Assembly: GCF_003144095.1 (NCBI RefSeq)
Contig: NZ_NSKH01000023.1
Coordinates: forward strand, 358,964 to 422,963
Source of the DNA: Streptomyces sp. ICBB 8177
GTDB lineage: Bacteria; Actinomycetota; Actinomycetes; Streptomycetales; Streptomycetaceae
Direction of reading: 5' to 3'
DNA: 64,000 bases
Shown piece by piece: positions 1 through 64,000 of the stretch. Each line of letters starts with the position of its first letter. Positions within the stretch are counted from its first letter, which is position 1. The position numbers and the translations under genes were made by a program. The notes below the pieces were generated by a model. That model did not search any database and had not been told where the DNA came from. It saw only the letters and a program-made list of their open reading frames with translations.

Positions 1-9
1 CCGCGGGGC

Positions 10-843
10 TCAGACCATGTCGAAGTGGGCCGGGTCCGGGCCCAGACGCTCGCCCCGGTCCAGGCCCGCGAAGGCCGCGAGGTCGTCGGCGTCCAGCTCG
101 AAGCCGAAGACGTCGATGTTCTCCGCGATGCGCGACGGCGTCACCGACTTGGGGATGACCACGTTGCCGGTCTCCAGGTGCCAGCGCAGCACCGCCTGGG
201 CCGCGGTGACGCCGTGCTTGGCCGCGACCGACTCGACCACCGGGTCGGACAGCAGGCCCTTGCCCTGGCCGAGCGGGGACCACGCCTCGGTGGCGATGCC
301 GTGCTTGGCGTGGAAGGCGCGCGCCTGCGCCTGCTGGAAGTACGGGTGCAGCTCGATCTGGTTGACCGCCGGGACGACGGTGGCCTCGTCGAGCAGCCGC
401 CGCAGGTGCGGGAGCTGGAAGTTGGACACGCCGATCGCGCGGGCCCGGCCGTCGGCGTAGACCTTCTCCAGCGCCCGCCAGGTGTCCAGGTACAGGTCAC
501 GCGAGGGCAGCGGCCAGTGGATCAGGAACAGGTCCACCCGCTCCAGACCGAGCCGCTTCAGCGAGTCGTCGAACGCGCGCAGCGCGGAGTCGTAGCCGTG
601 GTCGGCGTTCCACAGCTTCGTGGTGACGAACAGGTCCTCGCGGGGGATCCCGGAGGACGCCAGGGCCTTTCCGGTGCCTTCCTCGTTCTGGTACGCGGCG
701 GCGGTGTCGATGCTGCGGTACCCCGCGTCGAGCGCGGTGGTGACCGCCCTGGTCGCCTCGTCGTCCGGCACCTGCCAGACGCCGAGACCGAGCTGCGGCA
801 TCGTGACGCCGTTGTTCAGGGTGATGAAGGGGACCTTGCTCAC
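10..843 (-). CDS. Aldo/keto reductase (2,5-diketo-D-gluconate reductase-like)
   Basis: NADPH-dependent cytosolic oxidoreductase of the aldo/keto reductase superfamily; the true substrate is unknown. The 277-residue protein shows the family signatures: GVWQVPDDEA near the N-terminus, the catalytic region with DTAAAYQNEEGTG (Asp and Tyr of the tetrad), the LIHWPLP segment with the His, AIGVSNFQ, and the cofactor-binding IPKSVTPSRIAEN close to the C-terminus. The length is typical. I chose a GTG start giving VSKVPFITLNNG because homologues begin there; the open frame extends 33 codons further upstream but that part is Arg/Gly-rich and unlike the family. It lies 129 bp downstream of the acyl-CoA ligase gene on the same strand and probably has its own promoter. 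Family is certain, substrate is not. Confidence 0.9.
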   Translation of the reverse strand: MSKVPFITLNNGVTMPQLGLGVWQVPDDEATRAVTTALDAGYRSIDTAAAYQNEEGTGKALASSGIPREDLFVTTKLWNADHGYDSALRAFDDSLKRLGLERVDLFLIHWPLPSRDLYLDTWRALEKVYADGRARAIGVSNFQLPHLRRLLDEATVVPAVNQIELHPYFQQAQARAFHAKHGIATEAWSPLGQGKGLLSDPVVESVAAKHGVTAAQAVLRWHLETGNVVIPKSVTPSRIAENIDVFGFELDADDLAAFAGLDRGERLGPDPAHFDMV

Positions 844-972
844 GAGCAGTGGCTTCCTTGTCTCGTCTCGTCGTCGTGACTGCTTTCCGCAGCTCACAAC
901 ACTTCTCGACCCCCCTCGCATTCCCGCGCCGAGCTCTCTCACGCGCGGGAGGGCCCATCCGTTCGTGCGGCG

Positions 973-2796
973 TCACGCGTGGTACAGGGCCTCGATCTCG
1001 GCGGCGTACGCCTTCTCGATCGCCTTGCGCTTCAGCTTCAGCGACGGCGTGAGCAGGCCCTTCTCCTCGCTGAAGCGCGCCGCCAGGATGCGGAACGTGC
1101 GGATGGACTCGGCCTTGGACACCAGCGTGTTGGCGGCCACCACGGCGCGCCGCACCTCGGTCTCCACGTCCGGGTCGCGCACCAGTTCCTCCGGCGGCAT
1201 CGACGGCTTGCCGCGCATCGACAGCCAGTGCTCCACCGCCTCCGGGTCCAGCGTGACCAGGGCCGCCACGTAGGGCCGGTCGTTGCCGACCACCACGCAC
1301 TGCGCGACCAGCGGATGGGCGCGCACCCGGTCCTCCAGCGGCACCGGCGAGACGCTCTTGCCGCCGCTGGTCACCAGGATCTCCTTCTTGCGCCCGGTGA
1401 TGGTCAGGTAGCCCTCGTCGTCCAGTGCGCCCAGGTCCCCGGTGGCCAGCCAGCCGTCATGCAGCACCTCGTCGGTGGCCTTGGGGTTGTTCAGGTACCC
1501 GGCGAAGACCTGGCCGCCGCGCAGCCACACCTCGCCGTCCTCGGCGATGTGCACCGTGGTGCCGGGCACCGGCTGCCCGACGGTGCCGTACCGGGTGCGC
1601 TCCGGCGGGTTGGCGGTCGCGGCGGCCGTGGTCTCGGTCAGCCCGTAGCCCTCGTAGATCGTCACGCCCGCACCGGCGAAGAACAGCCCGAGCTGCCGTT
1701 CCATCGCCGAGCCGCCGGACATCGCGTGCCGCAGCCGCCCGCCCAGCGCGTCGCGCATCTTCGCGTACACCAGCTTGTCGTACAACTGGTGCTGCATGCG
1801 CAACGAGGCGCCGGGTCCCGGGCCCGTGCCGAAGGCCTTGGCCTCCACCGCCTCGGCGTAGCGCACCGCGACCTCGACCGCCTTGTCGAACGGGCCCAGC
1901 TTGCCGCCGAGTTCGGCCTTGCGGCGGGCGGCGCCGAAGACCTTCTCGAAGACGTACGGCACCGCGAGCATGAACGTGGGGCGGAAGGCGGCCAGGTCGG
2001 GCATCAGGTCGTCCGCGGCCAGGCTCGGCTGGTGGCCCAGCTTCACCCCCGCCCGGATCGCGGCGACCTCCACCATGCGGCCGAAGACGTGCGCCAGCGG
2101 CAGGAACAGCAGGGTGGAGGCCTCGTCACCGGCCTTGGAGTGGAAGACCGGCTCCCAGCGCCCGACGACGTTGTCGGCCTCGGACATGAAGTTGGCGTGG
2201 GTGAGCACGCACCCCTTGGGGCGGCCGGTGGTGCCGGAGGTGTAGATGACGGTGGCGGTCGCGTCGGGGGTGACGGCGAGCCGGTGGCGGTCGACCACCT
2301 CGTCGTCGATGTGCGCACCGGCCGCCACGAGGTCCGGCACCGCGCCCGCGTCCAGCTGCCACAGGCGCTCCAGCTGCGGAAGCTGGTCGACGACGGCGCC
2401 GATCGTCATCGCGTGGTCCTCGTGCTCGACCACGCAGGCCACCGCGCCGGAGTCGTGCAGCATCCAGCCCACCTGGTCCGAGGAGGACGTCGGGTAGACC
2501 GGCACCGGCTGCGCGCCGATCGACCACAGCGCGTAGTCGAACAGCGTCCACTCGTAGCGCGTGCGGGACATGATGCCCACCCGGTCGCCGAACCGGACGC
2601 CCTCCGCCAGCAGGCCCTTGGCCAGCGCCACCACCTCGTCGCGGAACGACGCGGCCGGCACGTCCCGCCACCGGCCGTCCACCTTGCGCCCGAGCACGAC
2701 CGCGTCCGGCGCCTCGGCGGCGTGCGCGAACACGGAGTCCGCCAGGCCTCCGGCCTGGGACGCCGTCTCGCACGGCGGCACGGTGAACTCGCGCAC
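973..2796 (-). CDS. Long-chain fatty acid--CoA ligase (FadD15-like AMP-binding enzyme)
   Basis: Activates fatty acids to acyl-CoA via an acyl-adenylate, for degradation or lipid synthesis. The protein is about 607 residues. The AMP-binding P-loop motif YTSGTTGRPKG is seen near residue 190, the adenylate motif YEGYGLTETTAA near 385, and GWLATGDLG plus ITGRKKEILVTSGGKSVSP near 450-490, including the motif with the hinge and the catalytic Lys region. Length and motif order fit the ANL superfamily long-chain acyl-CoA synthetases common in Streptomyces. The start is GTG (VREFTVPP) because GAGGAG lies 8 nt upstream and homologues start with a similar MREF sequence; the ATG 27 nt upstream lacks this. 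A 414-bp non-coding stretch lies upstream. Confidence 0.93.
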   Translation of the reverse strand: MREFTVPPCETASQAGGLADSVFAHAAEAPDAVVLGRKVDGRWRDVPAASFRDEVVALAKGLLAEGVRFGDRVGIMSRTRYEWTLFDYALWSIGAQPVPVYPTSSSDQVGWMLHDSGAVACVVEHEDHAMTIGAVVDQLPQLERLWQLDAGAVPDLVAAGAHIDDEVVDRHRLAVTPDATATVIYTSGTTGRPKGCVLTHANFMSEADNVVGRWEPVFHSKAGDEASTLLFLPLAHVFGRMVEVAAIRAGVKLGHQPSLAADDLMPDLAAFRPTFMLAVPYVFEKVFGAARRKAELGGKLGPFDKAVEVAVRYAEAVEAKAFGTGPGPGASLRMQHQLYDKLVYAKMRDALGGRLRHAMSGGSAMERQLGLFFAGAGVTIYEGYGLTETTAAATANPPERTRYGTVGQPVPGTTVHIAEDGEVWLRGGQVFAGYLNNPKATDEVLHDGWLATGDLGALDDEGYLTITGRKKEILVTSGGKSVSPVPLEDRVRAHPLVAQCVVVGNDRPYVAALVTLDPEAVEHWLSMRGKPSMPPEELVRDPDVETEVRRAVVAANTLVSKAESIRTFRILAARFSEEKGLLTPSLKLKRKAIEKAYAAEIEALYHA

Positions 2797-3210
2797 TGAA
2801 CGCTCCTCGGCGGCGCTCCGCACGGCGCCTCGACGGTGGTGCTGTGCCGACGCGGGTCCAGACCGGCTGGTCGAGGGCCGGAGCTGGCGGGCGCGCCGGG
2901 CGGGGCCCGTAAGCTACCTGATCTCGCGCGCGCGGGGGAGGGGCCCGCCGCATCCCGAGACGTCCGGATTCTCCCGTCGCCTTACGCCCGTTGTGCGGTG
3001 ATCACGACGCAAACGCCTGAACTGCCGTGCGGCTACGCAGTTGTGACAGACCGTGGATCTGCACCGAATCTGCTCCACGCGCTCACCCCCGCATTACAGC
3101 GGGCGACCCGGACGACAGCGGGGCGAAAGGTGCACCGCTTGCCGTCCGGGTCGAATGGGGCACATCGCACCGGGCGTGAGCCCGCACCGCGCCGTGCCAC
3201 GAGGGGCGGG
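2797..3210. other. Intergenic region between MFS exporter and acyl-CoA ligase genes
   Basis: This 414-bp gap holds no gene I can support. It should contain the promoter of the acyl-CoA ligase gene on the minus strand; a TAGCTT hexamer (reading minus, near 2912-2917) could be a -10 element but there is no convincing -35 partner. The remainder near 3000-3080 is relatively AT-richer and shows nothing recognisable. Confidence 0.4.
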
Positions 3211-4746
3211 TCACACCCCGCTGGACGCCGCCGGTGCCGCCTGCCGTTCGGCCGGCGCGGGGGCCGCCGGGTGCCGTCGCGGCGCGTCGCGCACCATCAG
3301 CAGCACGAGCACGCCCGCCACGACGCCCACCGCGCCCGCGGTCAGCGCCGCCGCGTCCAGCCCGGAGGCGAACGCTGCGTGCACCGCGTGCGTGGCGGCC
3401 GGGCGGGCGGCCGGCGGGGTGTGCGCCAGCAGTTGCGGCGCCGCGCCCCCGGCCAGCGCGCCCGCGGTGCCGTGCGGGTCGGCGACGTGCCCGGTGAGCG
3501 AGTGCGTCATGCGGGAGGCGGCCAGCGTGCCGAACAGTGCCACGCCGAGCGCGTAGCCGAGCTGCCGGAAGGTGTTGACCGCGCCGCCCGCCATGCCCGC
3601 CCGGTGCGGCGGCACCGAGGCCAGCGCGGCCTGCGACATCGCCGGGGTGGCAAGGCCGACGCCGAAGCCCGCGACCGCGAGCCCCGGGGCGAGCGCCGCC
3701 CAGCCCGAGCCCGCGCCCAGGACCGCCTGGGCCAGCGAGCCCGCGCCGATCAGCAGCAAACCGACGCCGACCGTGTAGCGGGCCGGCACCCCGTGCAGCA
3801 GCCGCCCGCCGACCAGCGCCACCACGAACGAGCAGGCCGCCAGCGGCACGAGGACCAGACCGCCCTTGAGCGGGCTGAAGCCCAGCACCGTCTGCAGCCA
3901 TATCGAGGTGTACGGCAGCACACCGAAGGCCGCCGCGTTCAGCGCGAACGCCGCCGCCATCACCGCCACGAAGGACCCGCTGCGAAACAGCCTCGGGTCC
4001 AGCATCGGGTGCGCCGCGTTCCGCTCCGCCAGCAGGAACGCCAGCAGCGCCACGGTGGCCACCGCGAGCGTGCCCAGGGTGCGCGCCGACAGCCAGCCCA
4101 CCGAGTCGGCCCTGATCACCGCGTACGTCGCGGCGCCCGCGAAGGCCGTCCAGGTCAGCGTGCCGCCGATGTCGAGGCGCTGTCCCGCGTGGCCGCGCGA
4201 CTCCTTGACCACGCGCAGCGTGAGCGCCACGGCCAGCACGGACACCGGCAGGTTGACGAAGAAGATCCAGCGCCAGTCCAGGCTCTGGGTGAGCAGACCG
4301 CCCAGTACCGGCCCGAGCGCGGCGGCGGCGCCGGAGACCGCGCCCCACACGCCGAACGCCAGGCCCCGGTCGCGGCCGGAGTAGTTGGCGCCCAGCAGGG
4401 ACAGGGTGGTGGCGAACATCGCGGCGCCGCCGATCCCCTGCACACACCGCATCGCCACCAGCATCGTGGCCCCGGAGCTGAGCCCGCAGGCCAGCGACGC
4501 GCCCGCGAACAACACGGTGCCGGTCACGTAGACCCTGCGGCGCCCCCAGGCGTCCGCCGCCGAGCCCGCGCCCAGCAGCAGCGCGGCCAGCGCCAGCGCG
4601 TAGACGTCGATGACCCACTGGAGGTCGGACAGTGAGGCGTGCAGCGCCTTCGCCATGTCGGGCAGCGCCACGGTCACGATCGTGACGTCCAGCAGCAGCA
4701 TGAAGGTGCCAAGACAGACCGCGATCAGCGGTCCCCACTTGCGCAT
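3211..4746 (-). CDS. MFS drug exporter, DHA2 (EmrB/QacA-like) family
   Basis: Proton-driven efflux protein of the 14-TM DHA2 family, placed in the cytoplasmic membrane. The 511-residue protein starts MRKWGPLIAV and shows LDVTIVTVALPDMAKAL in TM1 (the DHA2 motif D1), WVIDVYAL in TM2, DAWGRRRVYV between TM2 and TM3 (motif A) and GPVLGGLLTQSLDWRWIFFVNLP in TM5 (motif C and the following segment). Length and the repeated hydrophobic segments fit 14 helices. The ATG has GAGGAA about 6 nt upstream; a longer frame of 23 codons lacks these features. It is divergent from a double Lrp-type regulator 117 bp away, which probably controls it. The substrate cannot be read from the sequence. Confidence 0.92.
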   Translation of the reverse strand: MRKWGPLIAVCLGTFMLLLDVTIVTVALPDMAKALHASLSDLQWVIDVYALALAALLLGAGSAADAWGRRRVYVTGTVLFAGASLACGLSSGATMLVAMRCVQGIGGAAMFATTLSLLGANYSGRDRGLAFGVWGAVSGAAAALGPVLGGLLTQSLDWRWIFFVNLPVSVLAVALTLRVVKESRGHAGQRLDIGGTLTWTAFAGAATYAVIRADSVGWLSARTLGTLAVATVALLAFLLAERNAAHPMLDPRLFRSGSFVAVMAAAFALNAAAFGVLPYTSIWLQTVLGFSPLKGGLVLVPLAACSFVVALVGGRLLHGVPARYTVGVGLLLIGAGSLAQAVLGAGSGWAALAPGLAVAGFGVGLATPAMSQAALASVPPHRAGMAGGAVNTFRQLGYALGVALFGTLAASRMTHSLTGHVADPHGTAGALAGGAAPQLLAHTPPAARPAATHAVHAAFASGLDAAALTAGAVGVVAGVLVLLMVRDAPRRHPAAPAPAERQAAPAASSGV

Positions 4747-4863
4747 GGGATGTTCCTCGTTCCCTTGGTTCGTCGTACGTCGATACGATGACCGCAGAAC
4801 ATGGAAAGCTGACAATCAGCGCCGGGTTTGCGGCGGAAACCGACACACCGAGGGCCGGCACGC

Positions 4864-5835
4864 ATGAAATCCCACGCGCTCGACACCCTGGACCTCCAGC
4901 TGCTCCAAGCGCTCCAGATCGACGGCCGGGCGCCGTTCAGCAGGATCGCCACGGTCCTCGGCGTCTCCGACCAGACCGTCGCCCGCCGCTATCGCGGGCT
5001 GTGCGGGAGGGGGCTGCGGGTGATCGGCGTCGGCGACGAGGAACGGCTCGGCCAGACCCGCTGGTACGTGCGGCTGCGCTGCACCCCCGACGCCGCGGAA
5101 CCGCTCGCCGACGCGCTGGCGCGCCGCCCCGACACCTCCTGGATCGGCCTGACCTCCGGCGGCACCGAGGTGATGTGCACCATGCGCGCCCGCGACCGCG
5201 GCGAACGCGACGAGTTGCTGTTCGGCAAGCTCCAGCGCACCCCAAGGATCGTGTCGCTCAGCGCGCACAGCCTGCTGCACACCTTCTACGGCGGCCCGCT
5301 CGGCTGGTTCAGCAAGTCCGACGCCCTCGAACCCGACCAGGTGGAGGCACTCGCCCCGCCCCCGGTCGAACCGGCGTCCGGCGCGATCACCCTCGACCCG
5401 GTCGACGAGTCGCTGCTGGAGGCGCTGGGCAGGGACGGACGGGCCACCCTCGCCGAACTGCAGGCGGCCACCCATCAGTCGGAGTCCGCGGTCAAGCGCA
5501 GGCTGGAGCACCTGCGCCGGATCGGAGTCCTGTACATCGACGTGCAGGCGGACTCGGCGCTGTACGGCCACGAGGTACGCGCGGTGCTGTGGCTGACGGT
5601 GGCGCCCAGCGCGCTGGCGTCGGTCGGCGAGGCGCTGGCCGGGCACCGCGAGGTCGCCTTCGCCTCGGCGGTCACCGGGCAGGCCAACCTGGTCGCGGTC
5701 GCCCTCTTCCGCGACAACGGCGCGCTGTACCGGTACCTCAGCGAGAAGATCGGCGCCCTGTCCGGCGTGCAGCAGGTCGAGACCGCGCCGATACTGCGAC
5801 AGGTCAAGCAGCTGACGTACGAGGGCCGCCGCTGA
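4864..5835 (+). CDS. Lrp/AsnC family regulator with two tandem HTH-RAM units
   Basis: DNA-binding transcription factor of the Lrp/AsnC family. At 323 residues it is about twice the normal 150-residue length because it contains two units: HTH 1 at residues about 5-50 (LDLQLLQALQIDGRAPFSRI), a ligand-binding RAM-like domain to about 150, then a second HTH near 180-225 (LDESLLEALGRDGRATLAEL-like) followed by another RAM domain. Such duplicated Lrp proteins are common in actinobacteria. The ATG at 4864 (MKSHALDTLD) is chosen because the Lrp domain starts right after it; the weak GAGGG upstream gives only modest support. Its divergent neighbour is an MFS exporter, the most likely target together with itself. 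Confidence 0.9.
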   Translation: MKSHALDTLDLQLLQALQIDGRAPFSRIATVLGVSDQTVARRYRGLCGRGLRVIGVGDEERLGQTRWYVRLRCTPDAAEPLADALARRPDTSWIGLTSGGTEVMCTMRARDRGERDELLFGKLQRTPRIVSLSAHSLLHTFYGGPLGWFSKSDALEPDQVEALAPPPVEPASGAITLDPVDESLLEALGRDGRATLAELQAATHQSESAVKRRLEHLRRIGVLYIDVQADSALYGHEVRAVLWLTVAPSALASVGEALAGHREVAFASAVTGQANLVAVALFRDNGALYRYLSEKIGALSGVQQVETAPILRQVKQLTYEGRR

Positions 5836-5883
5836 GGGCCGTCCTGGGCGCCTGAAGCCCCTGCCGGTCGTCCCGCCGTCCCG

Positions 5884-6768
5884 CTACAGCGCGCGGTGCA
5901 GCCGGTCGCCGGCCGCCAGGATCGCGCGGGCCAGCGCGTCCGCCGGCTCGCGGCCGTCGCGCCGCCGGTCCTCGCGCCGGCCGCGCAGCAGCACGAAGTC
6001 GACGTCGCCCAGCTCCGGCAGCCCGTAGGCGTGCGGTGGCAGGCGGCGCAGCCCGGGCGGGACCAGGCCCTGCGCGTGCGGGACCACGCCGAGCCCGGCC
6101 AGCGCGGCGGCCCGCACGCCGCTCAGGCTGCCGCTGGTGCAGGTGATGTGCCAGCCGCGCCCGGCCCGCTCCAGGACGTCCAGCGCGCGGGCCCGGGTGA
6201 TGCTCGGCGGGGGATAGACGATCAGCGGCACCGCGTCCTGAGCGTCCTCCTCCAGCCGCAGGCCGGGCCCCGCGATCCACACCAGCCGGTCGCGCCACAC
6301 CAGCCGCCCGTGCGTCTCCCCGGCGCCGCGCTTGCCCAGCACCAGATCGAGGCGCCCGTCGGCCAGTTGCTCGTGCAGCGTGCCGGACCACTCCACGGTC
6401 AGCTCAAGGTCCACTTCCGGGTGATCGCTGCGGAAGCGCTCCAGGATCTCCGGCAGCCGGGTGAGCACGAAGTCCTCCGACGCCCCGAACCGCAGCCTGC
6501 CGCGCAGCCGCGTCCCGGTGAAGAACGCCGCGGCGCGCTCGTTGGCGTCCAGGATCGTGCGGGCGAAGCCGAGCATCGCCTCGCCGTCCTCGGTCAGCTC
6601 GACGCCGTGGGTGTCGCGCAGGAACAGCTGCCGTCCGGCCGCCTCCTCCAGCTTCCGCACGTGCTGGCTTACCGTGGACTGCCGCAGGCCCAGCCGCTGC
6701 CCTGCCCGCGTGAAGCTCAGCGACTGGGCGACCGCGAGGAACGTGCGCAACTGCCCGGGATCGAACAT
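5884..6768 (-). CDS. LysR family transcriptional regulator
   Basis: LTTR of 294 residues. The N-terminal winged HTH (residues about 3-60) is clear: LRTFLAVAQSLSFTRAGQRL followed by RQSTVSQHVRKLEEAAGRQLF. The C-terminal effector domain of about 200 residues begins near LRGRLRFGASEDFVLTRLPE. It starts 150 bp from, and divergent to, the SBF-type transporter gene, the usual LysR/target arrangement, so it most likely controls that transporter in response to its substrate or a metabolite. The C-terminal tail is Arg-rich. Effector unknown. Confidence 0.92.
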   Translation of the reverse strand: MFDPGQLRTFLAVAQSLSFTRAGQRLGLRQSTVSQHVRKLEEAAGRQLFLRDTHGVELTEDGEAMLGFARTILDANERAAAFFTGTRLRGRLRFGASEDFVLTRLPEILERFRSDHPEVDLELTVEWSGTLHEQLADGRLDLVLGKRGAGETHGRLVWRDRLVWIAGPGLRLEEDAQDAVPLIVYPPPSITRARALDVLERAGRGWHITCTSGSLSGVRAAALAGLGVVPHAQGLVPPGLRRLPPHAYGLPELGDVDFVLLRGRREDRRRDGREPADALARAILAAGDRLHRAL

Positions 6769-6918
6769 TCCCCCAAGCTATCGCGCTGCGTGATGACAGT
6801 CAGCGCGGCGACCGTACTTCACAATGATCGCGGCAGGCCGCAGGCTGGACCACGGGCCCGCCGCCTCCCCTCGCCGGGCGTCACGCCCGCGCCACCGCCG
6901 CCACTGCCGAGAGAAGCC

Positions 6919-7983
6919 ATGCGCCGCCTGACCAAGCCCTCCTGGTTGCCCGTCGACCCGTACATCGCGCTGCTGGTCGCGACGGTGTGCCTGGCCGCGC
7001 TGCTGCCCGCCAGGGGCGCGGCGGCGACCGGCGTGGGCGGCGCCTCCTCGGTCGCCATCGGGCTGCTGTTCTTCCTCTACGGCACCCGGCTGTCCACGCG
7101 GGAGGCGACGCAGGGGCTCAGCCACTGGCGGCTCCACCTCACCGTCGTGCTCAGCACCTTCGCGGTCTTCCCGCTGCTGGGGCTCGCCGCCCGGGGGCTG
7201 GTGCCGTACGTGCTGACCCCCCAGCTGTACACCGGGCTGCTCTACCTGTGCGTCCTGCCGTCCACCATCCAGTCCTCCATCGCCTTCGCCTCCATCGCCC
7301 GCGGCAACGTCCCCGCGGCGATCTGCGCGGGCACCTACTCCAGCCTGCTGGGCATGGTCGGCACCCCGGCGCTGGCCGCGCTGCTGATGCACTCCAGCGG
7401 CGCCGGGTTCTCCGCGCACGGGCTGCTGGACATCGGCGCGCAGCTGCTGGCGCCGTTCCTCGCCGGGCAACTGCTGCGGCGCTGGATCGGCGGCTTCGTG
7501 GCCCGGCACAAGAAGGTCCTGGGGCTGGTGGACCGCGGCTCGATCCTGCTGGTCGTCTACACCGCGTTCAGCGAGGGCATGGTGCGCGGCATCTGGCACC
7601 AGGTGACCGCGGCGCGGCTGCTGGCGCTGCTGGGCGTGGAGGCGGTGCTGCTCGCCGTCGTGCTGGGCCTGACCGCGTTCACCTCACGGCGCCTCGGCTT
7701 CGGGCGCGGCGACCGGATCGCGATCGTCTTCTGCGGCTCCAAGAAGAGCCTGGCCAACGGGCTGCCGATGGCCAGTGTGCTGTTCGGCGGGCAGGCCGGT
7801 CTGATGATCCTGCCGCTGATGTTGTTCCATCAGATGCAACTCATGGTTTGCGCGGTGATCGCAAAGCGGTGGTCAAATGACGGGCACGCCGACGGGGAAG
7901 GTAGCCTGCCTGAAGGGCCGTCGTCGGCCGACACCGGGTCCGGTCCCGGTGGCGCCGCCCCGGCCCGCCCTGTCCCAGCCTGA
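6919..7983 (+). CDS. Bile acid:sodium symporter-like transporter (SBF / YfeH, SLC10A7 type)
   Basis: Multi-pass membrane transporter of the SBF superfamily, closest in feel to the YfeH/SLC10A7 branch rather than true bile acid carriers. About ten hydrophobic segments occupy residues 15-320; characteristic stretches are [27 protein letters not shown] (cross-over helix region) and [19 protein letters not shown] (second cross-over). The last 35 residues are a hydrophilic Gly/Pro/Ser tail that is unlike the family core. ATG at 6919 is preceded by GAGA only, but homologues start at this point; the longer open frame upstream overlaps the regulator region and is rejected. Divergent LysR gene probably regulates it; the substrate is unknown. 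Confidence 0.88.
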
Positions 7984-7993
7984 GGAGCCCCGC

Positions 7994-8227
7994 GTGATCC
8001 GCGACCTGTTCACCCCGACCCACCTGCTGATCGTCGTCCTCGTCGCGATCGTCCTCTTCGGTGCCAAGCGCCTGCCCGACACCGCCCGTTCGCTGGGCAA
8101 GTCGCTGCGCATCCTCAAGGCGGAGACCAAGGCGCTGCGCGACGAGACGCCGGCGGGCGAGCAGCGCACCGTCGCCGGCCAGGTCGTCGACGGCACCCCG
8201 GCCCAGGAGGCCCGCGCCACCCGCTGA
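7994..8227 (+). CDS. TatA/E-like twin-arginine translocase subunit
   Basis: Small (77 aa) membrane protein with the TatA/B/E architecture: short N-terminus, one hydrophobic helix [19 protein letters not shown] containing the diagnostic FGxxxLP hinge, then an amphipathic helix ([17 protein letters not shown]) and a charged tail. In the Tat system TatA oligomers form the passage for folded proteins. GTG start chosen because GAGGAG lies 7 nt upstream; that Shine-Dalgarno overlaps the stop codon of the upstream transporter gene, so the two are likely co-transcribed and translationally linked. TatB and TatC are not here, so this is probably an additional TatA paralogue rather than the main one. 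Confidence 0.88.
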
Positions 8228-8264
8228 CCCGGAGGGGTTCCGGCCCCGGCGCACGGGAGCCCGC

Positions 8265-9110
8265 TTACGCCTCGGCCTCGACCTCGACCTGCACCCGGTG
8301 CTCGCCCGCGTAGACGTTCATCGACGGCCCGCGCAGGAAGCCCACCAGCGTCAGACCGGTCTGAGCCGCCAGGTCCACCGCCAGCGAGGACGGCGCGGAG
8401 ACCGCCGCCAGCACCGGGATCCCGGCCATCACGGCCTTCTGCGCCAGCTCGAACGAGGCCCGCCCCGACACCAGCAGCAGGGCCCGCGACAGCGGCAGCA
8501 GCCCCTGCTGGTACGCGCGGCCGATCAGCTTGTCCACGGCGTTGTGCCGGCCCACGTCCTCCCGCACGTCCAGCAGTTCCCCCTCGGGGGTGAACAGCGC
8601 GGCGGCGTGCAGCCCGCCGGTGCGTTCGAACACCCGCTGGGCGGAGCGCAGCCGGTCCGGCAGGACGGCCAGGGTCTCCGGCGAGATGCGCACCTCGGGG
8701 TCGTCCGCGATCGGCCATCGCGCGGTGGTGCGCACCGCGTCCAGGCTCGCCTTGCCGCACAGCCCGCACGAGGACGTCGTGTAGACGTTGCGCTCCAGCG
8801 TGATGTCGGGCAGCGGCACGCCGGGCGCGAGCGTCACGTCCACCACGTTGTAGGTGTTGCCCCCGTCCGACGTGGCCCCGGCGCAGTAGACGACGTTCGC
8901 CAGGTCGCCGGCGTCGCCGAGCACGCCCTCGCTGACCAGGAACCCGGCGGCCAGCGCGAAGTCGTCACCAGGGGTGCGCATGGTGATGGCAAGCGGCTTG
9001 CCGCCGAGCCGGATCTCCAGCGGCTCCTCGGCGACCAGCGTGTCGGCCCGGTGACCGACGGAACCGTCCCGGATGCGCAGTACGCGGCGGCGCTCGGTGA
9101 CCCGTCCCAT
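8265..9110 (-). CDS. fdhD: Formate dehydrogenase accessory sulfurtransferase FdhD
   Basis: FdhD transfers sulfur from a cysteine desulfurase to the molybdenum cofactor of formate dehydrogenases. The 281-aa protein has the conserved order EEPLEIRLGGKPLAITMRTP, DDFALAAGFLVSEG, the catalytic cysteine loop TSSCGLCGKAS (CxxC) at about residue 110, FxxTGGLHAAALF, VREDVGRHNAVDKLIG and the C-terminal GRPSFE-like VSGRASFELAQKA. ATG at 9110 begins MGRVTERRRV; an upstream extension of 18 codons is rejected because homologues start with this segment. No formate dehydrogenase gene is in the window, so its client must be elsewhere. Confidence 0.95.
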   Translation of the reverse strand: MGRVTERRRVLRIRDGSVGHRADTLVAEEPLEIRLGGKPLAITMRTPGDDFALAAGFLVSEGVLGDAGDLANVVYCAGATSDGGNTYNVVDVTLAPGVPLPDITLERNVYTTSSCGLCGKASLDAVRTTARWPIADDPEVRISPETLAVLPDRLRSAQRVFERTGGLHAAALFTPEGELLDVREDVGRHNAVDKLIGRAYQQGLLPLSRALLLVSGRASFELAQKAVMAGIPVLAAVSAPSSLAVDLAAQTGLTLVGFLRGPSMNVYAGEHRVQVEVEAEA

Positions 9111-9228
9111 GGTGATCAGTCCCGCTTCCCGGCAGTCTGGACGACGTGCGCCCGTTCGGCGCACACAGCCCGATCATGACACCCCCCGGCGCTCGACGGT
9201 GCCGGCGGCCGTCCTCGGGTGCGGCGGC

Positions 9229-10569
9229 TCAGCCGATGCCCTGCCGGTCGGGCCGCAGCGCGAAGTCCTGCTCCGCGGGCTCGGGCACCGCGCGCTCCAC
9301 CGCACGGGCCAGCAGTGCGTGGTGCCGCTCCAGCGGTGCCCTGCGCCCGGCGGGAGCCAGCCGCATCAGGTCGTCAAGCGCCGCGACCAGCCGCCGGGTG
9401 ACCTGAGGGTTGCCCACGGCCGTGATCCGCACCTCCGCGAATCCCAGATCGACCAGGTCCGCCCAGTCCGGCACGTTGCGCACCAGCCGCACCGCCCCGG
9501 CCCGGTCCCGGTGGTGCACCGCGCCGAGCGGCCGGTCCGCGAGCGCGGCCAGCACGTGCGTGATGCGGTCGACGGCCTGCACGGCGGTCGTCGGGTCCTG
9601 GATCGCGGGGGAGGAGGCCCGCAGTGCGATGTCGGCGAGCTGGCGCAGGCCGAAGCCGAGGTCCTCGCGGTAGGTCCGCTCGACGCCCACGAAGACGGCG
9701 CGGCGCAGCGACCGCGCGGGCGGGACCGTGCCGCCGTGCGCCGTGAGCAGGGGGGTGCCCGGCACCACGAAGTCCCCGGCGCGCGGCTCCAGGCGCAGGA
9801 CGGTGCCGTAGCGCCGGGCGACCCGGACCAGGCGGGCGGCGTTCACGTCCCGCACCACCCCGGCCCGGCCCCGGTACGCCACCGTCCCGACCGCCTCCGG
9901 CAGCGGCGCGTCGCCGGGACTTTCGAAGGCGTGGGCGCGGGCCGCCCGGAAGGACTCGCGGGCGATGCGGTCGATGATGTGGCTGACCCGGGTGAGCCGA
10001 AGCGTGGAGTTCACGTACGCGACGAACAGCACGAGGCTCACCATGACGAGCAGCACCGCGCACAGGCTGGACAGGAACGGCACCGTGCCGACCGTCGCCG
10101 GATCGGTGTCGCTGTCGTACGAGCTCTGCACCAGCAGGCAGAACAGGAACGTCGCCAGGAAGACCGAGAAGGTGCACTTGGTGATCCGGCTGCGCACGTA
10201 CAGCCGCACCACCCGGGGCGAGAACTGCTGCCCGGCCATCTGGAGGGCCACGAGGCTGATGGAGAACACGACGCCGATGAAGGTCAGCATCGCCGCGCCC
10301 ACGGTGGTCACGATCGACCGAGAGTCGTCGGCGACGGAGATCAGCCGCTTGACGGCGGCCAGGTCGCCTTCGTGCCGCAGCGCCGAGACCAGCCAGGCGT
10401 CTGCGGCGGTCGTCAGCCACGCCAGCAGCGCGGCCCCCACGAGCCCGGCGGCGGGCGCGAACCAGAAGGTGTCCCGCAAGTACTCCCGCACGGGCCCCGG
10501 GGCCCGTCGCGTCACCCGTCCCGACAGACGCATACGGGATGAACCAGGCGCACCACCCATAACACCCAT
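9229..10569 (-). CDS. DUF2254 family predicted membrane protein
   Basis: Uncharacterised integral membrane protein of the DUF2254 family, 446 residues. Four hydrophobic segments lie in the N-terminal half: about residues 35-60, 88-110 (TVGAAMLTFIGVVFSISLVAL), 133-150 and 168-190; the signature QQFSPRVVRLYVRSR follows the second segment. The remaining 240 residues are soluble and contain a region DFVVPGTPLL typical of the family. There are Met codons at positions 1, 4 and 13 and no strong Shine-Dalgarno for any, so the exact start is uncertain. It ends 119 bp from the divergent-facing fdhD start and stands alone as a transcription unit. Function unknown; family assignment is by recalled motif pattern. 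Confidence 0.82.
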   Translation of the reverse strand: MGVMGGAPGSSRMRLSGRVTRRAPGPVREYLRDTFWFAPAAGLVGAALLAWLTTAADAWLVSALRHEGDLAAVKRLISVADDSRSIVTTVGAAMLTFIGVVFSISLVALQMAGQQFSPRVVRLYVRSRITKCTFSVFLATFLFCLLVQSSYDSDTDPATVGTVPFLSSLCAVLLVMVSLVLFVAYVNSTLRLTRVSHIIDRIARESFRAARAHAFESPGDAPLPEAVGTVAYRGRAGVVRDVNAARLVRVARRYGTVLRLEPRAGDFVVPGTPLLTAHGGTVPPARSLRRAVFVGVERTYREDLGFGLRQLADIALRASSPAIQDPTTAVQAVDRITHVLAALADRPLGAVHHRDRAGAVRLVRNVPDWADLVDLGFAEVRITAVGNPQVTRRLVAALDDLMRLAPAGRRAPLERHHALLARAVERAVPEPAEQDFALRPDRQGIG

Positions 10570-10686
10570 GCGTGAAGCTTAGGCCGCCTTCCCCGCCCGG
10601 CCCTGGCGGAAGCGCAGGTGAAACGCACTCCGAATCCTTGGTATCGTTGACGCAGTCGCCGCGGCCACGCCGCGCGACGACACCTG

Positions 10687-10771
10687 GTCCGGGTGGCGGA
10701 ATGGCAGACGCGCTAGCTTGAGGTGCTAGTGCCCTTTATCGGGCGTGGGGGTTCAAGTCCCCCCTCGGACA
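10687..10771 (+). tRNA. tRNA-Leu (anticodon GAG)
   Basis: Complete class II cloverleaf. The acceptor stem 10687-10693 pairs with 10764-10770 with one G-T wobble, the anticodon stem CTAGC/GCTAG encloses loop TTGAGGT with anticodon GAG at 10720-10722, the long variable arm TGCCC-TTTAT-GGGCG is typical of tRNA-Leu, and the T arm carries GTTCAAGTC. CCA is not encoded, as is usual in Streptomyces. It reads CUC leucine codons. Confidence 0.97.
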
Positions 10772-10777
10772 CTTGTG

Positions 10778-10812
10778 AAAGCGTCTGGTCAGCGTGCTGA
10801 CCAGACGCTTTT
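10778..10812 (+). terminator. Intrinsic terminator after tRNA-Leu (probably bidirectional)
   Basis: A perfect 15-bp stem (10778-10792 with 10797-10811) and 4-nt loop ending in a short T run begins 7 nt after the tRNA. Because it starts with AAA and ends with TTTT it can also terminate the convergent minus-strand gene ending at 10829. Confidence 0.9.
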
Positions 10813-10828
10813 CCTGTGTGTGGCGCGG

Positions 10829-11311
10829 TCAGAACGGGAAGCAGTTGCCGCCTCCGGTCGTGGTGATCGTCTGGACCGAGCCCGTGCCGACCCGGTACTG
10901 GACGGTGGTCGTGTACGAGACGGTCACGATCTTGTAGCTGCACTGCTCGTCCGTGCCCGGCGTGCCGGCCGTGAGCTGGGTGCCGGAGGTGACGGTCTGC
11001 GTGGTGCTCGCCACGATCATGCTGGAACTGCCTTGCGTCCCGCCGGTGTTCTCCGTGAGCGTCACCTGGACGATGGTGATCCCGTGCCCGGTGTCCGCCG
11101 TGCCCTGCCCCAGGACCTGCGGCCCGGTGGTGGAGTCGCCCGGCTGCTCCTGGAGGTGCGCGCACACGTTCGCCGCGGTCGGCGCGCACGCGACGGCGAG
11201 GTCCGCGTAGCCTCCCGCGTCCGTCGCGGCGACGGCGTTCGGCGCCCCCGTACCCAATGCCAGCGCGGCCATCATTCCTGCCCCCGCCAGCGTCGCCCAT
11301 CGACTCGTCAT
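10829..11311 (-). CDS. Small secreted hypothetical protein
   Basis: I do not recognise the family. The 160-residue protein starts MTSRWATLAGAGMM, with a signal peptide of about 28 residues ending at an Ala-x-Ala site (NAVAATDA), so it is likely exported by Sec. The mature part is Thr/Gly/Ser-rich with four cysteines (VACAP, NVCAH, EQCSY, GNCFPF) that could form two disulfides, and beta-like alternating stretches such as SYTTTVQYRVGTG. The ATG is supported by GAGGAGG 8 nt upstream; an upstream in-frame ATG would hide the signal peptide and is rejected. It is a single gene between the tRNA terminator and the sulfur operon. Confidence 0.75.
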   Translation of the reverse strand: MTSRWATLAGAGMMAALALGTGAPNAVAATDAGGYADLAVACAPTAANVCAHLQEQPGDSTTGPQVLGQGTADTGHGITIVQVTLTENTGGTQGSSSMIVASTTQTVTSGTQLTAGTPGTDEQCSYKIVTVSYTTTVQYRVGTGSVQTITTTGGGNCFPF

Positions 11312-11512
11312 CGGAGTCCTCCTCGTGGTCGTCGAGGCAGCGACCCTGCCGCCGGGCCCTTGAGGACGACTCGATGCCATGCTCCGGGGTGGGGAGTCAC
11401 TCGCCGCGGCGGTGCGGCTCTGCTCGGATGCCGCGTTCTGCGTCACCGGGATCGCGAATGCCGTGGACGGCGGGAGGCACGCCGGAGGTGCTCGGTGCCC
11501 AGGCGGCTCCCC

Positions 11513-12451
11513 CTACCCGGCCGGCGTGTAGTGGGAGGCGTCGCCCGTGATGGCGTGGCTGCGCCTTCCATCGATGGCGACCGGGACGTCGCCCGCCACG
11601 GTCACGCGGTGCAGGCGGCGGGGACGGTCGTCGTAGTTGTCGATGGCGTAGTGCTGGGTGATGCGGTTGTCGAACAGCAGCAGCTGGTTCGGGGACCAGC
11701 GCCACCGCAGGACGTTCTCCGGGCGTGTCACGTACGACTGGAGCAGGTCCAGGATCGTGCGGGACTCGGCCTTCGACAACCCGACGACCCGATGGGCGAA
11801 ACCGCCGATGAACAGGCCGCGTTCGCCGGTGAGTGGATGCACCCGCACCACCGGGTGCGCGGTGCGGAACGTGATCGACGTGAACTGCGCGCGCCGCGCC
11901 GCGCCTTCGTCGTCCACGTCCTCCTCCGGCACCGCGTAGTCGTAGTCGTTGGTGTGCTCGGCCCACAGCGTGTCCGCGAGGTCCCGCAGCGGGGCGGGCA
12001 GGTCGCGGTAGCCGCCGGCCGCGTCGGCGACCAGGGTCTCGCCGCCGTACGGCGGGATCACGATGCTGCGCAACGTGCTCGCCTGCGGCGGATTGACCAC
12101 GAACGTGACGTCCGTGTGCCAGTGGTTGGACCGGCCGCGTTCGCTGTCCACGGGCAGTACGTTCGGTGCGCCCTCGACCGCCGGGACCGTGGGGTGCGCG
12201 GTCGTCAGCTCGCCGAAGTAGCGGGCGAAGCGCTGCTGCCCCTCGTCGTCCAGGTCGACGTCGTCGAAGACGAGGGCCTTGTGCTCGTTCAACACCGTGC
12301 GCAGATCGGCGACGATGTCAGGGGCGAGCTGCCGGCCGAGGTCGACGCCCGAGACCCGGGCGCCGATGCGGGCGGTGAGCTTCTCGACGCGTAGGCCGGT
12401 CGCGGTCCGCCGCGCGGGGGCGGGGGCGGAGGTGGGGAGGACGGTGGTCAT
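11513..12451 (-). CDS. TauD/TfdA-family Fe(II)/2-oxoglutarate dioxygenase
   Basis: Non-haem iron dioxygenase of 312 residues, in the family of taurine dioxygenase (TauD) and alkylsulfatase (AtsK). It would hydroxylate a carbon next to a hetero-atom group using 2-oxoglutarate and O2, for example to release sulfite. The iron facial triad is visible as NHWHTDVTF (His and Asp) near residue 110-115 and QHYAIDNY (distal His) near 265, followed by RRLHRVT with the 2-oxoglutarate-binding Arg. It is the last gene of the minus-strand operon that begins under a SAM-IV riboswitch, 27 bp after the binding-protein gene. This setting argues for an organosulfur substrate, but taurine itself is not shown. Confidence 0.9.
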   Translation of the reverse strand: MTTVLPTSAPAPARRTATGLRVEKLTARIGARVSGVDLGRQLAPDIVADLRTVLNEHKALVFDDVDLDDEGQQRFARYFGELTTAHPTVPAVEGAPNVLPVDSERGRSNHWHTDVTFVVNPPQASTLRSIVIPPYGGETLVADAAGGYRDLPAPLRDLADTLWAEHTNDYDYAVPEEDVDDEGAARRAQFTSITFRTAHPVVRVHPLTGERGLFIGGFAHRVVGLSKAESRTILDLLQSYVTRPENVLRWRWSPNQLLLFDNRITQHYAIDNYDDRPRRLHRVTVAGDVPVAIDGRRSHAITGDASHYTPAG

Positions 12452-12478
12452 GGCGGATCTCCTGTCCGGTCGGTGACC

Positions 12479-13483
12479 TCAGAACGTGGCGGGCGGGTTG
12501 AGCCGGGAGGCGGGGATGCCCGTGCCGGGGACACCCCACTTGGCGAGGATCTCCTTGTACGTGCCGTCGGCGATCAGCTTGTTGACGGCGTCGCTGAGCG
12601 CCCTGCCGAGCGGCGACCCCTTGCGGGTCACGAAGCCGACCGGCGTCGTGCTGATCTGGCCGAGGAACTTCGTGCCGGCGATGTGCGCCGCGTCGTACTT
12701 CAGGCCCAGCGTGGGGCCGAAGTAGACGTCCACCGTGCCGTTGGCCAGACCGAGGAAGATCGGTGCGGTGTCGGTGAAGTACCGCACGCGGTACGGCTTG
12801 CGGCCCGCCGCCGCGCACTTGGCGGCACCGCTGGTCAGGATCTGCTGGAACGTCGAACCGGGACTCGTGGCGACGGTCAGCCCGCACAGGTCGGTGAGCC
12901 TGGTGACCGACGAGATCGTGGTGTCCCGGCCGCCGAGGAACGCCTGGCCGTCATTGAGGTACGTGGCGAAGTCCACCACCTTCTCGCGTGCCGCGGTCAC
13001 CCCGAAGTTGGCCTGGCCGACGTCGAACCGGCCGTTCTGCACACCGGGGATGATGGTGGGGAACGTCCCGTAGCCCACCTTCCAGCTGACTCCCAGCACC
13101 TTGGCGACCGCGTCGCGCAGGTCCACGTCGAGGCCGACGGTGCTGCCGTCCGGCGCCTGGCCCGCGTGCGGCAGCCCGGAGACGCCGACCGCCTGGACGG
13201 TGCCCAGGGACAGGGCACCGCTGTCCCGTACGGCGGCGGGCAGTTCGGCTTTGAGGGCCGGGTCCGCGCGGATGCCGGAGACGACGTCCCGGGTGGGGAT
13301 CGTGGTCGAACTCCCGCTTCCTGATGATGACTTGGCCGGCGAGTCAGAGTCGGAGCTTGAACCGCTGCCGCAGGCGGCGAGCAGGGTGAGGCCGGTGACC
13401 GCGGCGATCAGCGAGGCGGCCGGACGTGGGATGCGGTGATGTCGACGGTGGCCGTGGCGTTGGGAGGAGCCGGCGGTGGTCAC
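12479..13483 (-). CDS. ABC transporter substrate-binding lipoprotein (SBP_bac_3, amino-acid type)
   Basis: Extracytoplasmic binding protein tethered to the membrane. The 334-aa protein has a signal peptide ending in the lipobox LLAAC at about residues 34-38, a Ser/Gly/Asp-rich linker (GSGSSSDSDSPAKSSS), then a family 3 solute-binding domain with VDLRDAVAKVLG, DVGQANFGVTAAREKVVDFA and DLCGLTVATSPGSTFQQIL. This family binds polar amino acids and cystine-like compounds. Its partners are the ATPase and permease genes directly upstream. Given the operon content, the likely cargo is a sulfur-containing amino acid derivative; that is inference. Confidence 0.92.
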   Translation of the reverse strand: MTTAGSSQRHGHRRHHRIPRPAASLIAAVTGLTLLAACGSGSSSDSDSPAKSSSGSGSSTTIPTRDVVSGIRADPALKAELPAAVRDSGALSLGTVQAVGVSGLPHAGQAPDGSTVGLDVDLRDAVAKVLGVSWKVGYGTFPTIIPGVQNGRFDVGQANFGVTAAREKVVDFATYLNDGQAFLGGRDTTISSVTRLTDLCGLTVATSPGSTFQQILTSGAAKCAAAGRKPYRVRYFTDTAPIFLGLANGTVDVYFGPTLGLKYDAAHIAGTKFLGQISTTPVGFVTRKGSPLGRALSDAVNKLIADGTYKEILAKWGVPGTGIPASRLNPPATF

Positions 13484-13509
13484 GTTGCTGCCTTTCGGTG
13501 GTGGGATGG

Positions 13510-13574
13510 GGAACGGCGCCCGCGCCTCGTGTCCACGGCGCCCGTGGGTCTCACGGAACGGCGCCCACGCCTCA
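13510..13574. repeat. 19-bp direct repeat pair
   Basis: GGAACGGCGCCC(G/A)CGCCTC occurs at 13510-13528 and 13556-13574 with one mismatch and 46-bp spacing; a shorter related ACGGCGCCCGTG lies between. The second copy includes the stop codon of the ATPase gene. It looks like a small local duplication in the gap between the ATPase and binding-protein genes; no function is evident. Confidence 0.6.
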
Positions 13575-14345
13575 CAGGACTGCCGCGAAGAAGGCCCGGG
13601 CGCGTTCGTGGCGTGGGGCGGTCAGGACCGCCTCCGGCGGACCGGACTCGACGACCCGGCCCCCGTCGAGGAAGACGACCGTGTCGGCGACCTCGCGGGC
13701 GAAGCCGATCTCGTGGGTGACCACGATCATGGTCATCCCGCTCACCGCGAGGTCCCGGACCACCGCCAGCACCTCGCCGACGAGTTCGGGGTCCAGCGCG
13801 CTGGTCGGCTCGTCGAAGAGCATCAGCCGCGGCTGCATCGCCAACGCCCGGGCGATCGCCACCCGTTGCTGCTGCCCGCCCGACAACTGCCCGGGAAGGG
13901 CGTCCTCGCGTCCGGCGAGGCCCACCCGGGCCAGCAGCTCGCGCGCGCGTTGCGCCGCCCGCTTCCTCGGCGTGCCGCGTACGGAGACGGGCGCCTCGGT
14001 GACGTTCTCGATCACCGTCAGGTGCGGGAAGAGGTTGAACTGCTGGAAGACCATGCCGATCCGGGACCGCTGCCTCATGATTTGCCGCGGTCGCAGTTCG
14101 TGCAGCCTTCCGCCGCTCGCCCGGTAGCCGATGATCTCGCCGGCCAGCTCCACGAAGCCGGCGTCCGGCTTCTCCAGGTGGTTGACGCAGCGCAGCAGCG
14201 TGGACTTGCCGGAACCCGAGGGGCCGAGCAGGACCGTCACCTCGCCCTCGCGCACGTCCAGGTCGACCCCGTCCAGCACCACCTGACCGCCGAAGCTCTT
14301 GCGCAGGCCCCGTACGCGTACCAACGGACGCTCGCCGCCGGTCAC
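13572..14345 (-). CDS. Amino-acid-type ABC transporter ATP-binding protein
   Basis: Energy subunit of a polar amino acid/cystine-class importer, 257 residues. Walker A GPSGSGKST at about residue 40, Q-loop VFQQFNLFPHLTV, signature LSGGQQQRVAIARAL, Walker B LMLFDEPTSALDPE and H-loop VTHEIGFA are all intact. The start is GTG overlapping the upstream permease stop (GTGA), showing translational coupling. It belongs with the permease at 14342-15364, the lipoprotein binding protein downstream and probably the second permease near 21 kb. Confidence 0.93.
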   Translation of the reverse strand: MTGGERPLVRVRGLRKSFGGQVVLDGVDLDVREGEVTVLLGPSGSGKSTLLRCVNHLEKPDAGFVELAGEIIGYRASGGRLHELRPRQIMRQRSRIGMVFQQFNLFPHLTVIENVTEAPVSVRGTPRKRAAQRARELLARVGLAGREDALPGQLSGGQQQRVAIARALAMQPRLMLFDEPTSALDPELVGEVLAVVRDLAVSGMTMIVVTHEIGFAREVADTVVFLDGGRVVESGPPEAVLTAPRHERARAFFAAVL

Positions 14346-15364
14346 GACAGGCCCGCCAGGTCGCGCCGGGTGGCGCCGAAGAGCGAGAGGCCGGCCCGTG
14401 CCGTCTCCCACACACCGCGTCCCGTCCGTGCGGCACTCCCGCCGCTGCCGGATGTGCGGCCGCGTGCGTAGTGGCGTTCCACGTAGTGCTGCCCGATCGA
14501 CAGCAGCGTGGTGAGGACGACGTACCAGATCGTCGCCACCACAAGCAGCGGGACGATCAGGAAGTTCTGGTTGTAGATGAGCTGCGCCGAGTACAGCAGG
14601 TCCTGCACGGCGATGACGCTCACGATCGAGGTGGCCTTCAGCAGGCCGATCAGCAGGTTGCCCGAGGCGGGCACGATCGCGGGCATCGCCTGCGGCAGCA
14701 CGATCCGGCGGAAGACCCGCCCCCGGCCCAGGCCGAGCGCCTGGGCCGCCTCGGTCTGACCGCGGTCGACGGACAGGATGCCGCCCCGGACGATCTCGGC
14801 GGAGAAGGCGGCCACGTCCAGGGTCAGTCCCACGTACGCGGCGAGCACACCACTGAACATGTGGGCCGTGCGGAACGTGACGAACTCCCGGCCGAACGGA
14901 ACGCCCAGCGACAACCGCGGGTACAGGGAGGCGAGTTCGTACCAGAAGAGCAGCTGCACCAGCGGCGGCACCGAGCGGACGATCCACACGTAGCCGAAGC
15001 TGAGCGCGCGCAGGACGCGGTTGCCGGACAAGCGCATGGCGGCGATTCCCACGCCCAGCAGGTAGCCGCTCACCATGACCGCGGCGGTCAGCCACAGGGT
15101 GAGCGCGAGGCCGTGCAGGATCGGGGCGCGGGTGAAGTACCGGTCCACCACGTCCCACTGGAAGCGGTCGTTGGTGAGCAGCGTGTGCACGAGCATCGCC
15201 AACAGCACCAGGGACGCCACCGCCGACACCCACTGCCCCGGCTTGCGCGACGGCACAAGCCGCGCGGCGAGCAACTGCTCGTCGCACGGCCGCCGGTCGA
15301 GCGCGGGCGGGGGTGCCCCCGCCGGTTCCGCCTCCTCGGGCGTGCGCGACGGTACGGACGTCAT
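14342..15364 (-). CDS. Amino-acid-type ABC transporter permease
   Basis: Membrane subunit of the HisM/TcyL class, 340 residues. The hydrophobic region runs from about residue 50 to 300. The cytoplasmic EAA loop that docks the ATPase is EAAQALGLGRGRVFRRIVLPQA, read here as its core EAAQALGLG...IVLPQA. The family motif IVRSVPPLVQLLFWYE is also present. A Pro-rich N-terminal tail of about 45 residues and a Gly/Ser/Arg-rich C-terminal tail flank it. Start ATG overlaps the stop of the upstream monooxygenase (ATGA), with GGAG 6 nt upstream. It is co-translated with the ATPase. Confidence 0.92.
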   Translation of the reverse strand: MTSVPSRTPEEAEPAGAPPPALDRRPCDEQLLAARLVPSRKPGQWVSAVASLVLLAMLVHTLLTNDRFQWDVVDRYFTRAPILHGLALTLWLTAAVMVSGYLLGVGIAAMRLSGNRVLRALSFGYVWIVRSVPPLVQLLFWYELASLYPRLSLGVPFGREFVTFRTAHMFSGVLAAYVGLTLDVAAFSAEIVRGGILSVDRGQTEAAQALGLGRGRVFRRIVLPQAMPAIVPASGNLLIGLLKATSIVSVIAVQDLLYSAQLIYNQNFLIVPLLVVATIWYVVLTTLLSIGQHYVERHYARGRTSGSGGSAARTGRGVWETARAGLSLFGATRRDLAGLS

Positions 15365-16488
15365 CGCCGGCTCCATTCCTCCGCCAGGAGCCGGTACGAG
15401 CGGACCCGGTCGGCGTGGTCGTGGGTGATCGTGGTGACGATCAACTCGTCGGCCTCGGTGGCCTCCTGAAGCTGCTCCAGCTGGTCGGCCACGCGTGCGG
15501 GCGATCCCACGAACTGCGTCTCCACGCGGTCGGCGACCAGCGCCCGGTCCGCGTCGGTCCACACGTGCGCCCGCGCCTCGTCCGGAGTGGGGAACGGGAT
15601 CGCGCCCTCGGCGCTGCGGATGCCGCGCACCCACAGGCCGTAGCCGGTGGCGAGTTCACGGGCGGTCGCGTCGTCCTCGGCCACGACCACGTCGGCGGAG
15701 ACGCCGACGTAGGGCTTGGCGAGGTCGTCCGACGGCTCGAACCCGGCCCGGTAGCCCTCGGCGGCCTCCAGCACGGTGGCCGGGCTGACGTGGTAGTTCG
15801 CCGCGAACCGCAGGCCGTTGCGTCCGGCGACCTGGGCGCTCGTGCCACCGCTGCTGCCCAGGATCCACACCTGGACGTCCGCTCCCTCGCCCGGCACGGC
15901 GTGCGCCTCGACGCCGTCGTCCGAGCGGTACGTGCCGCGCAGCAGCGCCAGGACGTCAGCGACCTGCTCGCCGTACTCCTGCGGTTCGGCGTTCGGCTGG
16001 CGCAGCAGGCGCTGGTGGAGCGCGAAGCGCGGGGATCCGAGCAGGTGCTCGAAGGAGAAACGCGGCGGTATCCGCAGCCCGTTGGGGGTACGGCCGTCGA
16101 CGACCGGTGTGGTCGTCGGCGCGGGGCCGCCCGGCCGAGCCGGTGGGCGCCCGCCCGAGCGGCCGAGGCCGAGATCGAGCCGTCCCGGGTAGAGCGCGTC
16201 GATCAGCCCGAACTCCTCCACCGACGACAGCGCGGTGCGGTGGCCCAGCTGGAGGGCGCCGGAGCCCAGCCGGATCGTGGACGTCGCGGCGGCCGCCAGC
16301 GCCAGCACGACGGCGGGCGACGTCCCGGCGACGCCCGGGTTGAGGTGGTGTTCGGCGAACCAGTAGCGCGCGTAGCCGAACTCCTCGGCGCGCCGGGCGA
16401 GGTCGATGGAGTCGCGCAGCGCGTCGGCGGCGGTCGCGCCGGAGGGGATCGGGACCAGGTCGAGGATCCCGAGGGGTGTGTCCGACAT
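15361..16488 (-). CDS. LLM-class flavin-dependent oxidoreductase (YtmO-like)
   Basis: Bacterial luciferase-like monooxygenase of 375 residues using reduced FMN and O2. Family marks: LGILDLVPIPSG at the N-terminus, RYWFAEHHLNPGVAGTSPAV (the AEHH motif typical of the YtmO/CmoO-like group), IRLGSGALQLGHRTALSSVEEF, and PYVGVSAD in the C-terminal half. Proteins of this subgroup occur in sulfur-scavenging operons such as Bacillus ytm. GAGGAG lies 9 nt before the ATG. Upstream of that Shine-Dalgarno is a run of heptanucleotide repeats. The stop overlaps the permease start. The reaction, probably C-S bond oxidation, is inferred from context. Confidence 0.88.
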   Translation of the reverse strand: MSDTPLGILDLVPIPSGATAADALRDSIDLARRAEEFGYARYWFAEHHLNPGVAGTSPAVVLALAAAATSTIRLGSGALQLGHRTALSSVEEFGLIDALYPGRLDLGLGRSGGRPPARPGGPAPTTTPVVDGRTPNGLRIPPRFSFEHLLGSPRFALHQRLLRQPNAEPQEYGEQVADVLALLRGTYRSDDGVEAHAVPGEGADVQVWILGSSGGTSAQVAGRNGLRFAANYHVSPATVLEAAEGYRAGFEPSDDLAKPYVGVSADVVVAEDDATARELATGYGLWVRGIRSAEGAIPFPTPDEARAHVWTDADRALVADRVETQFVGSPARVADQLEQLQEATEADELIVTTITHDHADRVRSYRLLAEEWSRR

Positions 16489-16502
16489 GGTCGGATGCTC
16501 CT

Positions 16503-16530
16503 CAGTCGTCAGTCGTCAGTCGTCAGTCGT
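16503..16530. repeat. Heptanucleotide tandem repeat (CAGTCGT)x4
   Basis: Four perfect copies of CAGTCGT plus a degenerate fifth (CGGTCGG) lie in the 79-bp gap between two monooxygenase genes. On the coding strand the repeats read ACGACTG and end directly at the Shine-Dalgarno of the gene starting at 16488. The 7-bp unit is not a multiple of three, so copy-number change alters spacing, not a reading frame. Confidence 0.9.
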
Positions 16531-16567
16531 CGGTCGGCGGGGTGTCCGTCAGGGGTGTGGCCCTGCT

Positions 16568-17641
16568 TCAGTCGTCGGCGGGGGCGGGCGACGCCGGGCC
16601 CCAGACGAACGGAGGATCGGGGATCTCGCGGCGTAGCACGGGCGCGACGTCGGACTGGAACAGCTCCAGCGAGGCGCGGTGCTCCTTCTTGGGCAGTCCG
16701 CCCGCGTCGGCGCTCAGATGGAGCACGGTGTGGCCGAGCGCCTCGTGGTAGCGGTGGACCTTCTCGGCGATCTGCTGCGGACTGCCGATCAGCGCCGAAC
16801 TGCGTTCCACGAAGTCCTCCAGCGTGGGGAAGACCGGTTCCAGGCCCAGTTGACGCTGGAACGCCAGTCGCGCGGCGAACACCGGCCGGTAGGCGGCGAG
16901 GGCCTCCTGCGAGGTGCGGGCCGCGTAGTACCCGGCGGTGCCCGCGCCGACGACCGCCAGGGCCGGGTCGTGGCGGTAGTGCTCCCACCGCTCCCGGTAG
17001 TGGCGCACGAGGTCGGCGTAAGGCTCGATGGGATTGGTGACGTTGGCGGAGAACAGCGGGTCGCCGTGTCGGGCCGCCAGGTCGGCGGACTCACGGCTGG
17101 TGGCGCTGCCGTGCCACACCCGGACCGGCCGCTGCCGGGGTCGCGGCCACACCTGGGCATCGACCAACGCCGGGCGGAAGCGCGGCGAGGCGGTGACCTT
17201 CTCCTCCCGCCAGATCCGGCGCAGGAGTTCGTACCCCTCGGCGTTGCGTTCCCACTGGTCCTCGGGCGTGACGTGGAACAGCTCGCGCTGCGCCGCGCCG
17301 TTGCCCTTACCGATGATCAGGTCCAGGCGCCCGCCGGACAGGTGGTCCAGGGTCGCGTAGTCCTCATAGGCGCGCACCGGGTCCAGCAGGCTCAGCGTGG
17401 TGACCCCGGTGAACAGCCGGATGCGCGAGGTCAGCGCGGCGATGTGGCTGAGCACCACGGGCGGCGAGGAGGACAGGAACGGCCACTCGTGCCGCTCGCC
17501 CACCGCGAAGCCGTCGAAGCCGAGCCGCTCCGCCTCCAGCGCGCTGTCTACCACCTCGCTGAAGCGCTCCGCGGTGGAGGTGCGCTCGCCGGTGACCGGG
17601 TCGGGCGCGTTGGCGATCAGGGTGAGCGCGAGGAACCTCAC
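16568..17641 (-). CDS. LLM-class flavin-dependent oxidoreductase
   Basis: Second luciferase-like flavin monooxygenase, 357 residues, of a different subgroup from its neighbour. Seen: FDGFAVGERHEWPFLSSSP, LFTGVTTLSLLDPVRAYEDY, TLDHLSGGRLDLIIGKGNG, and a C-terminal QIAEKVHRYHEALGHTVLHL. GTG start at 17641 (VRFLALTLIA) overlaps the stop of the upstream monooxygenase (GTGA), so the two are translationally coupled; the long frame upstream of it is the shadow of that gene. Probably acts on an organosulfur intermediate; this is inferred only from the operon. The needed FMN reductase is not obvious in the window. Confidence 0.88.
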   Translation of the reverse strand: MRFLALTLIANAPDPVTGERTSTAERFSEVVDSALEAERLGFDGFAVGERHEWPFLSSSPPVVLSHIAALTSRIRLFTGVTTLSLLDPVRAYEDYATLDHLSGGRLDLIIGKGNGAAQRELFHVTPEDQWERNAEGYELLRRIWREEKVTASPRFRPALVDAQVWPRPRQRPVRVWHGSATSRESADLAARHGDPLFSANVTNPIEPYADLVRHYRERWEHYRHDPALAVVGAGTAGYYAARTSQEALAAYRPVFAARLAFQRQLGLEPVFPTLEDFVERSSALIGSPQQIAEKVHRYHEALGHTVLHLSADAGGLPKKEHRASLELFQSDVAPVLRREIPDPPFVWGPASPAPADD

Positions 17642-19113
17642 GACGCCGCCCGCTCGTCGACCGACTCCGTCCCCGAAGCCGTGTCCGCGACGGGTTCCGC
17701 GTCCGGGTGGGCCAGTCCGAGGTGGTCGCGCAGCGTCGTGCCCTCGTACTCGGTCCGGAACACCCCGCGTTCCTGGAGCAGCGGCACCACGGTGTCGGCG
17801 AACTCGTCCAGGCCGCCCGGGGTGATGTGGGGGACCAGGATGAAGCCGTCGGCCGCGTCGGCCTGCACGAACGCGTCGATGGTGGCGGCGACGGTGGCGG
17901 CCGATCCCACGAACGACTGGCGGCCGGTCTTGTCGATGATCAGCTCGCGGATCGACAGCTTGTGTGCCTCGGCGTACTCCCGCCACTCGCGCGCGGTGGC
18001 GAACGGGTCGCGGAACATCCGGACGCCGGCCCGGCCGCGGGCGATGGTGTGCTCCGTGAGGTCCGGGTCGACGTCGGGTAGCGGTCCGTCCGGGTCGTAC
18101 GAGGACAGGTCGCGGTTCCACACCTGTTCCAGGTAATGGATCGCGGTCTGACCGCTGACCTGCTGCCGCCGCACCTCGTGGGCGAGTTCGCGCGCCTCGG
18201 CGTCGGTGTCGCCGAGCACGAAGGTCGCCGCGGGCAGGATGAGCAGCTGGTCGTGGGTGCGGCCGTGGCGGGCCAGGCGGCGCTTGACGTCGGCGTAGAA
18301 CTCGCGGCCCGCGTCCAGCGTGCTGTGCCGGCTGAAGATGGCGTCCGCGTCGGCGGCGGCGAACTCGCGGCCCTCGTCGGAGTCCCCGGCCTGGAAGACG
18401 ACCGGCCGGCCCTGCGGAGCGCGCGGGACGTCGAACCGCCCGGCGATGTCGAAGTGCTGACCGGTGTGCCGGAACGCGCCGGCCCTGGCGTCGCGCAGGA
18501 AGACACCGGCGGCCTGGTCGGCGGCGATCTCGTCGCCCTTCCAGGAGTCGAACAGCTCGTTGGCGGTGGCCAGGAACTCCCGCGCCCGCGAGTAGCGCTC
18601 CTCGCGCGGGAGGAAGCCGCCGCGCCGGAAGTTCTCGCCGGTGAAGGCGTCCCAGGAGGTGACCACGTTCCACGCGGAACGCCCGCCCGACAGGTGGTCG
18701 AGGCTGGCGAACTGGCGGGCCACCTCGTACGGCTCGTTGAACGTGGAGTTGATGGTGCCGGTCAGGCCGATGCGGTCGGTGACGGCGGCGAGCGCGGCCA
18801 GCACGGTGAAGGTGTCGGGCCGTCCCACCACATCCAAGTCGTAGATCTTCCCGCCCTGTTCGCGCAGCCGCAGGCCCTCGGCGAGGAAGAGGAAGTCGAA
18901 CTTCGCGCGTTCGGCGGTGCGCGCGAAGTGGGCGAAGGAACTGAACTCGATGTGGCTTCCGGCTCTCGGGTCACTCCACACGGTGGTGTTGTTGACGCCG
19001 GGGAAGTGCGCGGCGAGGTGGATCTGCTTGGCGGGCTTGCCGGGCGTGACGGGCTTGCCAGGTGTGGCGGGCGTGCCGGTGGTGGCGGGCTTGCCGGTGG
19101 GCGGCTTGCTCAT
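17638..19113 (-). CDS. NtaA/SnaA/DmoA-family FMN-dependent monooxygenase (YtnJ-like)
   Basis: FMN-dependent monooxygenase of the NtaA/SnaA/DszA/DmoA group, 491 residues. Typical marks: IHLAAHFPGVNNTTVWSDP near the start, FARTAERAKFDFLFLAEGL, DTFTVLAALAAVTDRIGL, GTINSTFNEPYEVARQFASL, SGGRSAWNVVTSWD and VVFQAGDSDEGREFAA. This is the class of YtnJ/CmoJ, which cleaves S-alkyl cysteine derivatives, and of DszA and DmoA, so sulfur chemistry is plausible. The first 30 residues are an unusual Gly-Lys-Pro/Thr-Pro-rich repeat tail not present in the family core. The stop overlaps the next gene's GTG start. Confidence 0.9.
   Translation of the reverse strand: MSKPPTGKPATTGTPATPGKPVTPGKPAKQIHLAAHFPGVNNTTVWSDPRAGSHIEFSSFAHFARTAERAKFDFLFLAEGLRLREQGGKIYDLDVVGRPDTFTVLAALAAVTDRIGLTGTINSTFNEPYEVARQFASLDHLSGGRSAWNVVTSWDAFTGENFRRGGFLPREERYSRAREFLATANELFDSWKGDEIAADQAAGVFLRDARAGAFRHTGQHFDIAGRFDVPRAPQGRPVVFQAGDSDEGREFAAADADAIFSRHSTLDAGREFYADVKRRLARHGRTHDQLLILPAATFVLGDTDAEARELAHEVRRQQVSGQTAIHYLEQVWNRDLSSYDPDGPLPDVDPDLTEHTIARGRAGVRMFRDPFATAREWREYAEAHKLSIRELIIDKTGRQSFVGSAATVAATIDAFVQADAADGFILVPHITPGGLDEFADTVVPLLQERGVFRTEYEGTTLRDHLGLAHPDAEPVADTASGTESVDERAAS
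19026..19104. repeat. Imperfect in-gene tandem repeats coding a GKP/TPG-rich N-terminal tail
   Basis: Within the start of the NtaA-like gene the sequence GGCGGGCTTGCCGG and close variants recur four to five times at 15-18 bp intervals. They encode the repeated T-P-G-K-P/A-T units of residues about 5-29. Confidence 0.65.
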
Positions 19114-19134
19114 GGTGCGGCGGTCCTTCCCTGG

Positions 19135-20340
19135 TCAGGCGGTGGCGGCGTAGCGGCTCGCGGGGCGGGCGAGGCCGAGCAGACCGCGCAGGGTGCCGGC
19201 CTCGTAGGCGCGGCGGAACAGGTTCCGGCGCTGGAGCTCCGGCACCAGGCCACGGGTGATCCGTTCCAGGTCGTGACCGGCGACCGCGGGGCGCAGCCGG
19301 AATCCGGACAGCCCCGCCGCACTCAACTCCTCCAGCACGTCGGCCAGTTGGCCGGGCGTGCCGGTGAAGACGCGGGCGTCGGAGGTGTACGGCGTGCCCG
19401 CGAGGTCGTCCAGCCGTGCCCGGCGCGCGGTCGCCGCCTGGGCGTCGTCGTCCAGGAACACCACGAGGTCGCCGAAGACGTGCAGGGGATCGTTCGCCCT
19501 TCCCGCCGCCGCCCGTTCGGCGTGCACGGCCTCGACGGCCGCCCTGGCCGCGGCGGTGTCGTGCGGGGTGACGAAGCCGACGTCGGCGGAGCGGCCCACC
19601 AGCCGGTACGCGGCGGGACCGTGCGCCAGCGCGGCGACGACCGGCTGGCCCTGCGGCGGGCGCGGGGTGATGGACGGGCCCTTGACGCTGAACCGGGCGC
19701 CCTCGAAGTCGATGTAGTGCAGCTTGTCGCGGTCGACGAAGCGCCCGGTGGCCGCGTCGCGGATCTCCGCATCATCCTCCCAGCTGTCCCACAGCCGCCG
19801 GACCACCTCGACGTGGTCGGCCGCCTCGTTCAGCAGTTCGTCCACCAACTGCCGGGGAGGCGGGCTCCCTTCGTCGGAGCGGGGGAAGGTGCGGCGGCCG
19901 AAGTGCGCGGCTTCGTGCGGTCGCGCCGACACCAGGATCCGCAGTCCGGCGCGCCCCGAGCTGACGTAGTCGAGGGTGGCGACCGCCTTGGAGACGTGGA
20001 ACGGCTCGGTGTGCGTGGCCACGACGGTGGGGACCAGCCCGATGTGGTGGGTCAGCGGCGCGATCCGGGCGGCGACCAGGACGGCGTCCAGCCGTCCGCG
20101 TACCTGGTCGGTGCGCTCGTCCGGTTCTGTGGGATGCGAGGACTGAAGGCCCAGCCCGTCCTCGAAGGTCACGAAGTCGAGCAGGCCGCGTTCGGCCTCG
20201 CCGACCAGGTCGGCCCAGTAGGCGGCGGTGAACAGGTCGTTCGGGCGCGCGCCGGGTTCGCGCCAGGCGGCGGGATGCCAGCCCGTGCCGTCGAGTGCGA
20301 CGGCGAGGTGCAGCGGGGAGCGGGATGCGGATGCGGACAC
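19135..20340 (-). CDS. LLM-class flavin-dependent oxidoreductase
   Basis: Luciferase-like family protein of 401 residues. Seen: LHLAVALDGTGWHPAAWRE, WADLVGEAERGLLDFVTFEDG, HIGLVPTVVATHTEPFHVSK, TLDYVSSGRAGLRILVSARP and QPVVAALAHGPAAYRLVGRS. It belongs to the long-form group near NtaA-type enzymes found in sulfur scavenging operons. GTG start with AGGAAGG about 10 nt upstream. It lies directly after a permease gene that has no in-frame stop before this start, and is followed after 21 bp by the NtaA-like gene. This is the first of the four flavin enzymes in transcription order. Confidence 0.87.
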   Translation of the reverse strand: MSASASRSPLHLAVALDGTGWHPAAWREPGARPNDLFTAAYWADLVGEAERGLLDFVTFEDGLGLQSSHPTEPDERTDQVRGRLDAVLVAARIAPLTHHIGLVPTVVATHTEPFHVSKAVATLDYVSSGRAGLRILVSARPHEAAHFGRRTFPRSDEGSPPPRQLVDELLNEAADHVEVVRRLWDSWEDDAEIRDAATGRFVDRDKLHYIDFEGARFSVKGPSITPRPPQGQPVVAALAHGPAAYRLVGRSADVGFVTPHDTAAARAAVEAVHAERAAAGRANDPLHVFGDLVVFLDDDAQAATARRARLDDLAGTPYTSDARVFTGTPGQLADVLEELSAAGLSGFRLRPAVAGHDLERITRGLVPELQRRNLFRRAYEAGTLRGLLGLARPASRYAATA

Positions 20341-21290
20341 GGAGGGGCTGCCTTCCTGATCGGCCGTGTGTGGTCGCCTGACCGGTGGCTCGGGGCTCCG
20401 GCGGCACGGGAAGGAACTGGACGACGGACACGACGCTGGTGTGGACCACGTACCAGGCGGTGGCGGCCAGCAGCAGCGGCACGATGTCGCCCGGGTAGGT
20501 GCTGCCCATGCTCTGCACCGAGCCGAACAGGTCGAGCAGCGAGACGTAGAAGACCAGCGAGGTGCTCTTGACCAGGCCGATCAACTGGTTGACGTAGGAC
20601 GGCACGATGGCGCGCAGGGCCTGGGGGAAGACGATCCGGCCGAACTGGTACCCCTTCGGCAGACCGAGCGCCGCGGCGGCCTCGTGCCGGCCCTGGTCCA
20701 CCGACAGGATGCCGGCGCGCACCACTTCGGCGGCGTAGGCGGCCTCGTTGAGGCTCAGCCCGACGACCGCGATCACCAGGTCACTGGCGAGCCGCGACTC
20801 GTCGAACCGCACGAACGCGGGGCCGAACGGGATGCCGAGGCTGAGGGTGTGGTAAGGCGCGCTGAAGTTGTAGAGGAACAACAGCACGACGATCAGCGGC
20901 ACCGAGCGGAAGAGCCAGACGTAGGTCCAACTCGCCGCCCGCAGAGCGGGGTTGGCGGACAGCCTGGCCAGCGCCAGGGCGATGCCGCCGAGCAGTCCGA
21001 GCACGGCGCTGAGCGCGGTCACCTCCAGGGTGATGAGCAGGCCGTTGAGGATCACCGGGCGGACCGACCAGTAGGCGAAGCGGTCCCACGCGAAGAAGCG
21101 GTTGGTCACCAGGCCGTGCAGGACCTGCGCGACCAGCACCAGGACGACGGCCGTGCTGATCCAGCGGCCGGGGTGCCGCCGGGGCAGGACGCGCGGTGGC
21201 GGCGTGGCAACGGCGACGAGGGCCGGCGGGCCCGGATCGGCCTGCGAGGCCGTGCCCGGGTGGCGCGGCGGTGATCAGGGGTTCGGTCAT
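20341..21290 (-). pseudogene. Amino-acid-type ABC transporter permease, apparently frameshifted
   Basis: Second membrane subunit of the importer. The conserved body reads in one frame from about 21260 down to 20390 and contains TYVWLFRSVPLIVVLLFLYN, the EAA loop (EAAAALGLPKGYQFGRIV, VFPQALRAIVPSYVNQ) and VKSTSLVFYVSLLDLFGSV. The natural ATG start at 21290 (MTEPLITAA, preceded by GGGAG) is in another frame; the body frame has a TGA at 21275-21277 and no ATG or GTG until 21139, which lies inside TM1. One extra base between about 21277 and 21241 explains this. At the other end the body frame has no stop before the next gene's start and stays open to 19772, suggesting a second lesion. It may be a sequencing error or real decay. 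Confidence 0.65.
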
Positions 21291-21606
21291 GAGAGGCTCC
21301 CGGGAAGGGCGTTCACGCGGGACCGGCCGGGTCGCCGCCGACAGCGACGACTTGTGGGCCGACGGCGGCCGACACGTACGCCGAGGTGGCGCACCCGGTG
21401 GGAGGCGCGAAGCACGGGACGAGCGGCGGAGGGGGGTACGCGGGCGGAGCCCACCGGATCACGGGCGGACAGACGCGGCCGGCCGGTCACGAACGAGTGA
21501 ACGGGCGGAGCGTGTCGCCGTGGACGAGTGGACGGACCCGAGCGGGCGGACCTCACCGCCGGGGCGGACGGGCCGCCTCAGGACGCGGCCGGTGTGGCGT
21601 GGGCGG
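21291..21606 (-). other. Leader region between leader peptide and permease start
   Basis: This 316-bp untranslated stretch on the minus strand separates the leader-peptide stop from the permease start. It is G+C-rich with many short inverted repeats, so it could fold into attenuator structures, but I cannot pick out one convincing terminator/antiterminator pair by eye. No further gene is seen. Confidence 0.4.
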
Positions 21607-21750
21607 TCAGCGCCGCGGGGCGGCGGGGAGTCCGGCGGCGGTACACAGGGCGCTGCTGACCCGCAGCAGGTCGACGCAGCGGTTGGCTACGAGGTGTGCG
21701 GAGATCCGGCCGTGGCGCCGCCGCGCGGTCGCTCCCGGTCCTGTCTCCAT
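21607..21750 (-). CDS. Putative sulfur-responsive leader peptide (47 aa)
   Basis: Short ORF located between a SAM-IV riboswitch and the sulfur operon on the minus strand. The C-terminal half carries LVANRCVDLLRVSSALC, matching the pattern of actinobacterial leader peptides upstream of sulfur-assimilation genes (R-x-H-x-DL-x-RV-x-SALC). Two Cys codons lie in the conserved segment, so ribosome stalling at low cysteine could control the downstream operon. The start ATG (METGPG) is preceded only by GGTGACGGTG, a weak Shine-Dalgarno; other starts upstream in the same frame are possible. The role is inferred from motif and position; the plus-strand leader at 22235 is its counterpart. Confidence 0.7.
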   Translation of the reverse strand: METGPGATARRRHGRISAHLVANRCVDLLRVSSALCTAAGLPAAPRR

Positions 21751-21808
21751 CACCGTCACCGCCACCCGTCCGCCCTCGCGGGCCTCGCGCTTACCGAGAG
21801 TCTTCGGT

Positions 21809-21890
21809 CCGGTCGTCACCTGGAGCACACCACCGCGGAGCGAGGGTTGCCGGTCTGCGGGCCAGGGCCTGTCGCCGACACTCATGACCG
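21809..21890 (-). ncRNA. SAM-IV riboswitch (minus-strand operon)
   Basis: Reading the minus strand: CGGTCATGAGTGTC at the 5' end, CCCTGGCCCGCAGACCGGCA in the middle followed by ACCC, then TGTGCTCCAGGTGACGACCG at the 3' end. This matches the SAM-IV consensus as I know it (GGTCATGAG... CCGGCAACCC... GGTGCCCCGGGTGACGACC). The P1 stem CGGTC/GACCG closes it. It begins about 5 nt after the predicted transcription start and precedes the leader peptide and the organosulfur operon, so high S-adenosylmethionine should shut the operon down. Confidence 0.88.
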
Positions 21891-21901
21891 TTGTGGGCCG
21901 T

Positions 21902-21931
21902 AACGTAGGCAGGGCGCCGAACGAATGTCAA
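21902..21931 (-). promoter_or_regulatory. Promoter of the minus-strand sulfur operon
   Basis: On the minus strand TTGACA (21931-21926) and TACGTT (21907-21902) are separated by 18 bp, close to the vegetative (HrdB-type) consensus. The predicted start near 21895 puts the SAM-IV aptamer at the very 5' end of the RNA. Confidence 0.75.
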
Positions 21932-22016
21932 TGCGCCGGCGCCGTCCACCACACGCTCCCGGCCGCCTCGCCGCGCGGCCCGGTGGCCGATGTCGTCTCG
22001 GTCCTCGGAAGGCTTC

Positions 22017-22045
22017 TTGACGCCCCCAGGGGGCACGGCCACACT
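22017..22045 (+). promoter_or_regulatory. Promoter of the plus-strand riboswitch/leader/GST unit
   Basis: TTGACG (22017-22022) is followed after 17 bp by CACACT (22040-22045). The -10 is weak, but the predicted start near 22052 again places the SAM-IV aptamer at the RNA 5' end, mirroring the divergent side. Confidence 0.55.
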
Positions 22046-22053
22046 CGTGGACA

Positions 22054-22165
22054 CGGTCATGATTGTCAGCGCCGGCGTCGCGGGAGCCCCGCGGCGGCGG
22101 TCACCGGCCCCGGCCCGCTGACAGGCAACCCTTCCACCGCGACGGGGTGCCCCGGGTGACGACCG
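22054..22165 (+). ncRNA. SAM-IV riboswitch (plus strand)
   Basis: Starts CGGTCATGATTGTCAGCG and contains CCCCGGCCCGCTGACAGGCA then ACCC, then ACGGGGTGCCCCGGGTGACG and GACCG, close to the SAM-IV consensus. The P1 stem CGGTC (22054-22058) pairs with GACCG (22161-22165); the TGTCAGCG/CGCTGACA helix is perfect. It has a longer GC-rich insertion between these than the minus-strand copy. It precedes a leader peptide and the GST-like gene. Confidence 0.92.
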
Positions 22166-22234
22166 GGTCCCGTCGGCGCGGCGGGGCAAGCGCGGTCTCG
22201 CGTCCCCGCGAGCCCGTGGGAGGGACCGGTGGAG

Positions 22235-22309
22235 ATGTCCAGGATCCTGACCAGAAGGTTGCACATCGATCTGCTGCGGGTGTGCAGCGCCTACGACGAG
22301 GCGGCCTGA
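22235..22309 (+). CDS. Putative sulfur-responsive leader peptide (24 aa)
   Basis: A 24-codon ORF reading MSRILTRRLHIDLLRVCSAY and four more residues (DEAA). The RRLHIDLLRVCSA core is the actinobacterial leader-peptide signature seen upstream of sulfur genes, with one Cys codon in the conserved position. GGAGGG lies about 13 nt and GGTGGAG immediately upstream of the ATG. It sits 70 bp after the plus-strand SAM-IV riboswitch and 233 bp before the GST-like gene. A hairpin with arms GCGGGC/GCCCGC (22336-22341 and 22357-22362) just after it might act as an attenuator. Function is inferred. Confidence 0.78.
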   Translation: MSRILTRRLHIDLLRVCSAYDEAA

Positions 22310-22541
22310 CCCGCCCGTCACACGTCGTCCGTGTCGCGGGCGTGGTGCCACGCGTCGCCCGCACCGCCGCGCGCACCCACGCCGTCGAGCGTGACTGCCG
22401 CTACGGCTTCCGGGCGCGGCCTGACGTAGCGTCATCCCGGCTTGCGCAGCACGGCTGTTCCGGCACCGTCGCCTCCACGTTCCCGTGTCCGAGGTGTGCC
22501 ACGCGGGTGCCCGGAGGCCTCTCACCACGCCTTGGAGAGTC

Positions 22542-23384
22542 ATGTCCCATACCGTTCCCGGCTGTTCGGCGCCCTCTCGCAACCTCCAACTCGCCCCGGT
22601 TGGCACCGCGTTGACGGAAGGCGCGGCGCCCGAGCGGTTCCGTGCCCGGATCGGCGACCTGCGGGCGCGCGGCTTCTACCCGGCGCCGCACCGCTACCAC
22701 CTGTACCTGGAGCAGGACTGCCCCCGCTCGCTGCGCGTGTCGATCACCCTGGCGCTGCTGGGCCTCCAGGACGTGGTCGGCGTCACCGTGCTGTCGTCGA
22801 GCGACGAGGGGGCTGAGGCGCTGCGCCGGGCCTACGACGCCACCTGGTACCGCTACCGGGGCCCGCTCACCGTCCCCGCGCTGTGCGACCAGTGGACCGG
22901 CCGTGTCGTGAGCAACCACACGCCCGACATCCTCCGCGACCTGGCCGAGCGCCTCGGGTCCCAAGGCCCGCACCCATCAACGGAGTTGCGCCCTGTGGCG
23001 CTCGCCGCACGCATCGACGCCTTCCGCGAGCTCCTGGACGAGGAGATCGCGTCGGCGCCGGCCCTGCCGGGGGAGCGGGCCGCGGCGCTGGACCGGCTCG
23101 ACCGGCGGCTGGCCGGTCAACCGTACGCTCTGGGCGCGGAGTTGACCGCCGCCGACATCGACCTCTGGGTGGCCCTCCTCCACCTGGACTCGCAGCTGCC
23201 CGGCGCCGACGAGCCTGACGGTCGCCATCCGCACCTGTCGTCTTACGTGCGACGTCTGTCGGCGCACCCGGCGTTCGCGCAGGCGTACCGTCAGTCCAGT
23301 CCGGCCAGGAGCTCCTTGAGGAACGGCACGGTGCGGTCCGGCTGCTCGGCCGTCGCGCACAGCCGGTCCATCACCGCCATGTAG
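22542..23384 (+). CDS. Glutathione S-transferase family protein, glutathionyl-hydroquinone reductase (ECM4/YqjG)-like
   Basis: Thioredoxin-fold plus C-terminal all-alpha GST domain, 280 residues. The N-terminal part matches the Xi-class pattern: RFRARIGDLRARGFYPAPHR, YHLYLEQDCPRS at the active site, LLGLQDVVGVTVLSS, and TVPALCDQWTGRVVSNHTPD. The usual CPW(A/T) active site is CPRS here, keeping the Cys but not the Trp. The helical domain follows at about 150-260 (YALGAELTAADIDLWVALLH). ATG has GGAG 7 nt upstream. Actinomycetes make mycothiol instead of glutathione, so the co-substrate is unclear. Its last 94 bp overlap the convergent XRE gene. The SAM-IV/leader control upstream ties it to sulfur metabolism. 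Confidence 0.82.
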   Translation: MSHTVPGCSAPSRNLQLAPVGTALTEGAAPERFRARIGDLRARGFYPAPHRYHLYLEQDCPRSLRVSITLALLGLQDVVGVTVLSSSDEGAEALRRAYDATWYRYRGPLTVPALCDQWTGRVVSNHTPDILRDLAERLGSQGPHPSTELRPVALAARIDAFRELLDEEIASAPALPGERAAALDRLDRRLAGQPYALGAELTAADIDLWVALLHLDSQLPGADEPDGRHPHLSSYVRRLSAHPAFAQAYRQSSPARSSLRNGTVRSGCSAVAHSRSITAM

Positions 23385-24202
23385 TCGTCCACCTCGTCCG
23401 GGTTGTCCAGGTACAGCGCGCTGGTGAGCTGTTCGAGGTAGACGACGTCGGGCAGGTGTGGTTCCTGGAAGCGGAGGATGGTGATCGGCCCGCCCGCCGC
23501 CGCCAGGCCGCCGGAGGCGAACGGGGCCACCTGGAGGATGACGTTGGGCAACTCGGCGACCTCCAGGAGGTGTTCGAGCTGCTCCCTCATCACCGCGACA
23601 CTGCCCGGCACCCGGCGCAGGGCGGCCTCGTCGACCACCGCCCACAGCGTCGGCGCCTCCGGCCTGGTCAGCAACCTCTGCCGTTCCATGCGCAGTTGGA
23701 CCCTGCGCTCGATCAGCCGGTCGGGATCGTCCGGGTGGCCGAGGAGTATGACCTCGCGGGCGTAGTCGGCCGTCTGCAACAGGCCGGGGACGAACTGGAC
23801 CTCGTAGGTCCGGATGAAGTCGGTCGCCTCCTCCAGGCCGATCAACGTCTCGAACCAGTCGGTCATCACGTCGCCGTACCCCTGCCACCAGCCCGGCACC
23901 CGGGAGCGCCGGGCCAGGGCGAGGTAGTCGGCACGCTCGGTCTCGTCGGCCACGCCGTAGAGCGTGAGCAGGTCCGCGACGTCACGCTCCTTCAGGCCGA
24001 CCTTGCCGAGTTCCAGGCGGCTGATCTTCGCGTGCGAACCGCGGATGGCCTTGCCGGCGTCCTCCGGCGTGATACCGCGTTCCTTGCGGAGCCTGCGCAG
24101 TTGGCTGCCCAGGACGATGCGCAGGACCGTGGGGCCGCTGCCCGGATTGTCCAGGTAGCGCCGCATGGGCTGCTCGCTGTTCGGCAGCGGCATGGCGGTC
24201 AT
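23291..24202 (-). CDS. XRE-family regulator with DUF5753 (WhiJ/Scr1-like)
   Basis: Regulator of the large Streptomyces family with an N-terminal Cro/C1 HTH and a C-terminal DUF5753 domain, 303 residues. HTH at about residues 28-85: LGSQLRRLRKERGITPEDAG, then GSHAKISRLELGKVGLKERD. DUF5753 follows with PGLLQTADYAREVIL, ERRVQLRMERQRLL, LEVAELPNVILQVAPF and FQEPHLPDVVYLEQL. ATG at 24202 (MTAMPLPNSEQ) has GGGGAG 6 nt upstream. Paired with the DUF397 gene upstream and an HATPase gene nearby, it forms the WhiJ/AbaA-type trio typical of streptomycetes, which affect development and antibiotic production. Confidence 0.93.
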   Translation of the reverse strand: MTAMPLPNSEQPMRRYLDNPGSGPTVLRIVLGSQLRRLRKERGITPEDAGKAIRGSHAKISRLELGKVGLKERDVADLLTLYGVADETERADYLALARRSRVPGWWQGYGDVMTDWFETLIGLEEATDFIRTYEVQFVPGLLQTADYAREVILLGHPDDPDRLIERRVQLRMERQRLLTRPEAPTLWAVVDEAALRRVPGSVAVMREQLEHLLEVAELPNVILQVAPFASGGLAAAGGPITILRFQEPHLPDVVYLEQLTSALYLDNPDEVDDYMAVMDRLCATAEQPDRTVPFLKELLAGLD

Positions 24203-24296
24203 TCCGGCTCCCCTGAGTTGCTGGGCGAGCACTCAGTCTGGCACCCACGGTCCCGTCCCGTACAGTCATCTGGTGCTGGCGTGCCCCGAACCGGGG

Positions 24297-24542
24297 TCAC
24301 TGACCACCCGTGACCATCGCGTCGAAGTCGCCGTCCCTGGCGCCGCCGATGAACGCCACGATCTCCTCGCGCGTGTAGACGAGTGCCGGCCCCTCGGGGT
24401 GGCGGGAGTTGCGCACGGCGAAGCCGCCGCCGGGCAGCGCGGTCATCTCCACGCAGTTGCCGTTGGGGTTGCTGCGCCGGCTCTTGGTCCACACGGCGCC
24501 CTCGATCAGGGTGGCGGGCACCCCGTTGTCGTACGTCCGCAT
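24297..24542 (-). CDS. DUF397 domain protein
   Basis: Small protein of 81 residues with the DUF397 core: WTKSRRSNPNGNCVEMTALP, then FAVRNSRHPEGPALVYTREE and EIVAFIGGARDGDFD. Length and sequence are typical. Start ATG (MRTYDNGVP) has AGAAGGAGAG upstream. It lies 94 bp upstream of the XRE/DUF5753 gene on the same strand, its normal partner; in such pairs the DUF397 protein is thought to oppose the regulator. Molecular activity is not established. Confidence 0.93.
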   Translation of the reverse strand: MRTYDNGVPATLIEGAVWTKSRRSNPNGNCVEMTALPGGGFAVRNSRHPEGPALVYTREEIVAFIGGARDGDFDAMVTGGQ

Positions 24543-24670
24543 CGTCAGGTCTCTCCTTCTGGTCGGTCCACTCGGTGCCCGTGCGCGGGTTCGCGCCCAG
24601 GCCGCATCCGCAGGTGCACGCGGTGGCGGCGCCGCCTCCCGAACGGCGGGTGACAGACCGTCAACTCCCC

Positions 24671-24758
24671 GTGCACGTGCATCTGTACTTGCATGTGTAC
24701 TTACCGATGCACTTACAGATGCGTTTACGCCCGACTGTAATTGCAGATGTGCTTGCAG
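24671..24758. repeat. Array of seven degenerate 12-bp repeats (consensus RTGYACTTRCAG)
   Basis: Starting at 24671 the sequence can be cut into 12-mers GTGCACGTGCAT, CTGTACTTGCAT, GTGTACTTACCG, ATGCACTTACAG and ATGCGTTTACGC, then a 4-nt insertion, then CTGTAATTGCAG and ATGTGCTTGCAG. The tract is much more AT-rich than its surroundings. It lies in the 324-bp gap between the divergent DUF397 and HATPase genes, so it is probably a multi-site operator or promoter region of the trio. Nothing else is seen in this gap. Confidence 0.75.
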
Positions 24759-24866
24759 CGGGAGCCGGGCGCGCGGAATAGTGGGGTTCGGCAGAGAAAC
24801 CGTTCGTGACGACGACTGCCCCCAGGGTCTCCGTGGCGACCTGCGGGGGCCTCCGCGGAGAACGTG

Positions 24867-25388
24867 ATGACAACGCATCCGGTCAGCTCATCGGCCGACC
24901 CCGCACAGCACGGATCAGGCAGGCACTGGCTGGCGTTGGCCGCGCTGAACGCGCTGCCCGCGGAGGGCGGCGAGCCCGGTCCGACCGGATTCGCCGCCTG
25001 CGGCCTGGAGGGTGAGCCCCAAGCGCCGTGCCACGCACGGCGGTTCACCCGCTCGACGCTCACCGGCTGGGGCATGCAGCCCCTCGTGGACGACGTCGCC
25101 GTCATCGTCTCGGAACTGCTGAGCAACGCGCTGCGCTACGGGCTGCCCTGTGCTCCCGCCGGCGCGTCGGCGCCCGGACGCATCTGGCTCGGCCTGCTGC
25201 GCAGGGGTGCGGGCGTGCTGTGCGCGGTCTCCGACCCCAGCAGCGCCGCGCCGGTCCGCAAGGATGCCGACCAACTGGCCGAGTCGGGCCGCGGGTTGCA
25301 GGTCATCGACTCGCTCAGCGACACCTGGGGCTGGACCACCCCGGACCGCTCGGGCAAGACGGTGTGGGCGTCGCTGTCGCTGAAGTGA
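24867..25388 (+). CDS. Anti-sigma-factor-type ATP-binding protein (HATPase, RsbW/SpoIIAB-like)
   Basis: Small histidine-kinase-like ATPase of 173 residues. The N box is VIVSELLSNALRYG (Glu and Asn for Mg-ATP) and the G boxes are VSDPSSAAPV and ESGRGLQVIDSLSDTWGW, ending KTVWASLSL. Such proteins often bind sigma factors or regulators and lack the phospho-acceptor His. ATG chosen with GGAG 6 nt upstream; a GTG one codon earlier is equally possible. It diverges from the DUF397/XRE pair, completing a WhiJ-like trio. Two Cys-rich stretches (AACGLEGEPQAPC, LPCAPAG) are unusual for the family. Confidence 0.88.
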   Translation: MTTHPVSSSADPAQHGSGRHWLALAALNALPAEGGEPGPTGFAACGLEGEPQAPCHARRFTRSTLTGWGMQPLVDDVAVIVSELLSNALRYGLPCAPAGASAPGRIWLGLLRRGAGVLCAVSDPSSAAPVRKDADQLAESGRGLQVIDSLSDTWGWTTPDRSGKTVWASLSLK

Positions 25389-25731
25389 CGGTTGCCGGGT
25401 TGAAGTGAAGGCGATCGCTCCCGCCGCGTCCGCTGCGAGTCGTCCGAGGCCGCCGCGGCCCTGGTGCGGAGGACCTCGCGGCCCTGTTCCGCCGCGCGGA
25501 TGAGTCCCTCGCCGACGAAGTCGGGGGAAGCGGGCGTCGTTCTCCAGGCGGACGGCGGCGGGCGTGCGGGGGCCGAGGATGCCTCCGACCGGGCCGGGCC
25601 TCGCCAGGGCGGGGCAGCGCATGAAGAGAGCGCGGGTGCCGGGAGGTCGTCCCCGGCACCCGCGCTCTCGTCGTCGTTCACCGGCCGCCGATCGGGAGGT
25701 CAGGCCGATCGGCGGCCCCGGGCTTCGCCGG
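25389..25731. other. Intergenic region downstream of two convergent genes
   Basis: A 343-bp gap between the HATPase stop and the S53 peptidase stop. Apart from the strong hairpin at 25626-25669 I see no gene; short frames here lack recognisable similarity and look like background. Confidence 0.5.
25626..25669. terminator. Strong hairpin terminator between convergent genes
   Basis: A perfect 18-bp GC-rich stem (25626-25643 with 25652-25669) with an 8-nt loop and no T tract, the form common in Streptomyces. It lies 63 bp from the S53 peptidase stop and can serve both converging transcripts. Confidence 0.85.
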
Positions 25732-27363
25732 TCAGCTGCCCAGCAGCTTCGCGGCCAGCGTCGAGGCGTTGTACGAGCCCCAGCCGGTGGTGAAGTCCCA
25801 GCCCTTGGCGGCCCGGTAGGCGCCGTTGCTGCCACTGGTGATGTCGTGGAAGCCGGTGCCGCCCGCCGCGTACAGGGTGGGGTTGGCGAAGCCGAGGTTC
25901 GCCTTGCCCTTGGCGGCCGCCTGCTGGTTGTACAGCGCGGCGAAGCCCGCCCACTCCGGCGCCGCGGCGCTGGTGCCGCCGACCGGCTCCCACTCGCCCT
26001 GGGAGTAGATCGACACGCCCGGGGTCGGGTCGGCCTCGGCCGAGACGTCCGGCACCTGGCGGTAGCCGCCGCCCTGGCTGAGCTGCACCGGGGTCTGCCA
26101 GCTCGGGATCTTGAAGACCGACGACTTGCCGCCGCCACCGTCCGACCACGCGGTCTCCTTGCTCCACGCGTTGGAGGAGGTGACGGTCAGCTGGGTGCCG
26201 CCGACGCCCGTGACGTACGGGTCGCTCGCCGGGTAGTCGACCGAGGTGCCGCCGTCGCCCGCGTCGTCGGAGCCGTCGTCACCGGAGGCCGCGTAGAAGC
26301 CCAGGCCCTCGGCCGCGCCCTGCTTGAAGACCGCGTCCACCGCGTTGATGTTGCTGGTGGTGCGCTGCGACTCCGCCGCGCCCCAGCTGCTGGACGTGGT
26401 CGGGATGCCGCTGTCGACGATGGCCTGGTAGGTGTCCACCTCGCCCGCGTCGGTGTTCGGGCCCTCGAAGACGGTGACGTTGGCCTTGGGGGCGATCGCG
26501 TTGATCACCTCGATGTCCAGCTCCACCTCGACCTGGCCGTCGCCGAGCGCGCCGGAACCGCCGTCCACCTCCTGCACGGTGGGCGCGGGCGACCCCAGGC
26601 CGTAGTGGCTGTCGTAGGTGCTGATGTTGGACTGCTGGAAGCCGTCGAACTCCAGCAGGGCGACCTTCTGCCCGCTGCCGGTGTACGAACTCGGCACGTT
26701 GTAGCCGCCCTTGAGCTGCGCCGGGGTGTAGCCGCCGTTCGGGCCGTTGTGCGGGGAGGCCGCCTTGGTGACCGGCGCGTGCGTCAGCTGGGCGTGGTTG
26801 TTCAGGCCCGATACGTCGCTGACGATCGAGGCGATGGAGGCCGGCAGGGTGGGCGCCGAGTCGTTGGCGTAGAAGGAGCGCCCGGTCCTGGCGTCCTTGT
26901 ACGTCGACAGCTTGGTGCCGAAAGCCTTCTCCAGCTGGGCGGCGGTGCCGCTGGCGTCGATCAGCAGGTTGCCGGAGTGGACGGTGCCCACGGTCAGGCC
27001 CTGCGAGCGCAGGTAGTCCTTGACCTGCGCGACCTCGGCGTCGCTGCGGCCGAAGCGTGCGGTGAACTGAGCCTTCGTCAGGTAGTGCCCGTACCGGGCC
27101 GAGTGCGGGTCGGTGACCTGGGCGACGAAGGTGTCGAGCGCCCTGTCGTTTCTGGGCGCCAGGCTGACGGCGACCGATATGCGGTCGTTCGCCGACACGC
27201 TGCCGGTGCGGTGGGCCTGCGTGCCCAGGCCCGGCACCACGTCACCGCTGACCGCGGCGCGGGCGGTGTGCGACTGCGGGACGGCGGCGTAGGCGGCGGG
27301 GACGGCGGCGAGCAGCAGGGCGGGGGTCGTCGCCAGGGCGAGCAGCTTCAGACGTGACGTCAC
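25732..27363 (-). CDS. Secreted S53-family (sedolisin/kumamolisin-like) peptidase
   Basis: Exported acid serine-carboxyl protease, 543 residues. A Sec signal peptide (LLALATTPALLLAAVPAAYA) is followed by a pro-kumamolisin activation domain (about 60-200; YLTKAQFTARFGRS, LIDASGTAAQLEKAFGT) and the S53 catalytic domain. The catalytic Glu and Asp lie in QVEVELDIEVINA, the oxyanion Asp in AASGDDGSDD, and the nucleophile in PVGGTSAAAPEWAG; the C-terminal Ca site is in DFTTGWGSYN. The GTG start has GGAGG 8 nt upstream; the ATG 5 codons earlier lacks a Shine-Dalgarno. The 235-bp region upstream carries its promoter (TAGCGT near the end is a possible -10). The LAL regulator upstream is a possible controller. 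Confidence 0.93.
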   Translation of the reverse strand: MTSRLKLLALATTPALLLAAVPAAYAAVPQSHTARAAVSGDVVPGLGTQAHRTGSVSANDRISVAVSLAPRNDRALDTFVAQVTDPHSARYGHYLTKAQFTARFGRSDAEVAQVKDYLRSQGLTVGTVHSGNLLIDASGTAAQLEKAFGTKLSTYKDARTGRSFYANDSAPTLPASIASIVSDVSGLNNHAQLTHAPVTKAASPHNGPNGGYTPAQLKGGYNVPSSYTGSGQKVALLEFDGFQQSNISTYDSHYGLGSPAPTVQEVDGGSGALGDGQVEVELDIEVINAIAPKANVTVFEGPNTDAGEVDTYQAIVDSGIPTTSSSWGAAESQRTTSNINAVDAVFKQGAAEGLGFYAASGDDGSDDAGDGGTSVDYPASDPYVTGVGGTQLTVTSSNAWSKETAWSDGGGGKSSVFKIPSWQTPVQLSQGGGYRQVPDVSAEADPTPGVSIYSQGEWEPVGGTSAAAPEWAGFAALYNQQAAAKGKANLGFANPTLYAAGGTGFHDITSGSNGAYRAAKGWDFTTGWGSYNASTLAAKLLGS

Positions 27364-27598
27364 TTGGCGTTCCTCCATGGGGGGATGGCGTTCACGAGCG
27401 GAGCGGGACGACCACCACGCTAGGAACGCCGAGCCCTCGCCATAAGCGGGGGAACCCTTGCCCCATGTGTTAACGGTGCGTGTCGTATGACGTACGCGTA
27501 TCGCACGAGGGTCGTACGAGGGCATGGCGTGACGTAGGTGCGAAGAAGGCAGCAGGCGCACGGGGGATCGCGACGCATGTGCCAGGTCGCGGGCCGGG

Positions 27599-30500
27599 TC
27601 AGCGGCGGACCGGCGGCACCGCCGTCAACTGCCGGACCACGCGGCCCGGTTCGGCCGGTTCCGGTCCTTGCGGCGACCGGTCGTCACCGCTCACCGCCCG
27701 CGCGGTGCGGGCCGAGGACATCACCCGGGACAGCGCGGTGCGCGACCGCACCCCGAGCTTGCGGTAGACCCGCGACAGCGTGCCCTCGACCGTCTTGACG
27801 CTGATGAACAGCTCCGCCGCCACCTCGCGGTTGGTCGCGCCCTCGCCGACCAGCTCCGCGATCCTCGCCTCGGTGGCCGTCAGTTGGGGACCGCCGCCGC
27901 GCTCGACCGCGTCCAGCCGGGCCAGTTCCTCGCCGGCCCGGGCGGCCAGCGGCACGGCTCCGGTTCGGTCGGCGATCTGAAGCGCCTCGGCGAGCGCGGC
28001 CCGCGCCGCCGTACGGCGCCGGGCTCTTCGCTCCACCGCGCCCAGCGCGATCAGGGTACGGGCCAGGTCCACCGGCAGCGCCAGCTCCCGCAGCCGCCCG
28101 GCCGAGGACAGCAGCAGCGCCGCGCCCTCCCGGGCCCGCCCGACCGCCGCCGCCCGCAGCCCTTCGGCGCGCTCCAGGGAGGCCAGCACGCTCCCGGGCA
28201 CCTGCTCGGGCGCGCGGCGGTAGGCCTCCTCGACCACGCCGGCCGCCGCGTCCGTCTCGCCCAGCATCACCAGCGCCTCGGCCAGATCACCGTGCCAGTG
28301 CAGCAGCGGGGGATCGGCGGCGCCCATCGCCTCGCCGATCTGCCGTACCCGGCGCAGCGCCTCCACGGCCTGCGCGGCGCCCTGCGGGTCCCCGGTCTGC
28401 AACGCCGACTGCCCCAGCACCGCCAGCGCCCGCAGCAGGAACAGCCGGTCGCCGTCCGCCTCCGAGGCCCGCACCGCCCGCTCGGCCAGGTGCCGCGCCT
28501 CCTCGGGGCTGCCGCCGGTGGTCGCGGCCAGCGCGGCGGCGTACAGCGCGGGCGCCGACTCCACCCCGGCCTCCTCGACGGTACGGGTGCAGCGCTCCGC
28601 GGTGCGCAGCGCCTCCCGGCACTCACCGGCGCGCACCTGGACGCGCGTCAACGCCACCAGGGCCGCGGTGACCTCCTCGAAGCCGGCGAACTCGTCCATG
28701 CAGGCGAGCAGTTGGCCCACCTGCTCGCGGGCCTCGGCCACCCGGTCGGCGTCCAGTGCCAGGATCGCGCGCATCCGCAGCAGACCCCAGCTGCCGGGCC
28801 CGCCGTCCTCGCCGCCGGCCAGCGCCAGCGACCGCTCCAGCGCGTGGTCGGCCGCGGCGGTCTCACCGGACAGCGACCGCGCCCTGGCCAGCGTGAACAG
28901 CGCCGTGATCCGGGCCTGGACGTCGCCCGCCGCCGCCGCGCGCCGCGCCGCCCGCTGGGCGTGGTCGGCGGCCTGCTCCAACTCCCCGCACAGCAGCCCG
29001 CGCACCGCGGCCCACTGCCGCAGCCACGCCTCCAGTTGCGGATCGCCCTCGGCGTCCCGCAGACCGTCCTCGATCAGCGCCTGCGCGCCTTCCAGCGCCT
29101 GGCCCACGTTGCGCAACAGCACCAGGCGGGCGCGCACCCGATGGCGTGGCGTGAGCGCGTCGGCCAGCACGAGGCGCGCGACGCGGTCGGTCTCCTGGCG
29201 GTCCCCGGCGTCGCAGGCGTACTCCGCCGCCGACAGCCACCGCTCGACCCGATCGCCCGGTCGGTCCTGCGGGGTGCGGCGGGCGGCGAGCGCGGCCAGT
29301 TCCGCGGCGGTCGCGGGCGCGCCGCGGTGCCGCGCGGAGTCGGCCGCCGCCATCAGCGTCGCGGCCGTCGCCTCGTCCTCGTGCGGCCGGGCCAGCGCCA
29401 AGTGCCGTGCCTGCTCGACCGGTTCGGTGACCGCCGCCGCCAGCAGGGCGTGCGCCTGTCGGCGTTCCTGGCCCGAGGCGTCGGCGTAGACGGCGGCCCG
29501 CAGGAGCGGATGGGTGAAGCGCACGGCACCGGCGGCGTCCGCGCTCGCCACCCCCAGCCGCTCCGCCTCGGCCAGCCCGGACCCGGCGTCGTCCAGGCCC
29601 GCGGCGCGCAGCAGGGTCAGGCTGGGGCGCGCTGCGGCGCTGCTGACCAGCAGGGTACGGCGGGCGGAGCCGGGCAGCGTACGGACCCGCTCCAGCAGCA
29701 GGGTGCGCAGTCGAGGCGGCACCGGCAGGGCGCCGCCGTGCTCGCGGGGGCCGCCGTCGCGCAGCGCGGCGCGGCCCAACTCCAGGGCGTACAACGGGTT
29801 CCCGGCCGCGGTGCGCTGGATGGCACGCAGCACCGGCAACGGCAGGTCCCCTCCTGTGACGCCGCCCAGCAGGCGGGCCACGTCGTCGGCGGCCAGCGGC
29901 GGCACGGGGATCTCGGCGGTCCCCGGCGGGCAGCAGCGCAGACGTTCCGGCTGACCTCCCTCGGCCACCCGCTCGGCGGCCACCATGCGCACCGGCAGGC
30001 CGTCCAGGCGGCGCGCGACGAAGGCCAGCACCTCGGCGCTGGGCTCGTCCAGCCACTGTAGGTCGTCCACCACGAGCAGCACGGGCCCGGTCCGCGCGAG
30101 GCGGCGCAGCGACTCCAGCACGGCCAGCCGCACCGCGAGCGTGCTGTGGCCGCCGTCCGGTTCCACACCCCGCAGCAGTGCGGCGCGCAGGGCGGCGCGG
30201 GGCTGCGGCGGCAGGCCGTCGACGACCTCCTCCGGCACGTACGCGAACAGGTCGATCAACCCGACGAACGGCAGCCGCGCGTCCTCCGGCGCGGGCGCGC
30301 ACCGCAGCACGGCCCCGCCCGGGCTCTCCGCGGCCCAGGCGACCAGCGCGGCCAGGAGTGTCGACTTGCCGATACCCGCGGGCCCGCAGAACAGCACCGC
30401 CCGGTCCGCCGCGAGGCGGGCGTAGGCGTCGTCCAGTAACCCCCTGCGGCCGGTCAGCGAGGCGTGACCCTCGTTGCCTCGCGTCCCCGGCAGCGCGAGC

Positions 30501-30691
30501 AGGGCGCCGGGGCGGGCGAGGGCCGGATCCTCGGGGACCAGTGGTGGGGCGGCGTCGTGCGCGGGGCCGCCGGAGCCGTCGCGCGGGCCAGCGGGCCCGG
30601 AGGCGGAGGCAGGCAGGGCGGTGCTCCCGATCGAGGGCACGGCGGAACGCGGTCCCGTGGACCCGCCGCCCCAGGCGGCCGACTCCCGCAT
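27599..30691 (-). CDS. LAL-type LuxR-family ATPase regulator
   Basis: Large ATP-binding LuxR regulator, 1030 residues with this start. N-terminal AAA/STAND ATPase: Walker A CGPAGIGKST near residue 105, Walker B VLLVVDDLQWLD near 205; a long helical TPR-like middle; and a C-terminal LuxR HTH (LTATEARIAELVGEGATNRE, then LFISVKTVEGTLSRVYRKLG). The frame is open 35 codons further to an ATG at 30796, but those codons have about 30 percent A/T at third positions against almost none after 30691, so the start is set here. Codon 85 is TTA (30437-30439), making translation dependent on bldA tRNA in Streptomyces. Targets unknown; neighbouring S53 protease gene is one candidate. Confidence 0.9.
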   Translation of the reverse strand: MRESAAWGGGSTGPRSAVPSIGSTALPASASGPAGPRDGSGGPAHDAAPPLVPEDPALARPGALLALPGTRGNEGHASLTGRRGLLDDAYARLAADRAVLFCGPAGIGKSTLLAALVAWAAESPGGAVLRCAPAPEDARLPFVGLIDLFAYVPEEVVDGLPPQPRAALRAALLRGVEPDGGHSTLAVRLAVLESLRRLARTGPVLLVVDDLQWLDEPSAEVLAFVARRLDGLPVRMVAAERVAEGGQPERLRCCPPGTAEIPVPPLAADDVARLLGGVTGGDLPLPVLRAIQRTAAGNPLYALELGRAALRDGGPREHGGALPVPPRLRTLLLERVRTLPGSARRTLLVSSAAARPSLTLLRAAGLDDAGSGLAEAERLGVASADAAGAVRFTHPLLRAAVYADASGQERRQAHALLAAAVTEPVEQARHLALARPHEDEATAATLMAAADSARHRGAPATAAELAALAARRTPQDRPGDRVERWLSAAEYACDAGDRQETDRVARLVLADALTPRHRVRARLVLLRNVGQALEGAQALIEDGLRDAEGDPQLEAWLRQWAAVRGLLCGELEQAADHAQRAARRAAAAGDVQARITALFTLARARSLSGETAAADHALERSLALAGGEDGGPGSWGLLRMRAILALDADRVAEAREQVGQLLACMDEFAGFEEVTAALVALTRVQVRAGECREALRTAERCTRTVEEAGVESAPALYAAALAATTGGSPEEARHLAERAVRASEADGDRLFLLRALAVLGQSALQTGDPQGAAQAVEALRRVRQIGEAMGAADPPLLHWHGDLAEALVMLGETDAAAGVVEEAYRRAPEQVPGSVLASLERAEGLRAAAVGRAREGAALLLSSAGRLRELALPVDLARTLIALGAVERRARRRTAARAALAEALQIADRTGAVPLAARAGEELARLDAVERGGGPQLTATEARIAELVGEGATNREVAAELFISVKTVEGTLSRVYRKLGVRSRTALSRVMSSARTARAVSGDDRSPQGPEPAEPGRVVRQLTAVPPVRR

Positions 30692-30890
30692 GACAGCTGC
30701 CCACCCTTCGCCCGGCCGGACGTGACGACGTGAGGACGTCACTGACACCGTTGGGCGGCACCGGTCGGGTGCTCTCGCGCCCACGTGTGTGCTCATGACA
30801 ACCTTGCGGGAAACTCGTTGTCAATGAGGCGTTTCACGCCCGCAACATCGCGGCGCGCGCACCTGCCGCCTTGCGGTTCTGCGGCGCCGC

Positions 30891-31199
30891 TCAGCGCGGC
30901 CACCGCGAACGGTCGCGCCCGGAGCGCCGGTATGGCGGGATATCGCGGTCCACCGGCCAGTACGGCGGGACGTCGCGGCCCGGCTGGTAGTGCGGGCCCT
31001 GATGCAGGTGGTGGACGATCACCAGCAGGTCCACCGAAGCCACCAGCGCGATCGCGGCGAAGACGGCCACCCATCCCGGATGACCGGTGGCGAGGAAGAT
31101 CGCCATCCCGCCGAACGCCCACGCCAGGCCGAAGACGGTCAGCGCGAGCCGCGCCCGCAGCGGACTGCGGGCCTGAGTCGGTTCACTCCCGGTACGCAT
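30891..31199 (-). CDS. Small two-TM membrane protein (DUF6343-like)
   Basis: 102-residue protein with two hydrophobic segments, about 20-38 (LTVFGLAWAFGGMAIFLAT) and 43-62 (VAVFAAIALVASVDLLVIVH), an N-terminal TGSEPTQARSPLRARL typical of the streptomycete DUF6343 family as I recall it, and a Pro/Tyr/Arg-rich cytoplasmic tail with two near-repeats (GRDVPPYWPVDRDIPPYRRS). No known function. It stands between the LAL regulator and the TetR gene, both at some distance; the 199-bp gap to 30691 contains the LAL promoter region. Confidence 0.7.
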   Translation of the reverse strand: MRTGSEPTQARSPLRARLALTVFGLAWAFGGMAIFLATGHPGWVAVFAAIALVASVDLLVIVHHLHQGPHYQPGRDVPPYWPVDRDIPPYRRSGRDRSRWPR

Positions 31200-31298
31200 C
31201 GGTACACAGCTCCTCCTTCAGCGTACGTCAGTACGCCGCGGTCGGAGGAGGCCGCGAGGCCGGGGCGGGGAGAGGCCGCCGGCGGCCGTCCGGGCGGG

Positions 31299-31916
31299 TC
31301 AGCCGTGCAGGGTGGCCTGGAGGACCCGGGACCACTGGGCGACGACCGCGGTGCGGCGCGGGGTGTCGTCGCGCAGCAGCGTGGCGAGCCCCAGCCCGCG
31401 AGCCATGTCCAGCGTGGCCTGGACGGTCTCCCGCACCCCCGGCAGGCTCTCGTCCGCCTCCAGGAGTTCCACCGCGACCCGGTGCGCCTCCCGTCCGATG
31501 CGGCTCTCCAGCGCGGCGACCCGGGGACGCAGGCCCGGCTCGTCGGCCGCCGCGACCCACAGGTGCAGCGCCGCCCGGAACAACTGGCCGGTGAAGACCT
31601 CGACCAGCAGCTCCACGACGGCGTGGGTGCGCTCGGGCCCGTGCGGAGCGAGCGGCCGCTCCCGCCGCCGGATCGTGGTCAGCCACTCCTCCGCGACGTG
31701 TTCGACGGCGGCGGTGAACAGCTCCTCCCGGGTGCGGAAGTGGTGCTGCGCCGCACCGCGCGACACGCCCGCGTGCTCGGCGACCACGGTGACCGTGCTG
31801 CCGCTCCAGCCGCGTTCGGCCAGGCACGCGACGGCCGCCTCCAGCAGCCGCCGCCGGGTCGCCCGGCTGCGGTCCTGCTTGGGGGAGCGGTCGGCGTCGG
31901 CGGACGCGGTCCTCAC
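31299..31916 (-). CDS. TetR-family repressor of the acyl-CoA catabolic operon
   Basis: 205-residue TetR regulator. The N-terminal HTH spans about 15-60 (RSRATRRRLLEAAVACLAER, then VAEHAGVSRGAAQHHFRTRE). The ligand-binding domain is all-helical. GTG start overlaps the enoyl-CoA hydratase stop (GTGA), so it is translationally coupled as the last gene of the carboxylase/dehydrogenase operon. A palindromic CAAGC-GT-GCTTG site in the operon promoter region (38232) is a plausible operator, and an acyl-CoA a plausible ligand; both are inference. Confidence 0.9.
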   Translation of the reverse strand: MRTASADADRSPKQDRSRATRRRLLEAAVACLAERGWSGSTVTVVAEHAGVSRGAAQHHFRTREELFTAAVEHVAEEWLTTIRRRERPLAPHGPERTHAVVELLVEVFTGQLFRAALHLWVAAADEPGLRPRVAALESRIGREAHRVAVELLEADESLPGVRETVQATLDMARGLGLATLLRDDTPRRTAVVAQWSRVLQATLHG

Positions 31917-32653
31917 AACGCCCAAGGGGCCTCCCTTCGTTCGAGGAACGCGCGCACGCCCTCGGCCGCCTCGGCGGAGGCGAACAGCCGGGCCGACTGC
32001 TCGGCCAGGGCGCGCGCGTCGCGGTCGAAGGACCGTAGCACCGCCGCGCCGGTGAGCCGCTTGGACTCCGCGAGCCCCTGCGGCGAGGCCGCCCGCAGGC
32101 CGTCCAGGATGCCGTCAAGCGCCTCGTCACGCGCGCTGACCAGGCCGGTGCGCACGGCCTCGGCGGCGTCGAAGACCTCGCCGGTCAGGTAGTAGCGCTC
32201 GGCGTCCCTGGGCCGCATCCGCGGCAGCACGGTGAGCGAGATCACCGAGGGCGCGAGTCCCAGCCGCGCCTCGGTGAAGGCGAACGTGGCGCGGGGTCCG
32301 GCCACCGCGATGTCGCAGGCCGCCAGCAGACCCAGCCCCCCGGCGCGCACGTGCCCGGTGGTGTGGCCGACGACCGGCTTGGGCGACTCCACCAACGACC
32401 GCAGCAGCGCGGTCAGTTCGGCAGGCCCCGTGGGACGGTCTTCGGTGAGGTCGGCGCCCGCGCAGAAGGTGTTGCCGGTGTGCGTGAGCAGCACGGCCCG
32501 GGTGCCGGGATCGCCTGCCGCCTCGTCGAGCGCCGCACTCACCCCGGCCACCAGGGCGGACGACAGCGCGTTGCGGTTGTGCGGCGAGTCGAGCGCGACC
32601 ACCGCGATTCCGCGATCGTGGGTCACGCGGACGGGTGCGGACTTCTGCGTCAT
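31913..32653 (-). CDS. Enoyl-CoA hydratase/isomerase family protein
   Basis: Crotonase-fold enzyme of 246 residues that would hydrate (or isomerise) an enoyl-CoA made by the neighbouring acyl-CoA dehydrogenase. Family marks: ALDSPHNRNALSSALV, HTGNTFCAGADLTED (first oxyanion loop), HVRAGGLGLLAACDIAVAG (second oxyanion loop, with Gly) and RLGLAPSVISLTVLPRM. The usual catalytic Glu positions are not both evident (ADLTED and ARLGL regions), so the exact reaction is open. Start ATG is 9 bp after the dehydrogenase stop; GAGG overlaps that stop. Confidence 0.9.
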   Translation of the reverse strand: MTQKSAPVRVTHDRGIAVVALDSPHNRNALSSALVAGVSAALDEAAGDPGTRAVLLTHTGNTFCAGADLTEDRPTGPAELTALLRSLVESPKPVVGHTTGHVRAGGLGLLAACDIAVAGPRATFAFTEARLGLAPSVISLTVLPRMRPRDAERYYLTGEVFDAAEAVRTGLVSARDEALDGILDGLRAASPQGLAESKRLTGAAVLRSFDRDARALAEQSARLFASAEAAEGVRAFLERREAPWAL

Positions 32654-32662
32654 CAGGCGTCC

Positions 32663-33838
32663 TCAGTACGACTTGGGCAGGCCGAGGGTGTGGTGGCAGA
32701 CGAAGTTGAGGATCATCTCCCGGCTCACCGGCGCGATCCGCCCCACCCGGGACGCGGTGAGCAGCGACGCCAGCCCGTACTCCGTGGTCAGGCCGTTGCC
32801 GCCGAGGGTGTGCACGGCCTGGTCGACCGCGCGGGCGCCGGCCTCCGCGGCCGCGTACTTCGCCATGTTGGCCGCCTCGCCCGCCGCCATGTCGTCGCCC
32901 GCGTCGTAAAGGAACGCCGCCTTGCGCGTCATCAACGAGGCCAGCTCCAGGTCGATGCGGGCCTGGGCCAGCGGATGCGCGATGGCCTGGTGCGCCCCGA
33001 TCGGCGCCTTCCACACCTGCCGGACCCGCGCGTACTCGACGGCGGCCTCCAAGGCGTAACGGCCCATGCCGAGGGAGAAGGCGGCGGTCATGACGCGTTC
33101 CGGGTTGAGCCCGGCGAACAGTTGCAGCAGCCCGGCGTCCTCGTCGCCCACCAGCGCGTCGGCGGGCAGCCGCACGTCGTCGAGGAAGAGCTGGAACTGC
33201 TTCTCGGGAGCGGCCAGTTCCATCGGTATGTGCCGGTACTCGAAGCCGGGCGTCTCGCGCGGCACGACGAACAGGCACGGCTTGAGCCTGCCGGTGCGCG
33301 CGTCCTCGGTGCGGCCGACGACCAGCGTGGCGTCGGCGACGTCCACCCCTGAGACGAAGACCTTCCGGCCGGTGAGCACCCACGTGTCGCCGTCACGGCG
33401 GGCGGTGGTGGTGATCCGGTGCGAGTTGGACCCGGCGTCCGGCTCCGTGATGCCGAACGCCATCCGCGTCGTGCCGTCCGCGAGCCCCGGCAGCCAGCGG
33501 CGCTTCTGCTCCTCGGTACCGAAGCGGGCGACGACCGTGCCGCAGATGGCGGGGGAGACCACGAGCAGCAGCAGCGGGCAGCCGGTCGCGCCCAGCTCCT
33601 CCAGCACGATGGCGAGTTCGGACAGCCCCGCCCCGCCGCCTCCGTACTCCTCGGGCAGGTTCACGCCCAGGTAGCCGAGCTTCGCGGCCTCCCGCCACAG
33701 CTCGTCGGTCTGCCGGCCCTCGCGGACGGCGGTGGTGAAGTACTCCCGGCCGAAGCGGCGGCCCAGTGCGGCGACCGAGGCGCGCAACTCGCGGCGTTCC
33801 GCGCTCTCCACCAGGGCGTTGTCGAAGGTGACGCTCAT
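32663..33838 (-). CDS. Acyl-CoA dehydrogenase
   Basis: FAD-dependent dehydrogenase of acyl-CoA thioesters, 391 residues. Seen: YLGVNLPEEYGGGGAGLSEL, FGITEPDAGSNSHRITTTAR (FAD/substrate loop, first ACAD signature), KVFVSGVDVADATLVVGRTE, the helical C-terminal domain with QAIAHPLAQARIDLELASLM, and QAVHTLGGNGLTTEYGLASL (second signature). The catalytic base is probably the Glu in this last region or in GLTTEY. ATG overlaps the carboxylase alpha-subunit stop (ATGA). In the operon it would act on the same carbon skeleton as the carboxylase, as in leucine or isoprenoid breakdown. Confidence 0.93.
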   Translation of the reverse strand: MSVTFDNALVESAERRELRASVAALGRRFGREYFTTAVREGRQTDELWREAAKLGYLGVNLPEEYGGGGAGLSELAIVLEELGATGCPLLLLVVSPAICGTVVARFGTEEQKRRWLPGLADGTTRMAFGITEPDAGSNSHRITTTARRDGDTWVLTGRKVFVSGVDVADATLVVGRTEDARTGRLKPCLFVVPRETPGFEYRHIPMELAAPEKQFQLFLDDVRLPADALVGDEDAGLLQLFAGLNPERVMTAAFSLGMGRYALEAAVEYARVRQVWKAPIGAHQAIAHPLAQARIDLELASLMTRKAAFLYDAGDDMAAGEAANMAKYAAAEAGARAVDQAVHTLGGNGLTTEYGLASLLTASRVGRIAPVSREMILNFVCHHTLGLPKSY

Positions 33839-35784
33839 GACAGGTGCCTTCCTTCTCCGTCGGCTGCTGCGGGCTCCGCCGTTCGGCGGTCCGTGCTCCC
33901 CGGCCCCGCGACGACCGCGAGGACGGCGCCCAACTCCACCTGGCGCCCCGGCTCGACGTGCAGGGCGGTGAGGGTCCCGTCGGCGGGGGCGCTGACGCGG
34001 TGCTCCATCTTCATCGCCTCCAGCCACAGCAGCGGCTGCCCGGCGGTCACCCGGTCCCCGACCGCGACCTCGGCGATCCGCACGACCGTGCCCGGCATCG
34101 GCGCGAGCAGCGACCCCGGCGCGGTGCCCGCCTCCGGCTCGGGGAAGCGCGGCAGCGCGGTGAACGCCCGGGAGCCCAGGGAGGAGTCCACGAACACCTG
34201 GTCCCCGTAGACCGCCACCTCGAACTTCCGTCGTACGCCCGCCACTTCGAGGACCGTGCCGCCGGTCGCGTACGACAGCACCCGCACGTCCTCGTGCCCC
34301 ACCGGCACCGGGCCCCTGCGGGTGTGCCGGTAGCGCACCTCGTGAACCGCGCCGTCCCGCACCGCCGCGTACCTCTTGAGCTGCGGCTGCGAGGGGACGT
34401 TGCGCCAGCCGCCCAGCGGGTGGCGTCCCGCCGCGTCGGCGAGCGCGGCGGCCAGCGCGGACAGGCCGTCGAGTGACGGGTCGTCAGGACCCGCGAGGTC
34501 GAAGTCGGCGAGGAACGCCGTGGACACCCCGCCGCGCACGAACCGGGGATCGCGCAGCACCCGCACCAGCAGGTCCCGGTTGGTCAAGGGGCCGTGCAGC
34601 CGGGCGCGTTCGAGGGCGCGGGCCAGCAGGCGCAGGGCCTCCTCGCGGGTGCCGGCGTGCGCGACGACCTTCGCCAGCATCGGGTCGTAGCGCACTCCGA
34701 CCTCGTCGCCGTCCTCCACCCCGGAGTCCACCCGCAGCCCCGGGCCCGGCTCGATCCGGAAGCGGTGCACGGTGCCGGCCTGCGGGCGCCACTCGTGCGC
34801 CGGGTCCTCCGCGTACAGCCGGGCCTCGACGGCGTGACCGCGCGGCGCCGGGGGCCGCCCGGTCAGCCGCGCGCCCTGCGCGACGCGGATCTGCTCGCGC
34901 ACCAAATCCAGCCCGGTCACGCACTCGGTGACCGGATGCTCCACCTGTAGGCGGGTGTTCATCTCCAGGAAGTACGGGCGGCCCGCGCCGGAGACCAGGA
35001 ACTCCACGGTGCCCGCGCCCACGTAGCCGATCGCCTTGGCCGCCTCGCGCGCCGCGTCGTGCAGCGTACGGCGCAGGTCGTCGCCGACGCGGGGCGCCGG
35101 GGTCTCCTCGACGACCTTCTGGTGGCGCCGCTGCACCGAGCAGTCGCGTTCGCCCAGGGTCCACACCGTGCCGTGGGCGTCCGCCAGCACCTGCACCTCG
35201 ATGTGCCGGCCGTCCTCCACGTACGGTTCGACGAAGACCTCGTCATCGCCGAAGGCCGCCCGCGCCTCCGCCCGTGCCGCCGCCAACTCCTCGTCCAGCG
35301 ACCCGAGTTCGCGCACCACGCGCATGCCCCGGCCGCCGCCGCCCGCGGCCGCCTTGATCAGCAGCGGAGGCGGCGCGCCCGTGCCGTCCAGCACCGGCAC
35401 CCCCGCGTCGCGCATCAGCCGCTTGGCCCGCGTCTTCGACCCCATCGCCTCGATCGCCTCGGGCGAGGGGCCGATCCAGACCAGCCCCGCGTCCAGCACC
35501 GCCCGCGCGAAGCCCGCGTTCTCCGACAGGAACCCGTACCCCGGGTGCACCGCGTCCGCGCCAGCCGCCAGGGCCGCCGCCACCACGGCCTCGCCCCGCA
35601 GATACGTATCCGCCGACGACTCGCCGGGCAGTCGCACCGCCGCGTCCGCCTCCCGCACGTGGGCCGCCGAGGCGTCCGCGTCGGAGTACACCGCCACGGT
35701 GGCGATGCCCAGGGCGCGGCAGGTGCGGAAGACGCGGCGGGCTATCTCGCCGCGGTTGGCCACCAGGACGGAAGAGATCGTCAT
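33835..35784 (-). CDS. Acyl-CoA carboxylase alpha subunit (biotin carboxylase + biotin carrier)
   Basis: 649-residue subunit with biotin carboxylase N-domain (SVLVANRGEIARRVFRTCRA), ATP-grasp (LIKAAAGGGGRGMRVV, HIEVQVLADAHG, CSVQRRHQKVVEE, FLEMNTRLQVEHPVTE), C-domain, and a C-terminal biotinyl domain with the EAMKME biotinylation site near residue 610. It carboxylates its own biotin with bicarbonate and ATP. ATG at 35784 with GGAG 7 nt upstream; 11 bp after the beta-subunit stop. Together with the next gene it makes a two-subunit acyl-CoA carboxylase of the methylcrotonyl/geranyl/acyl-CoA type; substrate not readable. Confidence 0.95.
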   Translation of the reverse strand: MTISSVLVANRGEIARRVFRTCRALGIATVAVYSDADASAAHVREADAAVRLPGESSADTYLRGEAVVAAALAAGADAVHPGYGFLSENAGFARAVLDAGLVWIGPSPEAIEAMGSKTRAKRLMRDAGVPVLDGTGAPPPLLIKAAAGGGGRGMRVVRELGSLDEELAAARAEARAAFGDDEVFVEPYVEDGRHIEVQVLADAHGTVWTLGERDCSVQRRHQKVVEETPAPRVGDDLRRTLHDAAREAAKAIGYVGAGTVEFLVSGAGRPYFLEMNTRLQVEHPVTECVTGLDLVREQIRVAQGARLTGRPPAPRGHAVEARLYAEDPAHEWRPQAGTVHRFRIEPGPGLRVDSGVEDGDEVGVRYDPMLAKVVAHAGTREEALRLLARALERARLHGPLTNRDLLVRVLRDPRFVRGGVSTAFLADFDLAGPDDPSLDGLSALAAALADAAGRHPLGGWRNVPSQPQLKRYAAVRDGAVHEVRYRHTRRGPVPVGHEDVRVLSYATGGTVLEVAGVRRKFEVAVYGDQVFVDSSLGSRAFTALPRFPEPEAGTAPGSLLAPMPGTVVRIAEVAVGDRVTAGQPLLWLEAMKMEHRVSAPADGTLTALHVEPGRQVELGAVLAVVAGPGSTDRRTAEPAAADGEGRHLS

Positions 35785-35795
35785 CGTCCGCTCCC

Positions 35796-37367
35796 TCACA
35801 TCCGGAAGACGCCGAAGCCGCCGCGCGCGCCCTCGACCGGCGCGCTGTGCACCGCGGACAGGCACACGCCCAGCACCGTGCGGGTGTCGCGGGGGTCGAT
35901 CACCCCGTCGTCGTACAGCCGGCCCGACAGGAACGCGGGCAGCGACTCCTCCTCGATCTGCCGCTCCACCACGGCCCGCAGGCCCGCGTCCGCCTCCTCG
36001 TCGTACGGCAGACCGCGCGCCGCCGCCGACTGGCGCGCGACGATCGACAGCACGCCTGCCAGCTGCGCGGGACCCATCACCGCGGACTTGGCGCTCGGCC
36101 AGGCGAACAGGAACCGCGGATCGTACGCCCGGCCGCACATGCCGTAGTGGCCGGCGCCGTAACTCGCCCCGACCAGAAGGGAGATGTGCGGGACGCGGGA
36201 GTTGGAGACCGCGTTGATCATCATGGCGCCGTGCTTGATGATGCCGCCCTGCTCGTACTCCCGGCCCACCATGTAGCCGGTGGTGTTGTGCAGGAACAGC
36301 AACGGGATGTCGCGCTGGTTGGCCAACTGGATGAACTGCGCGGCCTTCTGCGACTCCGGGCTGAACAGCACACCTTGCGCGTTGGCCAGCACGCCCAGGG
36401 GGTAGCCGTGCAGCTCGGCCCAGCCGGTCACCAGGCTCGGCCCGTACAGCGGCTTGAACTCGTCGAAGCGTGAGCCGTCCACGATCCGGGTGACGACCTC
36501 GCGCGGGTCGAACGGGGTGCGCAGGTCGCCGGGGACGATGCCGAGCAGCTCCTCCTCGTCGTGCAGCGGCGGCTCGGGGTCGGGACGCGGACCCGGGCCC
36601 CGCTTGCGCCAGTTGAGGCGGGCGACGACGCGGCGGGCGGTGCGCAGCGCGTCCGGCTCGTCCAGCGCGAAGTGGTCGGCGAGACCGGAGACCCGGGCGT
36701 GCATGTCGGCGCCGCCCAGCGACTCGTCGTCGGCCTCCTCACCGGTGGCCATCCTGACCAGCGGCGGGCCGCCGAGGAAGACCTTGGCGCGCTCCTTGAC
36801 CATCACGACGTGGTCCGACATCCCCGGCACGTAGGCGCCGCCCGCCGTGGAGTTGCCGAAGACGACCGCGATCGTGGGGATACCGGCCGCCGACAGCCGG
36901 GTCAGGTCGCGGAAGAGGGCACCGCCCGGGATGAAGATCTCCTTCTGGCTCGGCAGGTCGGCGCCGCCCGACTCCACCAGGCTCACCAGCGGAAGCCGGT
37001 TGGCGTACGCGATCTCGTTGGCCCGCAGCGCCTTCTTCAGCGTCCAGGGGTTGCTGGCACCGCCGCGCACGGTCGGGTCGTTGGCGGTCACCACGCACTC
37101 GACGCCCTCGACCACGCCGATCCCGGTCACGATCGAGGCGCCCACCGGGTAGTCGCTGCCCCAGGCGGCGAGCGGGGAGAGTTCGAGGAAGGGCGAGTCG
37201 GGATCGAGCAGCAGCTCTATGCGCTCACGGGCCGTCAACTTCCCCCGCTCGCGGTGGCGCTGGACGTACTTGGGCCCGCCGCCCGCGATCGCCTTGGCGT
37301 GTTCGGCCTCCAGCTCGGCGAGGCGGGCCAGCATGGTCTCCCGGTTGCCGCCGGCGGTCGCGGTCAC
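35796..37367 (-). CDS. Acyl-CoA carboxylase beta subunit (carboxyltransferase)
   Basis: 523-residue carboxyltransferase of the AccD/MccB class. Seen: KLTARERIELLLDPDSPFLE, GIGVVEGVECVVTANDPTVR, GASNPWTLKKALRANEIAY, PLVSLVESGGADLPSQKEIF, VVFGNSTAGGAYVPGMSDHV, NTTGYMVGREYEQGGIIKHG (acyl-CoA side) and SYGAGHYGMCGRAYDPRFLF. The EQGGIIKHGA pattern is the methylcrotonyl/geranyl-CoA type rather than acetyl/propionyl type, which points to a branched or isoprenoid acyl-CoA. GTG start overlaps the TIGR03084 stop (GTGA). Transfers carboxyl from biotin to the acyl-CoA. Confidence 0.95.
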   Translation of the reverse strand: MTATAGGNRETMLARLAELEAEHAKAIAGGGPKYVQRHRERGKLTARERIELLLDPDSPFLELSPLAAWGSDYPVGASIVTGIGVVEGVECVVTANDPTVRGGASNPWTLKKALRANEIAYANRLPLVSLVESGGADLPSQKEIFIPGGALFRDLTRLSAAGIPTIAVVFGNSTAGGAYVPGMSDHVVMVKERAKVFLGGPPLVRMATGEEADDESLGGADMHARVSGLADHFALDEPDALRTARRVVARLNWRKRGPGPRPDPEPPLHDEEELLGIVPGDLRTPFDPREVVTRIVDGSRFDEFKPLYGPSLVTGWAELHGYPLGVLANAQGVLFSPESQKAAQFIQLANQRDIPLLFLHNTTGYMVGREYEQGGIIKHGAMMINAVSNSRVPHISLLVGASYGAGHYGMCGRAYDPRFLFAWPSAKSAVMGPAQLAGVLSIVARQSAAARGLPYDEEADAGLRAVVERQIEEESLPAFLSGRLYDDGVIDPRDTRTVLGVCLSAVHSAPVEGARGGFGVFRM

Positions 37368-38158
37368 GCCGCACCCCCTCCCGGCTCCCGGCCCGCTCCT
37401 GGTGGCCCGGCGAACGCCTGCGCGAGGTCCAGCCAGCGGTCGGCGTCCGCTCCTTCCGCCCGCAGCGCGAGGTCGGCGCGGTGGCGGCGCCGGGTGGCCA
37501 GCAGGCACAGGTCGAGCGCGGCCCCGGTCACTCGCTGCGCGGCGTCCTCCGGCCCGTACGCCCACAACTCATCGCCCGGCGCGGTCAGTTCGATCCGGAA
37601 CTCGGACTCGGGCGGGGGCAGGCCGCGAAGCCGGAAGGCGAAGTCCCGGGTGCGCACGGCGATGTGCGCGACGTGACGCAACCGGGCGGTGGGCTGCCGC
37701 GTGGTCCCGAGCGCGTCCGCGACGTCCTGGCCGTGCGCCCACGTCTCCATCAGCCGCGCGGTCGCCACGGACGCGGTGGCCATCGGGGGGCCGAACCACG
37801 GGTGGCGGGCGCCCGGCGGCTGCTCGGCGAGCGTGCCGCGCAGGACGGCACGCCCGTCCCGCCACCGCCGCAGCAGCTCACCGGGCGGTCCGGCCGCCCC
37901 CTCGGCGGCGGCGTCGTCCACGAACGCGGGCGTCGCCCGCTCCACCTCGCGCCGGAACGCGTCGGGGGCGGTGACCGCCAGCAGGGCCTGGCGGTCCGAC
38001 CAGGCCAGGTGCGCGATCTGGTGGGCGACCGTCCAGCCCGGCGCGGGTGTCGCACGCCGCCACTCCCACTCCGGCAGCCCCGCCACCAGCCGGTCGAGCT
38101 CCTCGCCCTCGTCCCGCAGGTCGTCCAGCACCTCGCACACGGCACGCGTCTGCACCAC
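37364..38158 (-). CDS. TIGR03084-family (DinB/mycothiol-dependent isomerase-like) metal-binding protein
   Basis: 264-residue protein of the TIGR03084 family, related to mycothiol-dependent maleylpyruvate isomerase (DinB_2 fold). Residues about 36-52 give APGWTVAHQIAHLAWSDRQA and about 135-150 METWAHGQDVADALG, which together supply the three metal-binding His positions. The family is often found next to acyl-CoA carboxylase/dehydrogenase genes, as here, where it is the first gene of the operon. Role unknown; a mycothiol-dependent step is a guess. Two adjacent GTG codons can serve as start. Confidence 0.88.
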   Translation of the reverse strand: MVQTRAVCEVLDDLRDEGEELDRLVAGLPEWEWRRATPAPGWTVAHQIAHLAWSDRQALLAVTAPDAFRREVERATPAFVDDAAAEGAAGPPGELLRRWRDGRAVLRGTLAEQPPGARHPWFGPPMATASVATARLMETWAHGQDVADALGTTRQPTARLRHVAHIAVRTRDFAFRLRGLPPPESEFRIELTAPGDELWAYGPEDAAQRVTGAALDLCLLATRRRHRADLALRAEGADADRWLDLAQAFAGPPGAGREPGGGAA

Positions 38159-38231
38159 GCAGGCCCCTCGTCTGACGAACGGTCACCAACGCCTCGCTCC
38201 CGAGCAGGCTGGCACCGGCCGCGACAACAAT

Positions 38232-38243
38232 CAAGCGTGCTTG
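38232..38243. promoter_or_regulatory. Candidate TetR operator upstream of the acyl-CoA operon
   Basis: CAAGC-GT-GCTTG, with 5-bp perfect arms, lies 74 bp upstream of the operon's first start codon in a locally AT-rich patch of the 228-bp divergent region. CAAG/CTTG half-sites are typical of operators for TetR repressors of lipid catabolism (for example KstR2), and the operon ends with a TetR gene. Confidence 0.4.
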
Positions 38244-38370
38244 CATGATTCTCGGCCCCGGTGGCCCGGCCCGGTGGTCTCACCCGACCGCCCGACCCGG
38301 CCCGCCTTCCCCGCGGCCGGGCATGCCCGACGGCAGGCGGGCGACAGACCTGGTGGCCGCGTGCGCCCGA

Positions 38371-38376
38371 TAGGAT
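38371..38376 (+). promoter_or_regulatory. Candidate -10 element (TAGGAT) of the ABC-F gene
   Basis: TAGGAT lies 10 nt before the ATG at 38387, so transcription would start at or next to the A of the start codon and give a leaderless mRNA. No Shine-Dalgarno is present. No clear -35 was found. Confidence 0.5.
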
Positions 38377-38386
38377 CTGCCCCCTT

Positions 38387-40024
38387 ATGACTGCCACCCT
38401 CGTCGTCAAGGACCTCGCCGCCGCGCACGGCGACCGCGTGCTCTTCTCCGGGCTCGACCTCGTCGTCGCGCCCGGGGACGTGGTGGGGCTCGTCGGGGCC
38501 AACGGGGCTGGCAAGTCCACCCTGCTGCGGATGCTCGCCGGGGTGGCGCGGCCCGAGGCCGGCACGCTGCGGCTCTCGCCGTCCTCCGCGGCCGTGGGCC
38601 ACCTGCCCCAGGAGCCGGAACGCCTCCCGGGCGAGACCGTGCGGGACTTCCTGGCCCGCCGCACCGGCGTCGCCGCCGCCCAGGCCGCGATGGACTCCTC
38701 CACCCAGGCGCTCGCCGACGGCACCCCGGGCGCGGACGACGCCTACGCCGCCGCGCTGGACCGCTGGCTCGCCCTCGGCGCCGCGGACCTGGACGAACGC
38801 GCCGAGCAGGTCACCGCCGACCTCGGCCTCGCCATCGGGCTCGACCAGCCGATGACCTCCCTGTCCGGCGGCCAGGCGGCCCGCGCGGGCCTGGCGTCAC
38901 TGCTGCTGAGCCGCTACGACGTCTTCCTGCTCGACGAGCCCACCAACGACCTCGACCTCGACGGCCTGGAACGCCTGGAGGCGTTCGTGCGCGGCCTGCG
39001 CGCCGGCGTTGTCGTGGTCAGCCACGACCGCGAGTTCCTCACCCGCACGGTCACCCGGGTCGTGGAGCTGGACCTCGCCCAGCAGCAGGTCAACACCTAT
39101 GGCGGCGGCTACGCGTCGTACCTGGAGGAGCGCGAGGTGGCCCGCCGGCACGCCCGCGAGGAGTACGAGGAGTACGCCGACACCAGGGCGTCCCTCGAGG
39201 CCCGTGCGCGCACCCAGCGCAACTGGCTGGAGCACGGCGTGCGCAACGCCCGCCGCAAGTCCGGCGACAACGACAAGATGGGCCGCAAGGTGCGCGCCGA
39301 GTCCACCGAGAAGCAGGCCGCCAAGGCCCGCCAGACCCAGCGCATGATCGAGCGCCTCGACGTCGTCGAGGAACCGCGCAAGGAGTGGGAGCTGCGCATG
39401 GAGATCGCCGCCGCGCCCCGCTCCGGCGCGGTGGTGGCCACCCTGCGCGGAGCCGAGGTCGCGCTCGGCGGCTTCCGGCTCGGCCCGGTGGACCTCCAGA
39501 TCGACTGGGCCGACCGGATCGCCGTCACCGGGGCCAACGGCTCCGGCAAGTCGACCCTGCTCGCCGCGCTCCTCGGCCGCCGCCCGCTGGACGCCGGGAG
39601 CGCCGCGCTCGGTCCCGGCGTGGTGGTCGGCGAGGTGGACCAGGCCCGCGGGCTCTTCCACGGCGACGCCACGCTGCTCGACGCGTTCTGCGCGACCGTC
39701 CCCGACACCCCGCCCGCGGACGTACGGACACTTCTGGCCAAGTTCGGGCTGAAGGCCGCCCACGTGCTGCGGCCCGCCGCGACGCTGTCGCCCGGCGAAC
39801 GCACCCGGGCCGCACTGGCGCTGCTCCAGGCGCGTGGCGTGAACCTGCTGGTGCTGGACGAGCCCACCAACCACCTGGACCTGCCCGCCATCGAACAGCT
39901 GGAGTCCGCCCTCGCCTCCTACGACGGCACGCTGCTGCTGGTCACCCACGACCGGCGAATGCTGGAGGCGGTCCACACCACCCGGCGCTTCGAGGTCGAG
40001 GCCGGAAAAGTCACCGAGGTCTGA
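38387..40024 (+). CDS. ABC-F family ATP-binding protein (ribosome-associated / antibiotic-protection type)
   Basis: Soluble protein of 545 residues with two ABC ATPase domains and no membrane part. Domain 1: Walker A GANGAGKSTLLRML, signature LSGGQAARAGLASLL, Walker B VFLLDEPTNDLDLDGL. A charged, helical interdomain linker with REEYEEYADTRASLEARART and RRKSGDNDKMGRKVRAESTE matches the ABC-F P-site tRNA interaction motif region. Domain 2: GANGSGKSTLLAALL, LSPGERTRAALALL, LLVLDEPTNHLDLPAI. ABC-F proteins act on the ribosome; this one could be housekeeping or drug-protective. The start is probably leaderless (see -10 element). Confidence 0.94.
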   Translation: MTATLVVKDLAAAHGDRVLFSGLDLVVAPGDVVGLVGANGAGKSTLLRMLAGVARPEAGTLRLSPSSAAVGHLPQEPERLPGETVRDFLARRTGVAAAQAAMDSSTQALADGTPGADDAYAAALDRWLALGAADLDERAEQVTADLGLAIGLDQPMTSLSGGQAARAGLASLLLSRYDVFLLDEPTNDLDLDGLERLEAFVRGLRAGVVVVSHDREFLTRTVTRVVELDLAQQQVNTYGGGYASYLEEREVARRHAREEYEEYADTRASLEARARTQRNWLEHGVRNARRKSGDNDKMGRKVRAESTEKQAAKARQTQRMIERLDVVEEPRKEWELRMEIAAAPRSGAVVATLRGAEVALGGFRLGPVDLQIDWADRIAVTGANGSGKSTLLAALLGRRPLDAGSAALGPGVVVGEVDQARGLFHGDATLLDAFCATVPDTPPADVRTLLAKFGLKAAHVLRPAATLSPGERTRAALALLQARGVNLLVLDEPTNHLDLPAIEQLESALASYDGTLLLVTHDRRMLEAVHTTRRFEVEAGKVTEV

Positions 40025-40091
40025 GCCCGGCCGCGGTCCGCCCGGCCGCGTCCGGCATGATCGTGCCACCGGCCGACTCCGAGGGGGACCG

Positions 40092-40856
40092 ATGAGCGCC
40101 GTCGCGCTGGAACTGATACCCGTGGCCGCCGCGGCGGGCTGGATCGACGCGGTGGTGGGTGGCGGCGGGCTCCTCCAGCTGCCCGCGATGCTGATCGCGT
40201 TCCCCACCCTGCCCACCGCCACCGTCCTGGGCACCAACAAGGCCGTCGCCATCACCGGCACGTCCTCGGCCGCCACCACCTACCTGCGCAGGACCGACGT
40301 CGACTGGAGCTTCCTGGGCCTGGCCGCGGCGATCGCGCTGCCCGCGGCGGCCGGCGGCGCCCTGGTCGCCACCGCGCTGCCCGGTTCCGTCTTCCGCCCG
40401 GTCATCATGATCGCGCTGCTGGCCGTGGGCGCCTTCGTCACGCTGCGCCCCGACTTCGGCCGCACCCACACGCCGGTGCGCCTGAGCAGGCGCAAGGCGG
40501 TCACCGCGGCGATCCTGTGCGGCGGCGGCATCGGCTTCTACGACGGCGTGATCGGCTCCGGCACCGGCACCTTCCTGATCATCGCGTTCCTGCTGGTGCT
40601 CGGCGCCGACTTCGTGCACGGCTCGGCGATGGCCAAGGTCGTCAACGTCGGCACCAACCTCGGCGCCCTGATCGTCTTCGTCGCCGAGGGCCACGTCATG
40701 TGGCTGACGGCTGCCGCGATGGCGGTGGGGAACGTCACCGGGGGCGCGCTCGGTGCCCGGATGGCCCTGAAACGCGGCGCCTCCTTCATTCGTTACGCAC
40801 TCATGGTGGTGGTCGTCGCGCTGGTCGCGAAGCTCGGCTACGACCAGTGGGGCTGA
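40092..40856 (+). CDS. TauE/SafE-family membrane transporter (probable anion/sulfite exporter)
   Basis: 254-residue multi-pass protein with the two TauE/SafE repeats: N-terminal AAAAGWIDAVVGGGGLLQLP and C-terminal GIGFYDGVIGSGTGTFLIIA, each followed by conserved NKAVAITGTSSAA- and AMAKVVNVGTNLGALI-type helices. About eight transmembrane helices. The family exports sulfite, sulfoacetate or other organic anions; the substrate here cannot be told. GGGGGACCG precedes the ATG. It is 67 bp downstream of the ABC-F gene on the same strand. Confidence 0.93.
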   Translation: MSAVALELIPVAAAAGWIDAVVGGGGLLQLPAMLIAFPTLPTATVLGTNKAVAITGTSSAATTYLRRTDVDWSFLGLAAAIALPAAAGGALVATALPGSVFRPVIMIALLAVGAFVTLRPDFGRTHTPVRLSRRKAVTAAILCGGGIGFYDGVIGSGTGTFLIIAFLLVLGADFVHGSAMAKVVNVGTNLGALIVFVAEGHVMWLTAAAMAVGNVTGGALGARMALKRGASFIRYALMVVVVALVAKLGYDQWG

Positions 40857-40958
40857 CGGAGCGAGGCGGTCGCTGACATCCGGCGGGGGCGCTATCGTCG
40901 GCAGCACTTCGACAAGCCGCCGGTGCGGTGCGCCCGGCTCGCTGGGAAGGGTGACGTC

Positions 40959-41879
40959 GTGGCCGTGTTCCTGCTCGGTATCGGCGCCGCGTGCTGCCTC
41001 GGCTTCGGCTTCGTGCTCCAGCAGCGGGCGGCCCAGCGCGCCCCGCTGGCCGACTTCCTCTCCTTCCGGCTGCTGCTCGACCTGCTGAAGATGCCCGAAT
41101 GGCTGCTGGGCATCGCCGCCATGGTCGCCGGACAGGTGCTCGGCGCGCTCGCCCTCACCCACGGCGAGGTCTCCCAGGTCGAACCGCTGCTCGCCACCAA
41201 CCTGCTGTTCGCCATGGCGCTGTCGCGCTGGCTGAGCGACCAGCCGCTCGGCCGCAGCGGCTGGGGCGGGGTGCTGGTGCTGGCACTCGGCGTCACCGCG
41301 TTCATCGTCGCCGGCCGGCCCTCCGGCGGCGGCCACCTCGCCTCGCCGCTGCGCCACTGGCTGGTCTTCGGCGTCGTCGTGGGCCTCGCGATGCTGCTGA
41401 CCGCCATCGGCAAGCGGCTGCGGCCCACCCGCGAGGCGACTCTGCTGTCCCTGGCCGCCGGCACCCTCTACGGCCTCCAGGACGCCCTGACCCGGGTCGT
41501 CGGCACCCTCATCCACGACGGCGGCATCGCCGCGGTCTTCACGCACTGGCAGCCGTACGTCATCGTGGGCTGCGGCCTGACCGGGCTGCTGCTGGTGCAG
41601 AGCGCCTTCGAGACCGCGCCGCTGCGCTCCTCGCTGCCCGCGCTCACCGCCGCCGAGCCGATCGTCGGCATCGCCTGCGGCGTCGGCTTCCTCGGCGACC
41701 GGCTGCGGGTCACCCCCGGCGCGCTGGCCTGGCAGGTCATCGGCCTGATCGCGATCGTCGTCGGCGTCGTCCTGCTGGGCAGCCACCCGGCGATGCCGGA
41801 GGGCCCCTGCGCCACCCGCGACCCGCACCAGGTCCAGCCGCGCCAGCATCTCGGCCGCCGCGCCTCCGCCCGCCGCTGA
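40959..41879 (+). CDS. DMT-superfamily (EamA-like) transporter
   Basis: 306-residue membrane protein with about nine to ten helices. Seen: FLLGIGAACCLGFGFVLQQR at the N-terminus, GEVSQVEPLLATNLLFAMAL, LLSLAAGTLYGLQDALTRVV and PLRSSLPALTAAEPIVGIAC, which is the pattern of streptomycete DMT transporters. The tail after GSHPAMPEGP is hydrophilic. GTG start chosen with GGGAAGG about 9 nt upstream; the open frame starts 12 codons earlier without such a site. Substrate unknown. Confidence 0.88.
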   Translation: MAVFLLGIGAACCLGFGFVLQQRAAQRAPLADFLSFRLLLDLLKMPEWLLGIAAMVAGQVLGALALTHGEVSQVEPLLATNLLFAMALSRWLSDQPLGRSGWGGVLVLALGVTAFIVAGRPSGGGHLASPLRHWLVFGVVVGLAMLLTAIGKRLRPTREATLLSLAAGTLYGLQDALTRVVGTLIHDGGIAAVFTHWQPYVIVGCGLTGLLLVQSAFETAPLRSSLPALTAAEPIVGIACGVGFLGDRLRVTPGALAWQVIGLIAIVVGVVLLGSHPAMPEGPCATRDPHQVQPRQHLGRRASARR

Positions 41880-41904
41880 GCCGCACGCCCCCCCCGCGCG
41901 GCCG

Positions 41905-43419
41905 CTACCGTCCGCGCGGCACGTAGACCGCCCAGCCGGTCACCAGCGGCGAGCCGGTCAGCGGGCGCCGCCGCCAGCCGGGGGCGTAGGACGGCGCGGG
42001 GGAGCCGGGCCCGACCAGGACCGCCACGCTCTCCCGGCGCGCTGCGCGCAGCACGTCCGCGCCGGACGCCTCGGACGCGTCGGTGCGCGGGTTGGAGCTC
42101 ACCGACGAGGCACAGCGCGCGTCGTAGGCGATCGGCTGGGTGTCACCGGCCAGCAGGCACGGAGGTTCCACGCCCACCCGCCGTACCGCGTCGGCCAGCG
42201 CCTGGTACTGGTCGACCGTGCGCCGGGCCGAGGCGATCTGGCGGTGCAGCAACCGCTCCTGGATCTGCCAGTGCCCGGCGAGCACCACGCAGGCCAGCGC
42301 GGCGGCCGTCAGGCGCCACCCGGTCGGCCGCAGCCGCACCGCCCGCGCCCCCCGGGTGACCAGCCCGGCCACCGGCAGCGCCAGCAGCGCGTAGGCGGGC
42401 AGCAGGAAGCGCGGGGCGGCGTACGGGATCAGGAACAGGTACGGGACGGACAGCGCGACGGCGCAGGCCACCGGGAGCATCGCGGTCGCCGTGCGCCCGG
42501 TGCGGCGGGCCACCACCAGCCCGGCCGCCGCGAGCACCGGCAGCGCAAGCCACCAGGCGGTGTCCAGGGCCGGGGGATACCCCACGGCGCACGGTCTGCA
42601 CAGCAGCGGGCCGTCGGCGCTGCGCAGCGCGTTGCCGACGTTCCACGACAGCCCCATGCCGCCCTCGATCGCGCTGGAGTCGGACAGCCGCTGCCCGATG
42701 CCGCCGAACCGCGCGTACGCCTCGGCGACCCACTCCGCCAGCCCAGCCGCCAGGCCCAGCACGATCGCGGCGGCGGGGCGCACCGAGCGCCAGGACGGCA
42801 CCAGCGTCACGGCGGCCAGCAGCGGAAGCGCGAGCCAGACCCCGTCCGGCGCCCGCACCAGCGCCGGCCACCCGACGCTCAGCGCCAGCCCCAGCAGATA
42901 CCGCCCGCGCGGCCCCTCGCGCACCGCCAGCAGCAGGAACCCGGCGGCGGCCACGGCACCGAAGGCCACCCACAGGTTCGGCATCATCTGGGCGCCGTAC
43001 TCCACGCTCACCCACAGCGTGCCGAACAGCAGCGCGGCCAGCGCCGCCGTCCCGCCGCCCACCAGCCGCCGCCACACCGCGAACGCCCCGAACAGCGCCA
43101 GGCCCGACAGCACGGCGAGGAAGACCCGGATCGCCAGGGGATCGGAGGTGAAAAGCGCGACCGGCGCGCCCAGCAGCGTCACCCCGCGCGAGCGTGGAGC
43201 AGAGAAGAACGCGGCGGGCGCGCGCGGGTCGACCTGCGAGAAGTAGATCGACTCGTCCCAGGCGAGCGAGCGCCCGGGCGCGGCCAGCAGCAACTGGAGC
43301 ACGGTGTACACCAGGCACACCAGTGCGAGCCGCGGGTCGCGGGCGGCGGTGCCGATACGACGCCACGCCGGTGACAGCGGCGTGCGCCGGGCCGGCGCTC
43401 CGGCGAGTGTCATCCTCAT
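41905..43419 (-). CDS. Membrane-embedded GT-C glycosyltransferase-like protein (GT39/ArnT-like)
   Basis: 504-residue protein with about 11 hydrophobic segments. After TM1 it has SLAWDESIYFSQVDPRAPAA, whose DE pair matches the catalytic acidic motif of polyprenyl-phosphate sugar transferases (PMT/ArnT class). Other stretches: YGAQMMPNLWVAFGAVAAAG and VPYLFLIPYAAPRFLLPAYA. The C-terminal 100 residues are probably extracytoplasmic (ALADAVRRVGVEPPCLLAGD). No close relatives recognised by eye. It is convergent with the DMT gene, 25 bp away, and is followed upstream by the SCO6745-family gene. Confidence 0.75.
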   Translation of the reverse strand: MRMTLAGAPARRTPLSPAWRRIGTAARDPRLALVCLVYTVLQLLLAAPGRSLAWDESIYFSQVDPRAPAAFFSAPRSRGVTLLGAPVALFTSDPLAIRVFLAVLSGLALFGAFAVWRRLVGGGTAALAALLFGTLWVSVEYGAQMMPNLWVAFGAVAAAGFLLLAVREGPRGRYLLGLALSVGWPALVRAPDGVWLALPLLAAVTLVPSWRSVRPAAAIVLGLAAGLAEWVAEAYARFGGIGQRLSDSSAIEGGMGLSWNVGNALRSADGPLLCRPCAVGYPPALDTAWWLALPVLAAAGLVVARRTGRTATAMLPVACAVALSVPYLFLIPYAAPRFLLPAYALLALPVAGLVTRGARAVRLRPTGWRLTAAALACVVLAGHWQIQERLLHRQIASARRTVDQYQALADAVRRVGVEPPCLLAGDTQPIAYDARCASSVSSNPRTDASEASGADVLRAARRESVAVLVGPGSPAPSYAPGWRRRPLTGSPLVTGWAVYVPRGR

Positions 43420-43447
43420 GCCCTTCCGCGGTCCGCGGGCGAGCCCG

Positions 43448-44311
43448 TCAGCCCTTGCCGAGGTGCTTGAGCGGCAGCGCGTCCGCCGCGAGCACCGCCT
43501 GCGTGAACGGTCCGGCCAGCTCCATCAGCCGTTCCGCGTACTCGGCGCCGAGATGGCGGTACGGCGCGAAGCCCAGCCGGTCGGTGTCCTCCTCCACCTC
43601 GCGCCGCAACTCCGCACCGCGCTCGGTCAGTTCGCCCTCTCCGTCCAGCAGCCCGCGCTCGCGCAGCCGGGCCTCGGCCGCCGCCCACTGCTCGGCCGAC
43701 CAGCCCCGGGTGGCCTGGAAGAAGTACGACGTGAAGCCCTTGCCGGTGGCGGTGTGCGTCACCAGCGCCTCCAGACCGTCGAGTTCGGCGGTCGCCAGCG
43801 CGATCAGATGCCCGTCGCCGCGGTGCTCGCGCAGCAGCGTGACCGCGTGCCACAGCGCCAGGTGCGGTTCGTCCGGCACCGGCAGGTCGGCGTTGGCCGC
43901 GTACAGCGGACGGCCGGGCGCCTCGCACGCCTCGGCGGCGCGCAGCGCCAGCTCGGCGGCCTCCGTCATCTGGCGCGAGCCGATCGCCTCGTCGCCCAGC
44001 AGCCGCCGCAGGTACGCGTCGGTGATCCGCAGCCGCGCCGCCAGGACCTCCCGCGGCGTGGTCAGCTCCCAGGCGCGCGGGATGTCGCGGGCCACGAGAT
44101 CGGGGCTGAAGTTGTAGAACGTGGCGGTGACCGTCCCCGCGCCGACCGCCCCCATCGGGGCCGACCGCCCGGCGAAGTAGGCCATCGAACCGCGTTCGAG
44201 ACCGAGGGCGGACAACTGCTCGTCATGCTCGGGCGCGAAGTAGAAGGCCGAGTGCAGCGGGTTGAGCGCGTTGTAGCAGCGCCGGGCCGCCCGCAGGGTC
44301 AGGGTAGTCAT
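43448..44311 (-). CDS. SCO6745-family protein
   Basis: 287-residue soluble protein matching the actinobacterial SCO6745 family as I recall it: RRCYNALNPLHSAFYFAPEH at the N-terminus, YFAGRSAPMGAVGAGTVTAT, FYNFSPDLVARDIPRAWELT, LWHAVTLLREHRGDGHLIAL (the most conserved piece) and a winged-helix-like C-terminal part GWSAEQWAAAEARLRERGLL. The family often carries helix-turn-helix-like features but its function is not known. ATG with GAGG 5 nt upstream. Its placement close to idi/hopanoid genes agrees with the Streptomyces gene order. Confidence 0.85.
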   Translation of the reverse strand: MTTLTLRAARRCYNALNPLHSAFYFAPEHDEQLSALGLERGSMAYFAGRSAPMGAVGAGTVTATFYNFSPDLVARDIPRAWELTTPREVLAARLRITDAYLRRLLGDEAIGSRQMTEAAELALRAAEACEAPGRPLYAANADLPVPDEPHLALWHAVTLLREHRGDGHLIALATAELDGLEALVTHTATGKGFTSYFFQATRGWSAEQWAAAEARLRERGLLDGEGELTERGAELRREVEEDTDRLGFAPYRHLGAEYAERLMELAGPFTQAVLAADALPLKHLGKG

Positions 44312-44387
44312 GCGCCTCACGTTACCCGGGGGTAGTCCGCACGCACACGGTCCACGCCCGCCGCGACCGCGCCGCCGGCGGCCCGCG

Positions 44388-45146
44388 TCACGCGCTCCAC
44401 GTGAACCGCGGCTCGCGCCGCTCCAGGAACGCGGCGACGCCCTCCGCGCGGTCCCCGCTGCCGCGCGCCTCGCGGTCCCAGTGCGCCACGCGGTCGGCGC
44501 CGGCCTCGCCCCGCAGCGCCTGTGCGGTGAACTCCTTCGCCGCGGCCTGGGTCAGCCCCGACCGGCTCGCCAGTACGGCGGTGAACCGCTCGACGCGCGC
44601 GGCCAGTTCGCCGGCGTCCAGCAGCTCGTCGACGAGACCGGTGCGCAGCGCCCGCTCGTCGTCGATCAACTCGGCGGAGAACAACAGGTACTTGGCGGTC
44701 GCGGGACCCACGAGGGAGACCAGCCGCCGGGTGGAGGAGGCCGGGTAGACGATGCCCAGCCGGGCCGGGGTCACCCCGAACCGCGACCCGCGCGCCGCGA
44801 ACCGCAGGTCGCAGGCGGCGGCCAACTGGCACCCGCCGCCCACGCAGTAGCCCCGGACCACCGCCAGCGTGGGCTTGGGGAAGGCGGCGAGCGCCTCCTC
44901 GGCGACGGCAGCGGCGCCCTCGGTGCCGGGCTCGCGCAGCGCCGAGATGTCCGCGCCCGCGCAGAATGTGTCGCCCGCGCCGGTCAGCACCAGCGCCCGC
45001 ACCTGCCGCTCGGCCGCGAGACCGTCCAGCAGCCCGGGCAGCTCGCGCCACATCCCGGGCGTCATGGCGTTGCGCTTGGCGGGGTTGGCGATGGTGACGG
45101 TGGCGACGCCGTCCCGTCGCTCCAGCAGCAGACCGGGCTCCGCCAT
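44388..45146 (-). CDS. Enoyl-CoA hydratase/isomerase family protein
   Basis: Second crotonase-fold enzyme, 252 residues. Seen: VATVTIANPAKRNAMTPGMW, LTGAGDTFCAGADISALREP (oxyanion loop 1), VRGYCVGGGCQLAAACDLRF (loop 2) and PARLGIVYPASSTRRLVSLV. Length and order are typical of EchA-type proteins; the exact reaction is not determinable. GGAGG about 8 nt before the ATG. It stands alone, divergent from an anti-sigma-type ATPase across a 272-bp region that contains an inverted repeat GTTCC-N8-GGAAC near 45364-45382. Confidence 0.9.
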   Translation of the reverse strand: MAEPGLLLERRDGVATVTIANPAKRNAMTPGMWRELPGLLDGLAAERQVRALVLTGAGDTFCAGADISALREPGTEGAAAVAEEALAAFPKPTLAVVRGYCVGGGCQLAAACDLRFAARGSRFGVTPARLGIVYPASSTRRLVSLVGPATAKYLLFSAELIDDERALRTGLVDELLDAGELAARVERFTAVLASRSGLTQAAAKEFTAQALRGEAGADRVAHWDREARGSGDRAEGVAAFLERREPRFTWSA

Positions 45147-45418
45147 GCGCGTACCTCCAGATGATCGCCCGCCCGGATCCTATCCACCGCCGGGCGACCG
45201 TCCCTTGAACTGCGACGGCAACGCAAGAAGAACAAAAGCCGCACAACCGCTCGTTCCAGCCGGTGAATACGTTCATTACCGGTCACGACACGCCAAGAGG
45301 TACAGACTTGCGGTCAGCGCTTCGGTAAGCGCTTCCTGCGTTCAACACTCATGGAGAGTGAGGCGGTTCCACATCGGCGGAACTGCGGGGAACGTCACGC
45401 GAAGCGGGTGCTGCTGTC

Positions 45419-45964
45419 ATGACGGTCTGCGGAAGAATCCCACCCGATCCGGTCCCGGCCGATCGCGTCCCGCCCGGCCCGGTGCCCGTCGGCCCGGTGC
45501 CGGGGGCGGCCGGCGCCGCCTCGCCCGCCGCCGCGCCGCGGGTCCCGTACGAGGGGACCTGGCGGTTCACCGCGCCCGCCCTGGACTCCTCCGTGCCGCA
45601 GGTCCGGCACGCGGTGCGCGACCTGCTGGACCGGCAGCGGGTGCCGGTCCGCGACGAGACCGTCGACGGGCTGCTGCTGATCGTCTCCGAACTGGTGACC
45701 AACGCCGTGCGGCACGCCGCCGTGCTCTCCCCGCGCATCACCGTCGAGGTCGCCGTGACCACCGGGTGGGTACGGGTCGCGGTCGCCGACGACCACCCGT
45801 ACCGGCCCAAGGCGCTGGAGGCCGACCACGTCAGGACCGGCGGGCGCGGGCTGCTGCTGGTGAAGGCGATCACCGTCGAGGCGGGCGGCAGTTGCGACGT
45901 CGAGCACACCCCGCAGGGCGGCAAGGTCGTGTGGGCGGCGCTCCCCCTGCACGCCGCCTCCTGA
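45419..45964 (+). CDS. Anti-sigma-type ATP-binding protein (HATPase) with Pro-rich N-terminus
   Basis: 181-residue RsbW-like ATPase. The first 45 residues are a Pro/Val/Gly-rich segment (DPVPADRVPPGPVPVGPVPG) unlike the family. The N box is LLLIVSELVTNAVRHAA, G1 box VRVAVADDHPYRP and G2 box TGGRGLLLVKAITVEAGGSC, ending GGKVVWAALPL. Such proteins regulate sigma factors or bind ATP in two-partner systems. No Shine-Dalgarno is visible before the ATG. It is convergent with idi, with only 19 bp between the two stop codons. Confidence 0.88.
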   Translation: MTVCGRIPPDPVPADRVPPGPVPVGPVPGAAGAASPAAAPRVPYEGTWRFTAPALDSSVPQVRHAVRDLLDRQRVPVRDETVDGLLLIVSELVTNAVRHAAVLSPRITVEVAVTTGWVRVAVADDHPYRPKALEADHVRTGGRGLLLVKAITVEAGGSCDVEHTPQGGKVVWAALPLHAAS

Positions 45965-45983
45965 CCGCCTCCGGCTCAGCCGG

Positions 45984-46604
45984 TCACCAGCCCGCTTCCG
46001 CGCCGGTCAGCTCCCGCGCCGCCGGGCGCGCCGCGTCCAGCACGGTGCCGAACCACGCGGACAGCGTCGCCCCCGCGCCCAGCTCGGCCAGCTGCGCCGG
46101 GGTCACGAAGGTGGTCTCCATGACCTCCTGCGGGTCCGGCCGCGGCTCGGCACGGACCAGCCCCACGAACAGGTGGTTGAACTCCTGCTCCACCAGCCCG
46201 GACGCCGGGTCCGGATGGTTGTAGCGCACCGTCCCCGCCTCGCGCATCAGCACCGGCGCGACGCCCAGCTCCTCCGCCGTGCGCCGGGCGGCGGCAACGA
46301 ACGGCTGCTCGCCCGGGTACGGGTGACCGCAGCAGGTGTTGGACCACACCCCGGGGGAGTGGTACTTGCCCAGCGCCCGCCGCTGCATCAGCAGCCGCCC
46401 GGCGTCGTCGAACAGGAAGACGGAGAAGGCGCGGTGCAGCCTGCCGGGAGGCAGGTGTGCGGAGAGTTTCTCCGCGGTCCCGATCGTCGTCCCGGTCTCG
46501 TCGACCAGTTCCAGCAGGATCGCCTCCGCGCTGCCGTTGACGGTCGAGCTGCCGTTGGAGGCCGGCCCGGTTGACGCTGAGCCGGTGGCGGGAGAGATCG
46601 GCAT
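45984..46604 (-). CDS. idi: Isopentenyl-diphosphate delta-isomerase (type I)
   Basis: Nudix-fold metalloenzyme interconverting IPP and DMAPP. The 206-residue protein has a Ser/Gly/Asn-rich N-terminus, then ILLELVDETGTTIGTAEKLS, HRAFSVFLFDDAGRLLMQRR, HSPGVWSNTCCGHPYPGEQP with the catalytic Cys in NTCCGHP, the Nudix-like AARRTAEELGVAP, and EQEFNHLFVGLVRAEP with the catalytic Glu region. ATG at 46604 (MPISPA) has AAGGA 5 nt upstream; earlier Met codons are possible. It supplies allylic starter for the polyprenyl/hopanoid genes 7 kb downstream on the other strand. Confidence 0.95.
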   Translation of the reverse strand: MPISPATGSASTGPASNGSSTVNGSAEAILLELVDETGTTIGTAEKLSAHLPPGRLHRAFSVFLFDDAGRLLMQRRALGKYHSPGVWSNTCCGHPYPGEQPFVAAARRTAEELGVAPVLMREAGTVRYNHPDPASGLVEQEFNHLFVGLVRAEPRPDPQEVMETTFVTPAQLAELGAGATLSAWFGTVLDAARPAARELTGAEAGW

Positions 46605-46805
46605 GGCCATCCTTCGCTGTTGAACCTCGGTAACGCCCTGCTTCTTGCCGCTCACACCGTGACGTTCACGACGTACGCGAAGGCCCCAGTCTGCCGCACT
46701 CCGTCCCGCCCGCGAGAGTGATCACGGTCGTCGTCACCCCCGTGTCAGCCCCGGCGCCTCCCCTCGGCACGCACAGGGCGGCGTGCCATGATGCGCCTGC
46801 CGAGC

Positions 46806-46827
46806 CCGGGGTGAACCTGCGGTGAAC
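46806..46827 (-). promoter_or_regulatory. PhoP box (two 11-bp direct repeats GTTCACC-N4)
   Basis: On the minus strand the units GTTCACCGCAG and GTTCACCCCGG are exactly adjacent, matching the Streptomyces PhoP direct-repeat unit consensus. It lies in the 360-bp region between divergent idi and the glycolipid operon. The second unit overlaps where the -35 would be for a plus-strand promoter with -10 GATAGC (46846-46851), while its orientation would fit idi. Apart from these elements the region holds nothing else I can identify. Confidence 0.65.
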
Positions 46828-46964
46828 GCCGCCTTCCGCCGATCCGATAGCCTCTGCCGTCGAGCCCGTCCCGGCGTCACGGGGGCGTGGTGGCCGTCGC
46901 GCCCGCGTCCCGGCCGTGCCGCGGGCGGCCTCGCACCAGATCACATCCAGGGGAGTGAGTTCGT

Positions 46965-48782
46965 CTGTCGACCGCCATCCTCACCGGCCCGCCGGTCGCG
47001 GGCTCGCCGCTCACCGAGGACCTGCGCGCCCTCGGCTTCGACGTCACCGTGGCGGACGGCCCCGGGCGGCTGGCGGCCGAGCTGGCGGCGGCGCCCGCCG
47101 GGGCCAGGGTCGCCGTGGTCGACCCCCGGTTCACCGGCCACCGGCACGCCCTGCGGCTGGCGCTGACCGACCCCCGTTTCCCGGCGGGCGCGATCCCCGG
47201 CGCCCTCGGCGCGACCGGCGCCGCCCGCGCCGAGCTGGCCTGCGCCGTCCGTGAGCCCGCCGCGGCGGCCACCGGCAACGGCAACGGCACCGGCCAGGGC
47301 GGCACGCCCACCCCCGACGCCCTGGCCGCCGCGCTGGAGGGCGCCGGGATCGACGTGCACCGTCCGGAACTCGGCGTCCTGGTCGCCGCCGTGCCCGCCG
47401 ACGAGACGGCCCGCGCGCGGGCCCGCGAGGCCACCGCGGGCGTGGACGACGAGGCGGTGCGGCTGCGCAGCGCGGTCAAGTCCCGCGACGGCTTCTTCAC
47501 CACCTTCTGCGTCAGCCCCTACTCGCGCTACCTCGCCCGCTGGTGCGCCCGGCGCGGGCTCACCCCCAACCAGGTCACCACCGCGTCGCTGCTGGTCGCG
47601 CTGATCGCCGCCGCCTGCGCCGCCACCGGCACCCGCCCCGGCTTCGTCGCCGCCGGCGTGCTGCTGATCGCCTCGTTCGTGCTGGACTGCACCGACGGCC
47701 AGCTGGCCCGCTACTCCCTCCAGTACTCCACGCTCGGCGCCTGGCTGGACGCCACCTTCGACCGGGCCAAGGAGTACGCCTACTACGCGGGCCTGGCGCT
47801 GGGCGCCGCCCGCGGCGGTGACGACGTGTGGGCGCTGGCCCTGGGCGCGATGGTGCTCCAGTCCTGCCGCCACATCGTCGACTTCTCCTTCAACGAGGCG
47901 AACCACGACGCGACCGCCAACACCAGCCCGACCGCCGCCCTGTCCGACCGGCTCGACAGCGTCGGCTGGACGGTGTGGGTGCGGCGGATGGTCGTGCTGC
48001 CGATCGGCGAGCGCTGGGCGCTGATCGCCGTGCTGACGGCCGTCACCACGCCCCGGATCGTCTTCCTGGTGCTGCTGGTCGGCTGCGCGCTGGCCGCCTG
48101 CTACACCACCGCCGGGCGTCTGCTGCGCTCGCTGACCCGCAGGGCCCGCCGCACCGACCGCGCCGCCCAGGCCCTGGCCGACCTCGCCGACACCGGGCCC
48201 GTCGCCGAAGCCGTCGCGCGGGTCGCCCCGAAGCGGCTGCCGTCCTTCGCCGCCCCCGCGGTCGCGCTGCTCGGCGCCGCCGCCGTGGTCGCCACCGCCT
48301 GGCTGACCCCGCACGGCTCCTGGTGGCCGCTGCTCGCCGCCGCCCTCTACGCGGTCACCTCGGGCGTGGCGGTCGCCGCGCCGCTGAAGGGCGCGCTGGA
48401 CTGGCTGGTGCCGCCGCTCTTCCGGGCGGCCGAGTACGTGACGATCCTGGCGCTGGCCGCCCGCTCGGGGCTGCACGGCGCGGTCCCGGCGGCGTTCGGG
48501 CTGGTCGCGGCCGTCGCCTACCATCACTACGACACGGTGTACCGCATCCGCGGCGGCACCGGCGCGCCACCGCGGGCCCTGGTCCGCGCGTCCGGCGGGC
48601 ACGAGGGCAGGGTGCTGGTCGTGACCGCGCTCGCCGCCCTCCTCGCGGACCGTACGACGTTCACTTGGGCGCTGGCGGCTCTGGCCGGGCTGCTCGCGCT
48701 GACGGTGCTCACCGAGTCCATCCGTTTCTGGGTCTCGGCCGGGGCGCCCGCGGTACACGACGAAACAGGAGAACCCACATGA
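46965..48782 (+). CDS. CDP-alcohol phosphatidyltransferase family protein with N-terminal DUF5941-like domain
   Basis: Large membrane protein (605 residues with this start). An N-terminal soluble domain of about 140 residues (STAILTGPPVAGSPL, VAVVDPRFTGHRHALRLALT) resembles the streptomycete DUF5941-type segment. It is followed by a CDP-alcohol phosphotransferase domain with an intact signature: LDCTDGQLARYSLQY, then GAWLDATFD, giving all four Asp. Several more TM helices follow. The reading frame clearly extends upstream of the GTG at 47049 with coding-type codon usage to a CTG at 46965, which has AGGGGAG 9 nt upstream; an in-frame TGA at 46956 blocks anything longer. Probably transfers a phospho-alcohol from CDP to a membrane acceptor. 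First gene of the operon. Confidence 0.85.
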   Translation: MSTAILTGPPVAGSPLTEDLRALGFDVTVADGPGRLAAELAAAPAGARVAVVDPRFTGHRHALRLALTDPRFPAGAIPGALGATGAARAELACAVREPAAAATGNGNGTGQGGTPTPDALAAALEGAGIDVHRPELGVLVAAVPADETARARAREATAGVDDEAVRLRSAVKSRDGFFTTFCVSPYSRYLARWCARRGLTPNQVTTASLLVALIAAACAATGTRPGFVAAGVLLIASFVLDCTDGQLARYSLQYSTLGAWLDATFDRAKEYAYYAGLALGAARGGDDVWALALGAMVLQSCRHIVDFSFNEANHDATANTSPTAALSDRLDSVGWTVWVRRMVVLPIGERWALIAVLTAVTTPRIVFLVLLVGCALAACYTTAGRLLRSLTRRARRTDRAAQALADLADTGPVAEAVARVAPKRLPSFAAPAVALLGAAAVVATAWLTPHGSWWPLLAAALYAVTSGVAVAAPLKGALDWLVPPLFRAAEYVTILALAARSGLHGAVPAAFGLVAAVAYHHYDTVYRIRGGTGAPPRALVRASGGHEGRVLVVTALAALLADRTTFTWALAALAGLLALTVLTESIRFWVSAGAPAVHDETGEPT

Positions 48783-49516
48783 TCGGCCTCGTGCTGGCGG
48801 CCGGCGCCGGACGGCGTCTTCGCCCCTACACCGACACCCTGCCGAAGGCCCTGGTGCCGGTGGACGGGGACACCACCGTCCTGGACCTGACCCTGGGCAA
48901 CTTCGCCGAGGTCGGCCTGACCGACGCGGCCGTGGTCATCGGCTACCGGGGCGAGGCCGTCGTCGAGCGCAAGGCCGCGCTGGAGAAGAAGTACGGCGTC
49001 AAGCTCCACCTCGTCGTCAACGACAAGGCCGAGGAGTGGAACAACGCCTACTCCCTGTGGTGCGCCCGGGACGTCATCAAGGAAGGCGTCATCCTCGCCA
49101 ACGGCGACACCGTGCACCCGGTCTCGGTCGAGAAGACCCTGCTGGCCGCGCGCGGCGCCGGACAGCGCATCATCCTGGCCCTCGACACGGTCAAGTCGCT
49201 GGCCGACGAGGAGATGAAGGTCATCACCGCGCAGGGCAAGGGCGTCCAGCGGATCACCAAGCTGATGGACCCGGCCGGCGCCACCGGCGAGTACATCGGT
49301 GTCACCCTGATCGAGCCGGAGGCCGCCGAGCCGCTCGCCGACGCGCTGCGCGCCACCTACGAGCGCGACCCGCAGCTGTACTACGAGGACGGCTACCAGG
49401 AACTGGTCGACCGCGGCTTCACCGTGGACGTGGCGCCGATCGGCGAGGTCTCCTGGGTCGAGATCGACAACCACGACGACCTCGCCAAGGCCCGGGGGAT
49501 CGCGTGCCAGTACTGA
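48779..49516 (+). CDS. Nucleotidyltransferase (LicC-like phospho-alcohol/sugar cytidylyltransferase)
   Basis: 245-residue NTP-transferase. The N-terminal pyrophosphorylase signature LVLAAGAGRRLRPYTDTLPK is followed by ALVPVDGDTTVLDLTLGNFA and VVIGYRGEAVVE, the pattern of LicC and related CTP:phosphocholine or phospho-alcohol cytidylyltransferases. NNAYSLWCARDVIKEGVILA and GEVSWVEIDNHDDLAKA near the end are also LicC-like, with Asp residues for Mg. ATG overlaps the upstream stop (ATGA). It would make the CDP-activated alcohol used by the two CDP-alcohol transferases beside it. Actual substrate unknown. Confidence 0.9.
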   Translation: MIGLVLAAGAGRRLRPYTDTLPKALVPVDGDTTVLDLTLGNFAEVGLTDAAVVIGYRGEAVVERKAALEKKYGVKLHLVVNDKAEEWNNAYSLWCARDVIKEGVILANGDTVHPVSVEKTLLAARGAGQRIILALDTVKSLADEEMKVITAQGKGVQRITKLMDPAGATGEYIGVTLIEPEAAEPLADALRATYERDPQLYYEDGYQELVDRGFTVDVAPIGEVSWVEIDNHDDLAKARGIACQY

Positions 49517-50565
49517 CCCGGCTGATCCCCTCGCCGGTCGTCGTGGACATCCGGCGCGGCGCGCTGGACGACCTCGCGGGTCTCCTCGCCGACCAGCGCA
49601 TCTCCAGCTCCGGCAGGCTGGCGGTGGCGATCAGCGGGGGCTCCGGGGCGGCGCTGCGCGAGCGGCTCGCCCCGGCCCTGCCGGACGCCGACTGGTTCGA
49701 GGTGGGCGGCGGCAGCATCGACGCGGCGGTGAGGCTCTCCAACGCGATGAGCGGCAAGAACTACGACGCGCTCGTGGGCCTCGGTGGCGGGAAGATCATC
49801 GACGCTTCGAAGTACGCGGCCGCCCGGGTCGGCCTGCCCGTCGTCGCCGTCGCCACCAACCTCTCGCACGACGGCATCTGCTCTCCGGTGGCGACGCTCG
49901 ACAACGACCACGGCCGGGGCTCTTACGGCGTGCCGACCCCGATCGCGCTCGTCATCGACCTCGACGTGGTCCGTCAGGCACCGCAGCGCTTCGTCCGGTC
50001 AGGTGTGGGCGACGCGATCTCCAACATCAACGCGATGGCCGACTGGGAGCTGTCGAACCAGGTGACCGGCGAGCGCGTCGACGGTCTCGCGGGCGCGATG
50101 GCCCGGACCGCCGGAGAGGCGGTGCTGCGGCACACCGGCGGCATCGGCGACGACGACTTCCTCACCACGCTCGCGGAGGCGCTGGTGCTCTCGGGCATCG
50201 CCATGTCCGTGAGCGGTGACAGCCGTCCGGCGTCCGGCTCCTGCCACGAGATCCTGCACGCCTTCGACATCCTCTACCCGCAGCGCGCGCCGGCGCACGG
50301 CGAGGGCGCCGGTATCGGGGCCGCGTTCGCCATGCATCTGCGCGGTGCCGCCGAGGAGTCCGGGCAGATCGTCGAGGTGTTGCGGCGCCACGGCCTGCCG
50401 GTGCTGCCGGGCGAGGCCGGTTTCTCGGACGAGGAGTTCGTCCGGGTCGTCGAGTACGCCCCTCAGACCCGCCCCGGCCGGTTCACCATCCTCGAACACC
50501 TCGATCTCGACTCCGACGCCATCAGGGATGCGTACGCCGACTATGTCAAAGCCATCGGTAGCTGA
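49504..50565 (+). CDS. Glycerol-1-phosphate dehydrogenase-like, iron-containing alcohol dehydrogenase family
   Basis: 353-residue NAD(P)-dependent dehydrogenase. Seen: DYDALVGLGGGKIIDASKYA-type nucleotide loop (VGLGGGKIIDASK), VAVATNLSHDGICSPVATLD (the SHDGxxSP motif of sn-glycerol-1-phosphate dehydrogenases EgsA/AraM), SGSCHEILHAFDILY (metal His) and PAHGEGAGIGAAFAM (metal His). It would reduce dihydroxyacetone phosphate or a similar phospho-ketone to a phospho-alcohol. GTG start overlaps the upstream gene by 13 bp. In the operon it is flanked by a nucleotidyltransferase and two CDP-alcohol transferases, suggesting it makes the alcohol that is activated and transferred. Confidence 0.88.
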   Translation: MPVLTRLIPSPVVVDIRRGALDDLAGLLADQRISSSGRLAVAISGGSGAALRERLAPALPDADWFEVGGGSIDAAVRLSNAMSGKNYDALVGLGGGKIIDASKYAAARVGLPVVAVATNLSHDGICSPVATLDNDHGRGSYGVPTPIALVIDLDVVRQAPQRFVRSGVGDAISNINAMADWELSNQVTGERVDGLAGAMARTAGEAVLRHTGGIGDDDFLTTLAEALVLSGIAMSVSGDSRPASGSCHEILHAFDILYPQRAPAHGEGAGIGAAFAMHLRGAAEESGQIVEVLRRHGLPVLPGEAGFSDEEFVRVVEYAPQTRPGRFTILEHLDLDSDAIRDAYADYVKAIGS

Positions 50566-51322
50566 ACTGCGGCCGGTCGTGCACCCCGCGGGGGTGAAGG
50601 ACCGGCGCAGCGGTGAGCACTGGGCCGGGCGCATGTACATGCGGGAGATCTCGCTGCGCATCGACCGGCACCTTGTCACCACCCGGGTCACCCCCAACCA
50701 GCTGACCTACCTGATGACCGTCTGCGGCGTGCTGGCCGCCCCGGCGCTGCTGGTGCCGGGCATCCCGGGCGCCGTGCTGGGCGTCGTGATGGTCCAGCTG
50801 TACCTGCTGCTGGACTGCGTGGACGGCGAGGTCGCCCGCTGGAAGAAGCAGTTCTCGCTGTCCGGGGTCTACCTCGACCGCGTCGGCGCCTACCTCACCG
50901 ACGCCGCGGTCCTGGTCGGCTTCGGCCTGCGCGCCGCCGACCTGTGGGGCTCGGGGCGCATCGACTGGCTGTGGGCGTTCCTGGGCACCCTCGCCGCGCT
51001 CGGCGCGATCCTCATCAAGGCCGAGACCGACCTCGTCGGCGTGGCCCGGCACCAGGGCGGGCTGCCGCCGGTCAAGGAGGCGGCCGCCGAGCCGCGTTCG
51101 TCCGGTGTGGCGCTCGCCCGGCGGGCCGCCGCCGCGCTGAAGTTCCACCGGCTGGTCCTCGGCGTCGAGGCGTCCCTGCTGATCCTGGTGCTCGCGGTCG
51201 TCGACCAGATCCGCGGCGACCTGTTCTTCTCGCGGCTGGGCGTGGCGGTGCTCGCGGGCATCGCGCTGTTGCAGACGCTGCTGCACCTGGTGTCCGTCCT
51301 GGCGTCGAGCAGGCTGCGGTGA
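50543..51322 (+). CDS. CDP-alcohol phosphatidyltransferase family protein (atypical motif)
   Basis: 259-residue membrane protein. The family signature is present as LDCVDGEVARWKKQF and GVYLDRVGAYLTD. Compared with the consensus DxxDGxxAR-x8-GxxxDxxxD, the first three Asp are present but the fourth is Ala (DRVGA). TM helices follow on both sides; NQLTYLMTVCGVLAAPALLV precedes the motif. It may be a subfamily with different chemistry. ATG overlaps the dehydrogenase gene by 23 bp. An acceptor or alcohol cannot be named. Confidence 0.85.
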   Translation: MSKPSVAELRPVVHPAGVKDRRSGEHWAGRMYMREISLRIDRHLVTTRVTPNQLTYLMTVCGVLAAPALLVPGIPGAVLGVVMVQLYLLLDCVDGEVARWKKQFSLSGVYLDRVGAYLTDAAVLVGFGLRAADLWGSGRIDWLWAFLGTLAALGAILIKAETDLVGVARHQGGLPPVKEAAAEPRSSGVALARRAAAALKFHRLVLGVEASLLILVLAVVDQIRGDLFFSRLGVAVLAGIALLQTLLHLVSVLASSRLR

Positions 51323-52203
51323 GCGCGGCCATGAAACTCGGCGCGGTCGTGCTGACCATGGGCAACCGCCCCGACGAACTGCGCGCGCTGCTGGACTCGG
51401 TGGCCAGGCAGCGCGGCGACGCCATCGAGGTCGTCGTCGTCGGCAACGGCTCGCCGCTGCCCGAACTCCCGCACGGCGTAAGGACGGTGGAGCTGCCGGA
51501 GAACCTCGGCATCCCGGCCGGGCGCAACGTCGGCATCGAGGCGTTCGGCCCCGGCGGCAGCGAGGTGGACGCGCTGCTGTTCCTCGACGACGACGGGCTG
51601 CTGCCCCGGGACGACACCGCCGAGCTGGTGCGCGAGGCGTTCGCCGCCGACCCCAGGCTGGGCATCATCTCGTTCCGCATCACCGACCCGCAGACCGGCA
51701 GCACGCAGCGCCGCCACGTGCCGAGGCTGCGCGCCTCCGACCCGTTGCGCTCCTCGCGCGTCACGACGTTCCTCGGCGGCGCCAACGCCACCAGGACGGC
51801 GGTCTTCCAGCAGGTCGGCGGGCTGCCCGGCGAGTTCTTCTACGCGCATGAGGAGACCGACCTGGCCTGGCGGGCGCTGGACGGCGGCTGGCTGATCGAC
51901 TACCGCGCGGACATGGTGCTGGAGCACCCGGCGACCGCCCCGAGCCGGCACGCCGTCTACCACCGCATGGTGGCCCGCAACCGGGTCTGGCTGGCCCGCC
52001 GCAACCTCCCGGCGCCACTGGTCCCGCTGTACCTGACCACGTGGATCCTGCTGACACTCGCCCGACGCCCGTCCCGTCCCGCGCTGCGGGCCTGGCTGGG
52101 CGGGTTCAAGGAGGGCTGGACGAAGCCGTGCGGACCGCGCCGGCCGATGCGCTGGCGCACGGTGTGGCGGCTGACCAGGCTGGGAAGGCCGCCGGTCATC
52201 TGA
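51319..52203 (+). CDS. Glycosyltransferase family 2
   Basis: 294-residue cytosolic GT-A transferase. Seen: LGAVVLTMGNRPDELRALLD, PENLGIPAGRNVGIEAFGPG, ALLFLDDDGLLPRDDTAEL (DDD metal-binding motif), TTFLGGANATRTAVFQQVGG, FFYAHEETDLAWRALDGGW (acceptor-side ETDLAWR motif) and a basic C-terminus. GTG overlaps the upstream stop (GTGA); an ATG 4 codons later is also possible. In this operon it would decorate the product made by the CDP-alcohol transferases. Confidence 0.92.
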   Translation: MSAAMKLGAVVLTMGNRPDELRALLDSVARQRGDAIEVVVVGNGSPLPELPHGVRTVELPENLGIPAGRNVGIEAFGPGGSEVDALLFLDDDGLLPRDDTAELVREAFAADPRLGIISFRITDPQTGSTQRRHVPRLRASDPLRSSRVTTFLGGANATRTAVFQQVGGLPGEFFYAHEETDLAWRALDGGWLIDYRADMVLEHPATAPSRHAVYHRMVARNRVWLARRNLPAPLVPLYLTTWILLTLARRPSRPALRAWLGGFKEGWTKPCGPRRPMRWRTVWRLTRLGRPPVI

Positions 52204-52311
52204 CGACTCCGGCGTTACGCGCCCGGTTGGGCGGCTGCTCGGCCCGAATCCGCCTCGCGTTCACCTTTCCCTGATGTGCTGCCTACCGCGGCGCTTCAGG
52301 GGAAGGTACGG

Positions 52312-53091
52312 ATGACGGACGCGGTACGGGACGAGCGGGTGCCCACGGTCGTCGTGCAGGGACTGCACATCGTCTACCGGGTGCACGGCGGCGGTGGCGG
52401 CAAGCGCAGCGCGTCGGCGGCCCTCGGGCGCCTGGTGCGCCGCCAGGCCACTCCCCACCTGCGCGAGGTGCACGCCGTGCGCGGGGTGAGCTTCGTCGGG
52501 TACCGCGGTGAGGCGGTCGGGCTGATCGGCACCAACGGCGCGGGCAAGTCCACGCTGCTGCGGGCGATCGCCGGGCTGCTGCCGCCCGAGCGCGGCCGGG
52601 TGTACGTCGAGGGCCGCCCGTCGCTGCTGGGCGTCAACGCGGCCTTGATGAACGATTTGAGTGGCGAGCGCAACGTCATACTCGGCGGCCTGGCGATGGG
52701 CATGGGCCACCGCGAGATCCGCGAGCGCTACCAGGACATCGTTGACTTCTCCGGCATCGACGAACGCGGCGACTTCTCCTCGCTGCCGATGCGCACCTAC
52801 TCCTCCGGCATGGGCGCCCGGCTGCGGTTCGCCATCGCCGCCTGCAAACGGCACGACGTACTGCTCATCGACGAGGCGCTGGCCACCGGTGACGTGGCGT
52901 TCCAGCGGCGGTCGCTGGAACGCATCCGTGAGCTGCGCGAGCAGGCCGGCACGGTCTTCCTGGTCAGCCACAACAACCGCTCGATCCGCGAGGTGTGCGA
53001 GCGGGTGCTGTGGCTGGAGCGCGGTGAACTGCTGATGGACGGACCCACGGAAGCGGTGCTGGCCGCCTACGAGGAGCACACCCGCGGCTGA
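52312..53091 (+). CDS. ABC exporter ATP-binding protein (TagH/RfbE-like polysaccharide export)
   Basis: 259-residue ATPase of the teichoic-acid/O-antigen exporter class. VHAVRGVSFVGYRGEAVGLI, Walker A GTNGAGKSTLLRAI, the TagH-group VNAALMNDLSGERNVILGGL, signature YSSGMGARLRFAIAACKRHD, Walker B VLLIDEALATGDVAFQRRSL and H-loop LVSHNNRSI are intact. ATG with GGAAGG 5 nt upstream. The ABC-2 permease partner is missing from the window, so it must lie elsewhere. Closing gene of the glycolipid operon, 108 bp after the glycosyltransferase. Confidence 0.92.
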   Translation: MTDAVRDERVPTVVVQGLHIVYRVHGGGGGKRSASAALGRLVRRQATPHLREVHAVRGVSFVGYRGEAVGLIGTNGAGKSTLLRAIAGLLPPERGRVYVEGRPSLLGVNAALMNDLSGERNVILGGLAMGMGHREIRERYQDIVDFSGIDERGDFSSLPMRTYSSGMGARLRFAIAACKRHDVLLIDEALATGDVAFQRRSLERIRELREQAGTVFLVSHNNRSIREVCERVLWLERGELLMDGPTEAVLAAYEEHTRG

Positions 53092-53169
53092 CCGAACGCC
53101 CCGGCCTCGACCCGATCGTGAGCGAGCCGTCGCGAATCCGTTGCGGTAATCGCGCCGTCCGCGCGGGAG

Positions 53170-53190
53170 CCTGCCGATACGGTCGGCAGG
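53170..53190. terminator. Candidate hairpin terminator after the glycolipid operon
   Basis: CCTGCCGA (53170-53177) and TCGGCAGG (53183-53190) form an 8-bp stem with a 5-nt loop, 78 bp after the ABC ATPase stop, with no T run. Confidence 0.45.
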
Positions 53191-53286
53191 GGCCGTACGT
53201 GTGACAGCGATCAACTCATGTGGCGGAGGGGAAGATTCGCGGCCCCCGTGTTGTTCGACGTCATGGGTGAATGACCGGGAGACCCG

Positions 53287-53317
53287 GGCGTACGCCGGAT
53301 CCCTGTACGGCGTACGC
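53287..53317. promoter_or_regulatory. Paired palindromes GGCGTACGC, candidate operator of the hopanoid operon
   Basis: GGCGTACGC occurs at 53287-53295 and 53309-53317, 22 bp apart start to start, i.e. two helical turns; each contains the palindrome GCGTACGC. They lie in the 446-bp gap upstream of hpnC. Possible -10 sequences such as TAGAAC lie about 140 bp further down, near 53456-53461. No gene is seen in this gap. Confidence 0.45.
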
Positions 53318-53537
53318 TGAGTCAATGCCCACCGCCGGACCGCCCACGACCTGCCCTTCGGCGCGCGGGGTGCGGGGGCGCACGGCGGCGACGGCAGGAA
53401 CGGAGGGCGGTATTGGGTGCGGCGTGTCCGAAATGGGAAGAACCTGAGGATCAGTGTAGAACGGGGGGTGTGGCGGCCATGAACACGGAACCCATCCAGC
53501 TCCGGGGCACGTCCGCCGCTGCGACATGGGGCGACCC

Positions 53538-54437
53538 ATGGTGACCGCGGGGACGCAGGAGACCCAGTCGCGCGCCGTCCTCGACAAGGCCGCCCGGGAA
53601 AACTTCCCCGTGGCGCCGTTCTTCCTGCCCCGCGCCTGGCGTGACGACCTGATGGCGGTGTACGGCTACGCCCGCCTGGTCGACGACATCGGCGACGGCG
53701 ACCTGCCGCCCGGCCGCGACGACGCCCGCCTGCTCGGCCTCGACCCGGCCGCCGGCGACGACCGGCTCGCCATGCTGGACGCCTTCGAGCGGGACCTGCG
53801 CCGGATCTTCGACGGCGGCACCCCGGGCCATCCCATCCTGCGCACCCTCGCCCCGGTCGTCCGCGCCCGCGGACTGACCCCCGAGCCGTTCCTCGGCCTG
53901 ATCGAGGCCAACCGGCAGGACCAGCGGGTGCGCCGCTACGCCGACTACGACGAACTGCTGGCGTACTGCGAGCTGTCCGCCAACCCCGTCGGCCGCCTGG
54001 TGCTCGCCATCACCGGCACCGCCACCCCGGAACGGATCCGGTGCTCCGACGCGGTGTGCACCGCGTTGCAGATCGTCGAGCACCTCCAGGACGTCGCCGA
54101 GGACCTGGCCCGCGACCGGATCTACCTGCCCGCCGACGACATGGCGCGGTTCGGCGTGACCGAGGCCGACCTCGCCGCCCCCACGGGGGGCGCGCAGGTG
54201 CGTGCGCTGGTGAAATACGAAGCGGAACGCGCCCGCGATCTGTTGAATGAAGGCACCCCGCTGGTGGGTAGCGTCCACGGCAGGCTGAAGCTGCTGCTCG
54301 CCGGATTCGTGGCGGGGGGCCGTGCCGCGCTCGCGGCGGTCGCGGCGGCCCGCCACGACGTCCTGGCGGGACCGCCGAAGGCCACCAAGCTCGGACTGCT
54401 GCGCGAGGTGGGGTCCACATTGCGACGAGAGGGGTGA
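53538..54437 (+). CDS. hpnC: Squalene synthase component HpnC (presqualene-pathway)
   Basis: Trans-isoprenyl synthase-fold protein of about 299 residues. In the HpnCDE route HpnD makes presqualene diphosphate from two farnesyl diphosphates, HpnC converts it to hydroxysqualene, and HpnE reduces this to squalene. Seen: ARENFPVAPFFLPRAWRDDL, YGYARLVDDIGDGD (first Asp-rich motif) and EHLQDVAEDLARDRIYLPAD (second). Start ATG at 53538 has GGGGCGACCC upstream; another ATG 4 codons earlier is possible. First gene of the hopanoid operon; its stop overlaps the hpnD GTG start. Confidence 0.93.
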   Translation: MVTAGTQETQSRAVLDKAARENFPVAPFFLPRAWRDDLMAVYGYARLVDDIGDGDLPPGRDDARLLGLDPAAGDDRLAMLDAFERDLRRIFDGGTPGHPILRTLAPVVRARGLTPEPFLGLIEANRQDQRVRRYADYDELLAYCELSANPVGRLVLAITGTATPERIRCSDAVCTALQIVEHLQDVAEDLARDRIYLPADDMARFGVTEADLAAPTGGAQVRALVKYEAERARDLLNEGTPLVGSVHGRLKLLLAGFVAGGRAALAAVAAARHDVLAGPPKATKLGLLREVGSTLRREG

Positions 54438-55372
54438 GCCGGATCGTGGACGGTTCCGCGCACACGTCCGCACCGGTACTGGCCGCGTACCGGTACTGCG
54501 AGACCGTGACCGGGCAGCAGGCACGCAACTTCGCGTACGGCATCAGACTGCTGCCGCAGGAGAAGCGGCAGGCCATGTCGGCGCTGTACGCGTTCTCCCG
54601 CCGGGTCGACGACATCGGCGACGGCGACCTGGACCCCGCCACCAAGCGGGTCCGGCTGGAGGAGACCCGGGCGGTGCTCGGCCGGGTGCGGGACGGCGAG
54701 GTGTCCGAGGACGACACCGACCCGGTCGCCGTGGCGCTCGCCGACACGGCGCGCCGCTTCCCGATCCCGCTCGGCGGGCTCGACGAACTCATCGACGGCG
54801 TCCAGATGGACCTGCGCGGCGAGACCTACGAGAGCTGGGACGACCTGAAGGTGTACTGCCGCTGCGTCGCCGGTGCCATCGGCCGGCTGTCGCTCGGCAT
54901 CTTCGGCACGGTGCCCGGCGCCCGTGACGCGGAGCAGGCGCCGACCTACGCCGACACGCTTGGCTTGGCCCTGCAACTGACCAACATCCTGCGGGACGTT
55001 CGCGAGGACGCGGGCAACGGGCGCACCTACCTGCCCGCCGAGGACCTCGCCAAGTTCGGCTGCTCCGCCGGGTTCTCGCAGCCGGTACCGCCCGCGGGGG
55101 CGGACTTCGCGGGCCTGGTCCACCACGAAGTGCGGCGCGCCAGGGCCCTGTTCGCGGAAGGCTACCGGCTGCTGCCGATGCTCGATCGGCGCAGCGGCGC
55201 CTGCGTGGCCGCCATGGCCGGCATCTACCGCCGCCTGCTGGAACGCATCGCCTCCGACCCCGAGGCGGTGCTGCGCGGCCGGGTCTCGCTGCCCGGACGC
55301 GAGAAGGCCTACGTCGCGCTGCGCGGGCTCGCCGGGCTCGACACCCGGCACGCGGCCAGGGGGCGTGCCTGA
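54434..55372 (+). CDS. hpnD: Presqualene diphosphate synthase HpnD
   Basis: 312-residue trans-isoprenyl synthase that condenses two farnesyl diphosphates. Seen: ARNFAYGIRLLPQEKRQAMS, ALYAFSRRVDDIGDGDL (first DDxxD-type motif), VQMDLRGETYESWDDLKVYC, CVAGAIGRLSLGIFG and LQLTNILRDVREDAGNGRTY (second Asp-rich motif). GTG start overlaps the hpnC stop (GTGA), so the pair is translationally coupled. Length and motifs are typical of HpnD. A 126-bp gap follows before hpnE. Confidence 0.95.
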   Translation: MSRIVDGSAHTSAPVLAAYRYCETVTGQQARNFAYGIRLLPQEKRQAMSALYAFSRRVDDIGDGDLDPATKRVRLEETRAVLGRVRDGEVSEDDTDPVAVALADTARRFPIPLGGLDELIDGVQMDLRGETYESWDDLKVYCRCVAGAIGRLSLGIFGTVPGARDAEQAPTYADTLGLALQLTNILRDVREDAGNGRTYLPAEDLAKFGCSAGFSQPVPPAGADFAGLVHHEVRRARALFAEGYRLLPMLDRRSGACVAAMAGIYRRLLERIASDPEAVLRGRVSLPGREKAYVALRGLAGLDTRHAARGRA

Positions 55373-55498
55373 GATGAGGCCCTCACCAGCGCCGACGTCC
55401 TGCCCGGCCCACCCGGCCGGGCGCCGCTCAACCCCGCGGACGATCATCGCGTCCCTCCTGCCGACGGCACCCGGGGACGCCGCGGAGGGAGCAAGCGC

Positions 55499-56929
55499 AT
55501 GAGCCGGACATCGATGCCGCGAGGCGGCCACCGCGACCAGCCCGGCGCCGCCACCGCGGTCGTCGTGGGCGGCGGCCTGGCGGGCACCACGGCCGCGCTC
55601 ACCCTGGCCGACGCGGGAGTACGGGTCACGCTGGTGGAAGGCAGGCCGCGCCTCGGCGGTCTCGCCTTCTCCTTCCAACGCGACACCCCGGCAGGCGAGT
55701 TGACCGTCGACAACGGCCAGCACGTCTTCCTGCGCTGCTGCACCGCCTACCGCTGGTTCCTCGACCGGATCGCGGCGAGCGACCTGGTCACCCTCCAGGA
55801 CCGGCTGCACGTGCCCGTACTGGACGCGGGACGGCAGCGGATGGGGCACCTGCGGCGCACCGCCCTGCCCGTCCCGCTGCACCTGGCCGCCTCGCTCGCC
55901 ACCTATCCGCACCTGTCGCTCGCCGAGCGGGCCACGGTGGGCCGCGCCGCCCTCGCGCTGCGCGGACTCGACCTGGACGACCCCGCGCTCGACGCGGTCG
56001 ACTTCGCGAGCTGGCTGCGCGCCCGCGGCCAGTCGCGGCGCACCGTCGAGGCGCTGTGGGACCTGGTCGGCGTCGCCACCCTCAACGCCACCGCCGACCA
56101 GGCGTCACTGGGCCTGGCCGCCATGGTCTTCAAGACCGGGCTGCTGTCCGACCCCGGGGCCGCCGACATCGGCTGGGCCCGCGCCCCGCTCGGCGACCTG
56201 CACGACACCCGCGCCCGCGCCGCCCTGGACGCGGCCGGGGTCACCACCGTGCTGCGCGGCCGGGCCGGCGGACTGCGGGCCGCACCGGACGGGGGCTGGC
56301 TGGTGGACGTGGCCGCCGGCCCCGGTCGCGCCGAGGAAGTGGCCGCCGGCACCGTGGTGCTCGCGGTGCCGCAGCGCGAGGCGCACGGCCTGCTGCCGGA
56401 CGGCGCGCTGGCCGATCCCGGAGCGCTGCTGCGCATCGGCACCGCGCCGATCCTCAACGTCCACGTCGTCTACGACCGCACGGTGCTGCGCGAGCCGTTC
56501 CTCGCGGCGCTCGACAGCCCCGTGCAGTGGGTCTTCGACCGCACCGGCGCCTCGGGGCTGGCCGAGGGGCAGTACGTGGCGCTGTCGCAGTCGGCCGCCC
56601 ACGACGAGATCGACCTGCCGGTCGCCGAGCTGAGAGCCCGCTACCTGCCGGAGCTGGAGCGGCTGCTGCCGGCCGCCCGCGCCGCGACCGTACGGGACTT
56701 CTTCGTCACCCGGGAACGCACCGCCACCTTCGCCCCCGCGCCGGGCGTCGGCAGGCTGCGCCCGGCCGCCCGCACCCGCGCCCCGGGCCTGTACCTGGCG
56801 GGCGCGTGGACCGCCACCGGGTGGCCCGCGACGATGGAGGGCGCCGTGCGCAGCGGACTGCGGGCCGCCCGGGACGCCCTGACGGAACTCGGCCGACCGG
56901 CCCCCGACGGCGCGCTGGAAGCCGTATGA
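55499..56929 (+). CDS. hpnE: Hydroxysqualene reductase HpnE (FAD-dependent, squalene-associated)
   Basis: 476-residue flavoprotein of the phytoene desaturase fold. The dinucleotide-binding loop TAVVVGGGLAGTTAALTLAD near residue 19 is followed by VTLVEGRPRLGGLAFSF and DNGQHVFLRCCTAYRWFLDR, typical of HpnE. C-terminal RLRPAARTRAPGLYLAGAWT and GWPATMEGAVRSGLRAARDA give the second FAD-binding region. ATG has GGAGGGAGC a few nt upstream. It converts hydroxysqualene to squalene for the cyclase. Stop overlaps a possible start of the polyprenyl synthase gene. Confidence 0.94.
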   Translation: MSRTSMPRGGHRDQPGAATAVVVGGGLAGTTAALTLADAGVRVTLVEGRPRLGGLAFSFQRDTPAGELTVDNGQHVFLRCCTAYRWFLDRIAASDLVTLQDRLHVPVLDAGRQRMGHLRRTALPVPLHLAASLATYPHLSLAERATVGRAALALRGLDLDDPALDAVDFASWLRARGQSRRTVEALWDLVGVATLNATADQASLGLAAMVFKTGLLSDPGAADIGWARAPLGDLHDTRARAALDAAGVTTVLRGRAGGLRAAPDGGWLVDVAAGPGRAEEVAAGTVVLAVPQREAHGLLPDGALADPGALLRIGTAPILNVHVVYDRTVLREPFLAALDSPVQWVFDRTGASGLAEGQYVALSQSAAHDEIDLPVAELRARYLPELERLLPAARAATVRDFFVTRERTATFAPAPGVGRLRPAARTRAPGLYLAGAWTATGWPATMEGAVRSGLRAARDALTELGRPAPDGALEAV

Positions 56930-56958
56930 GCCAGACATCCGCAAGCGAAGGAGAACCC

Positions 56959-58029
56959 GTGACACCGGCCCACGAGCAGCTGGCAGCGCCACAGGCGCAG
57001 CAAGGCGTCACCGCGCTGCTGGAGCGCGGGCGGACCCTGTCCACCCCCGTCCTGCGCGCGGCGGTGGACCGGCTCGCGCCCCCCATGGACACCGTCGCCG
57101 CCTACCACTTCGGGTGGATCGACGCGGCGGGCAACCCCACCCGCGGCGACAGCGGCAAGGCGGTCCGCCCGGCGCTCGCGCTGATGTCCGCCGAGGCCGC
57201 GGGCGCCGCTCCCGAGGCGGGCGTGCCCGGCGCGGTCGCGGTGGAACTCGTGCACAACTTCTCGTTGCTCCACGACGACCTGATGGACGGCGACGAGCAG
57301 CGCAGGCACCGCGACACGGTGTGGAAGGTGCACGGCCCGGCGCAGGCCATCCTGGTCGGCGACGCGCTGTTCGCGCTGGCCAACGAGATCCTGCTGGAGC
57401 AGGGCACCGTGGAGGCGGGCCGGGCCACCCGGCGGCTGACGGTGGCCACCCGCAAGCTGATCGACGGTCAGGCCCAGGACATCTCCTTCGAGCACCGCGA
57501 GCGGGTCACCGTCGAGGAGTGCCTGGAGATGGAGGGCAACAAGACCGGTGCCCTGCTGGCCTGCGCCTGCTCGATCGGCGCGGTGCTCGGCGGCGCCGAC
57601 GAGGCCACCGCCGACGCGCTGGAGAGCTACGGCTACCACCTCGGCCTCGCCTTCCAGGCCGTCGACGACCTGCTCGGCATCTGGGGCGAGCCCGCCGTCA
57701 CCGGCAAGCAGACCTGGAGCGACCTGCGTCAGCGCAAGAAGTCCCTGCCCGTGGTGGCCGCGCTCGCCGCCGAGGGTGAGGCGGCGGAGCGTCTGGGTGA
57801 ACTCCTGGCGGCGGACGCCAAGAACCCCGAGATCGGGGACTTCAGCGAGGAAGAATTCGCCGACCGCGCCGCGTTGATCGAACAGGCCGGTGGCCGGGAA
57901 TGGACCTCGCGCGAGGCCCGTCGCCAACACGCCACCGCCCTCGCCGCACTTGACGGAGTGGCGATGCCGGAGGAGACCAGGCGAAACCTCTTCGCGTTGG
58001 CCGACTTCGTTGTGGTACGAGAAAGATGA
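56959..58029 (+). CDS. Polyprenyl diphosphate synthase (farnesyl/geranylgeranyl type)
   Basis: 356-residue trans-prenyltransferase. First Asp-rich motif LLHDDLMDGDEQRRH with two bulky residues before it, RPALALMSAEAAGAAPE basic/helix region, VGDALFALANEILLEQG, and second motif FQAVDDLLGIWGEP. It would make farnesyl diphosphate for squalene. I prefer GTG 56959 (VTPAHEQLA) because AAGGAGA lies 5 nt upstream and codons before it (56926-56958) are A-rich at third positions; an ATG at 56926 overlapping the hpnE stop is the alternative. Chain length cannot be fixed from sequence. Confidence 0.9.
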   Translation: MTPAHEQLAAPQAQQGVTALLERGRTLSTPVLRAAVDRLAPPMDTVAAYHFGWIDAAGNPTRGDSGKAVRPALALMSAEAAGAAPEAGVPGAVAVELVHNFSLLHDDLMDGDEQRRHRDTVWKVHGPAQAILVGDALFALANEILLEQGTVEAGRATRRLTVATRKLIDGQAQDISFEHRERVTVEECLEMEGNKTGALLACACSIGAVLGGADEATADALESYGYHLGLAFQAVDDLLGIWGEPAVTGKQTWSDLRQRKKSLPVVAALAAEGEAAERLGELLAADAKNPEIGDFSEEEFADRAALIEQAGGREWTSREARRQHATALAALDGVAMPEETRRNLFALADFVVVRER

Positions 58030-58128
58030 CAACTGCAACTGCCTGAGCGCAGTCGCCGACCGCGTCGCGTGCGACGCCGGCCGACGGACGCCCCACCGGC
58101 GCAGTGCCACACTGCAGAAGGGGAAGCC

Positions 58129-60147
58129 ATGACAGCGACGACCGACGGAAGCGCGGGACCACTTCCACCTCGTGCCACCTCGGCCAGCGAACGGTCCGGC
58201 CCGGCCGCCACCACGGCGGCCACCGGACCGCTCGACCCCGTGGAGCGGGTCGCGGCCCGCACCGCGGAGCGCGCCACCGCCCACCTGCTCGCCGCCCAGC
58301 ATCCGGACGGCTGGTGGAAGGGCATCCTGGAGACCAACGTCACCATGGACGCCGAGGACCTGCTGCTCCGTCAGTTCCTCGGTATCCAGGACCCCCGCGT
58401 CCTGGACGCCGCCGCCCGCTGGATCCGCTCCCAGCAGCGCGAGGACGGCACCTGGGCCACCTTCCACGGAGGCCCCGGCGAGATCTCCACCACCGTCGAG
58501 GCCTACGTGGCGTTGCGCCTCGCCGGGGACCAGCCGACCGACGACCACATGGCCGCCGCCGCCGCCTGGGTGCGCGCCCACGGCGGGGTCGCCGCCACCC
58601 GGGTGTTCACCCGCATCTGGCTGGCCCTGTTCGGCTGGTGGAAGTGGGAGGACCTGCCGGAACTGCCGCCGGAGATCATCTACCTGCCGAAGTGGTTCCC
58701 GCTGAACCTCTACTCCTTCGGCCAGTGGGCCCGGCAGACCATCGTGCCGCTCACCGTGGTCGGCGCGCACCGGCCCGTGCAGCCCTCGCCGTTCCCCATC
58801 GACGAACTGCACACCGATCCCTCGGTGCCCAACCCGCCGCGGCCCGCCGCCCCGCTGCACAGCTGGGAGGGCGTCTTCCAGCGCCTCGACAAGGCACTGC
58901 ACGCCTACCGCAAGGTCAGCATCAGGCCGCTGCGCCGCACCGCGCTGGGCGTCGCCGCCCGCTGGATCATCGAACGGCAGGAGAACGACGGCTGCTGGGG
59001 CGGCATCCAGCCACCGGCCGTCTACTCCATCATCGCCCTGCGGCTGCTCGGCTACGACCTGGACCACCCGGTGATGCGGGCGGGCCTGGAATCCCTCGAC
59101 CGGTTCGCCGTCTGGCACGAGGACGGCAGCCGCATGGTCGAGGCCTGCCAGTCCCCGGTCTGGGACACCTGCCTGGCCACCATCGCGCTCGCCGACGCGG
59201 GCCTGCCCGCCGACCACCCGGCCCTGGTCAAGGCCGCGGACTGGATGCTCAAGGAGCAGATCGGCAAGCGCGGCGACTGGTCGGTGCGCAGGCCCGAACT
59301 GACGCCGGGCGGCTGGGCGTTCGAGTTCGACAACGACAACTACCCGGACATCGACGACACCGCCGAGGTCGTCCTCGCCCTCAAGCGCGTCGACCACCCC
59401 GACCGCGACCGGCTGGCCTCCGCCATCGACCGCGGAGTGCGCTGGAACCTCGGCATGCAGTCGAAGAACGGCGCGTGGGGCGCCTTCGACGTCGACAACA
59501 CCAGCCGCTTCCCCAACCGCCTGCCGTTCTGCGACTTCGGCGAGGTCATCGACCCGCCGTCGGCCGACGTCACCGCGCACGTCGTGGAGATGCTCGCCGC
59601 GGTCGGCCTGCGCGACGACCCCCGCACCCGGCGCGGCGTCGACTGGCTGCTGGCAGAACAGGAGCGGGACGGCTCGTGGTTCGGCCGCTGGGGCGTCAAC
59701 TACGTCTACGGCACCGGCTCGGTGGTGCCCGCGCTGGTCGCGGTCGGCCTGCCCACCGCACACCCGGCGATCCGCCGCGCCGTGGCCTGGCTGGAGAGCG
59801 TGCAGAACGCGGACGGCGGCTGGGGCGAGGACCTGCGCTCCTACCCCGACCAGGAATGGGCCGGACGCGGCAACTCGACCGCGTCGCAGACCGCCTGGGC
59901 GCTGATGGCGCTGCTGTCGGCCGGGGAGCGGGACGGCAAGGCGGTCGAACGCGGCATCCGCTGGCTCGCCGACACGCAGAACGAGGACGGGTCCTGGGAC
60001 GAGCCGTACTTCACCGGCACCGGCTTCCCCTGGGACTTCTCCATCAACTACCACCTGTACCGGATGGTCTTCCCCGTCACCGCGCTCGGCCGCTACCTGC
60101 ACGGCGAACCCGCGCTCCTGGCCGACCCGCTGGAGGAGGCCGCCTGA
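58129..60147 (+). CDS. shc: Squalene-hopene cyclase
   Basis: Monotopic membrane triterpene cyclase turning squalene into hopene/hopanol, 672 residues. The catalytic acid motif is PDIDDTAE (DxDD) at about 400. QW repeats are visible: QQREDGTW, QENDGCWGG, QSKNGAWGAF, ERDGSWFGRWG, QNADGGWGED and QNEDGSWDE. N-terminal alpha barrel starts DGWWKGILETNVTMDAEDLL. ATG with GGGGAAGCC upstream; the first 45 residues are a Ser/Thr/Pro-rich tail. 99 bp after the polyprenyl synthase. The family is certain. Confidence 0.97.
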   Translation: MTATTDGSAGPLPPRATSASERSGPAATTAATGPLDPVERVAARTAERATAHLLAAQHPDGWWKGILETNVTMDAEDLLLRQFLGIQDPRVLDAAARWIRSQQREDGTWATFHGGPGEISTTVEAYVALRLAGDQPTDDHMAAAAAWVRAHGGVAATRVFTRIWLALFGWWKWEDLPELPPEIIYLPKWFPLNLYSFGQWARQTIVPLTVVGAHRPVQPSPFPIDELHTDPSVPNPPRPAAPLHSWEGVFQRLDKALHAYRKVSIRPLRRTALGVAARWIIERQENDGCWGGIQPPAVYSIIALRLLGYDLDHPVMRAGLESLDRFAVWHEDGSRMVEACQSPVWDTCLATIALADAGLPADHPALVKAADWMLKEQIGKRGDWSVRRPELTPGGWAFEFDNDNYPDIDDTAEVVLALKRVDHPDRDRLASAIDRGVRWNLGMQSKNGAWGAFDVDNTSRFPNRLPFCDFGEVIDPPSADVTAHVVEMLAAVGLRDDPRTRRGVDWLLAEQERDGSWFGRWGVNYVYGTGSVVPALVAVGLPTAHPAIRRAVAWLESVQNADGGWGEDLRSYPDQEWAGRGNSTASQTAWALMALLSAGERDGKAVERGIRWLADTQNEDGSWDEPYFTGTGFPWDFSINYHLYRMVFPVTALGRYLHGEPALLADPLEEAA

Positions 60148-60815
60148 TGCCCCGTCCCTCACGCTCCTCCTCCCGTCCCCGCGCCGATCCCGTCCCGCCG
60201 TCCGCGCCACCGCGCGAACCCCTGCTCGTCGTCTGCGCACTGGCCGTCGAGAAGACGGCCCTGCGCGGCGGCGCGGCCGGCTCCCCGGCGGCGTCGGTGA
60301 CGCTGCTGCGGACCGGCATGGGGCCGCGCGCCGCCGAGCGCGCCGTCGCCGACGCGCTGCGCGGTGACCCCGCGCTGCGCGGCGCCGCCGTGCTCGCCAC
60401 CGGGTTCTGCGCCGGGGTGGCGCCCGGCCTGCTGCCCGGTGACGTCGTCGTCGACGAGCGGTCCGAGTCCGCCGCGCCGCTCGCCGACGCCCTAGCCCGG
60501 CACGCCCACGGCCGTGCCCGCGTCCACACCGGGCGCATCGCCGAGTCCGATCACGTCGTACGCGGCGCGGAACGGCTGCGGCTGCGGACCCGTGGGGCGC
60601 TCGCCGTCGACATGGAGTCCGCCGCCGTCCGGCGCGCCGCGCTCGCCGACGCGCCGCGTCCGGTGGCCGCCGTCCGTGTCGTGGTGGACACCCCTGAGTA
60701 CGAACTCCTGCGTGTCGCGACGCTCCGCACCGGGATCACCGCGTTCCGCGTGCTGAGGTCAGTTTTCCCCGCCTTCCTCGATTGGCACCGTAACCACGCT
60801 CTCCCCTGGAGGTGA
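60147..60815 (+). CDS. hpnG: Adenosylhopane nucleosidase HpnG-like (phosphorylase superfamily)
   Basis: 222-residue phosphorylase-fold protein that in hopanoid biosynthesis releases adenine from adenosylhopane to give ribosylhopane. Seen: PLLVVCALAVEKTALRG, LLRTGMGPRAAERAV (nucleosidase glycine loop), VLATGFCAGVAPGLLPGDVV and LAVDMESAAVRRAALA (MES active-site motif). The first 25 residues are Arg/Ser/Pro-rich. ATG overlaps the shc stop (TGATG). It is followed 5 bp later by hpnH, its functional partner. Confidence 0.9.
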   Translation: MPRPSRSSSRPRADPVPPSAPPREPLLVVCALAVEKTALRGGAAGSPAASVTLLRTGMGPRAAERAVADALRGDPALRGAAVLATGFCAGVAPGLLPGDVVVDERSESAAPLADALARHAHGRARVHTGRIAESDHVVRGAERLRLRTRGALAVDMESAAVRRAALADAPRPVAAVRVVVDTPEYELLRVATLRTGITAFRVLRSVFPAFLDWHRNHALPWR

Positions 60816-60820
60816 GCCAG

Positions 60821-61846
60821 ATGGCCATGCCGCTCCGACAGTCCGTCCGGGTCGGGACGTACCTCTTTGAACAGAAAATGCTCCGCAGGCGCGAGAGGTT
60901 CCCGTTGATCGTGGAACTTGAACCGCTCTTTGCGTGCAACCTCAAGTGCGAGGGCTGCGGCAAGATCCAGCACCCCGCCGGAGTGCTCAAGCAGCGCATG
61001 CCCGTGGCACAGGCGGTGGGCGCCGTGGTGGAGTCCGGCGCGCCGATGGTCTCCATCGCCGGCGGCGAGCCGCTGATGCACCCGCAGATCGACGAGATCG
61101 TGCGGCAGCTGGTCGCCCGCAAGAAGTACGTCTTCCTGTGCACCAACGCGATGTTGCTCCGTAAGAAGCTGGACAAGTTCACCCCTTCCCGCTACTTCGC
61201 CTTCGCCGTCCACATTGACGGGCTGCGGGAGCGGCACGACGAGTCGGTCGCCAAGGAAGGGGTCTTCGACGAGGCGGTCGCGGCGATCAAGGAGGCCAAG
61301 GCACGCGGCTTCCGGGTCACCACCAACTCGACCTTCTTCAACACCGACACCCCGCAGACCATCATCGAGGTGCTGAACTTCCTCAACGACGACCTCCAGG
61401 TCGACGAGATGATGATCTCGCCCGCCTACGCCTACGAGAAGGCGCCCGACCAGGAGCACTTCCTCGGCGTCGAGCAGACCCGCGAGCTGTTCAGGAAGGC
61501 CTTCGGCGACGGCAACCGCAAGCGGTGGCGCCTGAACCACAGCCCGCTCTTCCTGGACTTCCTGGAGGGCAAGGCGGACTTCCCCTGCACCGCCTGGGCC
61601 ATCCCCAACTACTCGCTCTTCGGCTGGCAGCGGCCCTGCTATCTGATGAGCGACGGTTACGTCCCCACCTATCGGCAACTCGTGGACGAGACCGACTGGG
61701 ACAAGTACGGGCGCGGCAAGGACCCGCGGTGCGCCAACTGCATGGCGCACTGCGGCTACGAGCCCACCGCCGTGCTGGCCACCATGGGCTCGCTCAAGGA
61801 GTCGCTGCGCGCGGCCCGGGAGACCGTGGCCGGGAATCGAGGCTGA
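60821..61846 (+). CDS. hpnH: Adenosylhopane synthase, radical SAM protein HpnH
   Basis: 341-residue radical SAM enzyme that adds the 5'-deoxyadenosyl radical to diploptene to form adenosylhopane. The iron-sulfur motif [12 protein letters not shown] (CxxxCxxC) is at about residue 40. [20 protein letters not shown] and [16 protein letters not shown] follow, and the C-terminal SPASM-like cluster region is [21 protein letters not shown] at 60821 (MAMPLRQ) has GGAGG 8 nt upstream; the GTG 9 nt earlier is too close to that site. Highly typical HpnH. Confidence 0.96.
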
Positions 61847-61851
61847 TCACC

Positions 61852-63027
61852 ATGACCACCACCACCAGCCAACCCGTCGCCCTCGGCATGCCGTCCGTTC
61901 CGTTGAAGCTCGCTGAGCGTCGTAAGAGCCGGAAGATCCAGGTGGGGTCGGTGGCGGTGGGTGGGGATGCTCCGGTGTCGGTGCAGTCGATGACGACGAC
62001 GGTGACGGCGGATGTGGGTGCGACGTTGCAGCAGATCGCCGAGTTGACGGCGTCGGGGTGTCAGATCGTGCGGGTGGCGTGTCCTTCGCAGGATGACGCG
62101 GACGCGTTGCCGGTGATTGCGCGGAAGTCGCAGATTCCGGTGATCGCGGATATTCATTTCCAGCCGAAGTACGTGTTCGCGGCGATTGACGCGGGGTGTG
62201 CTGCGGTGCGGGTGAATCCGGGGAACATCCGGCAGTTCGATGACAAGGTGCGGGAGATCGCGAAGGCGGCGTCGGATGCGGGGACGCCGATTCGGATCGG
62301 GGTGAACGCGGGGTCGTTGGACAAGCGGTTGTTGGAGAAGTACGGGCGGGCGACTCCGGAGGCGTTGGTGGAGTCGGCGTTGTGGGAGTGCTCGTTGTTC
62401 GAGGAGCACGGTTTCACGGATATCAAGATCTCGGTGAAGCACAACGATCCGGTGGTGATGGTGAATGCGTATCGTCTGCTGGCGAGCAGGTGTGATTATC
62501 CGTTGCATTTGGGGGTGACGGAGGCGGGGCCGGCTTTTCAGGGGACGGTGAAGTCGGCGGTGGCGTTCGGTGCGTTGTTGTCGGAGGGGATCGGGGACAC
62601 GATTCGGGTGTCGTTGTCGGCGCCTCCTGTGGAGGAGGTGAAGGTGGGGATCCAGATTCTTGAGTCGTTGGGGTTGCGGGAGCGGCGGCTGGAGATCGTG
62701 TCGTGTCCGTCGTGTGGTCGTGCGCAGGTGGATGTGTACAGGTTGGCGGATGAGGTGACGGCGGGTCTGGAGGGGATGACGGTGCCGTTGCGGGTGGCGG
62801 TGATGGGGTGTGTGGTGAACGGTCCCGGTGAGGCGCGTGAGGCGGATCTGGGTGTGGCGTCGGGGAACGGGAAGGGGCAGATCTTCGTGAAGGGCGAGGT
62901 CATCAAGACCGTGCCGGAGTCGAAGATCGTGGAGACCCTGATCGAGGAAGCCCTCAAGATCGCCGAACGGATGGAGGTGGACCCGCAGGAGGCGGACGGA
63001 GCCGGCCCGACGGTCACCGTCGCCTGA
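61852..63027 (+). CDS. ispG: 4-hydroxy-3-methylbut-2-en-1-yl diphosphate synthase IspG (GcpE)
   Basis: 391-residue [4Fe-4S] enzyme of the MEP pathway. Seen: [78 protein letters not shown], and the cluster Cys in [10 protein letters not shown] and [18 protein letters not shown]. The middle of the gene (about 61930-62890) uses G- and T-ending codons and many TTG leucines, unlike every neighbour, while both ends use C-ending codons; see findings. ATG 6 bp after hpnH. Streptomycetes usually have a second ispG elsewhere. Confidence 0.96.
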
Positions 63028-63033
63028 GCCGCC

Positions 63034-63066
63034 GTCCGGGCCGCCCGCCCGCGCGGCGGCCCGGAC
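63034..63066. terminator. Hairpin between ispG and dxs
   Basis: A perfect 12-bp stem GTCCGGGCCGCC (63034-63045) / GGCGGCCCGGAC (63055-63066) with a 9-nt loop, starting 7 nt after the ispG stop. No T tract follows. It may reduce read-through into dxs or be an RNA-stabilising element. Confidence 0.55.
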
Positions 63067-63113
63067 GCGGCCGCACGCCCGGTTGGGGAGAACCAGCGAA
63101 AGGAGGCCCCACC

Positions 63114-64000
63114 ATGTCGTTGTTGGAGAGCATCCGAGGCCCGCAGGACCTCAAGGCGCTCGACGCCGGACGACTGGACGAACTCGCAGGTGAGATCCGG
63201 ACGTTCCTCATCGACGCGGTCGCGAGGACCGGAGGCCATCTCGGCCCGAACCTCGGCGTGGTCGAGCTGACCATCGCACTGCACCGCGTCTTCGAGTCCC
63301 CCAAGGACAAGGTGCTCTTCGACACCGGTCACCAGTCCTACGTGCACAAGCTCCTGACCGGCCGTCAGGACTTCTCCAAACTGCGGGCCAAGGGCGGCCT
63401 GTCCGGTTATCCCTCGCGGGCCGAGTCCGAGCACGACGTCATCGAGAACAGCCACGCCTCCACCGTGCTGGGCTGGGCCGACGGCCTGGCCAAGGCCAAC
63501 GAGGTGCTCGGCAACCACCACCACGTCGTCGCGGTCATCGGCGACGGCGCGCTGACCGGCGGCATGGCGTGGGAGGCGCTCAACAACATCGCCGCCGCCC
63601 GCGACCGCCCGCTGATCATCGTGGTCAACGACAACGAGCGCTCCTACGCCCCCACCATCGGCGGCCTCGCCAACCACCTGGCCACGCTGCGCACCACCAA
63701 CGAGTACGAACGCGTGCTGTCCTGGGGCAAGCAGGTGCTCCAGCACACCCCGGTCGTCGGCCGCCCGCTGTACGAGTCCCTGCACGGCGCCAAGAAGGGG
63801 TTCAAGGACGCCTTCGCCCCGCAGGGCATGTTCGAGGACCTGGGCCTGAAGTACGTCGGGCCCATCGACGGCCACGACATCGCGGCCGTGGAGTCGGCGC
63901 TGCGCCGCGCCAAACGGTTCCACGGCCCCGTCCTCATACACTGCCTGACCGAGAAGGGCCGCGGATACGCCGCCGCCGAGCAGGACGAGGCCGACCGCTT
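63114..64000 (+). CDS. dxs: 1-deoxy-D-xylulose-5-phosphate synthase, partial
   Basis: Thiamine-diphosphate enzyme making DXP from pyruvate and glyceraldehyde 3-phosphate, the first step of the MEP pathway. Only the first 295 codons are inside the window; the full protein is about 640 residues. Seen: [60 protein letters not shown] and the TPP/Mg motif [23 protein letters not shown] has AAGGAGG 8 nt upstream. It follows ispG by 86 bp, completing a MEP/hopanoid supply cluster. Continues beyond the window end. Confidence 0.96.

Follow-up and report, generated by a model that had tools for sequence, protein, structure and literature searches.

The mgtA 5′ UTR combines a Mg2+-responsive leader with the proline-rich mgtL peptide. 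In Mycobacterium tuberculosis, the pe20 Mbox controls a conserved upstream ORF (uORF), with Rho-dependent termination, as tested experimentally (PMC12810186), and B12 riboswitches occur with uORFs before metE and ppe2 (PMC11260477). Cysteine-responsive polycysteine short ORFs lie before mycobacterial sulfur genes (Canestrari 2020, as cited in PMC13236596), and a SAM-IV riboswitch stands before a cysteine desulfurase gene in S. lividans (PMC8079986). We characterized a divergent region of Streptomyces sp. ICBB 8177, within a 64-kb stretch of DNA (hereafter, the window), in which two SAM-IV aptamers are arranged head to head and each is followed by a small leader ORF. This paired design is recurrent and strongly conserved, and its individual parts are already known; in the searchable literature (most subscription papers were beyond reach), we saw no account of SAM-IV ahead of such leaders or of divergent SAM-IV pairs.

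Aptamers, promoters and leader genes of the divergent region

An Rfam covariance search of the window returned two riboswitches, both SAM-IV (RF00634) and head to head, scoring 83.2 bits (E 2.4e-13) at 21782–21889 on the minus strand and 65.1 bits (E 2.9e-9) at 22055–22198 on the plus strand, where the P2 hairpin is enlarged. Both copies span model positions 1–116 and exceed the cut-off (gathering score) of 38 bits. The sole other Rfam match in the window was a tRNA gene (10687–10771, plus strand). A first-pass annotation, made from the letters alone, had claimed two SAM-IV aptamers, to be checked against the covariance model, and the search bears this out; the extents given there (21809–21890 and 22054–22165) were correct in location but left out the 3′ P4/pseudoknot part. 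The blocks GGCAACCC and GGTGACGACCG are common to both aptamers, as had been claimed. Inspection by eye revealed a putative 3′ pseudoknot with the P3 loop in each copy (ACCGCG/CGCGGU in the plus-strand copy and CGCG/CGCG in the minus-strand copy). On the minus strand, a small G+C hairpin (GCCC GCGA GGGC, 21772–21783) lies just downstream of the pseudoknot strand and upstream of the leader Shine–Dalgarno (SD) sequence, and by inspection its stem is kept with varied sequence in the alignment of this class (A2; the plus-strand class is alignment A1). Besides this pair, the host genome (6.3 Mb) has a single SAM-IV site, for a total of three, located upstream of a gene that, read by eye, resembles a cysteine desulfurase.

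Two divergent promoters, whose positions were read from the sequence, precede the aptamers as had been proposed: one on the minus strand (21902–21931; −35 TTGACA at 21931–21926, 18-nt spacer, −10 TACGTT at 21907–21902) and one on the plus strand (22017–22045; −35 TTGACG at 22017–22022, 17-nt spacer, −10 CACACT at 22040–22045). Both are kept in relatives. All 17 sequences of the plus-strand class (hereafter, the GST class) have TTGACN, a spacer of 17–18 nt and NANACT, followed by 8–10 nt to the aptamer, and all 16 sequences of the minus-strand class (the permease class) have TTGAC[AG] at an equal position and a −10-like box 12–14 nt before the aptamer. Given this near-fixed spacing (8–14 nt from the −10 box to the aptamer), transcription is expected to start at the aptamer or a few nucleotides before it, consistent with the earlier placement of each aptamer at a predicted RNA 5′ end. 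Promoter conservation thus places the aptamers in a 5′ leader near the predicted transcription start of genes that HMM matches relate to sulfur.

Behind each aptamer lies a small ORF, again as the first-pass annotation had it. The minus-strand ORF (21607–21750) encodes 47 amino acids (METGPGATARRRHGRISAHLVANRCVDLLRVSSALCTAAGLPAAPRR, containing RCVDLLRVSSALC), with a canonical UGU Cys codon at 21645–21643 and an SD sequence GGTGAC at 21755–21760; the plus-strand ORF (22235–22309) encodes 24 amino acids (MSRILTRRLHIDLLRVCSAYDEAA), with a TGC Cys codon directly after LLRV, a residue other than Cys at the canonical UGU position and an SD sequence GGTGG at 22228–22232. Leader starts were placed at the alignment position where ATG, GTG and TTG replace one another, with GGTGA or GGTGG, conserved in both classes, just upstream. 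Measured from where the aptamer ends through the leader start codon, the spacing is 33–40 nt, with a single exception (locus L093). Across the shared motif region, the synonymous fraction of codon differences among relatives was 0.68 (GST class) and 0.56 (permease class) in the leader frame versus 0.07–0.18 in the other two frames, which rules out chance small ORFs; the leaders are real genes, selected as peptides. A fresh inverted duplication of one aptamer is likewise ruled out, given that promoter, aptamer shape and leader are class-specific on each side and conserved across genomes.

The structural genes behind the leaders are of sulfur-metabolism type on both sides by HMM. On the minus strand, the leader is followed by an apparently decayed amino-acid-type ABC permease gene (perm1, 20402–21290), two genes for LLM flavin monooxygenases of the NtaA/DmoA type (19135–20340, just under the model cut-off, and 17638–19113, above the cut-off of the family), an LLM-class (Bac_luciferase) oxidoreductase (16568–17641), an LLM-class oxidoreductase of the MsnO8 family (15361–16488), an ABC transporter permease (14342–15364) and ATPase (13572–14339), an extracellular solute-binding protein of family 3 (12479–13483) and a TauD/TfdA-type dioxygenase (11513–12451). 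The perm1 gene differs from its counterpart in Streptantibioticus parmotrematis by a 1-nt frame difference near the start and a replaced C terminus. In relatives, perm1 is followed by ATPase and binding-protein genes that are missing here, and together these differences suggest that DNA was deleted and that the gene has decayed; the frame change could alternatively be a sequencing error. On the plus strand, the leader is followed by a gene for a GST-like protein (22542–23384; GST_N_2 weak, GST_C_2), which adjoins the same leader in relatives. The 3′ end of this gene overlaps that of a minus-strand XRE-type regulator gene by about 90 bp (23291–23384), and a similar overlap is found in S. parmotrematis (L050).

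Recurrence of the paired design in the family

Within the bacterial family, 294 of 299 genomes carry SAM-IV. A census of the 40 genomes with at least three SAM-IV sites identified 14 head-to-head SAM-IV pairs in 13 genomes, or 15 with the window, a lower bound given that pairs were sought in genomes with at least three sites. A leader ORF (LLR- or LQR-type) is present on both sides in 12 of the 15 pairs (L036, L037, L039–L047 and the window); re-reading of the loci showed that LQR-type leaders occur on the monooxygenase side. One pair (L049) has one leader and one degenerate leader, and two (L038 and L048) have no leader ORF and stand directly before unrelated short genes. The leader-bearing pairs are flanked by one common set of genes whose order varies: those for LLM monooxygenases, two ABC transporters (amino-acid type) and a GST-like protein. 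The design, which the first-pass annotation had called unusual, is therefore not peculiar to one divergent region. In one genome (G140), three SAM-IV aptamers lie inside 1.6 kb (L037, 8027–9622), with a leader ORF behind each.

Possible readings of the two-layer 5′ leaders

SAM-IV and the leader together seem to read sulfur status in two ways. On the basis of this anatomy and of tested actinobacterial analogues (PMC12810186 and PMC11260477), we favour, with moderate confidence, a model in which both halves function as two-layer gates for sulfur sufficiency, each inside one 5′ leader. The layout runs from the promoter through SAM-IV, an SD-initiated leader ORF about 35 nt further on and a C-rich untranslated spacer to sulfur-scavenging genes. 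SAM binding may alter access to the leader translation start, as suggested by the position of the aptamer 33–40 nt before the ATG and by a GST-side pseudoknot strand that could pair 5′ of the SD sequence. On the permease side, when cysteine is scarce, a ribosome slowed at the UGU codon in the HxDLLRVxSALC chain would keep the downstream RNA expressing; otherwise, the untranslated C-rich spacer would permit early (probably Rho-type) termination or stay translationally shut. The operons would thus be fully on only when SAM and cysteine are both low. A more specific version, which we hold only tentatively, is that a SAM riboswitch gating a cysteine-responsive arrest peptide forms a SAM-and-cysteine AND gate, placed back to back, with UGU as the sensor, across Streptomyces-like bacteria.

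Several features of the RNA bear on these steps. The post-leader spacers are C-rich; on the permease side, C makes up 49% and G 28%, at the 97th percentile of the window, whose own sequence rather than other 5′ UTRs was the benchmark. By eye, the stretch between leader and gene showed no intrinsic terminator, and a C-rich spacer of this kind fits, without showing, Rho-type termination. On the GST side, inspection suggests that the pseudoknot strand may compete with a GGGACC-like element upstream of the leader SD sequence, although the competing helix fits only about 11 of 16 sequences; on the permease side, no covariation-supported switch was found, and none comparable to that of the GST side. 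Two further candidates were rejected: a pairing predicted by RNAalifold between the aptamer 5′ strand and the region near the leader SD sequence is broken in several sequences and has little covariation, and masking of the SD sequence of the GST gene by an upstream CUCUC, visible by eye in the window, is not conserved.

Codon choice bears on whether cysteine is decoded. The canonical Cys of HxDLLRVxSALC is UGU in all 26 SAM-IV-linked leaders that have Cys there and in all 23 permease-class leaders, two sets that overlap and consist of non-independent relatives, so that no probability is attached to these larger counts; it is also UGU in all eight host-genome leaders without SAM-IV. By comparison, the UGU background in genes is about 11% (9 of 81 codons), and Cys codons elsewhere in the leader peptides show mixed usage. 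The minus-strand leader groups with the sulfur-regulon leader set, whose canonical Cys is invariably UGU. It is possible, and we think somewhat improbable, that the leader is instead a nascent-chain arrest peptide in which HIDLLRV senses and Cys (or another residue) merely completes the arrest site. The approximately ten residues before Cys are conserved as amino acids with synonymous drift, and GST-class leaders retain the motif without the canonical Cys, as would be expected of such a peptide, but the invariant, rare UGU argues for decoding at that codon.

The two layers are separable. The host genome has at least eight additional leaders with this type of motif, all of them lacking SAM-IV, and the genes behind SAM-IV-free leaders encode, as read by eye, sulfite reductase, a CysM-like protein, a sulfurtransferase, an SsuC-like permease, FMN reductase, cysteine dioxygenase and arylsulfotransferase. 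Six of the SAM-IV-free host leaders (L058, L060, L062, L063, L064 and L066) begin 6–7 nt past a −10-like box, and their mRNAs may thus be leaderless. Many relatives are aptamer-free at the GST and permease loci, where promoter and leader are mostly retained. In S. parmotrematis, the nearest relative, the permease-side promoter and GGTCATGAG are retained, and a search relaxed to E 10 detected no SAM-IV on that strand. Given that promoter and leader persist where the aptamer is absent, it is the leader that stays constant and SAM-IV that is removable. This modularity could also mean that the layers act independently, with SAM-IV alone and a separate leader-peptide cysteine attenuator, derived from leader-only ancestors, remaining uncoupled; leader-only and SAM-IV-only loci both occur in the host genome, and similar leaders occur with or without an aptamer. 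We consider such independence unlikely, given that the aptamer lies directly 5′ of the leader SD sequence at a near-constant distance, for which coupling via leader translation is the simpler reading.

Within the gate model, the two sides probably differ in the role of the canonical Cys codon. On the GST side, the canonical Cys is replaced (by Tyr in the window copy); among 24 leaders of the class, 16 have TGC four codons before the canonical position, three have Cys one codon before it and five have no Cys at all, as is also the case for L047. A Cys-codon sensor can therefore not be general on this side, and the earlier proposal of probable cysteine sensing through leader translation is partly supported: it gains support on the minus strand, where the canonical Cys is always UGU, and not on the plus strand, where the canonical codon is lost and some relatives are Cys-free. 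Although this loss of Cys, complete in some relatives including L047, could make the GST-side leader a non-sensing relic of an operon under SAM control alone, this is very unlikely because LTRR.HIDLLRV is nearly invariant among 24 GST-class relatives, is strongly selected in frame and persists in loci without SAM-IV (L095–L104). The GST-side leader probably relies on the nascent-chain motif common to both sides and makes no use of the canonical Cys codon.

If the gate model is true, the region would offer a compact natural RNA circuit in which two sulfur metabolites are integrated. Leader peptides and the expression platforms of riboswitches have received little study in this bacterial group. 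The invariant UGU codon provides a sharp single-codon prediction, and the presence or absence of the aptamer before a conserved promoter and leader provides natural single- and double-layer versions for comparison.

Comparison with known systems

The window aptamers match SAM-IV (RF00634) over its full length on both strands, carry its core sequence blocks and, like it, lie in 5′ leaders of sulfur genes. They differ in that two copies stand head to head, each followed directly by a conserved leader ORF instead of a structural gene, and in the enlarged P2 of the plus-strand copy. The leaders share the HxDLxRVxSxxC-type motif of NCBIfam NF042934 (cis_reg_atten, 'putative leader peptide'), whose leaders lie upstream of sulfur genes elsewhere in the host genome, but are preceded by SAM-IV and, on the GST side, lack the terminal Cys. 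With scores of 25.4 bits (plus strand) and 17.9 bits (minus strand), both below the curated cut-off of 27 that is reached at seven other host-genome sites, they are related to NF042934 by motif and are not filed as members.

Like the mgtA leader, in which an ion-responsive leader and a leader peptide share one 5′ UTR, each half combines two elements, although the signals of mgtA are different and no divergent pair is present there. The pe20 Mbox of M. tuberculosis is similar in that a riboswitch directly controls a conserved small uORF ahead of an operon, with a different aptamer, ligand and peptide and no divergent pair (PMC12810186). The B12 riboswitches of the same organism likewise show a riboswitch and a translated uORF modulating a gene in an actinobacterium, but respond to another ligand, and their uORF is no sulfur or cysteine sensor (PMC11260477). 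The mycobacterial polycysteine ORFs, as described in the citing paper (PMC13236596), are also short upstream ORFs with Cys codons ahead of sulfur genes; theirs are leaderless runs of Cys codons, whereas the leader described here has a single UGU after a conserved 10-residue motif, is SD-led and lies behind an aptamer.

Follow-up and report, generated by a model that had tools for sequence, protein, structure and literature searches.

A conserved PHO box, reversed relative to its gene, as the probable PhoP operator of a putative phospho-alcohol polymer operon in Streptomyces

In Streptomyces, the PHO boxes bound by PhoP have been defined as two 11-nt direct-repeat units with a GTTCACC core (PMC6988585, PMC4415409). 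The position of the box has been associated with the sign of regulation, a box over the -35 being described as a repressor position and a box just upstream of the -35 as an activator position (PMC7244524). The review PMC4415409 lists amtB as repressed by PhoP, and in Bacillus subtilis PhoP~P was reported to repress tagAB (PMC6232261). Related regulators may act on similar DNA, as AfsR binds the PHO boxes of pstS and phoRP (PMC6988585) and MtrA has been described to recognise two short direct repeats (PMC5650626). Finally, a phosphate-depletion network of S. coelicolor includes SCO6753, for which a PHO box or dyad and an effect of phoP were given (PMC4173021).

The window analysed here is a stretch of 64,000 nucleotides from Streptomyces sp. 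ICBB 8177, in which the divergent region between idi and a plus-strand operon contains the following features:

45984-46610, minus strand: idi, the divergent neighbour (start chosen by eye)
46806-46816, minus strand: distal PhoP direct-repeat unit, GTTCACCCCGG
46817-46827, minus strand: proximal PhoP direct-repeat unit, GTTCACCGCAG, read as GGTGAAC on the plus strand at 46821-46827
46842-46859, plus strand: near-invariant ATCCGATAGCCTCTGCCG block, found by column conservation, with the inferred -10 TAGCCT (46848-46853)
46950-46967, plus strand: ribosome-binding site GGGGAG and inferred CTG start codon (46965-46967) of operon gene 1

The original prediction had placed two adjacent 11-bp PhoP-type units at 46806-46827, pointing towards idi. 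Both units were indeed found there on the minus strand, which reads GTTCACCGCAG GTTCACCCCGG and agrees with the two-unit Streptomyces PHO box in 14 out of 14. The site thus comprises two 11-nt direct-repeat units with a GTTCACC core, and it lies in a promoter with which it is conserved (see below). The GTTCACCNNNNGTTCACC pattern is present exactly once in the window, at 46810-46827; when up to three mismatches are allowed it has ten matches compared to a shuffle mean of 4.99, so that in the window the exact match alone stands out. In the whole genome (6,326,228 bases) three exact copies of GTTCACCN4GTTCACC were found, and PHO-box pairs with at most one mismatch numbered 13, against two for a reversed-pattern control. 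Two of these 13 best sites belong to expected Pho genes: an exact box upstream of a PHO4-family phosphate transporter gene and a box with one mismatch upstream of pstS, the units pointing with the gene in both cases. Further near-perfect pairs (L005, L003, L007; site at 1501-1518), all in coding orientation, precede genes for an iron/manganese superoxide dismutase (one mismatch), a pyridine nucleotide-disulphide oxidoreductase (exact) and a GDT1-family transporter (one mismatch). The genome also carries PhoR-PhoP, as phoU is adjoined by a PhoR-like kinase and an OmpR-type response regulator of 226 aa; the NCBIfam PhoB and PhoR models match regulator and kinase below their cut-offs, and these names rest partly on gene order.

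Scoring with a PhoP-box matrix, suggested along with the original prediction, relied on a matrix derived from 24 pstS boxes; six of the 30 pstS-family loci were left out as having no pair with at most two mismatches, and these may be other paralogues. All 24 pstS pairs with at most two mismatches were in coding orientation, and in all of them the GTTCACY of the second unit ends 31 nt before the -10. The window site reached 26.0 of a maximum of 27.9 bits, compared to a 99% level of 11.3 and a maximum of 20.9 in shuffled promoters. A chance origin of the repeat pair was ruled out by the genome control, the promoter shuffles and this matrix. Sequence, genome-wide control and conservation agree on the predicted PhoP box, and the repeat pair looks like a real, conserved docking site for PhoP in Streptomyces-type bacteria.

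Conservation was assessed over 104 distinct regions upstream of orthologues of gene 1 (DUF5941/CDP-alcohol transferase), taken from the best-scoring loci and hence leaning towards close relatives. The duplicate L002 and loci whose protein match scored below 400 bits or began beyond residue 2 had been dropped before counting, and six of 110 upstream sequences were dropped as identical to another. The best pair showed no mismatch in three promoters, one in 39, two in 29, three in 20, four in eight and five in five; a pair with at most two mismatches was therefore present in 71 of the 104, where composition shuffles (20 per promoter) gave an expectation of 0.2, with a mean of 0.2 promoters at two mismatches and 3.2 at three. 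In the 33 promoters with at least three mismatches these fell mostly within the distal unit. The best pair ran opposite to gene 1 in 99 promoters, and the other five, all at four to five mismatches, comprised two on the same strand and three ties. The 99% shuffle level of the pstS-derived matrix was exceeded in 83 promoters, each of the 83 in opposite orientation. In a column profile, which 101 of the 104 promoters entered, GGTGAAC (plus strand) held 1.4-2.0 bits per column and the proximal unit hardly varied. In the distal unit AAC is retained, and a GAAC stood at an offset of exactly 11 nt, upstream of the proximal GAAC, in 53 of the 101 promoters, against none or one at any other offset from 5 to 21.

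To follow the box further, a second set was assembled from 10 + 24 loci of the family (34 in all); it may share species with the first. Fourteen of these loci carried it, twelve identified by the promoter core together with L220 and L243; all ten loci of genus g10 are among them, the other four coming from g6, g7 and g13. The 20 loci in which no box was found belong to genera g2, g5, g9, g11, g12 and g15, all outside the main genus. For some of the 24 loci the upstream region is extrapolated or uncertain, as 11 match from residue 34 or later and two more are split genes; L265 and L266, being second fragments, were left out. L216 was counted as boxed despite a poor distal unit (four mismatches), and L260 as boxless despite a three-mismatch pair away from the promoter core. 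By eye, a TCCGGTAGCCT-like -10 block is still present in nine of the 20 boxless loci, showing that the promoter can be kept where the box is absent. Among loci of other genera, L245, L249, L256 and L259 show such a block before the operon and no PHO box, and they offer a natural comparison for the gain or loss of phosphate control. In relatives outside the family, whose start sites are uncertain, a pair with at most three mismatches was found in none of 19.

The promoter of the plus-strand operon is best seen in the ATCCGATAGCCTCTGCCG block, whose first 13 bases, ATCCGATAGCCTC, are exact in 78 of the 104 promoters and differ by one mismatch in the other 26. Streptomycete -10 elements have the form TAnnnT. 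TAGCCT (46848-46853) fits this form and was read as the -10, which would place the transcription start near 46860. The proximal GGTGAAC ends 20 nt before TAGCCT, so that it would cover the -35 position; by position, then, the overlap with the -35 named in the original prediction is upheld. The gap between box and ATCCGATAGCCTC is 14 nt in 102 of 104 promoters (99 when the proximal unit is located in an alternative way). A sigma-70 consensus scan of 46500-47100 returned no promoter, and the hexamer at the -35 position is poor compared to TTGACA, which points to a weak -35 of the operon. A shared sigma-factor promoter class was ruled out, as the GGTGAAC-N14-ATCCGATAGCCT core occurs genome-wide in one exact copy and the next has three mismatches. 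A structured RNA leader was searched for and none was found (best Rfam E 0.3; fold z-score 0.23). In the aligned promoters gene 1 starts with CTG (56 of 104) or TTG (48 of 104), never with ATG or GTG, and a strongly conserved GGAGTGAGTTC lies ahead of the start.

The original prediction had left the regulated side open. Comparison settles it in favour of the plus-strand operon, with which the box travels: the spacing to the -10 is fixed, the divergent neighbour changes (galE-like in 65 of the 104 promoters, zitB in 25, idi in 13, not found in one), and idi genes away from the operon have no such box. In 22 loci where idi is not adjacent, its own upstream region contained a box with at most two mismatches in no case and one with three mismatches in a single case. 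As a conserved target idi was consequently rejected, and the site is probably a functional PhoP operator of the operon. On the minus side, the first nine bases of a conserved element, GATCATCAT, were found with at most one mismatch in 91 of the 104 promoters. Its distance to the box ranges from 15 to 89 nt with 23 different spacings, 35 nt being the commonest (32 of 91); divergent-side spacing is thus loose, not random. A minus-strand promoter at fixed spacing was ruled out by these 23 spacings, and no fixed -10 was seen by eye. The GATCATCAT element occurs with galE-like, zitB and some idi neighbours, and in L036, L080, L037 and others it is followed on the minus strand by a second GATC and, by eye, by CACAAAC; a longer pattern of this type had no copy with at most two mismatches in the promoter of the window.

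The operon downstream of the box consists of six genes, which overlap or nearly abut from 46965 to 53091, with a 72-bp gap before the last:

46965-48782, plus strand: gene 1, CDP-alcohol phosphatidyltransferase domain and DUF5941, 605 aa
48779-49516, plus strand: gene 2, nucleotidyltransferase, nearest solved relative CTP:phosphocholine cytidylyltransferase
49510-50565, plus strand: gene 3, glycerol-1-phosphate dehydrogenase-like
50558-51322, plus strand: gene 4, second CDP-alcohol phosphatidyltransferase
51319-52203, plus strand: gene 5, family 2 glycosyltransferase
52276-53091, plus strand: gene 6, ABC ATPase, best NCBIfam matches to teichoic acid export TagH models, below cut-offs

A relative of gene 2 was present in 77 of 80 loci. 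Among the parts of a teichoic-acid-like operon, a cytidylyltransferase, a phospho-alcohol transferase, a glycosyltransferase and an ABC ATPase were found, and the permease of a two-part exporter was not seen, the open reading frame lists inspected by eye for 52203-53526 showing none beside the TagH-like ATPase. The original prediction had spoken of a phosphoglycolipid operon. The name is loose, as the gene set has a closer resemblance to a pathway for a teichoic-acid-like phospho-alcohol polymer; the putative product is likely a phospho-alcohol polymer or glycolipid. Squalene/phytoene synthase genes follow the operon after a gap of 434 bp. The operon is uncharacterised and widely conserved in streptomycetes, and its proposed assignment to the phosphate regulon would suggest that it makes an envelope polymer containing phosphate.

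We hold with moderate confidence that the site is an authentic PHO box serving as operator of the six-gene operon and not of idi, and that PhoP~P represses the operon under phosphate limitation. In such a mechanism PhoR would phosphorylate PhoP when phosphate is limiting, and a PhoP~P dimer would occupy both 11-bp units in a head-to-tail arrangement that runs against the operon and covers its -35 position, blocking RNA polymerase. The shut-off would spare phosphate otherwise put into a glycerol-phosphate or phospho-alcohol polymer of the wall or lipid. PhoP binding, the transcription start and the repressive sign are all predictions from sequence; position and orientation make repression the most likely sign. 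Activation in E. coli likewise uses sites that overlap the -35 position. That PhoP instead activates the operon when phosphate is limiting, with the proximal unit taking the place of the weak -35, has in its favour the poor -35 hexamer and the ability of PhoB-type activators to replace a -35. The phoP effect on SCO6753, the sign of which is not given in the portion of PMC4173021 consulted, would agree with it as well. We nevertheless consider activation unlikely: the units point with the gene in the 24 boxed pstS promoters and at the PHO4-family transporter, but against the operon in all 91 promoters with at most three mismatches, and one would hardly expect a pathway that uses up phosphate to be induced. 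How a box is oriented does not fix the sign of PhoP action by itself, since amtB, described as repressed by PhoP (PMC4415409), has in this genome a single GTTCACC unit in coding orientation as its best match, without a good second unit. The best amtB pairs of 30 loci had three to five mismatches, 19 in coding and 11 in opposite orientation, and amtB was accordingly not informative as a repressed control. In phoU promoters (26 loci) pairs were found at three to five mismatches, with coding orientation in 23.

Another OmpR-family regulator sharing PhoP sites, AfsR or MtrA, might be the main binder. The binding of AfsR to the pstS and phoRP boxes noted above (PMC6988585) would allow this, and the site fits the loose MtrA consensus (G/T-T-G/A-A-C-C-N5-G-T-G/T-A-C; PMC5650626) with two mismatches in 11 on the plus strand and three on the minus strand, values that an ideal PHO box gives as well. 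MtrA-like matches at two mismatches are common, however (46 in the window), and the full match to the PhoP consensus, close to the top of the pstS-derived matrix, makes another main binder quite improbable. An activator site for the divergent gene, here idi, towards which the units point as they do in pstS, is very improbable: the divergent gene is not conserved, the 22 non-adjacent idi genes lack a box with at most two mismatches, only towards the operon is the spacing constant, and in the window the box lies about 200 bp from the start of idi. At galE-like loci the median distance of the box to the divergent start (140) is similar to that to the operon (137), so that a secondary effect there is possible. 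Least probable of all, to a degree we regard as remote, is that GGTGAAC is a mere conserved -35 element and the second repeat a coincidence. Conservation is much stronger in the proximal unit than in the distal one, and the proximal unit keeps a rigid distance to the -10, as such an element would, but the distal AAC is kept at exactly 11 bp, as the GAAC counts given above illustrate, and several relatives keep the -10-like block in the absence of GGTGAAC, which is thus not an obligatory -35.

Phosphate limitation would offer a simple condition for testing the product of the operon. The PhoP link has partly been anticipated in print through SCO6753. In S. coelicolor SCO6750 is idi (PMC6767563) and SCO6751 is zitB (PMC5472717); the gene order in S. 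parvulus is idi, a cation-efflux gene, the DUF5941 gene and the nucleotidyltransferase, and by this order SCO6753 would correspond to gene 2 of the orthologous operon. The consulted portion of PMC4173021 treats SCO6753 by network inference and mutant comparison and gives neither a footprint nor sign, orientation or conservation. Literature searches on locus tags, DUF5941 and PhoP with the enzymes returned no footprint or ChIP of the operon promoter, and an earlier detection by ChIP is possible.

The PHO box of pstS is alike in its 11-bp units, GTTCACC core and near-identical matrix score. Unlike it, the operon box is reversed with respect to the gene and lies 20 nt rather than 31 nt from the -10, that is, one 11-bp unit closer. 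The moderate interest of the site rests on this reversed, register-shifted and conserved geometry. We tentatively suggest that reversal and a shift by exactly one unit make the box a dedicated off-switch, orientation and register setting the role of PhoP as activator or repressor, and the contrast with pstS would provide a clean test of whether they set the sign of its action. If so, several sister genera would have lost the switch or never acquired it, and the operon would be tied to phosphate, not to the neighbouring squalene/phytoene synthase (hopanoid-type) genes. The resemblance to B. subtilis tagAB, if the proposed repression holds, lies in the shut-off of a phosphate-rich wall polymer pathway under phosphate starvation. 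The operon described here differs in encoding CDP-alcohol phosphotransferases and a glycerol-1-phosphate dehydrogenase-like enzyme, the tagAB DNA motif differs from the one found here, and repression is in this case a proposal from sequence comparison. With an off-switch of this kind, Streptomyces would shut down a non-Tag phospho-polymer pathway to spare phosphate, by a control whose origin is independent from that of the B. subtilis tagAB switch.
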